A stretch of 53,952 bases of DNA, taken from positions 1-53,952 of IMG/VR virus record IMGVR_UViG_3300048997_000104; one strand, given 5' to 3'. Position 1 is the first letter of the stretch, and the number at the start of each line of letters is the position of its first letter. The notes under the pieces are model-generated. The model saw nothing but the letters and a program-made list of their open reading frames with translations. It had not been told where the DNA came from and did no database searches. The position numbers and the translations under genes were made by a program. This DNA is from a virus. Positions 1 to 53,952 of the stretch are shown here, piece after piece.

Positions 1-1
1 G

Positions 2-499
2 CTGGCCGACGTATTGGCGCGTTACACACCCATCGCGGACTTGGTAGGATCAGGCCCCTACAACGTGTCCTCGGTGAATGTGAACTCGGTGTATATCTCA
101 GACGCCGAGAGTTACATTGACGCTTTCCTGAGCGTCAAGTATGTGACGCCCATTACGCCGGTCAGCCCGCTGATCACTATGATTGCCAGCGATCTTGCCA
201 TCTTCCACCTGCTGAGTGAGAAGCTACCGACTGTCCCTGAGTTCATGGACAAGCGGTTCGCGCGGGCAAACGACATTCTGACCAAGCTCCGCGATGGCAA
301 GATGCAGCTGGTTGCCAGCGTCCAGGTGTCGTCGCACGGCGACAGCTTTGCCTGGTCCAGCACCCAGCAGTATCATCCCATCTTCTCGCCTGTCTTGCCG
401 GAGACCATGCAGCGGCCTGACAGCATTCGCGTCAGCGATGATGAGGGTGTTCGCGCCAACGACATTCCGCCGCTTGACGGAAACGAACTGATCGGCTGA
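2..499 (+). CDS. Head-completion protein, DUF1320 / Mu gp36-like (5' end is at the other end of the contig)
   Basis: The reading frame is open from base 2. Its true start is the ATG at 53785, in the copy of this sequence at the window's far end, giving an N-terminus MSYATLADVLARY. The segment running SYIDAFLSVKYVTPI followed by a hydrophobic LITMIASDLAIFHLL helix is typical of the DUF1320 (Mu gp36) family, small proteins at the head-tail junction. It follows the capsid and glycosyltransferase genes on the circular map and its stop (499) overlaps the next start, so it is translationally coupled. Role as connector is inferred from family and position. Confidence 0.75.
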   Translation: MADVLARYTPIADLVGSGPYNVSSVNVNSVYISDAESYIDAFLSVKYVTPITPVSPLITMIASDLAIFHLLSEKLPTVPEFMDKRFARANDILTKLRDGKMQLVASVQVSSHGDSFAWSSTQQYHPIFSPVLPETMQRPDSIRVSDDEGVRANDIPPLDGNELIG

Positions 500-1008
500 T
501 GCCAGTCACCATCGATGACGATAACCTGAAGCGGTCCATCAGGGACTTGTCGGCCATCATTGGCGAGACGGCACCCATCTACCTTGAGATTGGGCGTTAC
601 CTGAAAGGGTATGTCCAGCAGACCATCGAGCGCGGCGGGCGCAGCGAGCCATGGGCTCCGCTGTCGGTCTGGACTTCCCTGCGTACGGGTCGGACCCAGC
701 CGCTCATCACCTTGGCTCAAGGGATAGACTTTGGCGCGTCTGAGAACGGCGTTGAGGTGTTCTTCCGCTCGCCGTCGCCTGCCTGGAACCTGACGCAACA
801 CCATGAGGGATACATCACCCGCGAGCGATGGGGTCGCCCGGTAATGGTCGTCCCCACCCAGGGCTTTGGCAAGATATTCTTCAGGCACGCGAAGCAGTCG
901 GTGATACCGGCAAGACCCGTCTGGCCGACAGCCGAGGAGATCACTCCTATGGTATCGCAGATGGTCGCTGATTGGATTCAAAAGGGAGCTGTCAGCACAT
1001 GGCGCTAG
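499..1008 (+). CDS. Virion morphogenesis protein, Mu gpG-like
   Basis: 169 aa. The ATG overlaps the upstream stop (TGATG). An N-terminal helical stretch is followed by 'GRSEPWAPLS' and an 'LITLAQGIDF' segment, which resembles the phage virion morphogenesis family (Mu gpG and relatives) involved in head-tail joining or tail completion. It lies between the DUF1320 protein and the tail terminator, the usual place for this family. The assignment rests on pattern and gene order and is moderately secure; a minor tail or neck protein is the alternative. Confidence 0.6.
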   Translation: MPVTIDDDNLKRSIRDLSAIIGETAPIYLEIGRYLKGYVQQTIERGGRSEPWAPLSVWTSLRTGRTQPLITLAQGIDFGASENGVEVFFRSPSPAWNLTQHHEGYITRERWGRPVMVVPTQGFGKIFFRHAKQSVIPARPVWPTAEEITPMVSQMVADWIQKGAVSTWR

Positions 1009-1448
1009 ACTACTCTGGCATCCAGCAGGCTCTGGCCGACTTGCTGACGCCTGCCACGATCCCAGGCCTGCGCAAGACGTTCATCGAGGCCATGGAGCGC
1101 GACATGCTCCTGGACAACTCGCCATTCGTCAACGTGCGGTTGGTCGAGGAAGATTGGGAGATGGTTTCTCTCCCGAATGGGTACTACAGCAAGATGCTTT
1201 TCGAGGTAGATGTCGTCGCATTTCACTTTACGAAGTACGGCGATGCGGCTACACTACGCGATCAGCTGGTTGGGGTTATCAAAGACGTGTTGCGGACTAC
1301 GGCAAATCGACGGTTCCACGCGTCCTTGTCCACGTCCATGCTTGTAGGGCGTACCAAGTTCGGGGCACTAGTTCCACCTCACGGCGGCGGGCACGTCGCT
1401 CTGGCGACATTCCAAGTGCGTTGCGAAGCAGACATCGACGCACTGTAA
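999..1448 (+). CDS. Probable tail terminator / tail-completion protein
   Basis: 149 aa from the ATG at 999, preceded by a GGGAG-type Shine-Dalgarno sequence inside the upstream gene and overlapping its end by 10 bp. The protein is a mixed alpha/beta domain with alternating beta strands such as 'YYSKMLFEVDVVAFHF' and 'ATFQVRCEADI' near the C-terminus, as in gpU/gp17-type tail terminators that cap the tube before head joining. Its place directly before the tail tube gene supports this. No single diagnostic motif is visible. Confidence 0.55.
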   Translation: MALDYSGIQQALADLLTPATIPGLRKTFIEAMERDMLLDNSPFVNVRLVEEDWEMVSLPNGYYSKMLFEVDVVAFHFTKYGDAATLRDQLVGVIKDVLRTTANRRFHASLSTSMLVGRTKFGALVPPHGGGHVALATFQVRCEADIDAL

Positions 1449-1463
1449 CCGGGAGTTCAGAGA

Positions 1464-2546
1464 ATGCCTTCAGGCAGCGGCGGTCAAATCGGCGTCACTC
1501 GCTCGGACAGCCTGTACCTCTCGGTGCAGTCGGTCAATCAGTGGACCAACTTCGTGTCGGAGTCACTGGAGCACTCCATCGGCACCTTGATCGAAGGCGC
1601 CATCACTGGCTACAAGGATGAGCCGCCAGCGTACAAGGGCACCGAGGAGGGCAAGGGCGACATCAAGCTGGAGCCCAATCCCAATGCCTTCGGCCACTTC
1701 CTGCGCGGCGTCTTTGGCCAGTCCAGCGGCACCATTCTGATCGCTGCCGGCTCCTGGGGCGTCAACAGCGGCAATGCGCTGAACATCGGGCCTGATGGCC
1801 TCGCGCGGCCTGTCGCGATGCACCGCTTCCTCCCCGTCAACTCGGGCTGGGATGACCGGACGTTCCTGCCGCCGTACACGGCCATGGTCTACAAGGACGT
1901 TGGCTCGGCGTTCTTCTTCCAGGGCACTGTGTTCACCGCCATCGACCTGAACATCCAAGCGGGCAAGTTGGTCGAAGCGACCGCCACAGTCATGGCGCGC
2001 AAGGTCGAGCGGTATGCTCGTACCACGTCCATCTCGGCGCTCAAGAACCCTGGCGGCAAGCCATGGATTTTCGACATGACGTCGGTCCAGGTCAGCAGCG
2101 GCGGCACCGGCTTCGCCAGCCTCCTGGCGGACACCCATTATGAGCAACTCCAGGTCAAGCTGGAAGTCCCCATCCAGGGCGTCCTGCTTCTGGACGGCAA
2201 TCGCCAGTATGGCGAGTTCCAGATCAACGGCTTCCGCAAGCTGACGGTCAGCGGCACCGTTTCGTTCCGCGACCAGACGCAGTATGACGCCTTCACCGCC
2301 TATCTGGCGCGGTCTATGCGCATCACGCTGTACAATACCAACTCGGACCAGATCATCGGCAACCCGAGCAGCCAGCAGCTCTTTGGGCTTGAGATCGACA
2401 TCCCTCAGCTCAAGTACCTGACATGGAGCACGCCGATCAGCGGCCCGAACCGTCTCACGACCAAGTTCACCGCCAAGGGGGAGCTGGATCAGAACTCGCT
2501 GTACATCTGCGAGATGCGCCTGATCAACACCACCTCGGCCTACTGA
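1464..2546 (+). CDS. Major tail (tube) protein
   Basis: 360 aa, starting 15 bp after the previous stop. It is a beta-rich protein with repeated short strands, Gly/Ser turns and few charged clusters. It sits directly before the tail-assembly chaperone pair and tape measure, the classical slot of the tube subunit in long-tailed phages. The C-terminal half ('GEFQINGFRKLTVSGTVSF') has the tube-like beta pattern. It is longer than the lambda V protein (about 250 aa), so an extra surface domain may be fused. Assigned mainly by gene order. Confidence 0.7.
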   Translation: MPSGSGGQIGVTRSDSLYLSVQSVNQWTNFVSESLEHSIGTLIEGAITGYKDEPPAYKGTEEGKGDIKLEPNPNAFGHFLRGVFGQSSGTILIAAGSWGVNSGNALNIGPDGLARPVAMHRFLPVNSGWDDRTFLPPYTAMVYKDVGSAFFFQGTVFTAIDLNIQAGKLVEATATVMARKVERYARTTSISALKNPGGKPWIFDMTSVQVSSGGTGFASLLADTHYEQLQVKLEVPIQGVLLLDGNRQYGEFQINGFRKLTVSGTVSFRDQTQYDAFTAYLARSMRITLYNTNSDQIIGNPSSQQLFGLEIDIPQLKYLTWSTPISGPNRLTTKFTAKGELDQNSLYICEMRLINTTSAY

Positions 2547-2555
2547 GGAGAGCAA

Positions 2556-2777
2556 ATGAGCTTCAGTTTCTCGTGTCGGTTCGCCAAGGCAACGGCCAAG
2601 CAAGAGGTTGACTTGGCCGCTCTGCCGAAGCCGATCAAGGACTATATCCAGCTGGCCATCGACCAGTATGGCGATGACGTCATCCTCGATGTCTATGTGT
2701 ACGGTCATCTGTACGATGGCACGGTCAACAACTACAACGTGTCGAGCGCGACCATCTCAGTCAAGCCCGCCGTCTAA
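2556..2777 (+). CDS. Small hypothetical protein between tail tube and chaperone genes
   Basis: 73 aa with start ATG at 2556 and 'GAGGAG' just upstream. A central segment 'PKPIKDYIQLAIDQYGDDVILDVYVYGHLYDG' combines a helix with beta strands. No family recognised. Co-directional position between the tube gene and the tail-assembly chaperones suggests a tail accessory role, but that is inference only. Confidence 0.65.
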   Translation: MSFSFSCRFAKATAKQEVDLAALPKPIKDYIQLAIDQYGDDVILDVYVYGHLYDGTVNNYNVSSATISVKPAV

Positions 2778-2782
2778 GAGAT

Positions 2783-2845
2783 GACTGGCGCGGAGTGCTC
2801 GCCGAGCCGGGGACCACAGGAGATGCCCTGCCCTGCGCGCCAGTC
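2783..2845 (+). other. Long-range stem-loop upstream of the tail chaperone gene
   Basis: GACTGGCGCG (2783-2792) and CGCGCCAGTC (2836-2845) are perfect 10-bp complements flanking a 43-nt loop in the gap between 2777 and the chaperone start at 2889. There is no T-run after it, so it is not a standard terminator. It may shape mRNA processing or translation in the leader. Sequence seen directly; function inferred. Confidence 0.5.
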
Positions 2846-2888
2846 ACTTAATCGTCATCAACGCCGTGCATTAACAAAGGGGCACAAG

Positions 2889-3260
2889 ATGAAGTACGCA
2901 TTCTCTCGGTCGGTGAAGTTCGTTCCCACCTGGAATGAAAACGAGAAGCTGCCCGAGAAGGACCAAGTGTCTTTCATGCTGAAGCCGTTGGAGCTTGAAG
3001 ACCTGTTCCTCCTGATGGATGCCACGCAAAGCGGCGATGGCAGCCAGGCTGGCAACCTGCAGCGCGTCAAGGGCGTGGTCGTGAACGTCGGCCATCTGCT
3101 GCCCAAGTACGCAACCATGAGCGGCTTGACCGATCCCGATGGGAGCGATATCACCATCGCTGATCTGGTCGTCTATCCGACATTCCTGAACCTGGCGTCG
3201 GAAGTGCTCATGAAGCTCGCCAACATTTCCATGCCCTCGGAGGCAACCTCGGGAAACTAA
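2889..3260 (+). CDS. Tail assembly chaperone, short (G-like) product
   Basis: 123 aa, starting at the ATG at 2889, which follows the AGGGGCAC ribosome binding site at 2878-2885. The frame stays open upstream to an ATG at 2781, but that codon has no spaced Shine-Dalgarno sequence. The protein is acidic and helical and sits directly before the tape measure, as do lambda gpG-type chaperones that coat the tape measure during tail assembly. The decisive evidence is a -1 slippery heptamer GGGAAAC at 3251-3257 ending immediately before the stop TAA, which leads into an open downstream frame. Confidence 0.8.
   Translation: MKYAFSRSVKFVPTWNENEKLPEKDQVSFMLKPLELEDLFLLMDATQSGDGSQAGNLQRVKGVVVNVGHLLPKYATMSGLTDPDGSDITIADLVVYPTFLNLASEVLMKLANISMPSEATSGN
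3251..3257 (+). other. Programmed -1 ribosomal frameshift site GGGAAAC
   Basis: In the zero frame the codons are TCG GGA AAC TAA. The heptamer G GGA AAC fits X XXY YYZ exactly, and both tRNAs can re-pair after a -1 slip. The -1 frame is open from here to 3520. Lambda uses GGGAAAG in the equivalent gene pair. The site is directly visible; use in vivo is inferred from family precedent. Confidence 0.85.
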
Positions 3261-3520
3261 GGCAGGCAACTCGGTTTGCTGCGCATCACTCCTCGCAGCA
3301 TTTGCTCTCCGAGTTGCCGACTGAGCAAAGGTCAGCCCACTTCTACCTTGCTTGGTTCTTTCGGATTTTTCAGCCAAATGACACCGGATGGTGGCCAGTG
3401 GAGTTGCCTAATGGGCGCCCCATTGGCCGCCAAGATGCCTACTTCTGGCGCTGCCTTGAGACCATCGCATCGACCATGAATGAGATGCGGATCGAGGAAA
3501 TGGAGAAGCTGAGGAGATAG
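3257..3520 (+). CDS. Tail assembly chaperone, frameshift extension (T-like domain)
   Basis: This frame has no convincing independent ribosome binding site and is continuous with the chaperone after a -1 slip. The joined product runs 2889-3257 then 3257-3520, about 210 aa. The extension is rich in aromatic residues ('HFYLAWFFRIF', 'GWWPVELPNGRP') and ends in a helical 'NEMRIEEMEKLRR'. In lambda, the GT fusion recruits the tube protein to the tape measure. It ends 2 bp before the tape-measure start. Translation by frameshifting is inferred from the slippery site and open frame. Confidence 0.8.
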   Translation, partial: LRQATRFAAHHSSQHLLSELPTEQRSAHFYLAWFFRIFQPNDTGWWPVELPNGRPIGRQDAYFWRCLETIASTMNEMRIEEMEKLRR

Positions 3521-3522
3521 GT

Positions 3523-6500
3523 ATGGCCGGATCATTGATTCCTTCCTCCAACGTCGGCATCACGGTCACAGTAAACAACGCGCAGGCCCAGCAAGCCTTC
3601 GCGGCGATGGCGCCTGCCATCCAGCAGCTTGAGCAGCGGATCAATAGCCTCAGCTCCGGCTTCCTGTCATTGGAGAACGTCCTCAAGGCGTTTGCCATTG
3701 GCACTCTGTTTGAGATGGGCAAGCAATTCATCGAGATGGCTGCCTCGATGGAGCGGCTGCAAACGTCGCTGGGGATTTTGGACGGCAGCACTCAGCAGGC
3801 GGCGAGTACGATCACTCAGCTTGTGAGTGTTGCCGGCAAAGCGCCGTTCTCGCTCAATGCCATCACCGACGCCTTCATGAAGATGAAGAGCGCCGGCATC
3901 GACCCGATCACCGGCGCGGACGGCAGCGGCCCGCTCCAAGACCTGATCGATGCCGTCGCGGCCTTCGGCGGCAGCGAGCAGAAGTTCCACAACGCCGCGT
4001 TCGCCATTCAGGAAATTGGCGGCAAGGGCGTGGTGCAGATGAAGGAATTGCGTCGCCAGCTGGGCGATGCGATCCCGTCTGCCATCCAGTTGATGGCCGA
4101 GGGAATGGGCATCTCCATTTCCGAATTGACGGCCCGCGTCACCAAAGGCTCTGTGAGCGCTGAGGAGGGCCTCACTGCCCTGTTCGAGCAATTCCATGCC
4201 AAGTATGCCGGCGCGGCCGATCTTCTGTCGCTCACCTTCACCGGCTCGATTGGCCGCATCAAGACAGAGATCAACAACCTCGCCCTATCGTTCAATTCAG
4301 CGGGCGGGCTTGACATATTCACAGCTGCGCTCCAGTTCATCATCGACAAGCTGAAGGAGCTGAACACCTACCTGTCAAGCAGTGACGGGCAGGCGATGCT
4401 GCACAGCTTCATCAATGCCATCGCCAGCGGCCTCGATGTTGTTGTGCCGATCATCGGCAACGTCATCACCGTCATCGAGAATATCGGCAAGGTCATCCTC
4501 GGCGTCCTTGGCGCTCTCCCACCGGCGATGGTTGCTGGCGGCGTCGTCGGCTACATGATGTTCGGCAGCGCAGGCCTTGTCATCGGCGCGCTCGTGGCGC
4601 AGTTCTCTGGCGGCATCGCCGAGCTGTCTGGCCAAATTCAAGGCTTCATCACCAGCACGCTTTCCTTCCTCCATTCCTTTGGTGGCGACTACATTCTTGA
4701 GGCCGGTTTGATCGGCTATATGCTGTTTGGCACGACCGGGCTGGTTGTGTTTGCGGCGGCAGAGCTACTTGACCAGTTGGCTGGATCGCTGGTGGCAGTG
4801 GTTGGCTACGCCGCAGCCTCGGCGGCTGCCGTGGTCATTATGGCGGTCGATGCCGCTCACTTCAAGATGACCAGCTTCGCCGACGCGCAGAAGGATGCTT
4901 TCAATAAGATCGGCGGCAAGAACAGCTTTGACCAGATGGGCGACAAGGGCCTCATCCGAGGCCTGAGTGCCGGCAACACGCCGCTCGATACGTCGCCAGC
5001 GGCGGCGGAAGGTGATGCGGCTGCGACCGCCACGCCTAAGTTGAACTCGGCAGGCGATGCCTTCAAGGCGATGATTGACAAGATCGTCAGCGCCCGCAAG
5101 CAGTATGACGATCAGTTCGGCAAGAAGCCTGACGCCTTTGGCGGCCCGACCGACGCGCAAGCCAAGCAGATCGAGAAGTTCACCGAGCTGTCCATGGCAG
5201 CCTCGGACAAGCTCGACAGCATGCAGACGAACAACAACCCGCTTGCCAAGATGGAGGATAAGGCAGGGCGCGGCTTTGATCAGATGCAGGCCATCCTCGA
5301 TGACATGACCGCGAAGCTGGAGAAGTTCGCGGCGGCAGGCGATGCCAACAAGGTTGCCGGTTACACGAAGGAAATTGCCTCACTGACGGTGCAGATGCAG
5401 GCGCTCCGCGAGACGCTTGGCCAGTTGGAGCAGACCAGCAACGACAAGATCACGACCGATGTGCAAGCCAAGGTCGCGCAGATGCGGTCGATGCTGGATG
5501 CGTCGTCCGCCAAGACCGACCAAGGCACGGTGGACTTTGCCGGCGCGGAAGCGTCCAAGAAGTTCCAGAGCAGCTACACCGAACTTGGGAAGCTGCGCCA
5601 AGAGATTGATGGATACATCGGTGATCTGGGAAAGCTGCACATCACCGAAGATGATCTGAATAAGCTGGAGAAAGACCTCAACACTACGCGTGACCGGGCC
5701 ATCGTCGTTGCCAGGGATTTGGCGCAGATCAAGCTGCAAGAGCGCGACTTAGCGATGCAGAGCCACCTTGCCGATACGGCAAGCAAGGGCAATGATCTGG
5801 AGTTTGCCAACAAATACGACAAGGCAGGTGAGGCCGTCGCCAAGGTCAACGACCAATATCGCCATATGTTTGAACAAATCAACAAGGAGATTTTGGACGC
5901 CCAGGCGGCGATGGAGCAGAACCCTGCCCAGGCCGATATGTACCAAGGCATCATCGACAGCCTCAAGGCATCGCGCGATCAGATTGCCGCGACCCAGGCT
6001 GACACCGTCAACCGCACGCTGTATGAGACCAGTCTCGTCGGCCAAGCTTGGAAGTCAGTCGGCGCAACCATCGACAGCAGCCTCTCGACTGTCCTCCAGG
6101 GTCTGGCGAACAACACGCTCAACCTCAAAGACGTCATGACGAAGATGTACGCCGACATCACCAAGGCGGCGGCGGATTACATCGTCAAGGCAGCCGAGGC
6201 GGCGATGTTTGGCAACATGGGCGGCTCTGGCTTCAATCTGTTCGGAGCGACGGGCGGCGCCAGCGGCGCCAACTCCGACAGCGCGCTTATGAGCATGGGC
6301 TCCACGTTGATGAGCTTCTTCGCCGCCAACGGCGGTGCCTTCAACGGCTCTGTCAAGATGTTTGCCAATGGCGGATTGATTGGCGGCCCGACGATGTTTG
6401 GCATCGCGGGTGAGGCCGGTAAAGAGGCAATTCTGCCGCTTGAGACGGTGGGTGGTAAGCTGGGCGTGCGCTCTGTCGGTGGCCAGTCCGGTGATACCCA

Positions 6501-6621
6501 CTTCCATATCAATGCGCTAGACGCCCCATCTGTCCGCGAGCTACTATTGCGTGAAGCGCCGACCATTGTGGCTGCTCACCAATCGCGCCAGCGGCTCAAT
6601 AGTGGAGTGGGCAGAGTATGA
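3523..6621 (+). CDS. Tape measure protein
   Basis: 1032 aa, ATG at 3523 with GAGGAG upstream. The N-terminal third carries the classic tape-measure region ('QFIEMAASMERLQTSLGIL', 'PFSLNAITDAFMKMKSAGID', 'GGKGVVQMKELRRQLGDAIP'). It is followed by long hydrophobic segments near residues 315-440, likely membrane-active during DNA entry. A long coiled-coil-rich Ala/Lys/Gln region follows, then a Gly-rich C-terminus with the 'GEAGKEAILPLE' motif common in tape measures. At roughly 0.15 nm per residue the length predicts a tail near 150 nm. It follows the frameshifting chaperone pair, the invariant order in long-tailed phages. Confidence 0.95.
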   Translation: MAGSLIPSSNVGITVTVNNAQAQQAFAAMAPAIQQLEQRINSLSSGFLSLENVLKAFAIGTLFEMGKQFIEMAASMERLQTSLGILDGSTQQAASTITQLVSVAGKAPFSLNAITDAFMKMKSAGIDPITGADGSGPLQDLIDAVAAFGGSEQKFHNAAFAIQEIGGKGVVQMKELRRQLGDAIPSAIQLMAEGMGISISELTARVTKGSVSAEEGLTALFEQFHAKYAGAADLLSLTFTGSIGRIKTEINNLALSFNSAGGLDIFTAALQFIIDKLKELNTYLSSSDGQAMLHSFINAIASGLDVVVPIIGNVITVIENIGKVILGVLGALPPAMVAGGVVGYMMFGSAGLVIGALVAQFSGGIAELSGQIQGFITSTLSFLHSFGGDYILEAGLIGYMLFGTTGLVVFAAAELLDQLAGSLVAVVGYAAASAAAVVIMAVDAAHFKMTSFADAQKDAFNKIGGKNSFDQMGDKGLIRGLSAGNTPLDTSPAAAEGDAAATATPKLNSAGDAFKAMIDKIVSARKQYDDQFGKKPDAFGGPTDAQAKQIEKFTELSMAASDKLDSMQTNNNPLAKMEDKAGRGFDQMQAILDDMTAKLEKFAAAGDANKVAGYTKEIASLTVQMQALRETLGQLEQTSNDKITTDVQAKVAQMRSMLDASSAKTDQGTVDFAGAEASKKFQSSYTELGKLRQEIDGYIGDLGKLHITEDDLNKLEKDLNTTRDRAIVVARDLAQIKLQERDLAMQSHLADTASKGNDLEFANKYDKAGEAVAKVNDQYRHMFEQINKEILDAQAAMEQNPAQADMYQGIIDSLKASRDQIAATQADTVNRTLYETSLVGQAWKSVGATIDSSLSTVLQGLANNTLNLKDVMTKMYADITKAAADYIVKAAEAAMFGNMGGSGFNLFGATGGASGANSDSALMSMGSTLMSFFAANGGAFNGSVKMFANGGLIGGPTMFGIAGEAGKEAILPLETVGGKLGVRSVGGQSGDTHFHINALDAPSVRELLLREAPTIVAAHQSRQRLNSGVGRV

Positions 6622-7196
6622 CATCGCTTCCCACTTGGCCGCTGTCCCCGATGCCGGCAGACTTGCTGCGTGAGCCGATGTGGGGCGAGAACATCAACAT
6701 CTTCGATAGCGGCCAACGGCAGAACAGCTCTCCGTACGCCAAGCCGCTCTACCGATACACGCTCAACCTTACCAATCTGCCGCAGTCCAAGCAGCAGAGC
6801 CTCCACGCTTTCTGGAACAAGGTCAAGGGCCAGACGCAGCCTTGGCTGATCCAAGACCCGTATGATCTTCCCGTCAATGGTGTGATATGCGTGAGAACCG
6901 GGACAGCCCCAACCAGCTTCTTCGTGGTTACTGCGGATGGGTGGAAGGTGATCCCGGTGAGCGGGACATGTCTGATCACGAGCGCCAAATCTGGGCCTCT
7001 GACGGCTGGGTCCCATTATCTGATCGACTTCTCGACCGGCTTCATCACACCGCTGCTTTTGCCAAGCTCAGCGGATGTCTGGACGGCTTCGACGCAGTAC
7101 TACAAGAAGTGCGTGTTCAGCGCCCAATTCGGTGAGCAGTCGGTGATTTGGCAGCAGTTCTCGGGACAGATGCAGTTCACGGAGATTGCGCTTTGA
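6618..7196 (+). CDS. Distal tail protein (DUF2460-like)
   Basis: 192 aa, start overlapping the tape measure stop by 4 bp. The segment 'LHAFWNKVKGQTQPWLIQDPYD' (a helix, then a short strand ending in a DPYD turn) resembles the N-terminal domain of distal tail and DUF2460 proteins that form the ring between tube and hub. It lies directly before the DUF2163-like, NlpC/P60 and hub genes, the order seen in gene transfer agents and related phages of Alphaproteobacteria. Confidence 0.65.
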   Translation: MTSLPTWPLSPMPADLLREPMWGENINIFDSGQRQNSSPYAKPLYRYTLNLTNLPQSKQQSLHAFWNKVKGQTQPWLIQDPYDLPVNGVICVRTGTAPTSFFVVTADGWKVIPVSGTCLITSAKSGPLTAGSHYLIDFSTGFITPLLLPSSADVWTASTQYYKKCVFSAQFGEQSVIWQQFSGQMQFTEIAL

Positions 7197-8029
7197 GCCG
7201 AGCCGTCAACAGCCTGTACTTTGCGCGCCTCCAGCTCGATGCCATCAACATCGCTGAGCTGGTCGAGCTGACAACGCACGGCAAGACGTTCCGCTGGACG
7301 ACATGCAACCAGACGCTCGTTTCCAGCGGCAACGTCTTTGACCCGCTCCCTGGTGGCACGCAAAGCGGTCCTGACGAGGACACGTCGCTCAGCGTGTCGG
7401 CGATGCACTTCACGGTCGTGAACTCTGGTGAGATGCGCCAGTTGATCGACGGCATTGACCTGGATATGGCCAACGTTGTTATCCGCCGCGTGTACATCGA
7501 CACGCCCGACCTTGGCTCCATGGAGATGTTCCGCGGTCAGATCGGAGACTACACGTACACGCGCGACACCATCGACGGCCAGATCAGAAACGTCTTTGGC
7601 GGCGTCAATGGTAGCTTCCCTTGGCTGACCTACAAGGATACCTGCGCCTGGCAGTTCGGCAAGAAGGGCTGCGGCTTCGACACCAGCTCGATTACATTCA
7701 GTACAGCCCTAGTTGGTGCCAGCACGCCGCTAACAGTGCAGGCCACGAGCGGGACAATCACCAACAGCTTCGGCCCCGGCGCGCTGGAGCGCGGGCGGGT
7801 CACGCTTATAACTGGTGCTAACAGCGGACAGGTTCGCAGCGTGCGCGCTAATAGTGGCGATGCAATCGACCTGTCGCACGGATTGCCGTTCGCCGTCTCG
7901 TCTGGGGATCAGTTCCAGTGCTACCCTGGATGCCGGAAGCGGATGATCATTGACTGCGTTTCCAAGTACAACAACGTCCAACACTATCTCGGGTTCCCAT
8001 GGTTCCCCCGTCAAGAGCAAGTATTCTAG
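7193..8029 (+). CDS. Tail tip protein, DUF2163 / lambda L-like with conserved cysteines
   Basis: 278 aa, taken from the TTG at 7193 that overlaps the previous stop (TTGA) and has GGAG upstream. The C-terminal half carries 'DTCAWQFGKKGCGFD' (C151, C160) and 'CYPGCRKRMIIDC' (C243, C247, C255). This matches the Cys-rich C-terminal domain of DUF2163 and lambda gpL-type proteins, where cysteines bind an iron-sulfur cluster. It bridges the distal tail ring to the hub. Metal binding here is inferred from the Cys pattern. Confidence 0.75.
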   Translation: MSRAVNSLYFARLQLDAINIAELVELTTHGKTFRWTTCNQTLVSSGNVFDPLPGGTQSGPDEDTSLSVSAMHFTVVNSGEMRQLIDGIDLDMANVVIRRVYIDTPDLGSMEMFRGQIGDYTYTRDTIDGQIRNVFGGVNGSFPWLTYKDTCAWQFGKKGCGFDTSSITFSTALVGASTPLTVQATSGTITNSFGPGALERGRVTLITGANSGQVRSVRANSGDAIDLSHGLPFAVSSGDQFQCYPGCRKRMIIDCVSKYNNVQHYLGFPWFPRQEQVF

Positions 8030-8433
8030 CCGAGGCCAGAGAATGGATCGGCACGCCGTATCACCACAAGGGCCGCGTCAAGCGCGTCGGCGTGGACTGC
8101 GGCGGCTTGCTGTACTGCGTGTATGGCAAGTTCTTCAATCTCAAGCCATTCCCGACCGACTACCCGGCAGACTGGGCCTGCCACAACGCGGATGACGGGA
8201 GATACCTTGACTTCATTGCTGAGTACGTCACACCGAGCAAGGTTCCCACGCCTGGAGGCGTCGCCGTGTTCAGGTGGGGTGTGGCTTACAGTCACGGCGC
8301 AATCTGTACTGAGCGAGCCACTTTCATCCATGCTTTTGGCCGCACTGCGTTTGGCACTGTCAAAGAGGACAGCATACGCGCCTTCCACGGCGTGCCAGTC
8401 AAATACTTTGACCTGAAGGTGCCCCTGCTATGA
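7999..8433 (+). CDS. NlpC/P60 cell-wall peptidase of the tail tip
   Basis: 144 aa, start ATG at 7999 inside the end of the previous gene. The motif 'EWIGTPYHHKGRVKRVGVDCGGL' has the NlpC/P60 nucleophile Cys (C34), and 'AYSHGAICT' later supplies the catalytic His. The family cleaves peptide stems of peptidoglycan, and in tails of this type it opens a local path for DNA entry. It is coupled to the hub gene (overlap 8430-8433). Confidence 0.85.
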   Translation: MVPPSRASILAEAREWIGTPYHHKGRVKRVGVDCGGLLYCVYGKFFNLKPFPTDYPADWACHNADDGRYLDFIAEYVTPSKVPTPGGVAVFRWGVAYSHGAICTERATFIHAFGRTAFGTVKEDSIRAFHGVPVKYFDLKVPLL

Positions 8434-11400
8434 TGGCAATTCCTGTCGTAATGGCGCTGGGAGCCGGTTGGGCGACCGGCACCATGGCTGGCGCGGCGAT
8501 TGGCTGGATGATCGGCTCGTGGATTTATTCCAGCCAGACCAAGGACAAGAACAACACCGCCGATCCGGCCATTGCGCAGGCTCCCAAATTCAACAGCGCC
8601 ATTCGCGGGATGGTCATCCCTGTTCTGTTCGGAACCAACCGAGTTGCCGCGCAAATCCCCTGGCAGAATAACTTTCAGGCGATCCGCAGCGACGGCAAGA
8701 GCGGCGGCGGCGGCAAGTTCGGCGGCTCTGGCATGGGCGGCAAGGGCAGCTCGACTTCTGCCGCCGCGTCCTACACCTACAAGATGGACGCCATCTACCA
8801 TCTGGGCATGCCTGATATGCCAGTCAATCTCCTGGCTGCCTGGATCGGCTCCGACCGCGTTGACCCGCAATCGTTGCTCAACATCACCTATGCGCCGATC
8901 AATCCAAACAATGGCGATGCCAGCTCTGGTGTCCCAACGTCGGTTGATTTCACCGGCACCATCAGCTCGCTGCTCTCGACCGCCGCTCAGTCGCTGCGGA
9001 GCGATACCACGTCGCCAAATACGGTCAGCCTCACGTATGATGGCGCCATATTCTTCCCCGGTAACTCGCCTGACGAGGCGGCGACGTGGCCATACTTCAC
9101 GTCCGTGATCGGGCAACCAGTCCGCTTCCCGAGCACGTGCTGGGTCGGGTTCCAAGGGCTGAACCTAGGCTCCACGCCGTCGATGCCGCAGATCAGCTGG
9201 GAGATTGGCCCTGGCGCGGAAGGATTTGACTTCCAATCCGCGTTCATATCCAAGTCAGTCGATGCCAACGGTCCATACCTCAACTATGGCCATCAGGCTC
9301 TGGACAACTCTGGAACGCACGTTGTCTTCAATTCCAGTAGCATTGTTGGCTATAACCGGGATAGCACGATCGCATGGACGTGGAGCATTGCCGATTTCGC
9401 CACCGCGCTTGAGACTAATCGCGGTCTGGTTGGGTGGCTCGGCGCGGGCAACCTTGGCCTAGGCTTCAATGCCGTGGGGAGTTTCTTCAACGGCAAGTAT
9501 ATCATCATCAACGTCAACGGTCAGTCGGCGGACATTGGCTTTGTCAATGCCACAGTCGTCTGCGGCCCGAGGGCTGGGCTGGTCCCGACCATCCTCGGCG
9601 CGGTGCGCTATGAGCGCGACGCAACCGGCATCCCGTACCTGGCCTGCTTCCAGTTTGACATCTGCAATGCGCAGACTGAGAGCGATCCCATGTTCGTCCG
9701 AGGCAGCCTGGACATTGCCGGCGCTGATATGGGCATTGCTTTCATTCCGTCAGTCAGCGACATCATCACCGGCGTCTACAATAGCCCGCGCGTGGTCAAT
9801 GGCACGACGTTTGTCCAGGACGAGATTGTATACGCCAGCTACATTTTGCCTGGACTAAACTATGACAACCCAGAGGCGTTCTACTCCACCAACACCAGCT
9901 CCAAGGGCTTTGCGCTGCCGTCGTTTGGCCTGCTGGCAACGCCCAATACCTGCCTGCATTTCTATCTGGGTCGAGGCATTATGGAGAATGCCGACACCTA
10001 CACAGCTGCCAACATCAAGCCGGACAATCCACTCGGCGCGATGATCCGATTCAACATCGGCGAGATTTTCTTTGCTTCGTTCCATCCGCCGGTCGGCTCC
10101 AAGATGGTGCAGTCGTTCATCGACATCAGCACGCTTGAGATCGTCAATGAGAGCTTCATCGAGGTCACCGGCGGCAGCGACACCGGCATCACCACGCTCC
10201 CCTGGAAGGAGGAGTTCCAGAGCCAGGACGGAACGCCGAACACGCGCAACCAATATGGCTTGAGCCCATACGTCTATCGCTTCGACAATGGCGCATATCT
10301 GGTTGTCTTCACCCAGCTCAACCAGTTCGATGATTCGGTGACCAGCGACGGCCTGTATCCTCTCCAAATTCGCGCCTTTGTCTACAACCCGCTCAAGAGC
10401 ATCTTCCAGCAGATTGCTCATCAGGCTGGGTTCCTCTTCAGCATCGCCGACTGGGGCAGCTCAACCAAGGGCCTTGGCGTATCCAACGCGACCGTCGATG
10501 TCGACGTCAATCAAGACACGCAAGTGCTCACCATCTGGGGCGACAACGGCTTCACCGGCCTCGACAGCGGCATGGGCAACGGCCATCACTGGGTGGCGCA
10601 AGCCGGCACGCTCACCCTGACGGGCGGCGCTGACGTCTACCCGCCTTACATCATCAAGCAAATCCTGACCAATGCCATCTACTCGCCGTTTGGCTCGCTG
10701 ATCACCGTCGACACGCTCGACCTGGACAGCTATAACTTTGCCGTCGACTACTGCGCAGCCCAGGACATCAAAGTGTCCACGCAGTATCGGAATGAAGAGA
10801 ACGTGCTGACGACCATCGAGCTACTGCTGGCACTGTACGGCGGCTACTTGACGATCAGCGGCGGCAAGATCAAGTTTGGCGTCATCGAGGCGACGGCACA
10901 GCCGATCCGCGTCATCGACAACAGCCACCTTCTGGTCGACAGCGTCGGCGATCCGCCGGTGACATCGACGCGCGGAGCCAAGCAAGACACCTTCAATTTG
11001 ATTCGCGTCAACTACATTGACCGCACCCTTGACTACAATCAAGAACAGATCGAGGAAGGGGATGAGGTTGACCAGGATTTGTACGGCATCCGTCTGAAGG
11101 AGTTTCCGCCGCAGTTCGTTATGACCGAGACACTGGCGCGCACCTTGGCGCTGCGCACGCTCTGGTCCAACTTGTTCGTACGTGACAGCCACTCCTTCAA
11201 GCTTGGCTGGAAGGACGCGGACCTGGAGCCGGGCGACGTCATCACCTTGGTCGACAGCATCTCTGTCCCGCCGCTCAACCAGAATGTCCGCATCGTCAAA
11301 TGGCAGGAGGAGAAGCGCGGCAGGTTCACCGTCCAGGCAGTCCAGGAGCTTGGCTACGCGATGACTGCTGTTGGCTCGCTCTTCAATCAGAGCAGTATGT

Positions 11401-12440
11401 CGATCATCAGCAACCTTGGCCCGCAGCCCAAGACCAAATTTGCGACCATCTATGAACTGCCCGGTACAATGGGCGCTGACCCGACCGTCTTTGTCGGCTG
11501 GGTGCCGGACGCATTCGCGGCGGGTGCTACTCTGTACGCGAGCGCGGATGATACCACCTATGCGCCTGTGGCGCGCGCCTCGCCATACCCGATTGGCGGA
11601 ACGCTGCTGTCAACTCTGGGCAGCAACCCTGACGAGATTTGGGCACCCAACATCAGCATCGCTCTGTTCCCATCGAGCAGCTACACCGTCAACACGCCGA
11701 CGTTTGATATCAACCAGACGCTCAACGACGTTGGCTATGTCGACATGCACTACGGCGCTGGCCTGCTCTGGGTTGGCTCTGAGATGATCGCTTACACCGG
11801 CGTCAATCTCGTCGGCCAGAACGTCTACCAGCTCAGCAAGGTGTTCCGCGGCTGGGGCGGGACCAAGATTCAGAACCACAACTCTGGCGACTTCTTCATC
11901 CAGCAGGGCGGCGGCATCTTCTCGCAGACCTACACCGAAGATCGAATTGGAACCAAGCTCTGGTTCAAGGTCGCGCCATTCGGCCAGAATGGCGTCGAAT
12001 ATCCTGTATCTTCAATCGCAGCCACTGCCTATACTATTCAGGGTGCCTGGTTTAAGCCGCAAAACCCTAGCGCGATTCAGTTCCAGGGCAATCGCGGCAT
12101 CACCAAGCTCTCTGTCGGCTCGACCATTGATATCGGCATTGCCTGGCAGGACACGGCGCGTCGTGCCGGATACGGGATGGGCGGATATGGAACGGGACCG
12201 CAGGGCTTTGGCGCGTTCATTACCGACACGCTCTCGCATTCTTGGCGGCTTGAGGTCGTCGGCTCGTCTGGCTTGGTGGTACGGTCAACTGTGGTCACTA
12301 CAACGGCTTTCACTTACACCTCAAGCCAGAATGCGTCTGACAATGGCGCTTGGAGCGGGCGTGTTGCTTTCAAAGTCACCCCCTTCTCTCCATACGGCGA
12401 CTCACCGCGAACCTCTGTCATTAGCATGAGCTTGTTCTAA
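8430..12440 (+). CDS. Large tail hub / host-specificity protein ('megatron')
   Basis: 1336 aa. A Gly/Ala-rich hydrophobic N-terminus ('ALGAGWATGTMAGAAIGWMIGSWIY') may thread into the tail lumen or the membrane, followed by a Gly-rich linker near residue 95. The middle has hub-like segments ('IELLLALYGGYLTISGGKIKFGVIE', 'EPGDVITLVD'), and the C-terminus is fibronectin-like beta sandwich. Length, position after the NlpC/P60 gene and these segments fit the central hub/fibre of gene-transfer-agent-like tails (lambda J analogue). A beta-rich insertion around residues 280-600 is likely phage-specific. Confidence 0.85.
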   Translation: MMAIPVVMALGAGWATGTMAGAAIGWMIGSWIYSSQTKDKNNTADPAIAQAPKFNSAIRGMVIPVLFGTNRVAAQIPWQNNFQAIRSDGKSGGGGKFGGSGMGGKGSSTSAAASYTYKMDAIYHLGMPDMPVNLLAAWIGSDRVDPQSLLNITYAPINPNNGDASSGVPTSVDFTGTISSLLSTAAQSLRSDTTSPNTVSLTYDGAIFFPGNSPDEAATWPYFTSVIGQPVRFPSTCWVGFQGLNLGSTPSMPQISWEIGPGAEGFDFQSAFISKSVDANGPYLNYGHQALDNSGTHVVFNSSSIVGYNRDSTIAWTWSIADFATALETNRGLVGWLGAGNLGLGFNAVGSFFNGKYIIINVNGQSADIGFVNATVVCGPRAGLVPTILGAVRYERDATGIPYLACFQFDICNAQTESDPMFVRGSLDIAGADMGIAFIPSVSDIITGVYNSPRVVNGTTFVQDEIVYASYILPGLNYDNPEAFYSTNTSSKGFALPSFGLLATPNTCLHFYLGRGIMENADTYTAANIKPDNPLGAMIRFNIGEIFFASFHPPVGSKMVQSFIDISTLEIVNESFIEVTGGSDTGITTLPWKEEFQSQDGTPNTRNQYGLSPYVYRFDNGAYLVVFTQLNQFDDSVTSDGLYPLQIRAFVYNPLKSIFQQIAHQAGFLFSIADWGSSTKGLGVSNATVDVDVNQDTQVLTIWGDNGFTGLDSGMGNGHHWVAQAGTLTLTGGADVYPPYIIKQILTNAIYSPFGSLITVDTLDLDSYNFAVDYCAAQDIKVSTQYRNEENVLTTIELLLALYGGYLTISGGKIKFGVIEATAQPIRVIDNSHLLVDSVGDPPVTSTRGAKQDTFNLIRVNYIDRTLDYNQEQIEEGDEVDQDLYGIRLKEFPPQFVMTETLARTLALRTLWSNLFVRDSHSFKLGWKDADLEPGDVITLVDSISVPPLNQNVRIVKWQEEKRGRFTVQAVQELGYAMTAVGSLFNQSSMSIISNLGPQPKTKFATIYELPGTMGADPTVFVGWVPDAFAAGATLYASADDTTYAPVARASPYPIGGTLLSTLGSNPDEIWAPNISIALFPSSSYTVNTPTFDINQTLNDVGYVDMHYGAGLLWVGSEMIAYTGVNLVGQNVYQLSKVFRGWGGTKIQNHNSGDFFIQQGGGIFSQTYTEDRIGTKLWFKVAPFGQNGVEYPVSSIAATAYTIQGAWFKPQNPSAIQFQGNRGITKLSVGSTIDIGIAWQDTARRAGYGMGGYGTGPQGFGAFITDTLSHSWRLEVVGSSGLVVRSTVVTTTAFTYTSSQNASDNGAWSGRVAFKVTPFSPYGDSPRTSVISMSLF

Positions 12441-12441
12441 C

Positions 12442-13269
12442 ATGGGCTTCACAAACGACAACCAGCTTGCGACTGACACCAGCGGCCAAGCGGTCTGGGA
12501 CGTAGACCTCAACAGCAACTGGCAGATTGTCGAGCGCGGCTTCCACGCAGTGCTGACGGCAGCGCAGGCCATCAACTCCGGTGACGTTTGCCTCGTAAAC
12601 TCAGCAGGGTTTGCGACGCAGTACGACAGCCGCTCACTTGGGAACAAAGACGCGCATTGCTTGTCGTTCGGCAGCGTTGCCAGCGGCGCCAATGGGCAGT
12701 TCCTGATGCACGGCACGGTGCGGAGCCTCAGCATCTGGTCAGGGCAGATCGTTCCAGGCCAGCCGGTCTATGTCTCTCCCACCACGCCCGGCCTCCTGGT
12801 GTCCAGCTATGCTGGGGCTGCCTACTCCCCAGGCATCGCACTCCGGGCAGATGCTGTGCACTTTCGCCCCGGTATGATCGAACAATTCCCAGAGCGCAAC
12901 GTCAACTCAATCAGCGTTGGCGCCACCATCGTCGGGTCATTCTCGGACTTTTCATTCGCCCCTGGTAACCGGGGCATCGTACGCAACTTGCAAGTGAACG
13001 CCCAGAGCGCGAGCGCCTACAAGGTGCGCTTCTGGTCCAGCTCCGCGCGCACGGCAGGGACGCTGATGTATGAGACGTTGACATCGAGCCACAGCGTCGG
13101 CTCTGTTGACGTGACAACCTTGAATTTCACCGATGCGGCAATGTTCCCTTGGTTGAACAGTGATACGTCGTCGCTGGCGTTGATGTTCGGGCGCATCGAC
13201 CATCAGACAGGATCGGCGGTGAACTCGTCCACTTTCTCTGTCATTGTTGAGATGGAAAGGTTCCGTTAA
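12442..13269 (+). CDS. Tail fibre / receptor-binding-like protein
   Basis: 275 aa starting 1 bp after the hub stop. Residues about 35-125 resemble the beta-barrel fold of DUF2190-type decoration or fibre modules ('INSGDVCLVNSAGF', 'GQPVYVSPTTPGLL'). The C-terminal part is an all-beta domain with many Ser/Thr. Position directly after the hub suggests a fibre or tip-attached adhesin. No enzymatic motif. Exact role unproven. Confidence 0.6.
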   Translation: MGFTNDNQLATDTSGQAVWDVDLNSNWQIVERGFHAVLTAAQAINSGDVCLVNSAGFATQYDSRSLGNKDAHCLSFGSVASGANGQFLMHGTVRSLSIWSGQIVPGQPVYVSPTTPGLLVSSYAGAAYSPGIALRADAVHFRPGMIEQFPERNVNSISVGATIVGSFSDFSFAPGNRGIVRNLQVNAQSASAYKVRFWSSSARTAGTLMYETLTSSHSVGSVDVTTLNFTDAAMFPWLNSDTSSLALMFGRIDHQTGSAVNSSTFSVIVEMERFR

Positions 13270-13739
13270 TGACTTCCCCGTTCATCTGGGCCGTAGGCTC
13301 AAACGGCTACACCAGCGGTCCATTCAACGTTCTTACCACTGAGCTCACCAGCCTCTCGGTAGGCTCATCGGCGGTGAGCTCCGTGGCTAACGTTGGCGGA
13401 GTGTTCTCTCAAAGCGACACCGCGAACGCTGTGCTGGGCGAGCTGTGGTTCGTATCTGGCGGAGCTTTCGTGTCAGCGGCTGGCGCCTATCTGTCTGGTT
13501 ACTATCTCAAGTCAGGCGAGGGCAGCGCCTTTGAGCGGGCAGTGCCGCCGTCGCGCAGCCCAGACTTCACAATCAACCTGCCCACGTCGCTGTCCATTGT
13601 TTCCGGCGACATCTTCTACGCTGGTGGCCCTGTCAAGCTCTGGGCGCCAAAGGTCAAGGTGCTGCTCACCAACAACGTCGGCGCCACCATTCCTGGCGGC
13701 TCCAAACTGATCTGTGGTGCGATCGAACTGGTGTTCTAA
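13269..13739 (+). CDS. Small beta-rich tail-associated protein
   Basis: 156 aa, start shared with the previous stop (TAATG). It is low in charge and rich in Ser, Val, Gly and Ala, with alternating strand patterns ('LTSLSVGSSAVSSVANVGG', 'GSKLICGAIELVF'). The C-terminal 'AKVKVLLTNN'-like pattern and the overlapping layout suggest a fibre partner or chaperone of the fibre cluster. No recognised family. Confidence 0.6.
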   Translation: MTSPFIWAVGSNGYTSGPFNVLTTELTSLSVGSSAVSSVANVGGVFSQSDTANAVLGELWFVSGGAFVSAAGAYLSGYYLKSGEGSAFERAVPPSRSPDFTINLPTSLSIVSGDIFYAGGPVKLWAPKVKVLLTNNVGATIPGGSKLICGAIELVF

Positions 13740-14606
13740 ATGACTCGCCTGATCTTCCCCCGTCGCGGCATCATCAAGCCGTCTGGTCGAGCCGTTATTG
13801 ACGCAGAGCATCCGCTCTCTCAGCGCCTGTCATTCCTGCATTTGTTCGAAAGCGCCGCGCCCAAGTTCATTCGCGGCGCGGCTCCATTTACACTGAACGG
13901 CAACGTCGATGTCCTGCCAGGGCGCGACGGGATGGGACTGACCAAGGGCGGCTATATCGGCTCCACCACCACGCTCCTGAACCAGTTCAGCCTCGGCTTG
14001 ACCTCGGGCAGTTTCTTTGCCTGGGTTGTCGGGTCATTCACGCCTGCTGACGGCCAAAAGCATTACATTGCGTCGTTTGGAACCGGCGCTGGCCTGTTCG
14101 AGATACTCAAGTTCAGCGACAACAATTGGTACGCTGGCTGGACCGCCGGCACCCGCAATAGCTTTGCCGCGACCGGGACATTCACTCCTGGCGTGCCGTT
14201 CCTCGTCGGCTGCACCTGGGGGCGCGGCGGCAACAATCTTTGGGTCAACGGCAAGTTACTCCAGACGCTCGCTGGCCCTGGCACCACCGGCTCGACCGCC
14301 AATGCGCCATTCATCCTCGGGAATGACAGCGCGGCAGAAGCCAACCCTTGGTCGTTCACATCGATCAAGGATATGATCTATATGCTCGCTGCCTGGGACC
14401 GGGAGCTGTCGGCTGGTGAGATTGCCCAGCTGTCGGTCAGCCCATACAGCTTCTTGATCTACCCAGACGATGAGATGCTCAACATGATCAAGGGCGTGGC
14501 AAGCGCCGTTGTCGCATCTCCTGGCGCTCAATTCAATCGCGGCTACCCCACCCCGAATTTCCGATCATTCCCAGTCGAAACCGCTCGATCATATCCGCGT
14601 TATTGA
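13740..14606 (+). CDS. LamG/concanavalin-like carbohydrate-binding tail protein
   Basis: 288 aa, directly abutting the previous stop. Residues about 75-240 form a LamG-like jelly roll: 'GSFFAWVVGSF', 'NNLWVNGKLLQTL', 'APFILGND', then 'IKDMIYMLAAWDRELSAGEIAQL', the signature end of LamG/laminin G-3 modules. Such domains in tail fibres bind surface glycans. It is the last tail gene before the lysis cassette. Receptor binding is inferred. Confidence 0.75.
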   Translation: MTRLIFPRRGIIKPSGRAVIDAEHPLSQRLSFLHLFESAAPKFIRGAAPFTLNGNVDVLPGRDGMGLTKGGYIGSTTTLLNQFSLGLTSGSFFAWVVGSFTPADGQKHYIASFGTGAGLFEILKFSDNNWYAGWTAGTRNSFAATGTFTPGVPFLVGCTWGRGGNNLWVNGKLLQTLAGPGTTGSTANAPFILGNDSAAEANPWSFTSIKDMIYMLAAWDRELSAGEIAQLSVSPYSFLIYPDDEMLNMIKGVASAVVASPGAQFNRGYPTPNFRSFPVETARSYPRY

Positions 14607-14629
14607 TTATGATATATTGGGGGCGCAAA

Positions 14630-14818
14630 GTGGAACAGGTGAAAGGACTGGTGGGTGACGTCGTGGTGACATCTCCTGCATGGACGATGCCGCTTTGGCT
14701 TCAACAGCTCACGGCATATGGTCAAGCGGTCGCGGTTGGTTTGACCATCCTCATTCTGCTCGCTCGGCTGTACTTTATCTGCCGAACGGGCAAAGACCCG
14801 GAAGGTGACGACGAATGA
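14630..14818 (+). CDS. Small single-TM lysis-cassette protein
   Basis: 62 aa from the GTG at 14630, chosen because GGGGGCG lies 8 nt upstream; an in-frame ATG at 14609 has no Shine-Dalgarno sequence. A hydrophobic segment 'AVAVGLTILILLARLYFI' forms one membrane helix, followed by a short charged tail (GKDPEGDDE). Position just before the 3-TM holin suggests a second holin, antiholin or spanin-like partner. Its stop overlaps the holin start. Confidence 0.6.
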   Translation: MEQVKGLVGDVVVTSPAWTMPLWLQQLTAYGQAVAVGLTILILLARLYFICRTGKDPEGDDE

Positions 14819-15348
14819 GCTTCGATCCCAAGAAGATCATTCCAGCGGTCGCGGCGATTGCTCCTACCATTGCTGGCTTGCTCGGTGGGCCGCTCGCCTC
14901 AATGGGCGTCCAGGCGCTGGAGGGCGTGTTCGGCCTCGCGGCAGGAACCGCCGACAGCGATCCGCAACAGCTGATCAAAGCTGTTGCCAACATCAGCCCA
15001 GACACGGCAATCAAGCTGGCGCAGATCGACAGCGATCTCAAGACCAAGCTCGCCCAAGCCGGCATCGACATGGAGGCTCTCCAGGTCAAGGATCGTGACA
15101 GCGCACGCACGCGCGAAGCTGCCACCAAGGATTGGACGCCGCGCGTTCTGGCCCTGGTCATCATCTGCGGCTATGCTATGGTCCAGTGGTACATCATGTC
15201 GCACGTCCTTGCCGCCGAGATGCGCGAGGTCGTCATGCGTTCGCTCGGCGTGCTGGATGCGGCCGTCGGCATGGTGTTGACGTACTACTATGGCAGCTCA
15301 TCGTCCAGCAAGACCAAGGACGAAACGATCAGCAAGCTCTCATCCTAG
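14815..15348 (+). CDS. Holin, 3-TM family
   Basis: 177 aa with three hydrophobic segments: residues about 8-35, 'VLALVIICGYAMVQWYIM' and 'DAAVGMVLTYYYG'. Before the second segment lies 'VKDRDSARTREAATKDWTPR', typical of the 3-TM phage holin family whose members carry a conserved D-R-x-S-A-R helix. The holin forms membrane lesions that release the endolysin encoded next. The Ser/Lys-rich C-terminus is likely cytoplasmic. Confidence 0.85.
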   Translation: MSFDPKKIIPAVAAIAPTIAGLLGGPLASMGVQALEGVFGLAAGTADSDPQQLIKAVANISPDTAIKLAQIDSDLKTKLAQAGIDMEALQVKDRDSARTREAATKDWTPRVLALVIICGYAMVQWYIMSHVLAAEMREVVMRSLGVLDAAVGMVLTYYYGSSSSSKTKDETISKLSS

Positions 15349-15373
15349 CAGCTTGGTAGAAGGGCTGTAAGCT

Positions 15374-15409
15374 AGGGGCACATCGACCTACTGTAACTAG
15401 GAGGGGCAC
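15374..15409 (+). repeat. Duplicated ribosome-binding element before the endolysin
   Basis: Two imperfect copies of CTGTAA-CTAGG-GGGCACAT occur in the 61-bp holin-endolysin gap. AGGGGCAC lies at 15374-15381 and again at 15402-15409. The second is followed directly by the ATG of the endolysin, and the first by ATC. The first could be a decoy ribosome site or a remnant of a small duplication. Confidence 0.55.
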
Positions 15410-15976
15410 ATGCCTACCACGCTCGCAATCGTCCCGCAAGATGTTCTACTCTGTATCAACCGCCTCATCGTCCGCGAGGGCGGTGTAGCCGATCGAGGCC
15501 CTGTTGACCGGGGCGGATTCACTAAAGCGGGCATCACCATCCCGACTTGGGCCCGGTACATCGGCGCTCCGTGTACGCCGAAGGACTTGCAGGCAGCAAC
15601 TCCTGACCAAATCGTGGACTGCTACTACAAGTTGTTCTGGATCGGCGAGAACGCAGATGCGGTGTACCGGGCGCACAAGGCCATTGGTGAGTTCATGTTC
15701 GATTGGATCGTCAACAGCGACCGATCTGGCATAAAGCACTTCCAGACGTTCTTGAAGGTGATGCCAGATGGGGTGATTGGTCAGGGAACGATCACCCGCC
15801 TCGCTGAGATGGTCAGGCTCAGCTCTGACGCTGACCGTTTCATCCTCAATGCGCTGGTGGACTACCGCATCGAGTTCTATCTGCACCTGTGCGTCGGCGA
15901 TCCCACCCAGCTCGGCAACATCGTGGGCTGGTTCCGCCGCGCCAACAGCTTCCGCGCCTACAACTCGTCAAAGTAG
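15410..15976 (+). CDS. Endolysin, GH108 muramidase with peptidoglycan-binding domain
   Basis: 188 aa. 'LIVREGGVADRG' followed by 'DRGGFTKAGIT' is the GH108 signature, with E23 as the catalytic glutamate. The family hydrolyses the MurNAc-GlcNAc bond. The C-terminal half ('GVIGQGTITRL' and onward to 'VGWFRRANSF') matches the PG_binding_3 domain usually fused to GH108. No signal peptide is visible, so export depends on the holin. Start ATG follows AGGGGCAC with 0-1 nt spacing, unusually tight. Confidence 0.92.
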   Translation: MPTTLAIVPQDVLLCINRLIVREGGVADRGPVDRGGFTKAGITIPTWARYIGAPCTPKDLQAATPDQIVDCYYKLFWIGENADAVYRAHKAIGEFMFDWIVNSDRSGIKHFQTFLKVMPDGVIGQGTITRLAEMVRLSSDADRFILNALVDYRIEFYLHLCVGDPTQLGNIVGWFRRANSFRAYNSSK

Positions 15977-15985
15977 ACCAGTACC

Positions 15986-16123
15986 GCCTTACGCGGGGGA
16001 ATTCAATTGCCCTGTGTGAGTATAGACATGATTCATAGCGGTAGCGGTAGCTGGTAGCTTTTGTAGGAGCCCATCTGTAACTGACTGTAGTCTTTACGGA
16101 TTGTTAATCCCTCCGCGTAAGGC
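15986..16123 (+). repeat. 14-bp inverted repeat enclosing GGTAGC direct repeats (lysis/replication junction)
   Basis: This 183-bp gap contains GCCTTACGCGG plus GGG (15986-15999), matched by its inverted copy at 16110-16123 with one mismatch. Inside are TTCAATTGCC (16002-16011), three GGTAGC repeats (16040-16058) and a small GGATT/AATCC palindrome (16098-16110). A related TTCAATTGCC...GGTAGCGGTAGCT pair sits at 39612-39669. An operator, promoter complex or replication signal is possible; no function can be read directly. Confidence 0.6.
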
Positions 16124-16159
16124 TTCAACGCTACCGCTGTCTGCCCGGAAAGGTGCATT

Positions 16160-16459
16160 ATGATATTTAGTTTGGTTGTCGTGGTTGGAACGAGCGTAAC
16201 CACATTTATCTTCGATGACGAGTCAATGTTCGATGAGGCCGTTAGGGCGCTCGACTTGGCAATGGATCACAACGAACCCGCCAAGTTCTGCGTGGTAGGA
16301 GGCAAAGCGCGCTTCGCCAAAGGCATTACGTGCTTCCATACGCAGGTTCTCGAACAGAGCCTGCCGGTTTCCACCAAGCTGAATATATGGAACAAGCGCG
16401 CCGAGAAGTCAATCAGAGAGGCGGTTGACGCCGACCAAGAGAAGCCAGTCGGGTTCTAA
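16160..16459 (+). CDS. Hypothetical protein at head of replication cluster
   Basis: 99 aa, ATG at 16160 with GGAAAGG upstream. A beta-rich N-terminus ('IFSLVVVVGTSVTTFIFDDE') is followed by an amphipathic helix ('FDEAVRALDLAMDHN') and a Lys/Glu-rich end. Four bases separate it from the SNF2 helicase gene, so the two are likely co-transcribed. No family recognised. Confidence 0.65.
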   Translation: MIFSLVVVVGTSVTTFIFDDESMFDEAVRALDLAMDHNEPAKFCVVGGKARFAKGITCFHTQVLEQSLPVSTKLNIWNKRAEKSIREAVDADQEKPVGF

Positions 16460-16462
16460 TTC

Positions 16463-18193
16463 ATGAAAGTATATAAGTGGGATGTCCATCTTGCCTTACA
16501 GCTTCCGTATGACCCAATTCACATCGAGATGGCGCGATCATTACCAAAGCGCCGCTATGAGAAAGCTCACGGTCACTGGGTGTTCCCCGCAGTGCTTGAG
16601 GTCATGGATCACGTCAAGTCGCTGTTCAATCAGGCTCCTTGGTCTGACGAAGCGCAAGCCATCTATGACCAGAAGGCCGCTGAAGCGGCGCATCGCACCA
16701 TTGTGGCAGAAGGACGGTTTGACGCCTCCGATCAACTTGTCGGAGTGCCGATGCGGCTCCCGCCTTACGAACATCAACGCCACGCCCTTGTACTTGGCCG
16801 CGACCAAGCTGTCTTTGCGTACCTCATGGAACAGGGCACTGGCAAGTCCAAGGTTCTGCTTGACGACGCAGCCCACAATTATCGTGCCGGACTTATTGAT
16901 TCACTTCTCATTCTCTGCCCGAACTCGGTGAAGACAAACTGGGTCAACATCGACGGCGAGGATGAGATAACCAAACACCTCGCGCCGGACATCCCCCACA
17001 TCAAGGCTGCATGGTTCGCAAGCATGCGCCAGAACAACCTCAAGGCGTGGAACAATATCCAGGGCGCGATCAAGTACAATGAGAAGGCCCTCAAGATACT
17101 CGCCGTCAACATCGAGGGCGTGGCATCGCCGCGCGCCTTCAAAGAGGCAGACCAGTTTGTCAAGCAGACAAGGTGCATGATCGCGGTCGATGAGTCCACG
17201 CGCATCAAGAAGCACACCACCAAGCGCGCCAAGGCAGCCAAGAATTTGCGTCAGCATTGCGGCCGCGCTCGGATCATGTCTGGCACGCCGCTGATCAAGT
17301 CACCGCTTGACGCGTACTCGCAATTTGACTTCCTCGATCCGAACATCATCAACATCCCAACCTACACCGAGTTCCAATCCCGGTATGCTGTGATGGGCGG
17401 TGAACACGGTCGGCAGGTGTTCCGATACGTCAACGTCGATGACCTGTCCAAGAAGATTGCCGGTTGTAGTTACCGGGTGACAAAGGATCAGTGCCTCGAT
17501 CTTCCTGAGAAGGTCTACAGCAAGCGCATTGTGGAGTTGACGCCGGAGCAGCGCAAGCACTACGATGATATGCGCACTGAGCTGATCACTTGGCTCGACG
17601 CGCAACACCACGTAGCGGCGACCACTGTACTAGCGCAAATGGCTCGGCTCCAGCAGATCACCGCCGGGTATCTGCCGCTGATCGACGCGGAGACTGGAGA
17701 GAAATATGGTGAGAAGCGAATTGCCTGCCCCAAGATCGATGAAGCAATGGACATCATTGCTGAGTGTTCAAACAAAGTTATTGTCTGGTGCCGATACAAA
17801 TTTGAAGTTAGAGAAATGGTCGATGCTCTGTCGGCTGCCGGGATTGGCCACGTCAAGTTTGACGGAGACACTTCGGAAGCAGATCGCATTACAGCTAGAA
17901 CTGGCTTTAACCAAGATGATTTCATCAGGGTTTTTGTCGGGCAAATTAGAACAGGAGGTATCGGTCTCACGCTTAATGCGGCGTCCACAGTTATCTATCT
18001 TTCCAATACGTTTGGCACGGAGGATCGAGTTCAATCTGAAGATCGGTGCCACCGCATTGGACAGACCAGATCAGTGCAGTACATCGACTTGGTTGCTCCA
18101 AAGACCATTGATGAGCGGGTGATCCAAGTCCTGCGGGCAAACAAGCGTTTGTCCGATGAGATCATGCGCGACGGGTACAAGGCATGGATTTAA
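16463..18193 (+). CDS. SNF2-family helicase/ATPase
   Basis: 576 aa. Walker A is 'EQGTGKSKV' (G125-S129), and the DEAH-type box appears as 'AVDES' (about 242-245). 'IMSGTPL' is motif III, and 'IRTGGIGLTLNAASTVIYLSN' with 'DRCHRIGQTRSVQYIDLVA' is the SNF2 motif V/VI region. The N-terminal 100 residues resemble the short domain before SNF2 cores in SMARCAL1-like phage enzymes. These are ATP-driven dsDNA translocases, and phage versions may remodel forks or displace proteins. Confidence 0.92.
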   Translation: MKVYKWDVHLALQLPYDPIHIEMARSLPKRRYEKAHGHWVFPAVLEVMDHVKSLFNQAPWSDEAQAIYDQKAAEAAHRTIVAEGRFDASDQLVGVPMRLPPYEHQRHALVLGRDQAVFAYLMEQGTGKSKVLLDDAAHNYRAGLIDSLLILCPNSVKTNWVNIDGEDEITKHLAPDIPHIKAAWFASMRQNNLKAWNNIQGAIKYNEKALKILAVNIEGVASPRAFKEADQFVKQTRCMIAVDESTRIKKHTTKRAKAAKNLRQHCGRARIMSGTPLIKSPLDAYSQFDFLDPNIINIPTYTEFQSRYAVMGGEHGRQVFRYVNVDDLSKKIAGCSYRVTKDQCLDLPEKVYSKRIVELTPEQRKHYDDMRTELITWLDAQHHVAATTVLAQMARLQQITAGYLPLIDAETGEKYGEKRIACPKIDEAMDIIAECSNKVIVWCRYKFEVREMVDALSAAGIGHVKFDGDTSEADRITARTGFNQDDFIRVFVGQIRTGGIGLTLNAASTVIYLSNTFGTEDRVQSEDRCHRIGQTRSVQYIDLVAPKTIDERVIQVLRANKRLSDEIMRDGYKAWI

Positions 18194-18212
18194 TGAATTA
18201 CAAACATCGCGG

Positions 18213-18240
18213 TTTACTCTACACCTAGCAAGCCTATACT
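18213..18240 (+). promoter_or_regulatory. Sigma70-like promoter TTTACT-N16-TATACT
   Basis: TTTACT at 18213-18218 and TATACT at 18235-18240 are separated by 16 bp, in the 77-bp gap before the gene at 18271. The -10 hexamer and the 16-bp spacer recur at 33583, 34248 and 36682. The AGGGGCAC ribosome site follows at 18258. Confidence 0.65.
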
Positions 18241-18270
18241 TGAAGGTTCTGCATAAAAGGGGCACTCTGA

Positions 18271-18678
18271 ATGACGACAAATCCAAAGCTGGCCGCGCTT
18301 GGCCAACGGTTGCGGTTCTTGAAAGACCGCAAAGACTATCTTGAGGAGGAACTCAAGGAAGTCAACAAGGAAGCCAAAGAGCTTCAGGAGCGGACAATCC
18401 CCAAAGTGATGGAAGATGCCGAGATTGAGAAGGCAACCATCGAGGGCGCGGGCACGATGTACATTAAGCAAGTCGTGTTTGCTTCGCTCATCAAGGACGA
18501 GAGCGACGAGCCTCCATTCTACGATTGGGCGCGGTCAAATGCGCCTGATCTGATAAAGCCGTTCATCCATCCGAAGCGGCTCCAATCCTGGGCAAAGGAA
18601 AGGCTGGAGGGCGGCGAGCCTTTGCCAAATTCAATCAATGCCGTCTTTGTTCCAACAGCAACGCTATTGAGGAAGTAA
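18271..18678 (+). CDS. Hypothetical protein with N-terminal coiled coil
   Basis: 135 aa, start ATG at 18271 after AGGGGCAC. Residues about 8-50 form a charged coiled coil ('LRFLKDRKDYLEEELKEVNK'). The rest ('APDLIKPFIHPKRLQSWAKERL') looks globular and alpha-helical. First gene behind a clear promoter and followed 6 bp later by the 291-aa protein; likely partners in DNA metabolism. No family recognised. Confidence 0.75.
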   Translation: MTTNPKLAALGQRLRFLKDRKDYLEEELKEVNKEAKELQERTIPKVMEDAEIEKATIEGAGTMYIKQVVFASLIKDESDEPPFYDWARSNAPDLIKPFIHPKRLQSWAKERLEGGEPLPNSINAVFVPTATLLRK

Positions 18679-18684
18679 GCACAC

Positions 18685-19560
18685 ATGGCCAAGACCACAA
18701 CGCCTGCGCAGGCCGAGCCGAGCACGTCAGTCGCGCTCCGCAATGAAGCGGTGCCGGACTATTTGCGCGAGTATCAGGGACCGACCGGCACCGAGAACAT
18801 CGACAGCAAAGACGTCAACATCCCGCGCCTCAAGCTCGGGCAGTCGATGAACCCTGAAGTCAAGGACAAGCTCGTGGAGGAAGGCGATTTCTTCCACAAC
18901 ATCACCAAGCAGGTTCTGATCAAGAAGGGCGCCACCGGCATCATCATACCCATTTGCTTCTCCAAGCAATATCTCCTCTGGCGTGATCGCAACGACGGCG
19001 GCGGCATCATGGCCCGCGCCAACCGCGTCATCCTGCCGGGCGGCGAGGTGCGGCACAAATGGGACAAGCCCAATTCGGAATTCACCCACAAGCTCGGCGG
19101 CAAGACCAAGGTGACGTGGAAGACAGGCACATTTGTCGAGGATGATGGCCTGAGCGAGTTCGGCTCGGAAGTGCCTGGCGACAGCGAGAGCGGCCCGGCA
19201 GCGACGGCTCACTACAACTACGTCATCATGCTGCCGGAACATGAGCACATCATGCTCGCCGTTTCGTTGTCGCGGTCGTCGGCCAAGAAGGCCAAAGACC
19301 TCAACGCCTTGCTGAAAATGGGCAACGCGCCCATGTTCGCTCGGCAGATCGCCATCGCCTCGATCCCTGACGCCAACGCGGCAGGCGACACGTTCTTCAA
19401 CTATGCCTTCCAGCCGGCTGGTTTCGTCAAGGACCGCGTTCTGTTCGAGGGCCTGGCGAAGATGCACATGGAGCTCAAAGAGAAGGGCATCAATGTGGAC
19501 TTCTCCGACGAGGAGAGCACCAAGCCTGCCGGCGACAAGGACGAGGCCGAACGCTTCTGA
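18685..19560 (+). CDS. Conserved phage protein next to the primase gene, function unknown
   Basis: 291 aa. A disordered N-terminus (TTTPAQAEPSTS) leads to a compact domain with 'VNIPRLKLGQSMNPEVKD' and 'GATGIIIPICFSKQYLLWRD'. The C-terminus is acidic ('DFSDEESTKPAGDKDEAERF'), as is common in single-strand DNA-binding proteins. An acidic tail, abundance-type codon use and a place between a coiled-coil protein and the primase make an SSB-like or recombination role possible, but no fold-defining motif is visible. Confidence 0.7.
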   Translation: MAKTTTPAQAEPSTSVALRNEAVPDYLREYQGPTGTENIDSKDVNIPRLKLGQSMNPEVKDKLVEEGDFFHNITKQVLIKKGATGIIIPICFSKQYLLWRDRNDGGGIMARANRVILPGGEVRHKWDKPNSEFTHKLGGKTKVTWKTGTFVEDDGLSEFGSEVPGDSESGPAATAHYNYVIMLPEHEHIMLAVSLSRSSAKKAKDLNALLKMGNAPMFARQIAIASIPDANAAGDTFFNYAFQPAGFVKDRVLFEGLAKMHMELKEKGINVDFSDEESTKPAGDKDEAERF

Positions 19561-21053
19561 TGCGCCAATTCGCTCAGCTATTCGCTGGGCGAACAGACTG
19601 TTACGGCACCTACGTTGTCCGAGAGAAGCGTGATGATGGTAAGCAGAAGGGTAAGGGTACCACTCACGAGAAGCCGCTCACAGAGGAAGTGTGGGCGGCT
19701 CATCTCTCGGGCAAGCGGATGCTGGGGGTTGTCCCTATCCGCACCGATGGGACCGTATGCTGGTTCGCGGGCGACATAGACGTTTACACCATAGACCTTG
19801 CTAAGCTCAACAAGGTCTGTCAAGACAAGAACATTCCGGTAGTTCTCTGCCGGTCAAAATCGGGAGGCGCGCACCTTTACTGCTTCGTGGACGGAGCGAT
19901 CCCCGCAGCAACTGGCATAAAGCTGATGCGCAAGTGGCTGGCCATGCTAGGCCATCCGCGCTGCGAAGTGTTCCCAAAGCAGGAGCATATTGCCGAGGGC
20001 GCGACAGGCAACTGGATCAACCTGCCGTATTTTGGCGGCGACCTCACCGACCGCTGGGCCTTTGGCCTCGGCGGCGAGAAGCTGAAGCTGGGTGAGTTCG
20101 AGCAACTGGCGTCAGCCCGGTCAATCCGTCCATCGGACGTTCCTGAGCTGCTTGCCGAGGAAAAGGCATCTAAGTCGCCTTATGCCGATGCGCCGCCCTG
20201 CATCGAGAAGATGAGCGCCGAGGGCGTCCATGAGGGTGGACGTAACCGGGCGGCATTCCACTGGGCGGTGTACTTCTACAAGAGCGACCCTGACAATTGG
20301 CGGGACAAACTAGCCGCCGCCAACTACCAGATATTTGACCCGCCGCTCACCCATGAAGAAATCACGCAGGTGATGAAGAACGTGGGCGGCGGCAAGTACC
20401 AGTACTTGTGCAAAGAGGAGCCGATGTGCTCTATTTGCGACAAGGATGCCTGCCTGACGCGCAAATGGGGCGTGGGGCCGCAGCAAGGGATTAGCTACGC
20501 TGAGGTGGTGATTGATCGACTGATCAAGATCGCCTCTGATCCGCCGATCTTCTACCTTGTCTGCAACGGCAAGAGCGTCAAGATGGCAACCGAGCAGTTG
20601 CTCAGCAACGAGAAATGTCGGCGGCGCATCTATGAGATGATTGGGATGCTGATGCCCAAGCTGCCTGCGCCGAAGTGGGAGGAATTCATCCAGAAGCTGC
20701 CGGTGGACGTGCAGGAAGCGCCGGATGAGGTTAGCCTTGATGGACAGGTTCTTGAATCGTTCCGCGAGTGGGCGTTCAACATGTGCCCCAAGACCAAGGA
20801 CGTTGACGACGTTGCGCGCGGCTTCCCATTCTACAACCCGGAGACGCAGCGCATTATCTTCCGGGGCACGGACTTTATCTCAATGTTCAAGCGCACGCGG
20901 CGCAAAGAGGCATCCGACCGCGACATCTGGGCGGCACTCAACGATATTGGCTGCTACCGAGACAATGTAAGGGTGAAATCCAAGCAGACCAAATGCTGGC
21001 TGTTCCCTGTGGACGAACCGTGGTTTGACATTCCTGGATCGGAGAAATTCTGA
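19560..21053 (+). CDS. AEP-superfamily primase (TOTE-like)
   Basis: 497 aa, start overlapping the previous stop (TGATG). The N-terminal 200 residues show the archaeo-eukaryotic primase pattern: 'CWFAGDIDVYTID' with metal-binding D72 and D74, 'CRSKSGGAHLYCFVD' (about 98-111) and 'NWINLPYFGGD'. This matches the primase domain of TOTE-type systems. A Cys cluster ('CKEEPMCSICDKDAC') near residue 287 probably binds zinc. The C-terminal third is helical and may contact a helicase. It probably makes primers for the C-family polymerase encoded downstream. Confidence 0.8.
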   Translation: MRQFAQLFAGRTDCYGTYVVREKRDDGKQKGKGTTHEKPLTEEVWAAHLSGKRMLGVVPIRTDGTVCWFAGDIDVYTIDLAKLNKVCQDKNIPVVLCRSKSGGAHLYCFVDGAIPAATGIKLMRKWLAMLGHPRCEVFPKQEHIAEGATGNWINLPYFGGDLTDRWAFGLGGEKLKLGEFEQLASARSIRPSDVPELLAEEKASKSPYADAPPCIEKMSAEGVHEGGRNRAAFHWAVYFYKSDPDNWRDKLAAANYQIFDPPLTHEEITQVMKNVGGGKYQYLCKEEPMCSICDKDACLTRKWGVGPQQGISYAEVVIDRLIKIASDPPIFYLVCNGKSVKMATEQLLSNEKCRRRIYEMIGMLMPKLPAPKWEEFIQKLPVDVQEAPDEVSLDGQVLESFREWAFNMCPKTKDVDDVARGFPFYNPETQRIIFRGTDFISMFKRTRRKEASDRDIWAALNDIGCYRDNVRVKSKQTKCWLFPVDEPWFDIPGSEKF

Positions 21054-21238
21054 TGAGCAGGCGTAAGCCCAAGTCTACTCCATACGGGATGGATGATCGC
21101 CTCCCAATTGGCAAGTACAAAGATGAACTGGTCAGCACCGTAGTCAAGGATGATCCGCAGTATTTGTGCTGGATGTGGGGGCAAGACATCCTCGACTTTG
21201 ACGAGGAAGTGGCGCAGCTTTTGGAGATAAAACGGTGA
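21053..21238 (+). CDS. Small DUF3820 / ExoX C-terminal-like protein
   Basis: 61 aa. 'LPIGKYKDELVSTVVKDDPQYLCWMW' matches the short GKYKG...DPxYLxW module found alone (DUF3820) or at the C-terminus of ExoX-like exonucleases. It probably binds nucleic acid or acts as a subunit of a separate nuclease such as the DEDDh protein at 26077. The start overlaps the primase stop (TGATGA). Confidence 0.7.
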   Translation: MSRRKPKSTPYGMDDRLPIGKYKDELVSTVVKDDPQYLCWMWGQDILDFDEEVAQLLEIKR

Positions 21239-21465
21239 CGCAAACCGACTTGTTCCCGGCGACCTTGAAGCGCCGCCGCAAAGAGCCTTGCCCATACACC
21301 ATCGAGCGCGTTGGCCGATGGTGCGCTCGCCGCAAGGTGACGCTGTACTATCGCGTCAGGCTGGGCAAGACTGTGGTCAACAACTTCCTGACCAAGAAGG
21401 CTGCCAAGTCTTGGATACACCGGCAGCTCCATCCGCGCGGCATCCACCCTAGCTGGCTCCCTTGA
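21235..21465 (+). CDS. Small basic hypothetical protein
   Basis: 76 aa, strongly basic ('LKRRRKEPCPYTIERVGRWCARRK'), overlapping both neighbours by 4 bp (GTGA at 21235, TTGA at 21462). A nucleic-acid-binding role is plausible from charge and context; no family recognised. Confidence 0.65.
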   Translation: MTQTDLFPATLKRRRKEPCPYTIERVGRWCARRKVTLYYRVRLGKTVVNNFLTKKAAKSWIHRQLHPRGIHPSWLP

Positions 21466-23003
21466 GAACAACCAAAATCTTCGGCGCTCCAGGCTGCGGC
21501 AAGACGACCGACATGTTGGCGCGCCTGGAGGCAGAGATCAAGGCCGGGACCAGGCTCGACCGCATTTGCTTCGTTACGGCAACTGTGGCCGCGCGTGATG
21601 AGGCGAGGAAACGGGCGCAGCGGCTCCTGCCGTCTGCGACTGATCGAGACTTCAGATATTTCAGAACGATACACGGCATCTGCTTCGGTGAGCTGCATCT
21701 CGGCAGAGATAATGTGATGCAGACCGATGATTACCTCGACTTCGGGCGAAAAGCCTGTATCCTATTCTCGGAAGCATTTACTGAAGAGTTGGATGACGAT
21801 GGCCTACCTCAAGGGTTCGCTCACAGCGCAGGAAATGAAATACTTGCTGTGCGCCAGTTTGCAGCCGCCTGCCTGGCAGATATCAATTCTCCAGACGTTA
21901 TTCGACGCTGCCCGCCGGACATCCCCGTCAGCGAGTTCCGAGCGGTTATTCAAAAATTTGAAGAATACAAACGCAAGCACACCAAATTCGATTTCGTGGA
22001 CATGCTCCTCCTCTATCTTGGAAGTGAGTTTAGACCACTTGACATTGACACAATATTCATTGACGAGGCCCAAGACCTGTCCAAGCTTCAATGGCGCGTC
22101 GTTGACAAATTTGCTGCAGAGGCATTACGACGATATGTTGCGGGCGATGATGACCAGAGCATATACGGGTTTATCGGTGCAGACCCTCTTGGCTTCTATT
22201 CGCTCCCAGCCGAAGAAACCGTCATCCTCCCAAGGACGTACCGGCTCAAGAGGAACATCTGGGATTTTGCAAGACGAATCATAGAGGAGGTGCGTGACCG
22301 GGTTCCCAAGCAGATCGAGGTGGTTGGCGAGGGCGGGACTGTCGGCTACTGGAACCTTGACCCGGAGTATCTGGACTATGACGGCGAGCAGGTCATGCTC
22401 ATCGCTCGACATCATTCGCAGCTGGCATCTATCGCCAGGAGCCTGGAGAAGCGCGGCACGCCTTTCCTTCACCGCGGATACAGCCTGACAGGAACCGAGA
22501 GGTCCAAAGCCGTCTTTTGGTTCCTGGAACTGAAATCTGGACAGAAAGTGAGGGTCAAGGATGCAGCCCGTATCGTCAAGCTCGCAGCCCGAAACCATTA
22601 CAAGAACTTTGCTGAGGTGGCACGAACAAGGCCTGATGAGCTTATCGGAAGCGACGGACTGGCTCAATACGGCGTGGATTTACAAAAACCATGGCAAGCT
22701 CAGTTCGGGACCGCAAGACGAGATCACAACCAAAATGAGGGCATCGCTTCCATCCTGCGCGAAAATCACCGAACGGCTCTCATTAACGCTCCCAGGGTGG
22801 AGCTTACCACCTATCACGCATCCAAAGGCCGCGAGGCAAAGCGGGTTGTCCTCTTCACGAACTGCTACCAAGCAGCCTGGGACAATGCCCAACTTTACCC
22901 CGATCAAGAACGTAGACTTGCGTACGTCGGCGCTACACGCGCCATGGATGACCTCACCATCGTCGCCCCCACCAGTGGACTGTACATGAGGAGTTTGATT
23001 TGA
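21462..23003 (+). CDS. UvrD-like superfamily 1 helicase
   Basis: 513 aa from TTG at 21462. Motif I is 'FGAPGCGKT' (7-15), motif II 'IFIDEAQDLS', motif III 'AGDDDQSIYGFIGADP', motif V 'LTTYHASKGREAKRVVLF' and motif VI 'YVGATRAMDDL'. These define a UvrD/Rep 3'-5' helicase. It is shorter than cellular UvrD (about 720 aa), mostly from reduced 1B/2B subdomains. With no DnaB-type helicase visible in the window, this or the SNF2 protein may serve the fork. Confidence 0.92.
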   Translation: MRTTKIFGAPGCGKTTDMLARLEAEIKAGTRLDRICFVTATVAARDEARKRAQRLLPSATDRDFRYFRTIHGICFGELHLGRDNVMQTDDYLDFGRKACILFSEAFTEELDDDGLPQGFAHSAGNEILAVRQFAAACLADINSPDVIRRCPPDIPVSEFRAVIQKFEEYKRKHTKFDFVDMLLLYLGSEFRPLDIDTIFIDEAQDLSKLQWRVVDKFAAEALRRYVAGDDDQSIYGFIGADPLGFYSLPAEETVILPRTYRLKRNIWDFARRIIEEVRDRVPKQIEVVGEGGTVGYWNLDPEYLDYDGEQVMLIARHHSQLASIARSLEKRGTPFLHRGYSLTGTERSKAVFWFLELKSGQKVRVKDAARIVKLAARNHYKNFAEVARTRPDELIGSDGLAQYGVDLQKPWQAQFGTARRDHNQNEGIASILRENHRTALINAPRVELTTYHASKGREAKRVVLFTNCYQAAWDNAQLYPDQERRLAYVGATRAMDDLTIVAPTSGLYMRSLI

Positions 23004-23230
23004 AGTGGAGGGGCACAGAGATAGCAGACCTACCAGACAAGGAGTTGAATGAGGCTTTCGACGCCACTTGCAGGATCAGCTCCCAAATACGTGACGAGCT
23101 GCAACGGCGCGGACAGTTTAGCGATTCATTAAGGCAATCACAGTACTCTCAGGAAAAGGGGCAAGCACATGATAATCGTCGGCGCAGGGATGGCAGGTCT
23201 ACTGGCAGGGCACGCCTTCCGCGCATCTAA
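23000..23230 (+). CDS. Small hypothetical protein overlapping helicase and FAD protein genes
   Basis: 76 aa, TTG at 23000 with GAGGAG 8 nt upstream, inside the helicase end. The first 45 residues look like a genuine helical protein ('DLPDKELNEAFDATCRISSQIRDELQRRG'). The last 21 residues overlap the next gene by 62 bp and are Arg-rich, so the C-terminus may be incidental. No family recognised. Confidence 0.5.
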   Translation: MKWRGTEIADLPDKELNEAFDATCRISSQIRDELQRRGQFSDSLRQSQYSQEKGQAHDNRRRRDGRSTGRARLPRI

Positions 23231-24107
23231 GCCAACCATCTGCGAGATGCAGGACCGGCTGCCGAACAACCACGACGCGCTGCTGCGATTTCGGACTGAC
23301 AAGGTAGCCAGAGCCACCGGGATCGAGTTCAAGAAGGTTCTGGTTCGCAAGGCTGTCGTCGCAGATGGCACATTCGTGGACCGTCCCAACCCGTTTGTCT
23401 GCAATAACTACAGCCTCAAGGTGACGGGCGAGGTGCTGGACCGCAGCATCTGGAACTTCGGCGACGCAGAGCGGTACATCGCGCCGCGCAACTTCATCGC
23501 CCAGTTGGCCCGGCCATTCACCATTTCCTACAGCGTGCCGTTCGATGCTGGCGACCTGCGGGGCACCCCGGCAATCAGCACCATTCCGATGCCGACGCTT
23601 ATGGATCAAGTCGCTTGGCGCCATAAGCCGACGTTCAAGTGGATGCCGGTCTGGGCCATCACGACTGACCTGACCATCCCGACCGTTGATGTGTATCAGA
23701 CTATCCACTTCGCGGACCTGAGCGACCCTGTTTACCGGGCGAGCCTCACCGGCGGCCATCTCACCATCGAGCTGGTTGCAGACCCAGGCTCCAAAACCAA
23801 TCAGGGCCGCATTCTGGAACAAGTGCTGGCGTTCTTCGGCTTGCTGGGCGTGAAACACACAGAGCCAGACTGCAAGCGCCAGGAATTTGGGAAGATCAAT
23901 CCCATCCCTGAAGAAATCCGGCAGGACTTCATCTACACGATGACGCGCAAGTACAGCATCTACAGCCTCGGGCGGTTCGCCACTTGGCGCCAAATCCTGC
24001 TGGATGACGTTGTCAACGACTGCGAGGTCATCCGCAGCCTGATCAACGCCGAGGGCAAGCTGAATAACTACCGGCAAGCACTATCGAGCCACGGCCCGCG
24101 ACCCTAG
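23169..24107 (+). CDS. FAD/NAD(P)-binding Rossmann-fold oxidoreductase
   Basis: 312 aa. The N-terminus 'IIVGAGMAGLLAGHAF' is a GxGxxG dinucleotide-binding fold with an acidic residue (CE) at the end of strand 2, favouring FAD. The C-terminal 'MTRKYSIYSLGRFATWRQILLDDVVND' helix resembles the C-terminal FAD-contact region of amine-oxidase-like flavoproteins. It lies directly before ThyX, itself a flavoenzyme. It could supply reduced flavin, or act in base modification. Substrate not identifiable from sequence. Confidence 0.75.
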   Translation: MIIVGAGMAGLLAGHAFRASKPTICEMQDRLPNNHDALLRFRTDKVARATGIEFKKVLVRKAVVADGTFVDRPNPFVCNNYSLKVTGEVLDRSIWNFGDAERYIAPRNFIAQLARPFTISYSVPFDAGDLRGTPAISTIPMPTLMDQVAWRHKPTFKWMPVWAITTDLTIPTVDVYQTIHFADLSDPVYRASLTGGHLTIELVADPGSKTNQGRILEQVLAFFGLLGVKHTEPDCKRQEFGKINPIPEEIRQDFIYTMTRKYSIYSLGRFATWRQILLDDVVNDCEVIRSLINAEGKLNNYRQALSSHGPRP

Positions 24108-24167
24108 CGGAGTACAGCCCCCGCTAACGAACACCATGGTACGCCCAGTTTTGAACAGGAGAAAACG

Positions 24168-25007
24168 ATGAAAGTGAGCCTTCTCAGCTATACGCCGGAT
24201 GCCCTTGAGCTTCTGCTGTTTACGAAGCAGACCCGGCTCAAGATGAGCCCTGGCGGCCTCGACGCGATCAAGGCTTGGCCAGTCGCGGAGAAAATCAAGC
24301 AGCTCGAATACATGCGCAACACGATCCAGTCCAGCTGGGAGTTTGTCGATTACGTCTTCATTGTCGAAGATGTGACGCGAGCTTTCACACACCAGATCGT
24401 GCGTCATAGGCACAACAGCTATGCCCAGCAGGCGCAGCGCGCCGTGGACATGTCTGGCTTCGAGTTCGTGACGCCGCAGTCGGTGCGCGATTTCGATGAC
24501 AAGTTTGGCGGCAGCAATGCCCAGATCGTCTGGGACGATGCTATGGCAGCAATCGACTACGCATACACCAAGCTGGTCGATGTCGGCATTCCGGCGCAGG
24601 ATGCGCGCGGCGTCTTGCCCACCAACATCTGCACCAACATCGTCATCAAGGCCAATCTCCGGTCCATGCATGATATGGCCCTCAAGCGGCTCTGCGTTAA
24701 GGCGCAGGGCGAGGCGCAGGACGTGTTCCGGGCCATGCGTGATGCTGTGATCGAGGTACACCCCTGGGCCGATCCCTTCATCCGCGTCCACTGCGCTACG
24801 TATGGGACGTGCATGTTCCCGACCTACCCGGTGGACAAGTGCCCGGCGAAGCCGCACGTATATGATCCAAACACCGGCAACGCATATGGCGGCGGTCGCC
24901 CTGCGAGCCTTGCCGGCATCCATAAGGTCTGGGCCAACAACCGCGCCGAGGCCCAGCCTGACCTGCCGCTCGATCTCAAAGTCACCCATCCAGGTGAGGT
25001 GCTCTGA
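24168..25007 (+). CDS. thyX: Flavin-dependent thymidylate synthase (ThyX family), altered signature
   Basis: 279 aa. 'RAFTHQIVRHRHNSYAQQAQR' (71-91) aligns with the ThyX motif RHR-x7-S, which in many bacteria reads RHRxxSYSQQSQR. Here A89 replaces the Ser usually at the activator position, while the dUMP/FAD-contacting RHR, Q87, Q88 and R91 are present. 'PTNICTNIVIKANLRSMHDMALKR' is the second conserved block (canonical ...N.R...H...R). It makes dTMP, or conceivably a modified pyrimidine, from dUMP. Published work on the T. maritima enzyme reports activity after S88A, so loss of function should not be assumed. Confidence 0.88.
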   Translation: MKVSLLSYTPDALELLLFTKQTRLKMSPGGLDAIKAWPVAEKIKQLEYMRNTIQSSWEFVDYVFIVEDVTRAFTHQIVRHRHNSYAQQAQRAVDMSGFEFVTPQSVRDFDDKFGGSNAQIVWDDAMAAIDYAYTKLVDVGIPAQDARGVLPTNICTNIVIKANLRSMHDMALKRLCVKAQGEAQDVFRAMRDAVIEVHPWADPFIRVHCATYGTCMFPTYPVDKCPAKPHVYDPNTGNAYGGGRPASLAGIHKVWANNRAEAQPDLPLDLKVTHPGEVL

Positions 25008-25438
25008 TGGACGAGGACAAGCGCAAAGAGGCAATACGCCACTACGCCGAGCTGATCAAGGGCGATAATGCCTGGAGATACATGGACCTACAAGATGTCA
25101 TCCAGGCATACCAGGCATTTCACTCCCTGGTCGAGAACACCCCCAGATACAGGCTGGAGATGGAGACAGGCCAGCCGTGTCTGCCGCCCAAGCACAATCG
25201 CTCATTCTGGCGCCAACTGCACGGCGCCATGGGGCTGGCGGGCGAGGGCGCTGAGGTGCTCGAACTCTACAAGAAACGTCTGTTTGGTAAAGAACAGGCG
25301 CTCGACCGTGATAAAGTTAAGAAAGAGTTAGGTGACATTTTGTTCTACCTGTTTCTTTCTTTGGACGCCAACGATTTTTCGCTCCGTGAGGTCTTGGAAG
25401 CGAATATACTCAAGCTGGCTGAGAGGTATGGAACTTGA
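25007..25438 (+). CDS. MazG-like nucleotide pyrophosphohydrolase
   Basis: 143 aa, ATG shared with the ThyX stop (TGATG). 'GLAGEGAEVLELYKK' (E80, E83) and 'KKELGDILFYL' (E107, D110) form the EExxE/ExxD metal-binding motif of all-alpha NTP pyrophosphohydrolases, and 'VLEANILKLAERYGT' is the typical end. It hydrolyses (d)NTPs to monophosphates, here perhaps to remove dUTP or other unwanted nucleotides and supply the adjacent ThyX. Confidence 0.85.
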   Translation: MDEDKRKEAIRHYAELIKGDNAWRYMDLQDVIQAYQAFHSLVENTPRYRLEMETGQPCLPPKHNRSFWRQLHGAMGLAGEGAEVLELYKKRLFGKEQALDRDKVKKELGDILFYLFLSLDANDFSLREVLEANILKLAERYGT

Positions 25439-25845
25439 CCAAGACGCTCACCACCCGCGAACTTCTCCTCAAGCGCGCTGGCCTGACGCCCGCAATGGTA
25501 CAGCGCGGCAAGACCGACGAATTTTTCACAGTTGTCATGGATGCTTTGAGCGACATCTACAAGGGCAAGCAAGTGCTCTATGGCAACTACCTTGAGACGC
25601 ACGGCGGCGACCCAACGCAGTTCGCGCTCATGGAGCACTTCTCAGACATCAAGCGCAAATATGTGCGCGCGCAGGCGTTTATGAAAGAATACTTCAACGG
25701 CAGCCACGATATGCCGCTTGATGAGCTACTGGACACCTACTCCGACCTGGCAGTGTACGGAGCGATAGGTGTCCAGCTCGTGCTACACCTTATTGCGAGG
25801 GAACAACGTGGAACATCTGGATCAATCGGCGGTGGTGCTGGCTGA
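25435..25845 (+). CDS. DUF1599 / nucleotide-modification-associated domain 1-like protein
   Basis: 136 aa from TTG at 25435, overlapping the MazG gene end. The pattern 'KGKQVLYGNYLETHGG', 'ALMEHFSDIKRKYVRAQAFM' and 'LLDTYSDLAVYGAIGVQLV' resembles DUF1599, an all-alpha family named for its frequent link to phage nucleotide modification and related to MazG-like folds. The final Gly-rich residues overlap the next start. Family assignment is by eye and moderate. Confidence 0.5.
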   Translation: MTKTLTTRELLLKRAGLTPAMVQRGKTDEFFTVVMDALSDIYKGKQVLYGNYLETHGGDPTQFALMEHFSDIKRKYVRAQAFMKEYFNGSHDMPLDELLDTYSDLAVYGAIGVQLVLHLIAREQRGTSGSIGGGAG

Positions 25846-26080
25846 CGCTTGCGAGGGCAATGCTGTCAGTGCGATGATCGTGCACGGCGACGGCCTGCCA
25901 AGCGTCTTTGCGCGGGGCGACGTCAGCGGCATGCTGGCGATGGCCCTCGACAGCCACCCGGAATTGATCCAGTCATTCATCAACGCGCTGACGGTGGTAC
26001 GGCTCTGGGGTGAGAACCGCGATCACCCAGCCTTCGCCGCCGTCATCTTCGCCAAGGAAAGAGAGAAGCACAGTTCATGA
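25808..26080 (+). CDS. Small hypothetical protein
   Basis: 90 aa from GTG at 25808, chosen because GAGGGA lies just upstream; it overlaps the preceding gene by 38 bp. The sequence 'VSGMLAMALDSHPELIQSFINALTVVRLWG' is helical, without recognised motifs. It overlaps the exonuclease start by 4 bp (ATGA). Confidence 0.55.
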   Translation: MEHLDQSAVVLADACEGNAVSAMIVHGDGLPSVFARGDVSGMLAMALDSHPELIQSFINALTVVRLWGENRDHPAFAAVIFAKEREKHSS

Positions 26081-26631
26081 TAGCCATCGACTTTGAAACC
26101 ACCGGGTTGCTCAAGGGCGACACGGACGATCCCAAGCGCCAGCCCGGTATTTGCCAGATCGGCCTCGTGATCCTCAACTCCGATTGGACCGTCGTTGGCG
26201 AGTATGAGACGCTCGTCAATCCCGAGATGGCCATCGAACCGGGCGCAGCCGCAGCCCATGGGATCACCGACGCGATGCTCCGTGGAGCGCCAACGTTTGC
26301 CGAGGCGTTCTGGGACCTGATCGGATTTGCGCGGTCGCGGCGCTACTGGGTGGGTTACAACAACGAGTTTGACCGCAAGGTTCTGTACCACCAACTGCGG
26401 CGCTATGGCCTGGAGATGAAGTATCCCTGGCCTTGCAGCGACATCGACGTCATGAAGGTCGGTGGCGACTTGATGCAAATGCAGGGGAAGCGCGGCGCCA
26501 AGTTCCCCAAGCTCATCGAGCTGCATCAGGCGCTCTTTGGCGAGGCATTCGGCGGCGCGCACAACGCTTTGAAAGATATCAAGGCGACGGTGCGTTGTGG
26601 CCGGGAGCTGAAGGAAAGGGGCCTGCTCTGA
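26077..26631 (+). CDS. DEDDh 3'-5' exonuclease (DnaQ-like)
   Basis: 184 aa. 'MIAIDFETTG' gives D5 and E7, 'YNNEFDRKVL' gives D99, and 'GAHNALKDIKA' gives H162 and D167, so all five DEDDh residues are present. In trans it could proofread for the C-family polymerase encoded two genes downstream, as DnaQ does for PolIII alpha. The stop overlaps the radical SAM start. Confidence 0.9.
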   Translation: MIAIDFETTGLLKGDTDDPKRQPGICQIGLVILNSDWTVVGEYETLVNPEMAIEPGAAAAHGITDAMLRGAPTFAEAFWDLIGFARSRRYWVGYNNEFDRKVLYHQLRRYGLEMKYPWPCSDIDVMKVGGDLMQMQGKRGAKFPKLIELHQALFGEAFGGAHNALKDIKATVRCGRELKERGLL

Positions 26632-27329
26632 TGTTTCCTCTCAGGACCATCCACCAGATCGAGATCACCAGCCGCTGCAACCTGCGGTGCCGCTACTGCC
26701 CGTCGCCAAATCTCCAGCGGCCCAAGATCGACATGAATTTCTTCACATTCGAGCGGGCGATGTGGATGGTCCGCAAGCTGATGGCGCAAGGGACCCAGCA
26801 GCCAGACCTCAATCTTGCCGGGATCGGCGAGAGCACCATCCACCCACAGTTCTTGGAGTTCGTCACTCACGCCCGCGTCTTTCTGGGCAAGAACATCAAG
26901 CTGGTTCTAGCCACCAACGGCTTGACGATGAACGAGCAAATCGCGGAGCGGCTCAAATGGGCCAAGGTCGATGTCTACGTGTCGATGCATCGGCCCGAGA
27001 AGGCAGGGCCAGCCATCGAGCTATGCCGCAAGATGGGCATCCTCAAGGGCGCGTCGGCAGACCCTAGCCTCGCCGCCATCAATTGGGCGGGGCAGGTAGA
27101 GTGGCACAACTCTGCGCCGCCGATGGATTGCGCCTGGGTCAAGAATGGCTGGGCCATGGTGATGTCGGACGGTCGCCTGACATCCTGCTCGATGGACGCT
27201 TCAGGCATCGGCGTCTTTGGCACGGTCGATGACCGGATCGCAGACCTATTCACCAAGCCGTATGGCCTGTGCAAGACCTGCCACCAGGAACTGAAGATAC
27301 CCGGCTATGACCAGAGGAACCCAAAGTGA
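26631..27329 (+). CDS. Radical SAM protein with SPASM-like C-terminal cysteines
   Basis: 232 aa from the ATG at 26631, which overlaps the exonuclease stop (TGATG); the frame stays open further upstream but without support. 'ITSRCNLRCRYCPSP' is the CxxxCxxC motif (C16, C20, C23) that binds the SAM-cleaving 4Fe-4S cluster. 'NLAGIGESTIHPQF' is the GGE-like SAM-binding region. C-terminal 'DCAWVKNGW', 'LTSCSMDA' and 'CKTCHQE' form a reduced SPASM-type second-cluster domain. Location between an exonuclease and the DNA polymerase suggests a nucleotide or peptide substrate; base modification is a hypothesis. Confidence 0.85.
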   Translation: MFPLRTIHQIEITSRCNLRCRYCPSPNLQRPKIDMNFFTFERAMWMVRKLMAQGTQQPDLNLAGIGESTIHPQFLEFVTHARVFLGKNIKLVLATNGLTMNEQIAERLKWAKVDVYVSMHRPEKAGPAIELCRKMGILKGASADPSLAAINWAGQVEWHNSAPPMDCAWVKNGWAMVMSDGRLTSCSMDASGIGVFGTVDDRIADLFTKPYGLCKTCHQELKIPGYDQRNPK

Positions 27330-30190
27330 TCCATCTTGACGTCAAGACGGACTACAGCTTCCTCAAGTCATACGGGTCGCCTGCCCAAATTCTTGCGCGC
27401 GTCAAGGAGCTGGAAGCTGACGTTGTCGGCATAGCCGACTTTTGCAGCACTTGGGGGCACATCCCATTTTGGAAAGCTGCGAAGAAAGAGAAAATCAAAC
27501 CACTCCTCGGCGTTCAGCTCCCAGTTGTGAAGAGCCTGGACAAAGACCCGCGCCATGACTTGGTTACTCTCATCGCAATGTCGCAGGACGGCCTGCGAGC
27601 CCAGTACGAAGCACTCAGCCTGGCTACTAAGCAGTTTTACTACCGGCCACGGCTCACGTATGATCAGTTGCATGATATCACCGGAAATGTTATTATCTCC
27701 AATAGGATAACGCTGGGGGCCGTTGATAAGTTCCTGTGTCTGCCACGGTCTTTCCTGGGGCTGGGGGTAGGTAGCGCAGCCCTCGTCGCCGCAGCTAAGG
27801 CACGCTGCGGAAGCGTGGCTATAACCTGTTCTCCGGTCTACCCGACCCCAGCCGACAAGGAAGCCTACCAGCTCGTGAATGCGATTGGATCGGCCCGCAA
27901 GACATTCGATATTGACGGCCTCGATCAGTGGATGTTCCGCCTGGGTGAGTGCTCCAGCCGGTTCTACTCCATGGGAGTGACCAAAGAGGAGTTCAATGCC
28001 TGGTATGCGCAGACGCTTGAGATAGCCAGTATCTGCTCGGCTGAGCTGCCGCAAGCTCAGAACGTCAAGCCCGCTATCAACATCACGTTGGAGCAATGGT
28101 GCGAAGATGGAGCACGAGGCAGAAATATTGATCTTTCCAAAGACCCCTGGCGCACCCGTTTGGCGTATGAGCTCAAGCTCATACACGAGAAGGGCTTTGT
28201 GGACTACTTTCTGCTCATCGGCGACCTCATCCAATGGGCTAAGGATCGAATGTTTGTGGGCCCAGCACGCGGCTCTAGCGCAGGAAGCCTGGTTTGCTAT
28301 CTTATGGGCATCGTTGAAGTGGATCCAATTGCCCATAACCTTATGTTCGAGCGGTTCATAGATGTCACGCGAACTGACCTGCCCGACGTTGATATTGATT
28401 TTCCAGACGAGCGGCGTGACGAGGTGTATGGTTACTTGGCCGACAAATACGGCGCTGACCGTGTTGCCCGCCTTGGCACAGTATCGCTATTCAAAGCAAA
28501 GTCGTCACTTGGAGATGTCGCCAAGTGTTATAGTATTCCCAAATGGGAAGTGGATTCACTCACCGACGTGCTTGTCGAACGATCAGGGGGTGACGCCCGC
28601 GCCAACATGACCATCATGGATACGATCAACCAGTTTGAGAAGGCCAAGGCGCTGGTTGACAAGTATCCAAAGATCAGGATGGCTGAGGTGCTGGAGGGCC
28701 ACGCGCGGCATACCGGGAAGCACGCGGCGGGCGTCTGTATCTCAAACGACCCCATCGCCCGGTATTGTTCGATCGACCACAATAAGGGCGGCATCGGCGA
28801 GCTGACCAAGTACGATGCCGAGGCAATCGGCCTGATGAAGATTGACGCGCTCGGCCTCAAGACCCTGAGCGTGATCCAAGATGCCTGTGACATGGCTGGG
28901 ATCAACCCACGCAGCCTGTACACTCTCCCGCTCGACCGGCAGGACGCATTTGACATCTTCCAGAAGGATAAGGTCGCTGGCGTGTTCCAGTTTGAAGGAT
29001 ACGCCGTGCGTTCATTGATGCGACAAATGGGTGTGGAGAATTTCGATGACATCGTGGCTCTCACTTCCTTGGCTCGTCCTGGCCCTCTCCATTGCGGCGG
29101 TGCTAACGAGTTTATTGCTCGTCGTACGGGACAGAAAGATTGGGACTATCAGCACCCTCTGCTTAGCTCTCACACTGGTCATACTTTCGGCACAATTGTA
29201 TACCAAGAACAAGTCATGTCCATCACACGTGATCTTGGAGGCATGGACTGGCAAGACGTCAATGCTCTTCGGCGAGCTATGTCTAAGTCCTTGGGCGAGG
29301 AGTTCTTCAACAAGTATCGAGACAAATTCCTGGTTGGAACTCGGGCCAAGTCAATCCCAGATGAAATCGCCCTCACAATTTGGGCTGATATGTGCACCTT
29401 CGGCTCTTGGGCGTTTAACCTGTCGCACGCTGTATCTTACGCCCTGATCAGCTACTGGTGCGCCTATCTCAAAGCTGTCCACCCTGCCGAGTTCGCGGTG
29501 GCCAGCTTGCGCCGAGCAGCGTCGGACGATCACATCTTCCGGCTCTTGCGCGAACTCAAGAAGGAAGGCTATGAGATTGTGCCTTTCGATCCAAACAAGT
29601 CCGACATCAATTGGTCGGCCAAAGAGGGCAAAATCTATGGAGGATTTACAGGCGTCAAGGGAGTTGGCGAGGTCACGGCTGCGCGCTTTCTTGAACAACG
29701 AAAGCAAAATCCTGCGGGATGGCTTTCTGGCCTCACTCTTGCGCAAAGGTCTAAAGTACTCGCACCAAACAATACTCCGTGGCACAACCTCACACGTCTG
29801 CACGGTGCATATGGCGCCTATTACGATGATCCTGAATCCCAAAAGGTGAAGGGGCCGATCCTAAACATCGAGGACATCCCAGAGAAAAAGGGTGAATATT
29901 GCTTCATCGCCACCCTCAAGGTCCGAAATCTGCGCGACTTGAATGAGACGCAGAGCCTTGCCAAGCGCGATGGAAAACTCATACACCACAACAACCTGTT
30001 CCTCAACCTTCAGGTCGAGGATGATACCGGCTCCATCCTTGCCACTATCAATCGCTTCAAATATCAGGAGCTAGGCAAGCCGCTGATGGAGGAGGAGAGC
30101 GACGGCCATGACTTCCTGATCCGAGGGCGGATCATGGAAGATGGTCGACGTAAGATCAACATTGACAAAATCAAGAGGCTCAGCACATGA
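27326..30190 (+). CDS. C-family DNA polymerase (DnaE / PolIII alpha-like)
   Basis: 954 aa, shorter than E. coli DnaE (1160). The N-terminal PHP domain is degenerate: 'HLDVKTDYSFLKS' replaces the usual HxHxxxSxxD, so the second metal His is lost. 'VGPARGSSAGSLVCYLMGI' and 'LPDVDIDFPDERRDEVYGYL' (acidic triad D354, D356, D358) plus D507 in 'MKIDALGLKTL' define the catalytic palm. The C-terminus has an HhH region ('FTGVKGVGEVTAARFLEQ') and an OB fold. Probably the replicative polymerase, using the nearby exonuclease for proofreading. Confidence 0.95.
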   Translation: MIHLDVKTDYSFLKSYGSPAQILARVKELEADVVGIADFCSTWGHIPFWKAAKKEKIKPLLGVQLPVVKSLDKDPRHDLVTLIAMSQDGLRAQYEALSLATKQFYYRPRLTYDQLHDITGNVIISNRITLGAVDKFLCLPRSFLGLGVGSAALVAAAKARCGSVAITCSPVYPTPADKEAYQLVNAIGSARKTFDIDGLDQWMFRLGECSSRFYSMGVTKEEFNAWYAQTLEIASICSAELPQAQNVKPAINITLEQWCEDGARGRNIDLSKDPWRTRLAYELKLIHEKGFVDYFLLIGDLIQWAKDRMFVGPARGSSAGSLVCYLMGIVEVDPIAHNLMFERFIDVTRTDLPDVDIDFPDERRDEVYGYLADKYGADRVARLGTVSLFKAKSSLGDVAKCYSIPKWEVDSLTDVLVERSGGDARANMTIMDTINQFEKAKALVDKYPKIRMAEVLEGHARHTGKHAAGVCISNDPIARYCSIDHNKGGIGELTKYDAEAIGLMKIDALGLKTLSVIQDACDMAGINPRSLYTLPLDRQDAFDIFQKDKVAGVFQFEGYAVRSLMRQMGVENFDDIVALTSLARPGPLHCGGANEFIARRTGQKDWDYQHPLLSSHTGHTFGTIVYQEQVMSITRDLGGMDWQDVNALRRAMSKSLGEEFFNKYRDKFLVGTRAKSIPDEIALTIWADMCTFGSWAFNLSHAVSYALISYWCAYLKAVHPAEFAVASLRRAASDDHIFRLLRELKKEGYEIVPFDPNKSDINWSAKEGKIYGGFTGVKGVGEVTAARFLEQRKQNPAGWLSGLTLAQRSKVLAPNNTPWHNLTRLHGAYGAYYDDPESQKVKGPILNIEDIPEKKGEYCFIATLKVRNLRDLNETQSLAKRDGKLIHHNNLFLNLQVEDDTGSILATINRFKYQELGKPLMEEESDGHDFLIRGRIMEDGRRKINIDKIKRLST

Positions 30191-30504
30191 CGCGTACAGA
30201 CAATGTCGGGGCGTTCCCGGCCCCCACTCAGATCACCGAGAGCCAGCACAAGGCGCTCTTGGACATCAATGCCAAAATTCAAGCCAACCAAGCAGTGGTG
30301 CGGCAGTTCCAGGAGACCATGCAGACGCGAATGCAGGAACTCCAAGCCAGGACCGCCGCGATCTGGAAGGACATCGAGGCTACATCCGGCGCCAGCATGG
30401 AAGGCATCAACTGGGAGCCACACCCTCAGCTGCCTATGATCATTCCAACTGAGATGTCACTCAGAGGCCGCGCTTTGCCTTCCAGTGGCGATAAGCTAGG
30501 CTAA
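30187..30504 (+). CDS. Small coiled-coil protein after the polymerase
   Basis: 105 aa, start overlapping the polymerase stop. Residues 15-65 are a heptad-rich helix ('HKALLDINAKIQANQAVVRQF') and the C-terminus is short and irregular. It could be a structural partner of the polymerase, but no family is recognised. The last 30 bp contain the promoter-like element at 30475. Confidence 0.65.
   Translation: MTRTDNVGAFPAPTQITESQHKALLDINAKIQANQAVVRQFQETMQTRMQELQARTAAIWKDIEATSGASMEGINWEPHPQLPMIIPTEMSLRGRALPSSGDKLG
30475..30502 (+). promoter_or_regulatory. Promoter TTGCCT-N16-TAGGCT inside the end of the previous gene
   Basis: TTGCCT (30475-30480) and TAGGCT (30497-30502) are 16 bp apart, matching the TTGCC-N16 pattern of other intergenic promoters here. 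A start near 30510 would lie 28 bp before the terminator at 30538, giving a short leader RNA unless read-through occurs. Confidence 0.45.
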
Positions 30505-30537
30505 CGGGGTCGAGTACAACTTCCCCCTGTACCGGCG

Positions 30538-30584
30538 GGCAGGCGCACTAAGATCATGGCTGGTCGGGTGCGCCTGCCTCTTTT
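30538..30584 (+). terminator. Intrinsic terminator after the replication operon
   Basis: GGCAGGCGCAC (30538-30548) pairs perfectly with GTGCGCCTGCC (30568-30578) and is followed by TCTTTT. It closes the 18.3-30.5 kb transcript and also lies just downstream of the promoter at 30475. Confidence 0.85.
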
Positions 30585-30599
30585 AACCAGGAGCGTGCG

Positions 30600-30875
30600 A
30601 TGGCAAAGAAAGAGATGGGATTTGTACTATACTGCAACGTCGATCCAATCAGCGGCCCTGAGATCGATGAATTGACCAAGTCTGGGTCAGTCGACACCGA
30701 TGGGCTTGATGGCATTGAAGGGGTCGTGATGGCGACGCCTCGCGCGGCGAGAAGGTGGCGTACAACTTCCACTTCGGCAAACACGCCGTACGCGGCAACT
30801 GGATTATGGCGCTCGGCGACTCATCCGGCTTCTCTTGGCCGTTCCCAACGGCGCACGATGCCGAGTCAATGCTGA
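30600..30875 (+). CDS. N-terminal half of a probable frameshifted gene
   Basis: 91 aa from the ATG at 30600, with AGGAG 9 nt upstream. The first 42 residues ('MGFVLYCNVDPISGPEIDE') read like a real protein. From about 30728 the frame becomes Arg/Thr/Ser-rich, typical of reading out of frame, while the -1 frame becomes protein-like. Probably one gene spanning 30600-31018 that is disrupted by an indel or joined by frameshifting. No canonical slippery heptamer was found. Confidence 0.55.
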   Translation: MAKKEMGFVLYCNVDPISGPEIDELTKSGSVDTDGLDGIEGVVMATPRAARRWRTTSTSANTPYAATGLWRSATHPASLGRSQRRTMPSQC

Positions 30876-31018
30876 GCGTCTGCATGGAGAAGCAACTCGA
30901 CTGGTGCAAGTTGTACTGCCCTGGACGCGAAGGCGACCATAATCCAGTACACGACAAGGTTGAAGTTGACCTCAAGTCCACATTCAGCCAAATGCTGGAC
31001 AAGCATCGTGGTCGCTGA
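30755..31018 (+). CDS. C-terminal half of the frameshifted gene, or separate 87-aa protein
   Basis: The frame is open from 30719 and contains a GTG at 30755 without a usable Shine-Dalgarno sequence. The protein part is convincing: 'VAYNFHFGKHAVRGNWIMALG', 'DWCKLYCPGREGDHNP', with several Trp and Cys residues. It overlaps the nuclease start by 11 bp. Most likely the continuation of the gene beginning at 30600. Confidence 0.6.
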   Translation: MAYNFHFGKHAVRGNWIMALGDSSGFSWPFPTAHDAESMLSVCMEKQLDWCKLYCPGREGDHNPVHDKVEVDLKSTFSQMLDKHRGR

Positions 31019-31601
31019 GTCGCCGTACAACCAAGACCTCAAGAAAGCCATCCGGCGTCTGGGCATATTTGCCTACAAGGCGTCGGATCGCTTCCAGGGC
31101 GGCATCCCTGACATCTATATGGCGCGCGGCAACTGGATCGAGGGCAAGGCGATCCCAATGCCCAAGCGCAACAACGTCAGCATCCTCGTGCATGTGGACC
31201 CTGCCCAGAAGATATTGCTCAACCAGCTGACCCATTTTGGCGACCAATGCTTCCTCGCCGTCTACTGGGTCGATGAGCGCGGCATTCGTTATTTCACATT
31301 CATCCCCTGGATGGACGCCAGGTCAATCACGACCTGGGGATACAAGACCATCGGCCAGCTGTCGATCCCGATGGATCGCACCAAGCTCTGGAAGATGGAC
31401 CGTTTCTTTCACCCCAAGGCACCGCGCCGCTGGCTCGGCTCTGAGCCCGGTACATGGTGGGGAGACAGATTGAATGAATGGAAACGAGACAATCCCGACT
31501 ACTGGCGGCCCCCAGATACCGGGCGCGACGTTGGCATCCAACTCGACGGTGGAGTGGGAGAGGATCACAGTCACAGTCCGAGTGCCGAAGGGGACGGCTG
31601 A
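31008..31601 (+). CDS. PD-(D/E)XK nuclease (resolvase / VRR-NUC-like)
   Basis: 197 aa from the GTG at 31008 overlapping the upstream end. 'DRFQGGIPDIYMARGNWIEGKAI' provides D35, E45 and K47, the PD-(D/E)XK catalytic triad, preceded by a helix with 'LKKAIRRLGIFAYK' as in VRR-NUC and archaeal-type resolvases. 'AQKILLNQLTHFGDQCFLAVYW' is the helix-strand segment after the active site. Likely cuts branched or damaged DNA. The C-terminal 40 residues overlap the next gene. Confidence 0.8.
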   Translation: MVAESPYNQDLKKAIRRLGIFAYKASDRFQGGIPDIYMARGNWIEGKAIPMPKRNNVSILVHVDPAQKILLNQLTHFGDQCFLAVYWVDERGIRYFTFIPWMDARSITTWGYKTIGQLSIPMDRTKLWKMDRFFHPKAPRRWLGSEPGTWWGDRLNEWKRDNPDYWRPPDTGRDVGIQLDGGVGEDHSHSPSAEGDG

Positions 31602-31752
31602 CTGGTACCGCGAGCGCGCAGAATACTTTGGCGATGGGACGCTGGACAAGGTCGTCCAGTTCTTCGTGCGCCACGCACCATCGTGGTATCTACAGCGCAT
31701 CGGATTAGCTGATTGCACATGTGCGAGGTGTAAATATGGATTGCAAAGGTGA
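31474..31752 (+). CDS. Small hypothetical protein overlapping the nuclease
   Basis: 92 aa, ATG at 31474 with GGGGAG 9 nt upstream. It overlaps the nuclease C-terminus by 128 bp. 'ITVTVRVPKGTADWYRERAEYFG' followed by 'LDKVVQFFVRHAPSWYLQ' looks like a ribbon-helix-helix-type fold, and 'CTCARC' at the end may bind metal. No family assigned. Confidence 0.6.
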   Translation: MNGNETIPTTGGPQIPGATLASNSTVEWERITVTVRVPKGTADWYRERAEYFGDGTLDKVVQFFVRHAPSWYLQRIGLADCTCARCKYGLQR

Positions 31753-32065
31753 AGGATGTAAGCGCACCGCAGTATGCGCGATGGCGATAAATGTTCCTGC
31801 GACCGGCGTGCCTATCGACATGCACCAGCCTTTGAAAATCATCTTTGGCATAGAATTGTGCGCGCGACATTATGGCGAGATCAATATCAAAGACTGGCTT
31901 GGTGATGAGAAGCTGCGCGAGTTGTTTCGTATCCAGGCTCGCATATCTGCCGGGAACCTGGCTGTGCCGCCAGATTTTGACCGAGCATTCATCAGCAAGG
32001 TTAATTTGAAGGACCCAGCATATCTCTCTATGAAGAACAGCCGCGAACCTCAATCCGGTGGATAA
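31736..32065 (+). CDS. Small putative zinc-binding protein
   Basis: 109 aa from ATG at 31736 (GAGGTG upstream), overlapping the previous gene by 17 bp. 'MDCKGEGCKRTAVC' and 'GIELCARHYGEI' supply three cysteines plus a CxxH, a treble-clef-like zinc site. The remainder is helical. Function unknown. Confidence 0.65.
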   Translation: MDCKGEGCKRTAVCAMAINVPATGVPIDMHQPLKIIFGIELCARHYGEINIKDWLGDEKLRELFRIQARISAGNLAVPPDFDRAFISKVNLKDPAYLSMKNSREPQSGG

Positions 32066-32167
32066 GTCTACAACTTTATTATTGCGCGTCCGCATCTTCG
32101 CGCTTTACTCCACCGCTGCCATGGCCTAGTCTCGGGCCTTCGTTCAACCCAAACCCCAAGGGGCACT

Positions 32168-32827
32168 ATGACAGCATATCGCAAGGCAGCCGACGCTGCC
32201 GTCACTCACTATCCAACCAAATACGATCTTTGCACGATCCACGGCACCGGCAAGCCCTACAAGTTCCAGGCCGGCAGCGGTCGCGCTCGCATCCTGAACG
32301 AATTTGGCGCGGAAGGCCGCACCATCGGCGAGATCACCAAGCTGGCTGCGGAAGTGGGCTTCGATCCCAACTTCACCGTCAGCGCCATTCTCAAGCAGCA
32401 CGACACCAAGGACGGCGGCTGGACGGTCAAGGCACCGGAAGGCAAGACCCTGGAGACGATCAAGGCCGAGCGCCAAGAGCGGCGTGTCGACCCCGAGACA
32501 GCGGCCAAGAAGGCCGAGAAGGAAGCGGCCAAGAAGGCACGCGCGGATGCGCGCGAAGCCAAGAAAGCCGACAAGGATCGCAGCGCCCAGGAGAAGGCGG
32601 CGCTGAAGGCTACCCAGAAGGCCGAGAAGGACGCGGCCAAGGAAGCCAAGAAAGCCGCCAAGAAAGCCGCCAAGGACGCGGCCGCAGTCGAAGCAACAGC
32701 CAAGGCAGCGGAGCAGCCGGCGACGGATGCGCCTGCCGCCGAGCAGACGGAGGCGACGGAAGCCACCGAAGCAGCCCCGGCTCCCAAACAGAGCCGTCGG
32801 CAAGTTCGCCGTGGTGCGGTAGCCTAG
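32168..32827 (+). CDS. Protein with small N-terminal domain and Ala/Lys-rich tail
   Basis: 219 aa, start after AGGGGCAC at 32159. Residues 1-100 form a compact domain ('RILNEFGAEGRTIGEITKLAAEVG' looks like a winged-helix or HTH segment). From about residue 105 to 180 it is an almost pure Ala/Lys/Glu helix (AKKAEKEAAKKAR repeats), then a Pro/Ala/Thr/Glu linker and a basic end (QSRRQVRR). This resembles histone H1-like bacterial proteins such as HC2/AlgP. DNA binding is inferred. Confidence 0.75.
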   Translation: MTAYRKAADAAVTHYPTKYDLCTIHGTGKPYKFQAGSGRARILNEFGAEGRTIGEITKLAAEVGFDPNFTVSAILKQHDTKDGGWTVKAPEGKTLETIKAERQERRVDPETAAKKAEKEAAKKARADAREAKKADKDRSAQEKAALKATQKAEKDAAKEAKKAAKKAAKDAAAVEATAKAAEQPATDAPAAEQTEATEATEAAPAPKQSRRQVRRGAVA

Positions 32828-32862
32828 CGCGCGGTCCAGCTAGGCCACTTTCCGAGCCTCCA

Positions 32863-32894
32863 GGGGCCCAGGTTGCTTCGACAGCCTGGGCCCC
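32863..32894. terminator. Strong hairpin between convergent genes
   Basis: GGGGCCCAGG (32863-32872) pairs perfectly with CCTGGGCCCC (32885-32894), and the stem can extend inward to a UUCG-type loop. It lies between the + gene ending at 32827 and the - gene ending at 32904. There is no long T-run on either side, so termination may be factor-assisted or the hairpin may act as an end-protecting structure. Confidence 0.6.
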
Positions 32895-32903
32895 ACGCAC
32901 ATT

Positions 32904-33242
32904 CTACCAATTGCGTTGCGCCCACCGAGGGTGATGTCCAATGGGCATGATGTGCGTCGGTCGCACGCAGGCATCCTCGCAGCAAGTCCGCTCCGGTCCA
33001 TTGACCACATAGAACTTGTCTGGGAAATCCCAGAACAACTTGGCGATAAACCGCTTGGCGTTTAGCAGTTTGCGCGTCTCTGTATGGTACAGCATTGGAT
33101 AGCGGCCCTTGTCAATGGTTCCTCTCCAATACCAGTGCTCGCCCATCCGCAAGATATTGTGCTCGATGTATCTGAGCCAATCGGCTGGTATGTCGCGCAG
33201 CCGCGTGTCCATGTCAACGAGTGGTCGAATCAAGACGATCAT
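32904..33242 (-). CDS. HNH-like endonuclease, degenerate
   Basis: 112 aa on the minus strand, starting at the ATG ending at 33242, which has AAAGGAG directly upstream. 'GEHWYWRGTIDKGRYP', 'NAKRFIAKLFWDFPD' and 'CVRPTHIMPIGH' follow the layout of small phage HNH proteins (CW.W.G, AHR, CvNPxHL). The central Asn of CVNPxHL is Arg here and the metal-binding H before it is not evident, so activity is uncertain. It is the only minus-strand gene in the 16-41 kb region, fitting a mobile homing-type insertion. Confidence 0.6.
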   Translation of the reverse strand: MIVLIRPLVDMDTRLRDIPADWLRYIEHNILRMGEHWYWRGTIDKGRYPMLYHTETRKLLNAKRFIAKLFWDFPDKFYVVNGPERTCCEDACVRPTHIMPIGHHPRWAQRNW

Positions 33243-33304
33243 CTTTGCTCCTTTCAAGCTCCCGACTTTGAAAACATCTGACTATATTCTAAGATACCGT
33301 TCCC

Positions 33305-33320
33305 GCTCTCAGCTGAGAGC
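33305..33320. promoter_or_regulatory. Perfect 16-bp palindrome, possible operator
   Basis: The sequence GCTCTCAGCTGAGAGC equals its own reverse complement. It sits in the gap between the divergent genes starting at 33242 (-) and 33340 (+), the usual place for a dimeric repressor site. AAAACATCTG, also found twice at 39467-39490, lies at 33271-33280. Confidence 0.55.
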
Positions 33321-33339
33321 CAAGAGTGGAGCTGTTGTT

Positions 33340-33528
33340 ATGGAAGTCGAAACTGCTACCCCGTTGATCGAGGACTTTATGGCCGTCATGAAGAAACACC
33401 TTCGTGACAAACCTCTGGGCAAGCGCAATGCCCACGAGTATCGTCTGCTGGTGCTGCACATGCGCCAAGAGGCCGATGTTCTGGAGGAAAAGGTCAACAA
33501 AAAGCTCGGCAGCGACAGCCACTCCTGA
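33340..33528 (+). CDS. Small helical hypothetical protein
   Basis: 62 aa from the ATG at 33340 ('MEVETATPLIEDFMAVMKKH'), highly charged and helical. The same frame is open upstream but only through non-coding-looking sequence. It is followed by an intrinsic terminator. No family recognised. Confidence 0.6.
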   Translation: MEVETATPLIEDFMAVMKKHLRDKPLGKRNAHEYRLLVLHMRQEADVLEEKVNKKLGSDSHS

Positions 33529-33543
33529 TTCCAACCAGTTGGG

Positions 33544-33570
33544 AGAGCGGGCGAACAAGCCCGCTCTTTC
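33544..33570 (+). terminator. Intrinsic terminator
   Basis: AGAGCGGGC (33544-33552) and GCCCGCTCT (33559-33567) form a 9-bp stem with a 6-nt loop followed by TTTC. It is located 16 bp after the gene ending at 33528 and directly before the next promoter. Confidence 0.8.
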
Positions 33571-33582
33571 AACCCGCGAGTT

Positions 33583-33610
33583 TTGAAATTCTCGCAGGTC
33601 ACGCTATACT
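33583..33610 (+). promoter_or_regulatory. Sigma70-like promoter TTGAAA-N16-TATACT
   Basis: TTGAAA (33583-33588) and TATACT (33605-33610) are 16 bp apart. The -35 hexamer lies inside a GCGAG...CTCGC inverted repeat (33576-33595), which could be a repressor site. The gene from 33655 follows. Confidence 0.75.
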
Positions 33611-33654
33611 CTAGTCTAGCTTCCGACGCATGTGGAAGTAAACAGGAGAGCATC

Positions 33655-34236
33655 TTGCCAAACAACAGAGAGTTTCGAGACTGGATGCTCAAGGCTAATG
33701 ACTCGCTCAAAGAGGCGGGCTTGGCGAGTGCATCAATCCTCAGCGGCAATTACTGGGAAGTGGCGTACGCCGAGGGCAAGACGCCGCAGCAGGCCGTCCA
33801 TGACCATCCCACGTACGTCGCTGGGTTGACCAAGGTCGAGCCGGGTGTGAAGAGAACGCCCCGTGGCTACTATTTGCAGCAAGACAACGCCATGCGCTGG
33901 TGGACAGAGAAGGTGCCCAAGATCGGAAATGACGGGAAACCGATCAAGCTGTTCTGGGATTGCTCAGATACAGCAGACAACTACTCCATAATGCCAGTAA
34001 TGGCCGAGGCCCAGGCGTTTGGCGCCAACAAGGATTGGGTCCAGAAGGTGCTTGCCTTCAACAAGCTGGCGAATGAGACAATGCTGCGCTTGGCCTGCAA
34101 AGGCAACGGCTTCAACGCGCGCAAGATCGGCGACGATTGGGTGGTCACCGAGGAAGGCACCCACGGCGCTGGGCGCGACAAAGACCTGTGGACGGCCATC
34201 GTCAATCTGATCAAGAAGTCAGAGGGGATAAGCTAG
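33655..34236 (+). CDS. Hypothetical protein expressed from its own promoter
   Basis: 193 aa from TTG at 33655, chosen because the promoter lies at 33583-33610 and CAGGAGAG is 5-9 nt upstream; earlier in-frame starts would lie before the transcript. The sequence has 'YYLQQDNAMRWWTEKVPKIG' and 'IKLFWDCSDTADNYSIMPVMAEAQAF' with several Trp residues. No recognised family. Confidence 0.7.
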   Translation: MPNNREFRDWMLKANDSLKEAGLASASILSGNYWEVAYAEGKTPQQAVHDHPTYVAGLTKVEPGVKRTPRGYYLQQDNAMRWWTEKVPKIGNDGKPIKLFWDCSDTADNYSIMPVMAEAQAFGANKDWVQKVLAFNKLANETMLRLACKGNGFNARKIGDDWVVTEEGTHGAGRDKDLWTAIVNLIKKSEGIS

Positions 34237-34247
34237 TGCCGGCCATT

Positions 34248-34275
34248 TTGCCCCTCAGATCGCCCGCGCTATACT
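34248..34275 (+). promoter_or_regulatory. Sigma70-like promoter TTGCCC-N16-TATACT
   Basis: TTGCCC (34248-34253), 16 bp, TATACT (34270-34275). It is the best match to the shared TTGCC-N16-TATACT pattern and drives the gene at 34393 through a structured 110-nt leader. Confidence 0.75.
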
Positions 34276-34317
34276 CCTCTATCGGCTCAACGGCAGCGTA
34301 GCACGCCTAGGGCGGGT

Positions 34318-34349
34318 GGTACGGTTGGGAGCGTATCCCAGCCGCTACC
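34318..34349 (+). other. Stable hairpin in a long 5' leader
   Basis: GGTA-c-GGTTGGGA (34318-34330) pairs with TCCCAGCC-gc-TACC (34336-34349) around a 5-nt loop. CCTGG and CCAGG downstream (34348-34352, 34366-34370) can form a second, competing stem. No T-run follows, so this is not a terminator; a cis-regulatory RNA or mRNA-stabilising structure is possible. Confidence 0.5.
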
Positions 34350-34392
34350 TGGGCACTGGACTGTACCAGGGCCTTGGCTTAACGGAGGAAAC

Positions 34393-34674
34393 ATGGCTGA
34401 CGATCCTGTTGATAAGGGCAATACTCTCGTACAAGAGACCATGGACGAGATCAACGCCAAGTTCAGCAAATGGGGGACGGACCTGGAGCCTATGGCTCGC
34501 AGGCTCTGTGAGGGCATTCGCACTGCCGACCCGAATGACGACAAATCGACGCCTCAGCGCGAAATCATCTATGCTGGCGTTGGGTTCGTCAAGTTCCTTT
34601 GGACGACGTACGCCATGAACCTTACGGCTGCACAAGTCAGGGAGATGATCAGCGAGGTAGTCACAGACGAATAA
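34393..34674 (+). CDS. Small acidic hypothetical protein
   Basis: 93 aa, ATG with GGAGGAA upstream. Helical with 'TLVQETMDEINAKFSKWGTDLEPM' and 'TAAQVREMISEVVTDE'. It is the only gene of a transcription unit bounded by the promoter at 34248 and the terminator at 34682. No family recognised. Confidence 0.7.
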   Translation: MADDPVDKGNTLVQETMDEINAKFSKWGTDLEPMARRLCEGIRTADPNDDKSTPQREIIYAGVGFVKFLWTTYAMNLTAAQVREMISEVVTDE

Positions 34675-34681
34675 ACTTGGG

Positions 34682-34713
34682 GCGGGCAACCTGCGCTTGC
34701 GGTTGCCCGCTTC
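34682..34713 (+). terminator. Intrinsic terminator
   Basis: GCGGGCAACC (34682-34691) and GGTTGCCCGC (34701-34710) form a perfect 10-bp stem followed by a pyrimidine run beginning TTCTCTCT. Confidence 0.8.
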
Positions 34714-34790
34714 TCTCTATCCACTTTCTGCCTCATTGCCCTCGGCGTAGACTAAGAGGGTAGCGCGAGTCAAACACAATGGGGGATTCA

Positions 34791-35012
34791 ATGAGTCTTG
34801 TACTTTGCGGTGTTTGTCAGCAGACCGTTATCTCAGGAGACGCTTACATTCTCCACGATATCATCCAGCACGGCGGGATGGAGCGCATCTTGATCCATCA
34901 CGATACGATCTGTAACCGCGGCGGAAGGCAGCATTGCTTCTGCTTGATACTCGACTATGAGCGCATCTACAGAGCGCATATGCAACGTCAGCAAAACGGG
35001 AGCGCGGCGTAA
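34791..35012 (+). CDS. Small putative zinc-ribbon protein
   Basis: 73 aa from the ATG at 34791 with GGGGGA 6 nt upstream, preferred over the in-frame ATG at 34779. 'LVLCGVCQQTVISGD' and 'CNRGGRQHCFC' provide two cysteine pairs for zinc. Stop and next start overlap (TAATGA). Confidence 0.65.
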   Translation: MSLVLCGVCQQTVISGDAYILHDIIQHGGMERILIHHDTICNRGGRQHCFCLILDYERIYRAHMQRQQNGSAA

Positions 35013-35194
35013 TGAAATGGCAGCAAATTGACGACAAGACGATCATGGTTAGCTTCAACACGGGCAACCTGTTCATCACGGTCGATGAAGCAAATGAGGG
35101 GCAGCCAGGGGTGTCTGTCGAGTTTGCTGCCACTCCCAACAACGTCATCATAATGCGCGGAAACGTGAAGGTGAGTGATGGTAGCGTCTCGTAA
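35012..35194 (+). CDS. Small beta-rich hypothetical protein
   Basis: 60 aa of mostly beta strand ('KTIMVSFNTGNLFITVDEA', 'NVIIMRGNVKVSDG'). It overlaps both neighbours, consistent with a tightly coupled run of small genes. No family recognised. Confidence 0.6.
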   Translation: MKWQQIDDKTIMVSFNTGNLFITVDEANEGQPGVSVEFAATPNNVIIMRGNVKVSDGSVS

Positions 35195-35405
35195 GACGAT
35201 CAATGAGGCGCTCGATGCCATGTTCATGTGGAGCGAGATTGAAGGCATCGAGCGCGACAAGCTCGGCCTCTTGCTGGCATCTTTGTGCGACGTTCGCGGC
35301 AATGCCAGCTGGTACTGGACGACACGCCAGATGATGGCTGAATATAATAGCCGCATCGGGCGCGAGATTGCTCAACAGAAACCCGGAGTACATCGTGATG
35401 GCTGA
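35178..35405 (+). CDS. Small helical hypothetical protein
   Basis: 75 aa from the ATG at 35178 (AAGGTGA upstream). 'TINEALDAMFMWSEIEGIERDK' is an amphipathic helix, followed by 'NASWYWTTRQMMAEYNSR'. Overlaps the previous gene by 17 bp and the next by 8 bp. Confidence 0.65.
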   Translation: MVASRKTINEALDAMFMWSEIEGIERDKLGLLLASLCDVRGNASWYWTTRQMMAEYNSRIGREIAQQKPGVHRDG

Positions 35406-35610
35406 TGATCAATTGCCAAAGCCTGGAGCTACACCATTCGTCATCGAGTCAATACGGATGCTCGCGCCCAATAGCATCGGCATCCGTAACTACAGCGATG
35501 ACGACATCAATCGCGCGGTGCTCGCGTACAATCCCGACTGGCACAAGCCGTTCGACTGGATCGGCTTCAACATCTTCCTGAAAGCAGCCAAAGAGGACAG
35601 CTTCACATGA
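35398..35610 (+). CDS. Small hypothetical protein
   Basis: 70 aa from ATG at 35398 with GGAG 8 nt upstream. 'IRNYSDDDINRAVLAYNPDWHKPFDWIGFN' is the core, with a high aromatic content. No family recognised; part of the coupled small-gene run. Confidence 0.6.
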   Translation: MADDQLPKPGATPFVIESIRMLAPNSIGIRNYSDDDINRAVLAYNPDWHKPFDWIGFNIFLKAAKEDSFT

Positions 35611-36092
35611 CGTCAATTCTGTATCCATGGGTGATGGAACTTGGTCTGCGTCACCAAGGCGCGCTGATGTCTGCTATGCGGAGTTGCGACACAGCACCGC
35701 GCCACGACCCGAGCAAAATGCTCTCCCGCGTGATGCGCGCGAGCGTCTTGACACCTCATTCTGGGCGTTTCCCTGAAGAGCGCGCCAGCTACATCGTCTG
35801 GGTCAAGGACGAGCGCCAATGGTGGGATGAATACACCTCGCCATTCTTGCGATCATACGATCAATATCCAAACCACTTCGTCGTGCACATTCTCCAGGCA
35901 GCGGAGATTATTGGCTATTGCGCGCCGCTGTTTGAGTGCCCATTCTTTGGCGCTCGCTGGCGCGAGTTCTACGACAGGATGTGCCTGTCTCTGCACGTCA
36001 ATCCAGAAACTCCTGGGCAAATGCACACCCGGCTCAATGCTGATGGCGAGACATTTGTCCGCAACCAAGACGAGATGCGTGGAGTATGCTGA
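35607..36092 (+). CDS. Conserved phage hypothetical protein
   Basis: 161 aa. 'WVMELGLRHQGALMSAMRSCDTAPRHDPSK' is a segment I associate with uncharacterised proteins of many phages (pattern ELGLRxQG...RGCD). The C-terminal part is helical with His and Cys residues ('HFVVHILQAAEIIGYCAPL'). No enzymatic assignment possible. Overlaps both neighbours. Confidence 0.7.
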   Translation: MTSILYPWVMELGLRHQGALMSAMRSCDTAPRHDPSKMLSRVMRASVLTPHSGRFPEERASYIVWVKDERQWWDEYTSPFLRSYDQYPNHFVVHILQAAEIIGYCAPLFECPFFGARWREFYDRMCLSLHVNPETPGQMHTRLNADGETFVRNQDEMRGVC

Positions 36093-36352
36093 TGGTTGAC
36101 AAGGTCGATGTGTTCGTGCCGCCTGCGGACTGGCGCATGGGCAACAAAGAGCGAGTGCTGTGGCAAGCAACCGGCTTAGTCTTTGAAGGCGGCAAGATAA
36201 GTGTTGGCTTCGACATGGCCATAAGCATAATGCTATCCCGGCTGTCGACTGAGCTGCGCCGCGAGAAAGGCCTGGACATGGCAATGGAGGCATTCCGCAA
36301 GATCGCTGAGACAATGCCGGTCGCGGCGACAATGGACGTCAAAGATGTTTAG
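36092..36352 (+). CDS. Small hypothetical protein
   Basis: 86 aa from the ATG at 36092, 7 nt after GGAG and overlapping the upstream stop; the ATG at 36086 is too close to the GGAG. 'FDMAISIMLSRLSTELRREKGLDMAMEAF' is a helical core. No family recognised. Confidence 0.6.
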   Translation: MVDKVDVFVPPADWRMGNKERVLWQATGLVFEGGKISVGFDMAISIMLSRLSTELRREKGLDMAMEAFRKIAETMPVAATMDVKDV

Positions 36353-36434
36353 CGACAAAGAGCGCACGCTGATTTGGATGGCTATCTGCGCTCTGGTCAT
36401 CATCTGCCTCTGCGTTATTGGGAGCAAACTATGA
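36345..36434 (+). CDS. 29-aa single-TM microprotein
   Basis: Begins MFSDKERTLIW and continues as one hydrophobic helix with several cysteines (AICALVIICLCVIG), ending in SKL. It overlaps the genes on both sides by 8 and 4 bp, which argues it is translated. A membrane-located regulator or superinfection factor is possible. Confidence 0.5.
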   Translation: MFSDKERTLIWMAICALVIICLCVIGSKL

Positions 36435-36661
36435 GCGACAACCCTGGCACCGTTCTATGGGAATGGGTAGTCCAAGAGCCTGATGGCAGCGTCGGGCGGG
36501 TTCCTGCTCATATACCAACAATTGGAATGGCTGCGCTATCTGCGCGGTCGCGCTATTACGCAGAGAAGCTGCGCCCGCTTGCTAAGGATTACGCAATGCG
36601 CACAGGCAAGCGCGTCTGGCTGCGCGAGTTCCGAATGTTTGCCGACCATGAAGATGCCTAA
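36431..36661 (+). CDS. Small hypothetical protein
   Basis: 76 aa from the ATG at 36431 overlapping the microprotein stop (ATGA). 'TVLWEWVVQEPDGSVGRV' is beta-like and 'MAALSARSRYYAEKLRPLAKDYA' helical. Last gene before the promoter at 36682. No family recognised. Confidence 0.6.
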   Translation: MSDNPGTVLWEWVVQEPDGSVGRVPAHIPTIGMAALSARSRYYAEKLRPLAKDYAMRTGKRVWLREFRMFADHEDA

Positions 36662-36681
36662 ACCATAACATGCGGAGGATT

Positions 36682-36709
36682 TTGCCGTACAGCGTGCCTA
36701 GGCTATACT
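36682..36709 (+). promoter_or_regulatory. Sigma70-like promoter TTGCCG-N16-TATACT
   Basis: TTGCCG (36682-36687), 16 bp, TATACT (36704-36709), in the gap 36662-36727. It drives the run of co-oriented genes from 36728 to about 39455, including the AAA+ ATPase. Confidence 0.75.
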
Positions 36710-36727
36710 ATAGGGGTTGAGGCACGA

Positions 36728-36997
36728 ATGGAGCGAGCAAATATGCCACCTCGCATCTTCAATCTCCTCTACTGGTACATGGAGCAGAGCATGGACATTG
36801 TCATCCGGTATACATCAATCGATGGTGCCAGCGAGAAGCGCAAATACAAGACGCTATTTGCCGCGCGAGAATGGGCCCGCAAACTGGTCGGTGCGCATCC
36901 CGACTGCGGCTCATACTATGCTGTCAGCGATGATGGCATCGGCAAAGTGACGGTCGAGGGCGCCAAGCTCGCCGAAATCTTCCCAGACGCCTCGTAA
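36728..36997 (+). CDS. Small hypothetical protein
   Basis: 89 aa, first gene after the promoter. 'MDIVIRYTSIDGASEKRKYKTLFAAREWARKLVGAH' alternates strand and helix like a small DUF-type fold. No family recognised. Confidence 0.65.
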   Translation: MERANMPPRIFNLLYWYMEQSMDIVIRYTSIDGASEKRKYKTLFAAREWARKLVGAHPDCGSYYAVSDDGIGKVTVEGAKLAEIFPDAS

Positions 36998-37009
36998 TTG
37001 GAGGAGCAA

Positions 37010-37933
37010 ATGTCGATGGTAGCAGAACCTTTGGGCATTATCACCAAGCATCGGGTGATACGCCGCAAGACAGTCAAATGGAAGCCCAAGTACACTCGTC
37101 CCTTGACGCGCGAGGAACAGGAGCAAATTCGCGCGTTTGAAACGAAAGTCGAGGATGCCGAGAACTACATCTCAATGGTTGGTCGCGGCCAACTGACCGG
37201 CTTCGTCTGGGCCGGTAATCACGGCATCGGAAAGACCACGCGTGCGAAACAGGTGTTGCATCGAACATCTACCAGTTTCGTCGAGCATCGCGGTCGCTTG
37301 ACCGCATATCGCATGTACATCGAGGGCTGGAACAATCGTGATGTTGTCAACATCGGCGACGACTGCGACGATTTGTTTACAGCCAAACCCAGCATCGAGC
37401 TGGTCAAAGAGGCCACCGATCATAATGAGCCTCGCATCATAAGCTGGAACACAGCAAGATCGCCCGAGGCTCTCATCCGGCATAAAACGCTGGATGAAGA
37501 CGATATTGCTATTCTCAGCGAGGACAATGGTGGTGAGATACCAGCTATTGTCGATCTGAAGCGTTACAAGTTTCGCGGCGCTTGGATCATGATGACCAAT
37601 CTCCCGGTCATCCAACTCGCCAATGTGGATCGCCAATCTGGCAACAAAAAGGGCCTCGCAGGCATCATCGACCGCCTGCCTGTTGTCGATTGTTTCTTGG
37701 ACAGCCGGCAGCATGAGATGCTCTGGATCGAGCGCTGCGTCGCCAAAGATGCGATCCTGTGGCAATATGGCCTAAGCTTCGATGATGAAGTTAAGATCAT
37801 CGAGTTTATGCGCGCGCGTATGATGATGACCAAATCTCCATTGTCATTGCGCACTCTCAACTTGATAGCCTTCGCTTACATCGACAGCCGCGCCAGCTGG
37901 CAGCGTTTGGCTGAACATATCATGAGGAAGTGA
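37010..37933 (+). CDS. AAA+ ATPase
   Basis: 307 aa from the ATG at 37010, preceded by GGAGGAG. Walker A is 'GNHGIGKTT' (69-77). A Walker B-like 'VVNIGDDCDDLF', a sensor-1-like 'GAWIMMTNLP' and a sensor/Arg-finger region 'IIDRLPVVDCF' follow in AAA+ order. A C-terminal helical lid is present. Candidate helicase loader or DNA-remodelling ATPase; the target is unknown. It is the largest protein of the accessory region. Confidence 0.8.
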   Translation: MSMVAEPLGIITKHRVIRRKTVKWKPKYTRPLTREEQEQIRAFETKVEDAENYISMVGRGQLTGFVWAGNHGIGKTTRAKQVLHRTSTSFVEHRGRLTAYRMYIEGWNNRDVVNIGDDCDDLFTAKPSIELVKEATDHNEPRIISWNTARSPEALIRHKTLDEDDIAILSEDNGGEIPAIVDLKRYKFRGAWIMMTNLPVIQLANVDRQSGNKKGLAGIIDRLPVVDCFLDSRQHEMLWIERCVAKDAILWQYGLSFDDEVKIIEFMRARMMMTKSPLSLRTLNLIAFAYIDSRASWQRLAEHIMRK

Positions 37934-37936
37934 ATC

Positions 37937-38131
37937 ATGTTATTCCTCACAATGACATGGCCTGATGGATACTCCGAGGATGTCTCTGTTTGCGACTTTG
38001 ACTTTTCTGACAAGGCAACGGCCACCCTTGCTTTGGCAATAGAGCATATCACCGTGCGCGTCGGAGCATCCCATCGAGCCCATCCTGACGTTGAGTCAGC
38101 AATACGGTGCGATTGGAAGCTAGTGGAGTAA
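37937..38131 (+). CDS. Small hypothetical protein
   Basis: 64 aa, 3 bp after the ATPase stop. 'YSEDVSVCDFDFSDKATATLALAIEHI' is strand-helix. No family recognised. Close spacing implies co-expression with the ATPase. Confidence 0.6.
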   Translation: MLFLTMTWPDGYSEDVSVCDFDFSDKATATLALAIEHITVRVGASHRAHPDVESAIRCDWKLVE

Positions 38132-38134
38132 ATC

Positions 38135-38359
38135 ATGAGCAACGCAACTATCATAGCGCAAAGCGTGCGCATTCGCCAGCTTCAAACGAAGCTAACATCT
38201 GCGTCAAGCGCGCTCGACCGCGTTTGGGAAGCCATCTGGATCATAGACCATAATCTGCTGCCCGGTCTTGACGAAGCGCCAGATGATACGGCTGAGCAGG
38301 CCAAGATGATGATCGAGGCCGTCAACAAGATGGGCAGCACATGGGAGCAAAGGCCATGA
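38135..38359 (+). CDS. Small helical/coiled-coil protein
   Basis: 74 aa with 'AQSVRIRQLQTKLTSASSALDRVWEAIW' as a likely coiled coil. Located 3 bp after the previous gene and overlapping the next start. No family recognised. Confidence 0.6.
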   Translation: MSNATIIAQSVRIRQLQTKLTSASSALDRVWEAIWIIDHNLLPGLDEAPDDTAEQAKMMIEAVNKMGSTWEQRP

Positions 38360-38826
38360 TCACGCTCAAAGAGTTGTTGGACATAAGCGAGAAGGGCGCG
38401 CGCAAGAACATCAAGAACCAGCCACGCGGCCAGTTAATGCCTACATTCATCGGCGTACCCGAATCAGGCGAAGTGCTCATCATCGGCGCTCCATTCAACG
38501 GCGACTTGGAAAAGCAAATGGTGATTGCTACAGTACGCGCCAAATTCCGCGAATGCAACATCAAGGCATATGCTATGGTCAGCGAGTGCTGGCTGTCTAT
38601 TCGCGCAAACATGGATGAAGTGCGTCGCGGCCCGAGGCCTGGCCTAGACCCAGATCGTCAAGAGGCAGTCGCCATCGTCGCATCTGATGGCTTCAACAGC
38701 CTCGCCCGGTATCTGCGCATGGAGCGAGATTCAATCGGCAACGTCATCAAACTGATCAAAGACCCGCCAGAAGATGTGGCTGATTCATCTGGTCGGTTTC
38801 TTAACATCCTCAGCAACGAGGCATAA
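38356..38826 (+). CDS. Hypothetical protein
   Basis: 156 aa from the ATG at 38356, with GGGAG upstream. Mixed alpha/beta: 'GEVLIIGAPFNGDLEKQMVIATVRAKFRE', 'QEAVAIVASDGFNSLARYLRMER'. No catalytic motif visible; not recognised. Confidence 0.65.
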   Translation: MITLKELLDISEKGARKNIKNQPRGQLMPTFIGVPESGEVLIIGAPFNGDLEKQMVIATVRAKFRECNIKAYAMVSECWLSIRANMDEVRRGPRPGLDPDRQEAVAIVASDGFNSLARYLRMERDSIGNVIKLIKDPPEDVADSSGRFLNILSNEA

Positions 38827-38827
38827 C

Positions 38828-39220
38828 ATGAAACTTACACCAGCGCAGATCGAATTGCTCGAAGCGTTACGCGACAAAAGCGAGGCGCACATCCTCAACA
38901 TGAGCGAGCTCATCGGCCTCGCCGCCGCCGCTGCTCGCAATCCAGAGTCAGCCGCGTCGCATCGCGTCGAAATCGCGCCATACAAATTCATGTACACCGT
39001 CCAGCGCCATGAGACCGCGCTCACCAGGCATTTCTCAGTCAGCGTGCGAGGCCGCACATTCACCATTCAAGACGAGCACGACATCCAGCCAGTCCTGCGC
39101 ATCTTCGACCTAGATGCTCAAGCACGCGTTCGCGCCAATCGCGCCATCACCACACTCAAATGGCGCGACGACCAGTGGCAATACGTCGAGCTGATCCCAT
39201 TCAAACCGCACAGCCCATGA
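38828..39220 (+). CDS. Hypothetical protein
   Basis: 130 aa from the ATG at 38828. Helical N-terminus ('AQIELLEALRDKSEAHILNMSELI') then beta-rich C-terminus ('HFSVSVRGRTFTIQDEHDI'). One base after the previous stop. No family recognised. Confidence 0.65.
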   Translation: MKLTPAQIELLEALRDKSEAHILNMSELIGLAAAAARNPESAASHRVEIAPYKFMYTVQRHETALTRHFSVSVRGRTFTIQDEHDIQPVLRIFDLDAQARVRANRAITTLKWRDDQWQYVELIPFKPHSP

Positions 39221-39266
39221 TGTGCACCATACCGGGATTCATCGGGTGAAATCGAGCGAGGGTATT

Positions 39267-39455
39267 ATGGCAAAAGGCAAAAGACAGTTCTTGGTTACAT
39301 TGACTGACGCGGCGAGTTATGACACTGTTTCGAGTTCCAGCGCGAGTTCTACTCTGGAAAACGTTACTGCGCAAATAATGGCTCAACATCTTCGCAAATT
39401 GTTCAACCCTGATGTCGTTACCGCTGTCGAGGTTACGTACATTCAGGCAAGCTGA
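39267..39455 (+). CDS. Small hypothetical protein
   Basis: 62 aa from ATG at 39267 (GCGAGGG upstream). 'ENVTAQIMAQHLRKLFNPDVVTAVEV' is a helix followed by a strand. Last gene before the AT-rich region with few genes. Confidence 0.6.
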   Translation: MAKGKRQFLVTLTDAASYDTVSSSSASSTLENVTAQIMAQHLRKLFNPDVVTAVEVTYIQAS

Positions 39456-39489
39456 AACATCTATGGAAAACATCTGATCAAAAACATCT
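39455..39489 (+). repeat. Three AAACATCT direct repeats (iteron-like)
   Basis: AAACATCT starts at 39455, 39468 and 39482, spaced 13-14 bp. Two copies extend to AAAACATCTG, which is also present at 33271. Together with the palindromes at 39514-39576 the area looks like a binding array for a regulator or replication initiator. Confidence 0.5.
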
Positions 39490-39513
39490 GCCAAAATTAC
39501 AGTACGAGGATTT

Positions 39514-39576
39514 AGCGTATCAGCGTACGCTTCCATAAGTTAGTGCACCGGGGTACGCGCTGATATCAACAACTTA
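39514..39576. repeat. Cluster of inverted repeats
   Basis: AGCGTA...TACGCT (39514-39519, 39526-39531), TATCAGCG...CGCTGATA (39518-39525, 39558-39565) and TAAGTT...AACTTA (39536-39541, 39571-39576) overlap one another. The density of symmetry is unusual in this window. Function cannot be read directly; an origin or operator is possible. Confidence 0.5.
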
Positions 39577-39611
39577 CGAGAGGGGTATGTTCCCGCTACT
39601 TACTAGGAGAA

Positions 39612-39669
39612 TTCAATTGCCTGTTGTATGTATAGAAGTGATTTTGTGAGGTATGAGGTAGCGGTAGCT
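39612..39669 (+). repeat. Second copy of the TTCAATTGCC ... GGTAGCGGTAGCT element
   Basis: TTCAATTGCC (39612-39621) and GGTAGCGGTAGCT (39657-39669) recur from 16002-16052 with a 7-bp difference in spacing, and TGTATAGA-TGATT is partly shared as well. A third TTCAATTGCCTGT occurs near 39810. Both main copies are intergenic at module borders. Confidence 0.6.
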
Positions 39670-39681
39670 ATGGAGTGGAAG

Positions 39682-39792
39682 ATGAAGAGATATATGTTCT
39701 GGGTGTTATATGGTATCGTGCTTGGATTATTGGTAGCTGATATTGTAATCAGCATAACCGGGTTAAGTGTTAGGTGGAGCGTAGGTGAGTGA
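39682..39792 (+). CDS. 36-aa single-TM microprotein
   Basis: Starts MKRYMFWVLYG and runs through one long hydrophobic helix (IVLGLLVADIVISITGL) to VRWSVGE. GGAG lies 7 nt before the ATG at 39682; an ATG at 39670 is also in frame. Lies in the AT-rich part otherwise poor in genes. Confidence 0.5.
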   Translation: MKRYMFWVLYGIVLGLLVADIVISITGLSVRWSVGE

Positions 39793-39963
39793 TCTTTAGT
39801 GCTTGCTGCTTCAATTGCCTGTACGGACAGTAGAGATACGAATGTTCTATATAGCTGATGAGGGAGCGAGCGCGCCTGCCCGGTATAGTGTGGTGGAGGC
39901 TGAATGAATAATGGTGATGGCGGAGACGATCCCAATGTCGCTGGCTGAAGGCCGTAACCAGTC

Positions 39964-40146
39964 ATGAAATCCACACCAGTCACACGCCACGATGAACTTC
40001 AGGCCCTTCAAAACCAGTTCGCGTCGCGCTATGTGGCGACCTGTATTACACATGCATTGTGGCGTGCTGAAATTCACATGCTGAAAAACAAAACAGCATT
40101 TTCGCTGATTACCCATAAAATTCAATACATTAAGGTTAACAACTAA
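39964..40146 (+). CDS. Possible 60-aa hypothetical protein
   Basis: 60 aa ('HDELQALQNQFASRYVATCITHALWRAE') without a clear Shine-Dalgarno sequence. The codon use is less typical than its neighbours, and the flanks 39793-39963 and 40147-40331 hold only promoter-like sequence and no convincing gene. Reported with low confidence. Confidence 0.35.
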   Translation: MKSTPVTRHDELQALQNQFASRYVATCITHALWRAEIHMLKNKTAFSLITHKIQYIKVNN

Positions 40147-40168
40147 AATGTTTGACTAATCAGAGACG

Positions 40169-40197
40169 ATTGTTTGTTCGCTCCGTTGACTCTATAT
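40169..40197 (+). promoter_or_regulatory. Possible promoter TTGTTT-N17-TATATC
   Basis: TTGTTT and TATATC separated by 17 bp lie in the 185-bp gap before the gene at 40332. A second candidate, TTGCTC-N16-TACGAT, lies near 40256-40283 and is closer to the start codon. Either could drive the gene; the choice cannot be made from sequence. Confidence 0.4.
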
Positions 40198-40331
40198 CTA
40201 GGCGCTCGGGCAAACTGTAGATGGCTGAATTGCCTAAAACTTTATGCGATAGTTGTTTGCTCGGGCATGGTTTGGGCGTACGATACTTGGGTTGGCGCGG
40301 ATAGTCCGGGCCACGAGAGATGGAGAGAAAT

Positions 40332-40862
40332 ATGAATCGCGTTGGTTTCAAAGGTTTCCGCCGTCCTGAGCCGATCACTGCCGATGCCTTCACGAAGGCG
40401 GTGGATCGTCTCGAAATCTCCAACCTGTTTGTCTACTGGACAGGTTCGCCCTACAAGAGCCGGGCTGCGTCGCTTCGGTCGAATGCTCTGAAGACCATCA
40501 CCGAAGTGAAGACGCCCGTTCCGGTCAGCACGTTGCTCGACCGCGCCGCGCACTTGGATGGCGAAATCGGCTACAAGCCGGAAGTGGTGAAGTCTGGTCT
40601 GTACCTTCACCGCAATTCCAAGCCGGCAGTCTACTTTGCGCTGGAGCGCAAGGAAGATGGTTCCTTCGTCGCCGCCACGGATGTCCCGTACGCGGATGGC
40701 TTCCCCGGTGGCCTGAAGAAAGGCGCCACAGTTATCGCGGCTGGTACTGCTACCAAGCAGATCGCTTCGCCCAAGAAGCCAGCGCAGATCGCGGCACCGG
40801 CGACCGACCAGCCCAAACTCGTAAAGGGCAACCGCCGTAAGGCGCAACAGCCGACTGCTTAA
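40332..40862 (+). CDS. Hypothetical protein with basic C-terminal tail
   Basis: 176 aa from ATG at 40332 (GGAGAG 5 nt upstream). N-terminal 'GFKGFRRPEPITADAFTKAVDRLEISNLFVYWTGSPYKSRA' and 'TLLDRAAHLDGEIGYKPEVVKSGLYLH' look like a winged-helix fold. The tail is rich in Pro, Lys and Ala. Codon use is close to the structural genes, suggesting high expression. Followed by an intrinsic terminator. DNA-binding is a guess. Confidence 0.75.
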   Translation: MNRVGFKGFRRPEPITADAFTKAVDRLEISNLFVYWTGSPYKSRAASLRSNALKTITEVKTPVPVSTLLDRAAHLDGEIGYKPEVVKSGLYLHRNSKPAVYFALERKEDGSFVAATDVPYADGFPGGLKKGATVIAAGTATKQIASPKKPAQIAAPATDQPKLVKGNRRKAQQPTA

Positions 40863-40886
40863 TGCGCCTTTAACCAAAAAGCCTAG

Positions 40887-40913
40887 GGGCCAGAAAAACT
40901 GGCCCTTCCTTTT
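40887..40913 (+). terminator. Intrinsic terminator
   Basis: GGGCCAG (40887-40893), a loop of five A, CTGGCCC (40899-40905), then TTCCTTTT. It closes the unit of the gene ending at 40862. Confidence 0.85.
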
Positions 40914-40997
40914 GCCTAAACGTTTATGCGAAGATTGTAGCCAAAGCCGAGGATGTGGCCTATATTCTTCTGTATAAACTGAGAGATGGAGAGTGAG

Positions 40998-41162
40998 ATG
41001 AACAAAGTGACCCCGATGAAACTGGCGAATGACCGTTCTTTCTCTTGGACTAAGGAACAGGTGAAGACCTTCATCGCAAAGACCCACCTGACGGACAATA
41101 CTGAGTCTTGGCGCCGCTTCTACAACGACACTTTCGGCGCTCCCACTTCCTTCCCTGCTTAA
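40998..41162 (+). CDS. 54-aa small protein
   Basis: Starts MNKVTPMKLAND and includes 'SFSWTKEQVKTFIAKTH' and 'SWRRFYNDTFGAP'. The leader 'GAGAGATGGAGAG' upstream of the ATG is shared with the gene at 40332, as is the TTGCCTAAA-n-TTTATGCGA element farther upstream. It is bounded by a terminator, so it forms its own transcription unit. Well-formed helix pattern with several Trp/Phe residues; function unknown. Confidence 0.7.
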   Translation: MNKVTPMKLANDRSFSWTKEQVKTFIAKTHLTDNTESWRRFYNDTFGAPTSFPA

Positions 41163-41179
41163 CTAAATCCATAGCATAG

Positions 41180-41207
41180 GCCCCAGTTGAAAAGCTGGGG
41201 CTTGTGT
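41180..41207 (+). terminator. Intrinsic terminator
   Basis: GCCCCAG (41180-41186) pairs with CTGGGGC (41195-41201) and TTGTGTT follows. It terminates the small gene ending at 41162, at the border to the leftward operon. The following 41208-41377 holds no recognisable gene. Confidence 0.8.
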
Positions 41208-41377
41208 TATGACTAATACGTGTTATGAGTCGCCGGACCTCCTGTCACCTATTGACAAGCATGCAGGCCGAATTTCCAGGAATGGGCCACACACGTTCAT
41301 ATATTTTGCAAAAATGTAATTCACAAATCGGCCTAGACCGCTACACGCGCAAGCAGTATACTATGAGGTTTTGTTCC

Positions 41378-41677
41378 TCATATCCTGTGAATGATAGCGA
41401 TACCGGGCATCATACAGATGTTGAACTTATTCCCACAGCCATGACACTGGACGTTCTGGCAAGCACCGCCGCGCGGCCCATAGTGGAATTCGTCATCGCC
41501 GCAATCAGGGCACTTGCCAGGATTTGCCCAGTTCACAAACCTGTCGTAACGCAGAGGCTCCTGCTTAGCCTTCTTCACGCGGATCGGCCTGATTGCCCAC
41601 AGCAGGAGGCCAACCATCGCTGCTGCGCCGACAAATGCGGCCAGGAACTTGAGCAGAATGTCAATGGTCGTGTGCAT
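41378..41677 (-). CDS. TM protein with zinc-ribbon tail
   Basis: 99 aa, last gene of the leftward operon. The N-terminal 'DILLKFLAAFVGAAAMVGLLLWAI' spans the membrane. The C-terminus carries 'KCPDCGDDEF' and 'CQNVQCHGCGNKFNIC', a zinc ribbon. Cytoplasmic metal-binding domain anchored to membrane; function unknown. The opposite strand also has an open frame, rejected because it lacks domain-like sequence. Confidence 0.7.
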   Translation of the reverse strand: MHTTIDILLKFLAAFVGAAAMVGLLLWAIRPIRVKKAKQEPLRYDRFVNWANPGKCPDCGDDEFHYGPRGGACQNVQCHGCGNKFNICMMPGIAIIHRI

Positions 41678-41810
41678 CGCGCTTCTCCATCTTCACCTCC
41701 AGATCGAGCCGGATGCGCCTGAGCCTGCGCCATCTCCAGTAGCTCAGGGCGCACATGCAGATGGCCACGAGGAAGCCGAGTTTGGCGAGCATGTAGATAA
41801 ATGTGTCCAT
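41661..41810 (-). CDS. 49-aa TM protein
   Basis: Begins MDTFIYMLAKLGFLVAICMCALSYW and continues into a basic/acidic helix (RRLRRIRLDLEVKMEK). It overlaps the next gene by 17 bp. One membrane segment with a cytoplasmic charged tail; possibly a partner of the TM-zinc-ribbon protein. Confidence 0.6.
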   Translation of the reverse strand: MDTFIYMLAKLGFLVAICMCALSYWRWRRLRRIRLDLEVKMEKRDAHDH

Positions 41811-41812
41811 CG

Positions 41813-42022
41813 TCAGCACTCGCACTCTGTACCAACGGCGGCGAACCAGCCATGGTGCTCGCCGGATTTGGGAGCCTGCCCAGGCTTGTGGACGTAGGCA
41901 TGGACGCCGCGCTCAAATCCAGCCAATGGCTCTGGCACCAGCGTGACCTCCATGCCCCGCTTGGCTGCGCGACGTTTGATGTCTTCAACTGTATGCCAGT
42001 TGCAGCGCGTGAACTCGCTCAT
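41813..42022 (-). CDS. Small hypothetical protein
   Basis: 69 aa from ATG ending at 42022, overlapping the upstream stop. 'CNWHTVEDIKRRAAKRGMEVTLVPEPLAGFERGVHAYVH' is helix plus strands with several His residues. No family recognised. Confidence 0.65.
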   Translation of the reverse strand: MSEFTRCNWHTVEDIKRRAAKRGMEVTLVPEPLAGFERGVHAYVHKPGQAPKSGEHHGWFAAVGTECEC

Positions 42023-42399
42023 GAGTCGCGCCCGGTAATGGTGGTGTGCGCAGACCGGACTAGCACGCGCTTGTCGGTGCCCTCCAGTTTGGAGAGCAGG
42101 TCTTGCGCCAGGGCGATGACGCCATCGTTGTTGACGCCTTCGGCGCGGAATATCCAGGCACCGAGGAGGCCGCAGAGCCACCATCGCTGCTCGTCGCTGA
42201 CGGAGATGTAGTCTGCTTGAGATGTCCGATTGTAGTCCATGTCGAGCGTCTCTGGCTTGATGCCGACGATGCGCAGGCGGCAGAGGCCATCGACGTTGAC
42301 CCAGAGCGTGTCGCCCTCGGTCGAGTTCGCTGAGTGGATCGACAACTGTACGCCGTGCTCTGGCTTGTTGATGTCGATCATTCTGATCTCGCGTTCCAT
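42019..42399 (-). CDS. Hypothetical protein
   Basis: 126 aa from the ATG at 42399, with AGGAG upstream on this strand. Beta-rich: 'VQLSIHSANSTEGDTLWVNVDGLCRLRIVG', then a helical C-terminus 'GVIALAQDLLSKLEG'. No recognised family. Confidence 0.65.
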   Translation of the reverse strand: MEREIRMIDINKPEHGVQLSIHSANSTEGDTLWVNVDGLCRLRIVGIKPETLDMDYNRTSQADYISVSDEQRWWLCGLLGAWIFRAEGVNNDGVIALAQDLLSKLEGTDKRVLVRSAHTTITGRDS

Positions 42400-42419
42400 G
42401 CTTGTTCTCCTGAGTGACA

Positions 42420-42614
42420 TCAATGCTGATCCATAATCAGCTTGTGGAAGTGCCAGGTCTTGTAGCCACCGCTCTCGATATGGTTCTGGGCGAACCGGAT
42501 GGCATTGTCAGCTGTGCCCATGGCCTCGGCGGAAGTGAAGATGCCCTGGTGGGCGACGATGACGAGCGGGCGGAACATCCCGATGGCTGTGCGTGTGCAT
42601 CCTGCTGATTCCAT
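42420..42614 (-). CDS. Small hypothetical protein
   Basis: 64 aa from the ATG at 42614, overlapping the upstream gene's stop. 'IGMFRPLVIVAHQGIFTSAEAMGTADNAIRFAQ' looks like a strand-helix unit. No family recognised. Confidence 0.6.
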   Translation of the reverse strand: MESAGCTRTAIGMFRPLVIVAHQGIFTSAEAMGTADNAIRFAQNHIESGGYKTWHFHKLIMDQH

Positions 42615-42850
42615 TATTCGTACCCCTGTAGATCGTGATATGCCCCCAGGCATGTGATGGCGTCGTTACTGCCCGCCGCGCGGAAGGCATTTTCGAGTGA
42701 AGCGTCGATGATAGCCAGCAAAGGCTTCAAATTGCCGGGGCTATCATCTTCCATGGCGATGCGCGCCCGCATAGAGGCGACACGGGCAATCTCCCGTGCC
42801 AACCCCTCTGCGAGATTGACGATGCGCTCAGGCACTCGCCGCACTCGCAA
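42614..42850 (-). CDS. Small helical hypothetical protein
   Basis: 78 aa, helical ('IVNLAEGLAREIARVASMRARIAME', 'PLLAIIDASLENAFRAAG'). It overlaps the genes on both sides, as expected of a tight operon. No family recognised. Confidence 0.6.
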   Translation of the reverse strand: MRVRRVPERIVNLAEGLAREIARVASMRARIAMEDDSPGNLKPLLAIIDASLENAFRAAGSNDAITCLGAYHDLQGYE

Positions 42851-43394
42851 TGCGAATGCCAGTGACCATGTAGATAAACTGCGAGCGCGCCTGCGGGTCT
42901 GCCTGCTCCCAGGACCGCATCATCGCATTGACCTGAGTGGCGATATTCCCAGTCAGGTTAGACTGATCGCGCAACTTGGTGATCGGCACCACCTTGGTGC
43001 CATTGTCGATGGCCTTGCTGAGACCGCTGCCCAGCTTGCGCATCTTTTCGTCGCGGCGCTTGGCTTTGCGCGCTGAGTCAACGATGAGCTTCTCAGGATT
43101 TGCCGAGAAGCCGACGCTGATGTAAGAGAGCAGGGTGCCGCGCGTGTACCGCTTCCCAGTTGCGCTCTGGATGTTGGTGGTGCACCACTTGACAAATTTC
43201 GCGGCATCACCGTTTGCTTTGCGCCCCTGCCGTGGCCGTTGCCCGACTATGATCATGTAGACCACCGCGAGCCTTTTGCAAAAGGCTACGCGGGAGCCTT
43301 GTCGAAGCCTGGCCAGCTCATTAAGCTCGCCCTTGAGCTCGTCCAGCGACGCATCGCTTGACGGGTCAAGTAGCAGGGACTCAATGCGCGTCAT
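42828..43394 (-). CDS. Hypothetical protein, possible regulator
   Basis: 188 aa from ATG at 43394 (1-2 bp after the previous stop). Residues 15-110 ('LDELKGELNELARLRQGSRVAFCKRLAVVYMIIVGQRP', 'KFVKWCTTNIQSATGKRYTRGTLLSYISVG') recall DUF3102-like phage regulatory proteins with a helix-turn-helix-like arrangement. The C-terminus is helical. Assignment tentative. Confidence 0.6.
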   Translation of the reverse strand: MTRIESLLLDPSSDASLDELKGELNELARLRQGSRVAFCKRLAVVYMIIVGQRPRQGRKANGDAAKFVKWCTTNIQSATGKRYTRGTLLSYISVGFSANPEKLIVDSARKAKRRDEKMRKLGSGLSKAIDNGTKVVPITKLRDQSNLTGNIATQVNAMMRSWEQADPQARSQFIYMVTGIRIASAASA

Positions 43395-43395
43395 A

Positions 43396-43746
43396 TTACT
43401 TATGGACAATTTCCATCTCCTGGGATTGGGTTGTGAGTTGTTTGGTGCGGATGATGTCTTCGATGTACGCCCGCTTGCGTTCAATTCCTTCGGCGCTGAA
43501 AATGAAGCAAAGTTCTGTTTCATTGACGCCGAAGAACTTGCCCAGCATGTCGTATAGCCCGCAAGGCGAGCCGTAATGGGCGGCAGGGAAGCCCATGTCG
43601 ATAAGCAGCTGGTCGTGGCGAGCCTCATTCCAGAGGCAGGTGCTCCACTCGCTTTGCTGGCCTGGCCTCATCGCATTGGCCAGTTTGTGGAGCTGGTTGA
43701 GCCGCTCGAATTGTGAGGCCATAGGCGAGACGATGCTGCCGTCCAT
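43396..43746 (-). CDS. Tandem paralogue B of the leftward operon
   Basis: 116 aa. The N-terminus 'VSPMASQFERLNQLHKL' is nearly identical to the upstream gene ('VSPMASQFERLNRLYEL'), and both share 'CLWxEAxHDxLLxxMGxP' and 'FFGV...E...IFS' blocks. Stop and start overlap (TGATG). A recent duplication of unknown function; partly shared nucleotides also remain. Confidence 0.75.
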   Translation of the reverse strand: MDGSIVSPMASQFERLNQLHKLANAMRPGQQSEWSTCLWNEARHDQLLIDMGFPAAHYGSPCGLYDMLGKFFGVNETELCFIFSAEGIERKRAYIEDIIRTKQLTTQSQEMEIVHK

Positions 43747-44087
43747 CAGACAACCTCCTCGATGCGGGATTGTTGCCTGAGAGCCAGCAGCTTCGCTGCC
43801 AGATAGTTGCGCTTGACCAGCATGTCTTGACCACTGAAGATATGGTCAATTTCCACGGAGCTGACGCCAAAGAACTCCCTCAGCGGTTCATATGCCACAG
43901 GACCGCCGATATTGTCGCACCGCGTCGGCAGTCCCATGCTCACGAGCAGCTTGTCGTGAACGGCCTCAGCCCAGAGGCAGCTTCCCCACTCCCTTTGGTC
44001 AGCGTTTGATTTTTTGGACAGCTCATAGAGCCGGTTGAGCCGCTCGAATTGAGAGGCCATTGGCGAGACTAGGACATTTCCATCCAT
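43746..44087 (-). CDS. Tandem paralogue A, first gene of the leftward operon
   Basis: 113 aa from the ATG at 44087 with GGAGGTGG upstream (strong Shine-Dalgarno). Shares 'SPMASQFERLNRLYEL', 'WAEAVHDKLLVSMGLPT' and 'FFGVSSVEIDHIFSGQ' with paralogue B. As the first gene behind a promoter it is probably early and abundant. Family not recognised. Confidence 0.75.
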   Translation of the reverse strand: MDGNVLVSPMASQFERLNRLYELSKKSNADQREWGSCLWAEAVHDKLLVSMGLPTRCDNIGGPVAYEPLREFFGVSSVEIDHIFSGQDMLVKRNYLAAKLLALRQQSRIEEVV

Positions 44088-44116
44088 TTCCACCTCCAAA
44101 TTGCCGCCTACCCCTT

Positions 44117-44145
44117 ATTATCGCGTGATTACAAGTCTGAAGCAA
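44117..44145 (-). promoter_or_regulatory. Leftward promoter TTGCTT-N17-GATAAT
   Basis: On the minus strand TTGCTT (44145-44140) and GATAAT (44122-44117) are separated by 17 bp, 30 bp before the first leftward start codon. It is the natural promoter for the nine-gene operon. Confidence 0.65.
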
Positions 44146-44180
44146 GTGATAAGATTGAGGAACAAGCCAATATATCCACT

Positions 44181-44208
44181 TTTTGGCGCATTTTATTCAG
44201 GATATACT
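44181..44208 (+). promoter_or_regulatory. Candidate promoter for the packaging operon, TATACT
   Basis: TTTTGG (44181-44186), 16 bp, TATACT (44203-44208). It is the only promoter-like sequence in the 230-bp divergent gap on this strand. A start near 44215 would place the terminator at 44232-44277 inside its leader. Confidence 0.55.
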
Positions 44209-44231
44209 TAATAAGTTGGAATTAGGCACTT

Positions 44232-44277
44232 GACCGGCAGCGTATTGATCTCCATCTCTCCGCTGCCGGTCTTTTTT
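44232..44277 (+). terminator. Strong intrinsic terminator in the packaging-operon leader
   Basis: GACCGGCAGCG (44232-44242) and CGCTGCCGGTC (44261-44271) form an 11-bp stem followed by TTTTTT. The nearest upstream genes are transcribed the other way, so the only + transcript it can act on starts at the local promoter. Confidence 0.9.
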
Positions 44278-44318
44278 CTGCTAGACGTTTGTAGGCCTGC
44301 TGGAGTATGCTATGCAGC

Positions 44319-44819
44319 ATGGCCGCGAAAACCGACTTCAAACTTGGTCAGGCGATTGACTCCGCACTCGGCGGCGGCACAAACACACCACTTGTGTATC
44401 TGCCGCCCGGTCAACGCACTCAGACGCGAGTGAACAAGCCAACCAAGTTGGACGTCAAGGACCAATTGATCCGCATCCAGCACGAGGCTGACCCGGTGGG
44501 GTTCCTCATTGCCGCGATGAATGGCGAGGCATTCCAAGTCCACATCATCACCGAGGGCGGCGAGCAAATCTCCGTGCCGATGCAAGCCTCCATGAAGGAT
44601 CGCATCAAGATCGCAATGCATCTGGCTGACAAGCTGATGCCGAACCTCAACCTCCACAAGCACATCACCCCGCCTGGCGGCGACGGCAATAGTGGCCAGC
44701 TACCGGGCGCGAGCGGCATGACGTTCGCTCAGATGGTGGCAAAGGCATCCAGCAACGCTGATCACGCGCCGAAGGCCAAAGTCACCACCGTGGATGAGCA
44801 AGGGAACGTGGAAGAATGA
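44319..44819 (+). CDS. Candidate small terminase or packaging accessory protein
   Basis: 166 aa from the ATG at 44319 (another in-frame ATG at 44307 is only 1-2 nt from GGAG). 'VKDQLIRIQHEADPVGFLIAAMNG' and 'MKDRIKIAMHLADKLMPNLNLHKHI' are helical, with a Gly/Pro linker and acidic tail. It is the first gene of the packaging operon, where small terminases lie, but no HTH motif is certain. It could also be an uncharacterised conserved protein. Confidence 0.55.
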   Translation: MAAKTDFKLGQAIDSALGGGTNTPLVYLPPGQRTQTRVNKPTKLDVKDQLIRIQHEADPVGFLIAAMNGEAFQVHIITEGGEQISVPMQASMKDRIKIAMHLADKLMPNLNLHKHITPPGGDGNSGQLPGASGMTFAQMVAKASSNADHAPKAKVTTVDEQGNVEE

Positions 44820-44902
44820 TCAGCTGGATGGCGGTCGGCGGCGTGACCGTATTCGTGCTCGTCTGCACACACATCTTTATCAGGAGCCTTGACCAATGTT
44901 GA
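44816..44902 (+). CDS. 28-aa single-TM microprotein
   Basis: Begins MISWMAVGGVTVFVLVCTHIF, a membrane helix, then IRSLDQC. Start overlaps the previous stop (ATGA) and the stop overlaps the next gene by 7 bp. The nested layout suggests real translation. Confidence 0.45.
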   Translation: MISWMAVGGVTVFVLVCTHIFIRSLDQC

Positions 44903-45189
44903 GAATTTTGGCTATGCTGATCGAGCGAGTGCCCTACAACGCATTCTGGGCAATCGACTGCTTCTTCTCTGCCATCACCGGCGGCGACAAGGGCGAGACC
45001 ATCAGCGCGCGGCTCTGGGGCCAACAGCTGAAAGTGGGCATCTACGGCTGGCCCGCGCGGATCGCCCAGAAGGCCCTGGACGGAGTTGTCCTTCTGTTCT
45101 TCGGCCAGAAAGATCACACCAAGTCGTCTTATGACGAGTTCTTGCTGGTCAAGGCGGCTCGCGCCGCTGCCGCCGCACTCGTCAAGTAG
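44896..45189 (+). CDS. Small hypothetical protein before the large terminase
   Basis: 97 aa, ATG with AGGAG upstream. It contains a hydrophobic patch ('ILAMLIERVPYNAFWAIDCFFSAI') and a basic, Ala-rich C-terminus. Could be a membrane-associated or packaging accessory protein; not recognised. Confidence 0.6.
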   Translation: MLRILAMLIERVPYNAFWAIDCFFSAITGGDKGETISARLWGQQLKVGIYGWPARIAQKALDGVVLLFFGQKDHTKSSYDEFLLVKAARAAAAALVK

Positions 45190-45205
45190 CCCTGGCGGCC
45201 TCGAT

Positions 45206-46786
45206 ATGAGCGAAACAATGATCAAGGCGCTGTCCTATTGGCGCGCCAATCCTGTCGAGGCCGTTAAGGACTGGTTCAATGTCACGCCTGAAGATTACCA
45301 AGGGGACATGCTGAATGACCTATTCGGATTGCACCATCGTGTCGCAGCCAAGAGCGCGCACGGTGTTGGCAAAACAACGGTTGAGTCGTGGGCTGCTTGG
45401 CTTTTTCTCACTACTCGTCCTCACCCCCGTGTTGTTGCTACTGCTCCCACCCAGAGTCAGCTCAAAGACATTCTATGGCCAGAAATGGCAAAGTGGGCAG
45501 AGAAATTTCCTCAAGAACTCCGATCAATGTGGGAAATCTCTGAAACTCATGTTCGCCACAAAGAATTCCCCAAAACATGGTTCGCCGTGGCACGTACGTC
45601 GAACAAGCAGGAGAACCTCCAAGGGTTCCACAACGATCACGTTCTAGTGCTGGTTGACGAGGCATCAGGCGTCCCTCAGCCAGTATTCGAGGTGATCGAA
45701 GGAATCATGACCAACGCGGATGAGCACGGGCTTGAAGCCAAGTTGCTCATGTGCGGGAACCCCACCCAGATTGCTGGGGAGTTCTACAATGCGTTCCACA
45801 AGAACCGCATATTGTATGGTCGTTACACTATCTCCGGCGACGTTGAGAAGCCAAAAGACCCGAACGGCGGCAAGATATACCTGTCTAAGCGTGTATCGTC
45901 GTCCTATCGGCAGACTATGGCGCGTAAGTATGGCGCAGCCTCGTCTGTATATGACGTGCGTGTGCGCGGAGTGTTCCCGCTCGCGGCGGATGGCGCAGTC
46001 ATCCCGATCGCATGGGCTGAAGCGGCGCAATACCTCAATGTGCCTGTCTTTGATCCGATTGCCGATCCTCTGGTGCTGGTCATGGACGTGGCTCGGTTCG
46101 GCGGCGATGAAACGGTCCTGGCATGGTTCCGTAGAAATCACTGCGTCAGAATGCAGGCGTGGCCGAAGACATCCATTAACGAATGTGTTGATATCTTGTG
46201 GGACGCAACAAAACAGAGTAGCGTTCAAGTATCTCGCATTGTCGTTGATGAGCCCGGTATCGGCGGCGGTGTGGTCGATGTCGCGCGTCGTGCTGGACTT
46301 GCGATTAGCCCATACAACGGCGGTGCTGCGCTCAAGGTCGAGAATGGTGACCCGGAGGAAGATGTAAGAATGTTCGCAAACCGGCGCAGCCGCGATTGGT
46401 GGCGCGTTCGGCGGTATCTGGAAAAATCTCTGACCAAGCTTCCAGTGGATGAGGTGCTCATTAACCAGCTCGCCTCTGTGAAGTATGTTTACAACCAGAA
46501 AGAGAAGATTCAGGTTGAGTCCAAGAGCGATATGCGCGAGCGACTTGGCGAGGAAGCATCGCCTGACCGCGCTGACGTGATCGTTATGGGCCTAGCCCCT
46601 TTCTACAGCTTGGAAAACGCGGTCCCGCTTGAACTGCTAGACTGGGCAAACGGAACAGTCTACGGTTCAAACCGGCCCACAGCAGAGATGGATTTTGGCG
46701 ATGGCACGAAAGAACCAGGCCTCGGCAACCACTGGTCAGAGCACCCCTTCGACCGGAGCGGCGGCGGCAGCCCCGGCGGCTTCTAA
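45206..46786 (+). CDS. terL: Terminase large subunit
   Basis: 526 aa from ATG at 45206. 'AAKSAHGVGKTT' is the Walker A motif, 'VLVLVDEASG' Walker B, and 'NPTQIAGEFY' the coupling motif. The nuclease domain shows 'VMDVARFGGDET', 'IVVDEPGIGGG' and 'SPDRADVIVMG', the three acidic sites of the RNase H-like fold. It packages DNA into the prohead. The C-terminus overlaps the portal gene by 86 bp. Confidence 0.95.
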   Translation: MSETMIKALSYWRANPVEAVKDWFNVTPEDYQGDMLNDLFGLHHRVAAKSAHGVGKTTVESWAAWLFLTTRPHPRVVATAPTQSQLKDILWPEMAKWAEKFPQELRSMWEISETHVRHKEFPKTWFAVARTSNKQENLQGFHNDHVLVLVDEASGVPQPVFEVIEGIMTNADEHGLEAKLLMCGNPTQIAGEFYNAFHKNRILYGRYTISGDVEKPKDPNGGKIYLSKRVSSSYRQTMARKYGAASSVYDVRVRGVFPLAADGAVIPIAWAEAAQYLNVPVFDPIADPLVLVMDVARFGGDETVLAWFRRNHCVRMQAWPKTSINECVDILWDATKQSSVQVSRIVVDEPGIGGGVVDVARRAGLAISPYNGGAALKVENGDPEEDVRMFANRRSRDWWRVRRYLEKSLTKLPVDEVLINQLASVKYVYNQKEKIQVESKSDMRERLGEEASPDRADVIVMGLAPFYSLENAVPLELLDWANGTVYGSNRPTAEMDFGDGTKEPGLGNHWSEHPFDRSGGGSPGGF

Positions 46787-48185
46787 GGGTGTAAAGCCAC
46801 GCGGGCCAGGGCGTCCGCGCAACATCGAGAAGGACGTTACAGTAATTACTGGGGGTCAGCTGGTCGCGTGGCCTAGCCCTCTCCCTGGTGTGCGGGGGAA
46901 CTATGAGCAGTACCGCCCTGATGATTTGATGGGGCGTTATGGCTTCCGCATCTATCGTGAGATGCTTCACGATGATACGGTCAAGGCCTGCCTCAAATTC
47001 AAGAAGGTTCTTGTCCACGGGCGCTCCTGGGATGTGACGCCTTTTGGCGGCAAGGACGCGACTGACCAGGACACGAAGATTGCTGAGTTCGTGTATGACG
47101 CGCTCGCGGCCACGAATTGGAACCGCATCCAACGTGAAATCCTGACCTGCCTCGATTTTGGCTTCTCCATCGGCGAAATCATCTGGGAAGTCAGGCCGTA
47201 TGAGGACCAGGGCCTCAAGGTCATGCTCAAGGACGTGCACCACCGCGACCCGGAGTACATGCGCGTCAACGTCGATATTCACGGCAACATCAACGAGTTC
47301 CGGCAGCTGAGTTCATACATTCCGCCGTACCACATCGACATCGACCCAAACAAGGTGCTGCACGTCGCCTATCAGAACGAATTCATGAACCACTACGGCT
47401 GGAGCGATCTGCGCGCTGCCTATCGCGCCTGGTGGTCCAAGAAATTCGTCACGCAGTTCTGGAACGTCTTTCTGGAACGGTTCGGCTCGCCGCTGATGGC
47501 GATGAAGTACCCGCAGGGTGCATCCGACCAGCTCAAGACGGCGCTCCAGCAAATCCTGACCGGCCTCCAATCCAAAACCGACATCTTGGTGCCGGAAGGT
47601 GTCGAGATTGATCTGATCGAGGCCACGCGCGCTGGACAGGGCAATTACCTGGAGGCGCTCACTTACTTTGACGTGGGCATCTCGCGGGCGATCCTCGTGC
47701 CGGCTTTGCTGGGCATGGGAGTCGATGTCAAGCGCGGCTCTGACTCGCAGTCGCGGCTCCATCTGCGCGTGCTCATGAAGATCGCCAACGATTTGGCCAG
47801 CGACGTATCCTGGGAAGTTAACCAGAAAATCGTCAAGCAGATCGTGGACATGAACTTTGCCGGGGTGACGAATTACCCCATCTACGGCTATGGCGATTAT
47901 GGCGAGTATGAAGCGGCTGAGATCGCCGACTCAATCGCCCAGCTGTTCAACGCCGGCATGCTCGATATGGACCAAGCTGACGTGAATTATGCCCGGTCCA
48001 TCCTTGGTCTGCCGATCCGCGAGCCTGGCGACGAGGATGAGGTGAACCGGCCGCAACCGACGCCGCTGGGCAATCCTGGCCAGGGGATGGGCGGTCCAGG
48101 CGGTGCCGCAGGTGGCGCTGGCCCAACTGCTGGCAATCAACGTGCCAAAAAGCCTGCCGGTGCAAAAAAGAACAAGAACGCATAA
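46701..48185 (+). CDS. Portal protein, Mu gp29-like (DUF935)
   Basis: 494 aa from the ATG at 46701 within the terminase gene. The N-terminal 50 residues are disordered (Ser/Ala/Lys/Pro). The body has 'YRDPEYMRVNV'-like segments and 'WGWSDLRAAYRAWWSKKFVTQFWNVFLERFGSP', typical of the DUF935 portal family. 'YLEALTYFDVGISRAILVPALLG' belongs to the clip/wing region. Forms the dodecameric DNA gate at the head vertex. Confidence 0.85.
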   Translation: MARKNQASATTGQSTPSTGAAAAAPAASKGVKPRGPGRPRNIEKDVTVITGGQLVAWPSPLPGVRGNYEQYRPDDLMGRYGFRIYREMLHDDTVKACLKFKKVLVHGRSWDVTPFGGKDATDQDTKIAEFVYDALAATNWNRIQREILTCLDFGFSIGEIIWEVRPYEDQGLKVMLKDVHHRDPEYMRVNVDIHGNINEFRQLSSYIPPYHIDIDPNKVLHVAYQNEFMNHYGWSDLRAAYRAWWSKKFVTQFWNVFLERFGSPLMAMKYPQGASDQLKTALQQILTGLQSKTDILVPEGVEIDLIEATRAGQGNYLEALTYFDVGISRAILVPALLGMGVDVKRGSDSQSRLHLRVLMKIANDLASDVSWEVNQKIVKQIVDMNFAGVTNYPIYGYGDYGEYEAAEIADSIAQLFNAGMLDMDQADVNYARSILGLPIREPGDEDEVNRPQPTPLGNPGQGMGGPGGAAGGAGPTAGNQRAKKPAGAKKNKNA

Positions 48186-48227
48186 TTTCACTTTACGATC
48201 CCGAAACTATGATCTAGGATCACATTT

Positions 48228-49298
48228 ATGCCTGGCGAAATCAAGAACTTGGAAATCTTCTCGGCTGGTCGTCACCGCTCCGGTGACGGCTCGGTGATCA
48301 CCGCCACCGAGACGGACCTGGACACTTTGGTGTCCGCGTTCACTGCTTTCCAAGGCACCAACATCGTCAAGCCGCATTTGAAGCTTGGACACGGCGACGC
48401 CCAAAAGTGGTTCGGCCAAGACAAGGGCATTCCGACCCTTGGCTGGATTGCCAAGGTCTATCGCAACGGCAAGAAGCTGCTCGCCGATGTGGAGAACGTT
48501 CCTGACGCGTTGATCGAGATGATCCGCCAGAAGCGTTACCACAATGTGTCCGCCGAGATTTTCTGGGACGGCCTTGAGGTTTCGGGCAAGAAGTTCGCCC
48601 GTGTCCTGTCCGCCGTCGCGCTACTGGGCACTGAAATGCCCGCAGTCAAGGATTTGGCTGGATTGGCTCAGGCGCTGTTTGCCCAGCCATTCTCCAGCGA
48701 GGTCACCACGCTGCCCGTCACATTCTCCGCTGAAAAGGAACGCGGCATGTTCACGCAGGACCAGGTTGACTCTCTGATCGCCGCGGCCGTCGCCAAGGCG
48801 CGCAAGGAGTTCGAGGACGCCAACAAGACGGCGCTTGCCGATCTCACCAAGCAGGTCGAGGTCATCACGGCTCGCGCCACCGGCGCGGAGACCAAGATCG
48901 CAAAGCTGGAAGGCGATCACGCGACTGCCGAGGCGGTTCGCATCGTCGACACGGCGATCAAGGACGGCAAGCTGCTGCCCAAGCAGAAGGATTTTGCCCT
49001 CGCGTTCTTGACGAACGCCAAGGGCATGGTCAAGTTCGGCGATGGCGAGAAGACACTCGCCAAGCTGTTCGAGGATTTCCTGGGCGCGGGCGGCAAGCAG
49101 GTCGAGCTGGGCTCCAAGGGCAAGGGCGACGAGAACAGCCGCGGCGGCAACTTCGCCACCGCTGCGCAGGAAGTCGACGTCAAGTCCAAGAAGCTCATGT
49201 CGGACAACCCCGGCGCCAAGCTGACCTACGCCAAGGCGATGGAGCTGGTGTTCGAGGCCGAGCCGGAACTCAAGCAGCGTTACGCCACCGGCGAGTAA
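48228..49298 (+). CDS. Prohead protease/scaffold, Mu I-like
   Basis: 356 aa. 'KPHLKLGHGD', 'LGWIAKVYRNGKKLLADVENVPDALIEMIRQKRYHNVSAEIFWD' and 'LSAVALLGTEMPAVKDL' match the Mu I protein family (protease plus scaffold), with H and S of the catalytic set visible in LGHGD and NVSAE. After about residue 160 a coiled-coil scaffold region follows. It matures the head before packaging. Confidence 0.85.
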   Translation: MPGEIKNLEIFSAGRHRSGDGSVITATETDLDTLVSAFTAFQGTNIVKPHLKLGHGDAQKWFGQDKGIPTLGWIAKVYRNGKKLLADVENVPDALIEMIRQKRYHNVSAEIFWDGLEVSGKKFARVLSAVALLGTEMPAVKDLAGLAQALFAQPFSSEVTTLPVTFSAEKERGMFTQDQVDSLIAAAVAKARKEFEDANKTALADLTKQVEVITARATGAETKIAKLEGDHATAEAVRIVDTAIKDGKLLPKQKDFALAFLTNAKGMVKFGDGEKTLAKLFEDFLGAGGKQVELGSKGKGDENSRGGNFATAAQEVDVKSKKLMSDNPGAKLTYAKAMELVFEAEPELKQRYATGE

Positions 49299-49337
49299 TC
49301 CTTCACGATCGGCGCCATTCCCTAGGGGAGTCACGAA

Positions 49338-49745
49338 ATGTCTTGGTCAATGCATCAGCGGAATGTCCCTCTCAAGGCAGCCGCCGATCTGTCCGCCAGT
49401 CAGTACCTCATTGTCGAGCTGACCGGCAACATCAACGAAATCAACCTGCCGAGCCAGGATCGCGGCTACGGCGTCCTGCAGAACCACCCCAAGCTGGGCG
49501 AGTTCGGCACGGTCTGCGTCGAGGGCCAGAGCCGCGTTCGCGCCGGCAGCGCCGTCGCCATCGGCGACTTCATCACCGCCAGCTCCCTCGGCTTCGCGCT
49601 GTCTGTCACCAGCGGCGCGGCACGCGCGCTCCCTGGGCGCACTTCGGTCCTTGGCCGGGCACTGTCGGCCGCAGCCTCTGGCTCCGTCTTCACCGCCGAT
49701 CTGGATGTCTTCCAGACCACTGTGGTGAGCGGCGGGGCCTGGTAG
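49338..49745 (+). CDS. Capsid decoration / head protein, DUF2190-like
   Basis: 135 aa. 'GTVCVEGQSRVRAGSAVAIGDFITASSLGFAL' and 'LPGRTSVLGRALSAAASGSVFTADLDVF' follow the beta-barrel repeat pattern of DUF2190 proteins, which stabilise or decorate the shell. Position between protease and major capsid gene fits. Confidence 0.75.
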   Translation: MSWSMHQRNVPLKAAADLSASQYLIVELTGNINEINLPSQDRGYGVLQNHPKLGEFGTVCVEGQSRVRAGSAVAIGDFITASSLGFALSVTSGAARALPGRTSVLGRALSAAASGSVFTADLDVFQTTVVSGGAW

Positions 49746-49777
49746 TCAACGAGTCACGCTGAGAGGAGCACGCCACT

Positions 49778-50755
49778 ATGCCGGCACCGTCAACTGGCCG
49801 TGACCTTCACGTCGATGTCCCCCTATCCAATGTGGTGGTGGGTCGTCGGCCGGAAGGCTTCATTGCCGACCGCTTCATCCCCATCACGAATGTGGATAAG
49901 CAGTCGAACATGTACTACAAGTTCTTCCACGGCGAGTGGCGGCGTTTCGAGGCCGGTCTCACCTACCGTGCACCGTCGACCAATGCCCGCAAGGTCCACA
50001 TGCGGGTGTCCTCGGACAACTACTTCGCGCCCAACTATGCGCTGGGCACGGACTGGCCCGTGGAAGATGAGGTCAATGCCGACGCCGTGCTCAACTGGGC
50101 GCAGTCGCAGGCTCTGTTCCTCACCGATCGCCTGGCGATGGACTACGAGGTGCGGCTGGCTCAGCTCGCCGTCAACTCCTCCAACGTCCGCACCGTCACC
50201 TACTGCGGCTCCGCCATGTGGTGGACCGGCAGCGCCAATATCATCTCGGACCTGCTGACGCTCAAGGAGAATTTCCGTCAAGCGACGGGCTTGCTCCCGA
50301 ACCGTCTGATCATTCCCGAGAACGCGCGCCGCTACATCACGATCAACACCCAAGTCCGCCAAATCATCTTCGGCAACAACAATCCGGGCATGGCGACCCT
50401 GGAGCAGATCGCCGCGCTCATCGGCATCAGCGATGTCCTCAACCCGTCGGTGCTCGTGAACACCTTCGGCGAGACGGACACCGAGAACAACAGCTTCTCG
50501 CTGTTCGATGTCTGGGGCCGCGACAGCATCTGGATGGCCAAGGTCGACACCCTGGCCGGCCAATTCACCGACACCTGGATCAATGCCTTCCGCTGGACCA
50601 ATCCGGCGCTCGGCGTTCCGATGGCGGTTCAGCGCTATCCGTTCGATCCACGCCGGAAGTGCTACGAGCTGGAAGTGGGCTACTACCAGGCCGAGAAGGT
50701 CGTCAGCTCGGACTTGGCGGTGCGCATCATCGTCAACAGCGGAAACGCTGGCTAA
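49778..50755 (+). CDS. Major capsid protein
   Basis: 325 aa, directly downstream of the decoration gene. 'NVVVGRRPEGFIADRFIPI', 'DWPVEDEVNADAVLNWAQSQALFLTDRL' and the C-terminal 'VGYYQAEKVVSSDLAVRIIVNSGNAG' follow the HK97-fold layout (N-arm, spine helix, A-domain) of Mu-like capsid proteins. Highest codon bias of the window, fitting the most abundant protein. Confidence 0.85.
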   Translation: MPAPSTGRDLHVDVPLSNVVVGRRPEGFIADRFIPITNVDKQSNMYYKFFHGEWRRFEAGLTYRAPSTNARKVHMRVSSDNYFAPNYALGTDWPVEDEVNADAVLNWAQSQALFLTDRLAMDYEVRLAQLAVNSSNVRTVTYCGSAMWWTGSANIISDLLTLKENFRQATGLLPNRLIIPENARRYITINTQVRQIIFGNNNPGMATLEQIAALIGISDVLNPSVLVNTFGETDTENNSFSLFDVWGRDSIWMAKVDTLAGQFTDTWINAFRWTNPALGVPMAVQRYPFDPRRKCYELEVGYYQAEKVVSSDLAVRIIVNSGNAG

Positions 50756-50766
50756 TCGAATCAGTC

Positions 50767-50796
50767 GCCGGGGTTGGGCACGACCCTGGCTTCTGT
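50767..50796 (+). terminator. Hairpin after the capsid gene
   Basis: GCCGGGGT (50767-50774) and ACCCTGGC (50783-50790) form an 8-bp stem including one G-T pair, followed by TTCTGT. It may partially terminate transcription so that the glycosyltransferase gene is expressed less than the capsid gene. Confidence 0.4.
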
Positions 50797-50824
50797 CCCT
50801 ACCACCGGCGCGCGTATGGTGTAG

Positions 50825-50884
50825 AGGGCGACTTCTGGTTGGTGCCCCTTCCAGTCGTCGCCCTCGCCACATAAGGGGCACATT
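50825..50884 (+). promoter_or_regulatory. Potential H-type pseudoknot overlapping the ribosome binding site
   Basis: AGGGCGAC...CTGG (50825-50838) pairs with CCAG...GTCGCCCT (50851-50864). The 12-nt loop contains GTGCCCCTT (50842-50850), the exact reverse complement of AAGGGGCAC (50873-50881), the ribosome site of the gene at 50885. Loop-RBS pairing would form an H-type pseudoknot with no nucleotide between the two stems at their junction and would hide the ribosome site. Confidence 0.65.
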
Positions 50885-53788
50885 ATGGAAATCGCAATCG
50901 TCGCTGGAGGAATGCCCTTCAGCAATCTCACGCTCGACAAGTTCTCGCTTGGCGGCTCCGAGACAGCCGTCATTGCCGTAGCCCGCGAGCTACGCAAACG
51001 CAAGCACATCGTGAACGTGTTCTGCCCGTTGCCTCCCGAGGGCCGCGCTGATTTCGTGCACCCCGGTAGCATCGATGATTTGGGCATCCGCTGGATGGCG
51101 CTGGAGCAATATCCCGCTTTCATCCAACACACCGAGGTTGACCTGCTCGTGGTCAGCCGCCAGCCTGAGCTGATGGCCGTCAACCACCAGGCGCGCAAGG
51201 CGGTGCTCTGGGTCCACGATCTGGCGACCCACACCTATACGGTGCCGACGCTCACGCCGGTGGGCTTCAATTTCGATGAAGTCTGGACGGTGTCCGAGTA
51301 TCATCGCCAGCAGTACCACAAGGTGACCGGCTATCCGCTGGAGAACATCCGTGCAACGCGGAATGGCGCGCTGCCGTACGAGACGCTGGACATGGAACTG
51401 CGCAATGACAAGCAGCTGCTCTATGCAGCGCGGCCCGAGCGCGGCCTGGAGAGCTTGGTCAGACCGGGCGGGATTATGTCGCGCCTGCCGGAGTTCAAGT
51501 TGCTCATCACTATGTATGACAACTTCCCAGAGCAGCTGCGTGATTATTACGGCCAGCTGTTCCAGTGGGCGCAGGAGCGCGGCAACTGCGAAGTGCTTGG
51601 CCCTAAGAGCCAGAGCGAACTGCGCCAACTGATGAAGGACAGCAAGCTCTATGTCTACCCGACCAATTTCGAGGAGGTCAGCTGCATCATTGCGCGGGAG
51701 TGCATGTCGGCAGGGTTGCCGATGGTCACGACGGGCCATGGCGCGCTCACCGAAACTCTCGCTGGCTGTGGTCACATTGTGGACAATGGCGACTATGGCA
51801 GCGACGAGTTCTGCGAACGGTTCGCCGAACAAGTGCGTGCCCTCTCCGAAGATGACGCGCGATGCGCCTGGTACCAGGAGCGTGCAGCCGAGCGCACCGA
51901 CCTTGGCTGGGAAGGTGTGGCGGAACAATGGGAAAGCTGGGCTGATCCTGCCCCTGTCAAGCCGTTTTCCCGCATCTGGTCGTTGATCGAGGACAGCGAC
52001 GTTGTTCCTGCCATTGCTTTCGCTCAGGCTATCCCCCTTGAGGAGCGGACGCGGGGCGTGGCTCACATGATCTCGGAGCTGGAAAGGCTGTATCCTTACC
52101 TGTACGGGCGCGAAACCTTTGCCGCGTACTATGAAAGGTACTTCAAGGACAACCAAGACCCCAGGGAAGCGCGCAAAAAGCCCAATATGGAGGGCAATCC
52201 ACGCTTCGAGGCCATTGCCCAGTTCGTTTCCGAGCTGCCGGATGAGTCGTCAATCCTCGACTATGGCTGCGCGGAGGGCGTGATCATCCTCGGCCTGGCC
52301 AAGCGGTTCCCGAACAAGCACTTCAGCGGCGTCGATTTCGCCCAGAGCAACATCGATCTGTGCCGTAAGTACGCAGCTGAGGACGGTCTCACGAACGTCG
52401 AGTTCAGTTGCGAGCATACAGAGAACATCGGCGTATTCCTCACGCCCTATGAGGGCTACGATGCGGTTATCTGCTCTGAGGTCTTGGAGCACGTTGCCGA
52501 GCCGTGGTACCTGCTGGCCTTCCTTGAGGCCCGCGTCGAGAAGGGTGGGATGGTAATCACGACCGTGCCGCAAGGCCCCTGGGAGGCCATCGGCTTGTAC
52601 GAGGAGAACCAGTATGAGTGGCGCGCTCATATCTGGCATATCAACAAATGGATGCTGCGCAAGATGCTCGCGGACAAAGAGAACCCGCGCATGACCAGTC
52701 TCACGAACGGCCACTCGCGTGACGGTCGCATCCTCGGCCACCTCTGCTTCGTCTACAAGGCAGACCACAAGACGGTCCACGCCATCGACCCGGTGGAGAA
52801 GGCGCTACAGCATCGCTCGCGGCAGAGCGTCGCCGCAGCAATCATCGCCAAGGACAGCGCCGAGACCATCCTCAAGATGCTTAACAGCCTGGGGGATCAA
52901 GTCCAGCAAGTCCAGGTGGCGCTCGCCGACAGCTCCGACGACACCGCCCAGATCATCCATCAGTGGGCGTCGCACAAGCCCTGGATCAAGACCCAGGTCA
53001 TCAACGTGCCTGCCGTGGAGCCAAAGCAGTTCGGGTTCGATGACGCGCGCAACGCGAGCATCCTCGGCCTCGACACGGACTGGATCGTGTGGATCGACAC
53101 GGACGAATATCTGTCTGGCGACATCCGCAAGTACGCGCGTGGCAATGCCTTCCACAGCTACGCGATCCATCAGCACCACTTCACTGTGGAGCCGCGCGGC
53201 GGCGCAGTCCAGCTCGACAAGCCTGCGCGTATGTTCCGCAACAATGGCCGGTTCCAGTTCTTTGGAAAGGTCCACGAGCATGCTGAACTCGGTGAGAATG
53301 GCGGCCCTGGTTTTTGCTTTATCCTTCCTGATGTGGACCTGGGTCACATCGGGTATGTCAATGAAGACGTGCGAAGGGGGCGTTTCAATCGGAACTTCCC
53401 ACTCCTGGTTTGGGATCGTGAGGTATACCCAGAGCGTCGCCTGGGGAAATTCCTGTGGCTGAGGGACATCATCCACCGGATGCGCTATGCGGCGATGCAG
53501 CGCGATATTGGTTCCGCTCGACTTCTCGCTGAAGAGGCACTATCCTTCTACAAGGAACATTGCTCGGCAGAGGGCGGCATTGGCGTCGGCGATGGCAACG
53601 ACATCGGCTATGTGACCGAGGCCCGCGAACTGCTCGGGCGCGGCGTGAAGGTCGAGATGATGGTGCGCATCGACGGCTCTGAGGCGCTGGTGTCCGGCAT
53701 CTTTGAGGATGAAGAGGAGGCAGCCAAGATCATCAAGAAGATGGTCAAAGCTCCTCTCGACAAGCGCAGGAGTGGCTATTACCAATGA
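50885..53788 (+). CDS. Trifunctional fusion: GT4 glycosyltransferase, SAM methyltransferase, GT2 glycosyltransferase
   Basis: 967 aa. Domain 1 (1-380) is a GT-B glycosyltransferase: 'FSLGGSET' near the N-terminus and E264-x7-E272 in 'FEEVSCIIARE'. Domain 2 (about 430-610) is a class I methyltransferase: 'ILDYGCAEG' motif I (D459), 'CSEVLEHV' motif IV. Domain 3 (about 645-967) is a GT2/GT-A fold: 'VAAAIIAKDSAETI', D738-T-D740 in 'WIVWIDTDEYL', and a C-terminal 'KVHEHAEL' segment. It sits between capsid and neck genes, so the target may be a virion protein; this is inferred. The stop overlaps the next start (ATGA). Confidence 0.9.
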   Translation: MEIAIVAGGMPFSNLTLDKFSLGGSETAVIAVARELRKRKHIVNVFCPLPPEGRADFVHPGSIDDLGIRWMALEQYPAFIQHTEVDLLVVSRQPELMAVNHQARKAVLWVHDLATHTYTVPTLTPVGFNFDEVWTVSEYHRQQYHKVTGYPLENIRATRNGALPYETLDMELRNDKQLLYAARPERGLESLVRPGGIMSRLPEFKLLITMYDNFPEQLRDYYGQLFQWAQERGNCEVLGPKSQSELRQLMKDSKLYVYPTNFEEVSCIIARECMSAGLPMVTTGHGALTETLAGCGHIVDNGDYGSDEFCERFAEQVRALSEDDARCAWYQERAAERTDLGWEGVAEQWESWADPAPVKPFSRIWSLIEDSDVVPAIAFAQAIPLEERTRGVAHMISELERLYPYLYGRETFAAYYERYFKDNQDPREARKKPNMEGNPRFEAIAQFVSELPDESSILDYGCAEGVIILGLAKRFPNKHFSGVDFAQSNIDLCRKYAAEDGLTNVEFSCEHTENIGVFLTPYEGYDAVICSEVLEHVAEPWYLLAFLEARVEKGGMVITTVPQGPWEAIGLYEENQYEWRAHIWHINKWMLRKMLADKENPRMTSLTNGHSRDGRILGHLCFVYKADHKTVHAIDPVEKALQHRSRQSVAAAIIAKDSAETILKMLNSLGDQVQQVQVALADSSDDTAQIIHQWASHKPWIKTQVINVPAVEPKQFGFDDARNASILGLDTDWIVWIDTDEYLSGDIRKYARGNAFHSYAIHQHHFTVEPRGGAVQLDKPARMFRNNGRFQFFGKVHEHAELGENGGPGFCFILPDVDLGHIGYVNEDVRRGRFNRNFPLLVWDREVYPERRLGKFLWLRDIIHRMRYAAMQRDIGSARLLAEEALSFYKEHCSAEGGIGVGDGNDIGYVTEARELLGRGVKVEMMVRIDGSEALVSGIFEDEEEAAKIIKKMVKAPLDKRRSGYYQ

Positions 53789-53952
53789 GCTATGCGACGC
53801 TGGCCGACGTATTGGCGCGTTACACACCCATCGCGGACTTGGTAGGATCAGGCCCCTACAACGTGTCCTCGGTGAATGTGAACTCGGTGTATATCTCAGA
53901 CGCCGAGAGTTACATTGACGCTTTTCTGAGCGTCAAGTATGTGACGCCCATT
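53785..53952 (+). CDS. 5' part of the DUF1320 head-completion gene (continues at base 2)
   Basis: Starts with the ATG overlapping the previous stop. It duplicates bases 1-154 apart from one C/T difference at 127/53925, a synonymous third-codon-position change (Phe). This is the same gene as the feature at base 2, split by the contig ends. Confidence 0.8.
   Translation, partial: MSYATLADVLARYTPIADLVGSGPYNVSSVNVNSVYISDAESYIDAFLSVKYVTPI
53799..53952 (+). repeat. Terminal overlap, identical to bases 1-154 except one base
   Basis: The 154-base overlap lies inside a coding gene and matches the window start, as expected for an assembly of a circular or circularly permuted molecule. A true physical terminal repeat would be unlikely inside a gene at exactly this assembler-style length. 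Confidence 0.9.

Follow-up and report, generated by a model that had tools for sequence, protein, structure and literature searches.

The locus analyzed here raises the question of what the 129-nt gap between the major capsid protein gene and the enzyme gene behind it, with its ATG at 50885, does for the translation of the latter. The window, i.e., the whole 53,952-nucleotide stretch of the virus record IMGVR_UViG_3300048997_000104, shares with its close relatives, all uncultivated siphophages, an arrangement in which the same fusion-enzyme gene comes after the capsid gene (Table 1); that this enzyme decorates the capsid is a guess. The original prediction, made from the letters of the window, placed an RBS-sequestering pseudoknot in this gap. 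Relatives were gathered by means of the capsid protein, which yielded seven viral contigs, and 48 loci once an alignment was used as the query, and by means of the enzyme, which yielded 12 and 21 loci, many of them on the same contigs as those from the capsid search. No named phage gave a nucleotide match to the window region, and the protein relatives in named phages are distant only (about 24% for the capsid); the enzyme search of bacterial genomes returned none. As for the record itself, the gene order across 53788-53952 and 1-6621 suggests a circular permutation: the structural genes at the window end resume at its start (a tail protein at 1464, family a at 2889 and the tape measure at 3523), with a spacing across the end and start that resembles that of one relative.

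Table 1. Features of the capsid–enzyme gap and its flanking genes in the window
Feature	Coordinates	Strand	Basis
Major capsid protein gene, upstream neighbor	49778..50755	+	ORF; PHROG 1005 major head protein, E 2e-38
Hairpin H1 with RBS-mimic loop: GCCGGGGT [TGGGCACG] ACCCTGGC	50767..50790	+	Strongest hairpin after the capsid stop; covarying stem
Stem 1, 5′ arm	50824..50838	+	Read directly; covariation among leaders
Anti-RBS strand GTGCCCCTT in the stem-1 loop (5′ strand of putative pseudoknot helix 2)	50842..50850	+	Exact complement of 50873-50881; kept in 17 leaders, two compensated changes
Stem 1, 3′ arm	50851..50865	+	Read directly; covariation among leaders
Weak RBS hairpin H3: CATAA [GGGGCACA] TTATG, RBS in the loop and ATG in the stem	50870..50887	+	Summed strength over 17 leaders
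RBS AAGGGGCAC (3′ strand of putative pseudoknot helix 2)	50873..50881	+	Read directly; conserved among leaders
Putatively controlled gene, encoding a 967-aa fusion protein with GT4-like glycosyltransferase, SAM methyltransferase and GT2 glycosyltransferase parts	50885..53788	+	Pfam, PHROGs; orthologues in examined relatives

The interrupted 12-bp stem of the original prediction can be read in the window sequence as 12-13 bp: an outer helix of AGGGCGAC (50825-50832) with GTCGCCCT (50857-50864), to which G50824-C50865 can be added, is followed, beyond a TT/TC 2x2 internal loop, by an inner helix of CTGG (50835-50838) with CCAG (50851-50854). The loop of this stem (50839-50850) consists of TTG and GTGCCCCTT, and the latter is, as had been claimed, the exact reverse complement of the RBS AAGGGGCAC. 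The order of the strands is likewise as described, running from stem 1 through its loop and back through stem 1 to an 8-nt linker (CGCCACAT) and the RBS, which is separated from the ATG by a spacer of 3 nt; helix 2 would abut the 3′ arm of stem 1 with a gap of 0 nt, in agreement with the claim that no nucleotide intervenes between the two stems at their junction. Folded alone, the leader is stable (z -3.5) with stem 1 present, nested folding being unable to display a pseudoknot. What did not hold was the estimate of about 1 in 2000 for a chance match of 9 nt in the gap, which is too low: with the RBS held fixed and the gap shuffled by dinucleotides, the probability is 0.0015 for that 9-mer and 0.005 for a 9-nt complement to any part of the 16-nt RBS region. 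Such a chance figure is weak by itself because each genome has many leaders; the match goes beyond chance because it is conserved in 17 leaders of the same gene.

Indeed, the element is found, with the same order of stem 1, anti-RBS loop, stem 1, linker and RBS, in the leaders of orthologous genes from the window, L002, L003, L004, L021-L028, L030, L032, L035, L036 and L098 (L027 also representing L029 and L031). The 7-bp loop–RBS helix is intact in 15 of these 17, G-U pairs counted, and both L027 and L098 retain six of the seven pairs, with one mismatch each. The loop–RBS arrangement is real and conserved. Homologues that keep the RBS and have lost the loop complement, which had been named as the outcome that would speak against the proposal, were not seen among the 17 leaders. 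Tests of the longest complement leader by leader are weak when taken alone, as their perfect-match criterion ignores G-U pairs. L005, L033, L037 and L038 have neither the stem-1 loop nor the RBS motif and use other RBS sequences; in L033, which lies inside an element-bearing clade, the hairpin and the RBS motif have been lost together. L034 may carry a diverged form with, by eye, a C-rich loop and a GGGGG RBS.

The covariation in homologous leaders that had been put forward as a check was recovered, with stem 1 covarying at every aligned pair and the loop–RBS helix displaying two compensated double changes. The alignment comprises blocks from 16 leaders (5 outer and 4 inner stem-1 pairs, the 7-nt loop strand and the 7-nt RBS); the blocks of L024, which the automatic spacing pattern did not capture, were located separately, and those of L030 are the same as those of L028. 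With the paired blocks placed by hand, so that the paired percentages lean towards structure, 144/144 cells of stem 1 are paired, with 9/9 pairs changed on both sides, and 110/112 cells of the loop–RBS helix (98.2%) are paired, with two pairs changed on both sides; over all cells 99.2% are paired, as against 77.5% when shuffled and 35-48% when the partner is displaced by 1-3 columns. One of the compensated double changes, GTGCCCT/AGGGCAC, is seen in L021-L023, which belong to one clade, and the other, ATGCCCC/GGGGCAT, in L035, which belongs to a different one: in the capsid tree the window groups with L021-L024, and L035 with L004 and L033. Further RBS variants, GGGGCAT (L004 and L036) and GGGGTAC (the L002 type), involve G-U pairs. 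As read from this alignment, the loop–RBS helix is supported by few independent changes and its covariation is less rich than that of stem 1; moreover, other genes are also preceded by the RBS motif, whose conservation may therefore be due in part to something else.

The geometry of the element lends further support to the predicted H-type pseudoknot. A hairpin loop can pair with a downstream strand, there is covariation in both helices, and the second junction, from the loop strand to the 3′ arm of stem 1, measures 0-2 nt, which permits coaxial stacking, in 14 of the 15 leaders measured (4 nt in L004; L024 was not parsed). Loop 1 has 1-4 nt in most leaders and loop 3 has 8-21 nt; the latter is tight in L022 and L023, where, going by the dimensions of an A-form helix, the 8 nt available to span a stem 1 of 16-18 bp would be barely enough for a single H-type fold. 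The Shine–Dalgarno (SD) sequence is itself one strand of the proposed regulatory helix, the RBS core ending 1-6 nt, mostly 3-4, before the start codon, and the loop–RBS duplex has predicted energies of -10 to -17.6 kcal/mol, versus -4.2 to -10 for the RBS with the 16S tail. That 17 different phages retain the arrangement even as the letters of the hairpin vary indicates that the element before the enzyme gene is almost certainly a real control element and that it probably holds down or times enzyme production. Our preferred reading, to which we assign a probability of about 0.72, is that of a cis-acting, SD-sequestering H-type pseudoknot limiting translation of the enzyme. Stem 1 would display the anti-SD strand GUGCCCC in its loop, which would pair with the RBS GGGGCAC to give the pseudoknot; this would bar the 30S subunit from the start site and keep enzyme output far below that of the capsid protein encoded just upstream. 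Both the formation of this fold in vivo and its repressive action are what we infer from the patterns described above.

Three aspects of the locus are additions to the original prediction: hairpin H1, the hairpin at the RBS, and an RBS motif that other genes share. H1 carries a GGGCAC (50776-50781) that can pair with the GTGCCC of the stem-1 loop. It starts 4-11 nt after the capsid stop and is the strongest hairpin there in eight leaders (the window, L004, L021-L024, L035 and L098), and its stem covaries at 6/6 pairs. The loop reads GGGCAC, with GGGCAT found only in L035, the one phage with the ATGCCCC anti-RBS loop, and by sequence it could form a pairing with the anti-RBS loop that is roughly as good as that of the RBS. 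In the remaining element-bearing leaders a terminator-like hairpin takes the place of H1, in most cases together with a TATAAT-like promoter, and the enzyme gene there thus seems to have a transcript to itself. H1 may accordingly matter only if one transcript covers both capsid and enzyme, a link to be read as a hint only: the terminator-like flag is crude, since the stem may take up T bases, and a second Fisher test beside it uses counts entered by eye. In L002, L003, L025-L028, L030 and L032, the order upstream of stem 1 is a terminator-like hairpin and then a TATAAT-like promoter, and most of these eight leaders have a 5′ hairpin with TGATC in its loop between promoter and stem 1.

The likeliest role of H1, at somewhat less than even odds, is that of a competitor for the anti-RBS strand, which would make a two-state switch that responds to ribosomes as they terminate at the capsid stop. 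Where the leader is co-transcribed with the capsid gene, the H1 loop would take the anti-RBS strand by loop–loop pairing and the RBS would be freed. More doubtful is a full three-hairpin switch, in which the anti-RBS loop would choose between the enzyme RBS and H1, and ribosomes finishing the capsid gene would open H1 and so set enzyme translation. The phage MS2 is an RNA phage, and its long-range duplex lies within the coat gene, unlike the competing hairpin of the window phage, which follows the capsid stop and whose role in coupling is a hypothesis. The likeness is to the coat–replicase coupling of MS2, where a start after the coat gene is hidden by an RNA pairing that coat translation can alter (PMC9894550).

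The RBS hairpin, present in many leaders but weak in single cases, exceeds all of 1000 flank shuffles when its strength is summed over the 17 leaders. None is present in L004, L027 and L036; examples elsewhere are GTGTA[GGGG]TACAC in L002 and TTTGCA[GGGG]TGCAAA in L026, and in five promoter-type leaders the GGGGTAC change of the RBS suits this small hairpin at least as well as it does the pseudoknot. The RBS motif itself has a wider distribution: GGGGCAC lies at 2879, 15375, 15403, 18259, 32160 and 50875 of the window, 0-5 nt before several gene starts, with the copy at 15375 a second one 28 nt upstream of that at 15403. In its general form, RGGGCAY, it precedes the genes of families a (window 2889), b (32168), c (18271) and d (15410), of which a and b keep it in relatives, and it may be an RBS motif used by multiple genes. 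In the leader of family a (2790-2891, ATG at 2889), a CTGGCGCG/CGCGCCAG hairpin encloses TGCCCTGCCC, which is partly complementary to that gene's own GGGGCAC RBS; this is not so in relatives. When 1,585 start sites from eight phage records were searched without presupposing GTGCCC, 8 matched, and 6 of these are the enzyme leader, one per phage. In a pattern scan before the other genes of the viral contigs, the matches outside the enzyme gene family were chance-like and had no proper stem 1, and no convincing case of the same architecture was found before other genes of these phages. Thus, across the sites searched, the RBS motif is not peculiar to the enzyme gene and the complementary loop is.

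This distribution bears on the most serious rival to the pseudoknot, a protein or antisense regulon acting on GGGCAC. A trans-acting RNA-binding protein of phage or host might read GGGCAC as a translational operator, in a RegA-like or coat-operator-like regulon with sites at the enzyme RBS, the H1 loop and the RBSs of other genes, stem 1 modulating access to just one of them. Such a protein would be in keeping with the presence of RGGGCAY at the RBS of family a, the gene between the tail protein and the tape measure, in most of 8 phages and at that of family b in 4/4, with tandem copies of the motif (15375 and 15403 in the window, L036, and family a in the L023 phage) and with its display in the loops of H1 and H3. 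However, GG plus GCAC may be merely the usual SD style of this group of phages, families c and d have the motif in some phages only, and a protein operator leaves unexplained both the compensated changes and a GUGCCCY loop kept only before the enzyme gene; we consider it unlikely. The antisense version, in which the stem-1 loop would act in trans on the GGGCAC ribosome sites of several phage mRNAs in addition to its action in cis, draws on the fact that within these genomes the anti-RBS core also complements the family a and b RBSs, and on the dedicated TATAAT-type promoter right before stem 1 in some relatives. Yet the RBSs of other genes did not consistently track the changes in the loop or the glycosyltransferase RBS (the L035 phage has AGGGCAT for family a and AGGGCAC for another gene, and the L002-type phages differ), and a separate RNA end is not predicted, leaving this version with a slim chance.

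Stem 1 might instead be a transcription attenuator or terminator, or a hairpin for RNA processing or stability, with the loop–RBS complement secondary. There are U-runs a few bases past stem 1 in L026, L028 and L030 and true terminators within the gap in many relatives, but no such run follows stem 1 in the window and most leaders, the promoter-type leaders already have a separate terminator and promoter upstream, and the kept anti-RBS loop would go unexplained; we regard this reading as improbable. For the window, where the gap has no U-run after stem 1 and neither a terminator nor a promoter was found, a terminator reading was rejected. Least probable is a small-molecule riboswitch (e.g., for SAM, SAH or a nucleotide sugar) with an H-type pseudoknot that includes the RBS, for although the topology is shared with preQ1-I and SAM-II and one domain of the enzyme is a SAM-dependent methyltransferase, stem 1 varies freely and the unpaired loops 1 and 3 differ in length and sequence between clades, without the conserved unpaired bases of a pocket, which argues against a small-molecule pocket, and Rfam gave no match at the gathering score for the window or for 11 relatives and no relevant weak match for the window at a permissive threshold.

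The sequestering pseudoknot that we favor has partial parallels in known systems. Conserved and covarying RBS-sequestering pseudoknots that lack a metabolite pocket seem rare in dsDNA phages, where the T4 gene 32 element is the best documented pseudoknot operator. At the T4 genes e, soc, 49 and I-TevI, unlike at the window element, the structures are simple helices that are not known to include an apical-loop pseudoknot or to be accompanied by an upstream mimic hairpin. What these genes would have in common with the window phage is an SD hidden by mRNA structure, limiting or timing a late product (PMC3014915). The gene 32 operator is closer as a leader pseudoknot of a dsDNA phage that is linked to translation control, but it lies ~67 nt upstream as the gp32 nucleation site with the RBS outside (PMC3014915), whereas in the window phage the RBS itself would be a pseudoknot strand. 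A review of 2010 considered the T4-type case possibly the sole viral pseudoknot used for translational autoregulation (PMC3014915). The type III preQ1-I and preQ1-III riboswitches resemble the proposed fold in that an anti-SD/SD pseudoknot helix hides the ribosome site, the SD of the preQ1-III 3′ tail being the docking site for a hairpin loop (PMC11625349); unlike them, the phage element shows no ligand pocket, conserved loop bases or Rfam match and precedes a gene of the phage structural region. Our search of the literature, with coverage short of all journals, found no description of the element.

The element is short, a broad range of phages retain it at the same gene position, and natural variants of it exist, with or without the mimic hairpin and with or without a promoter of its own. 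If the three-hairpin switch is true, it would be an RNA-only sensor of capsid translation in dsDNA phages. The ratio of a capsid-linked modifying enzyme to the capsid protein, which the element would help to set, is directly testable with reporters.
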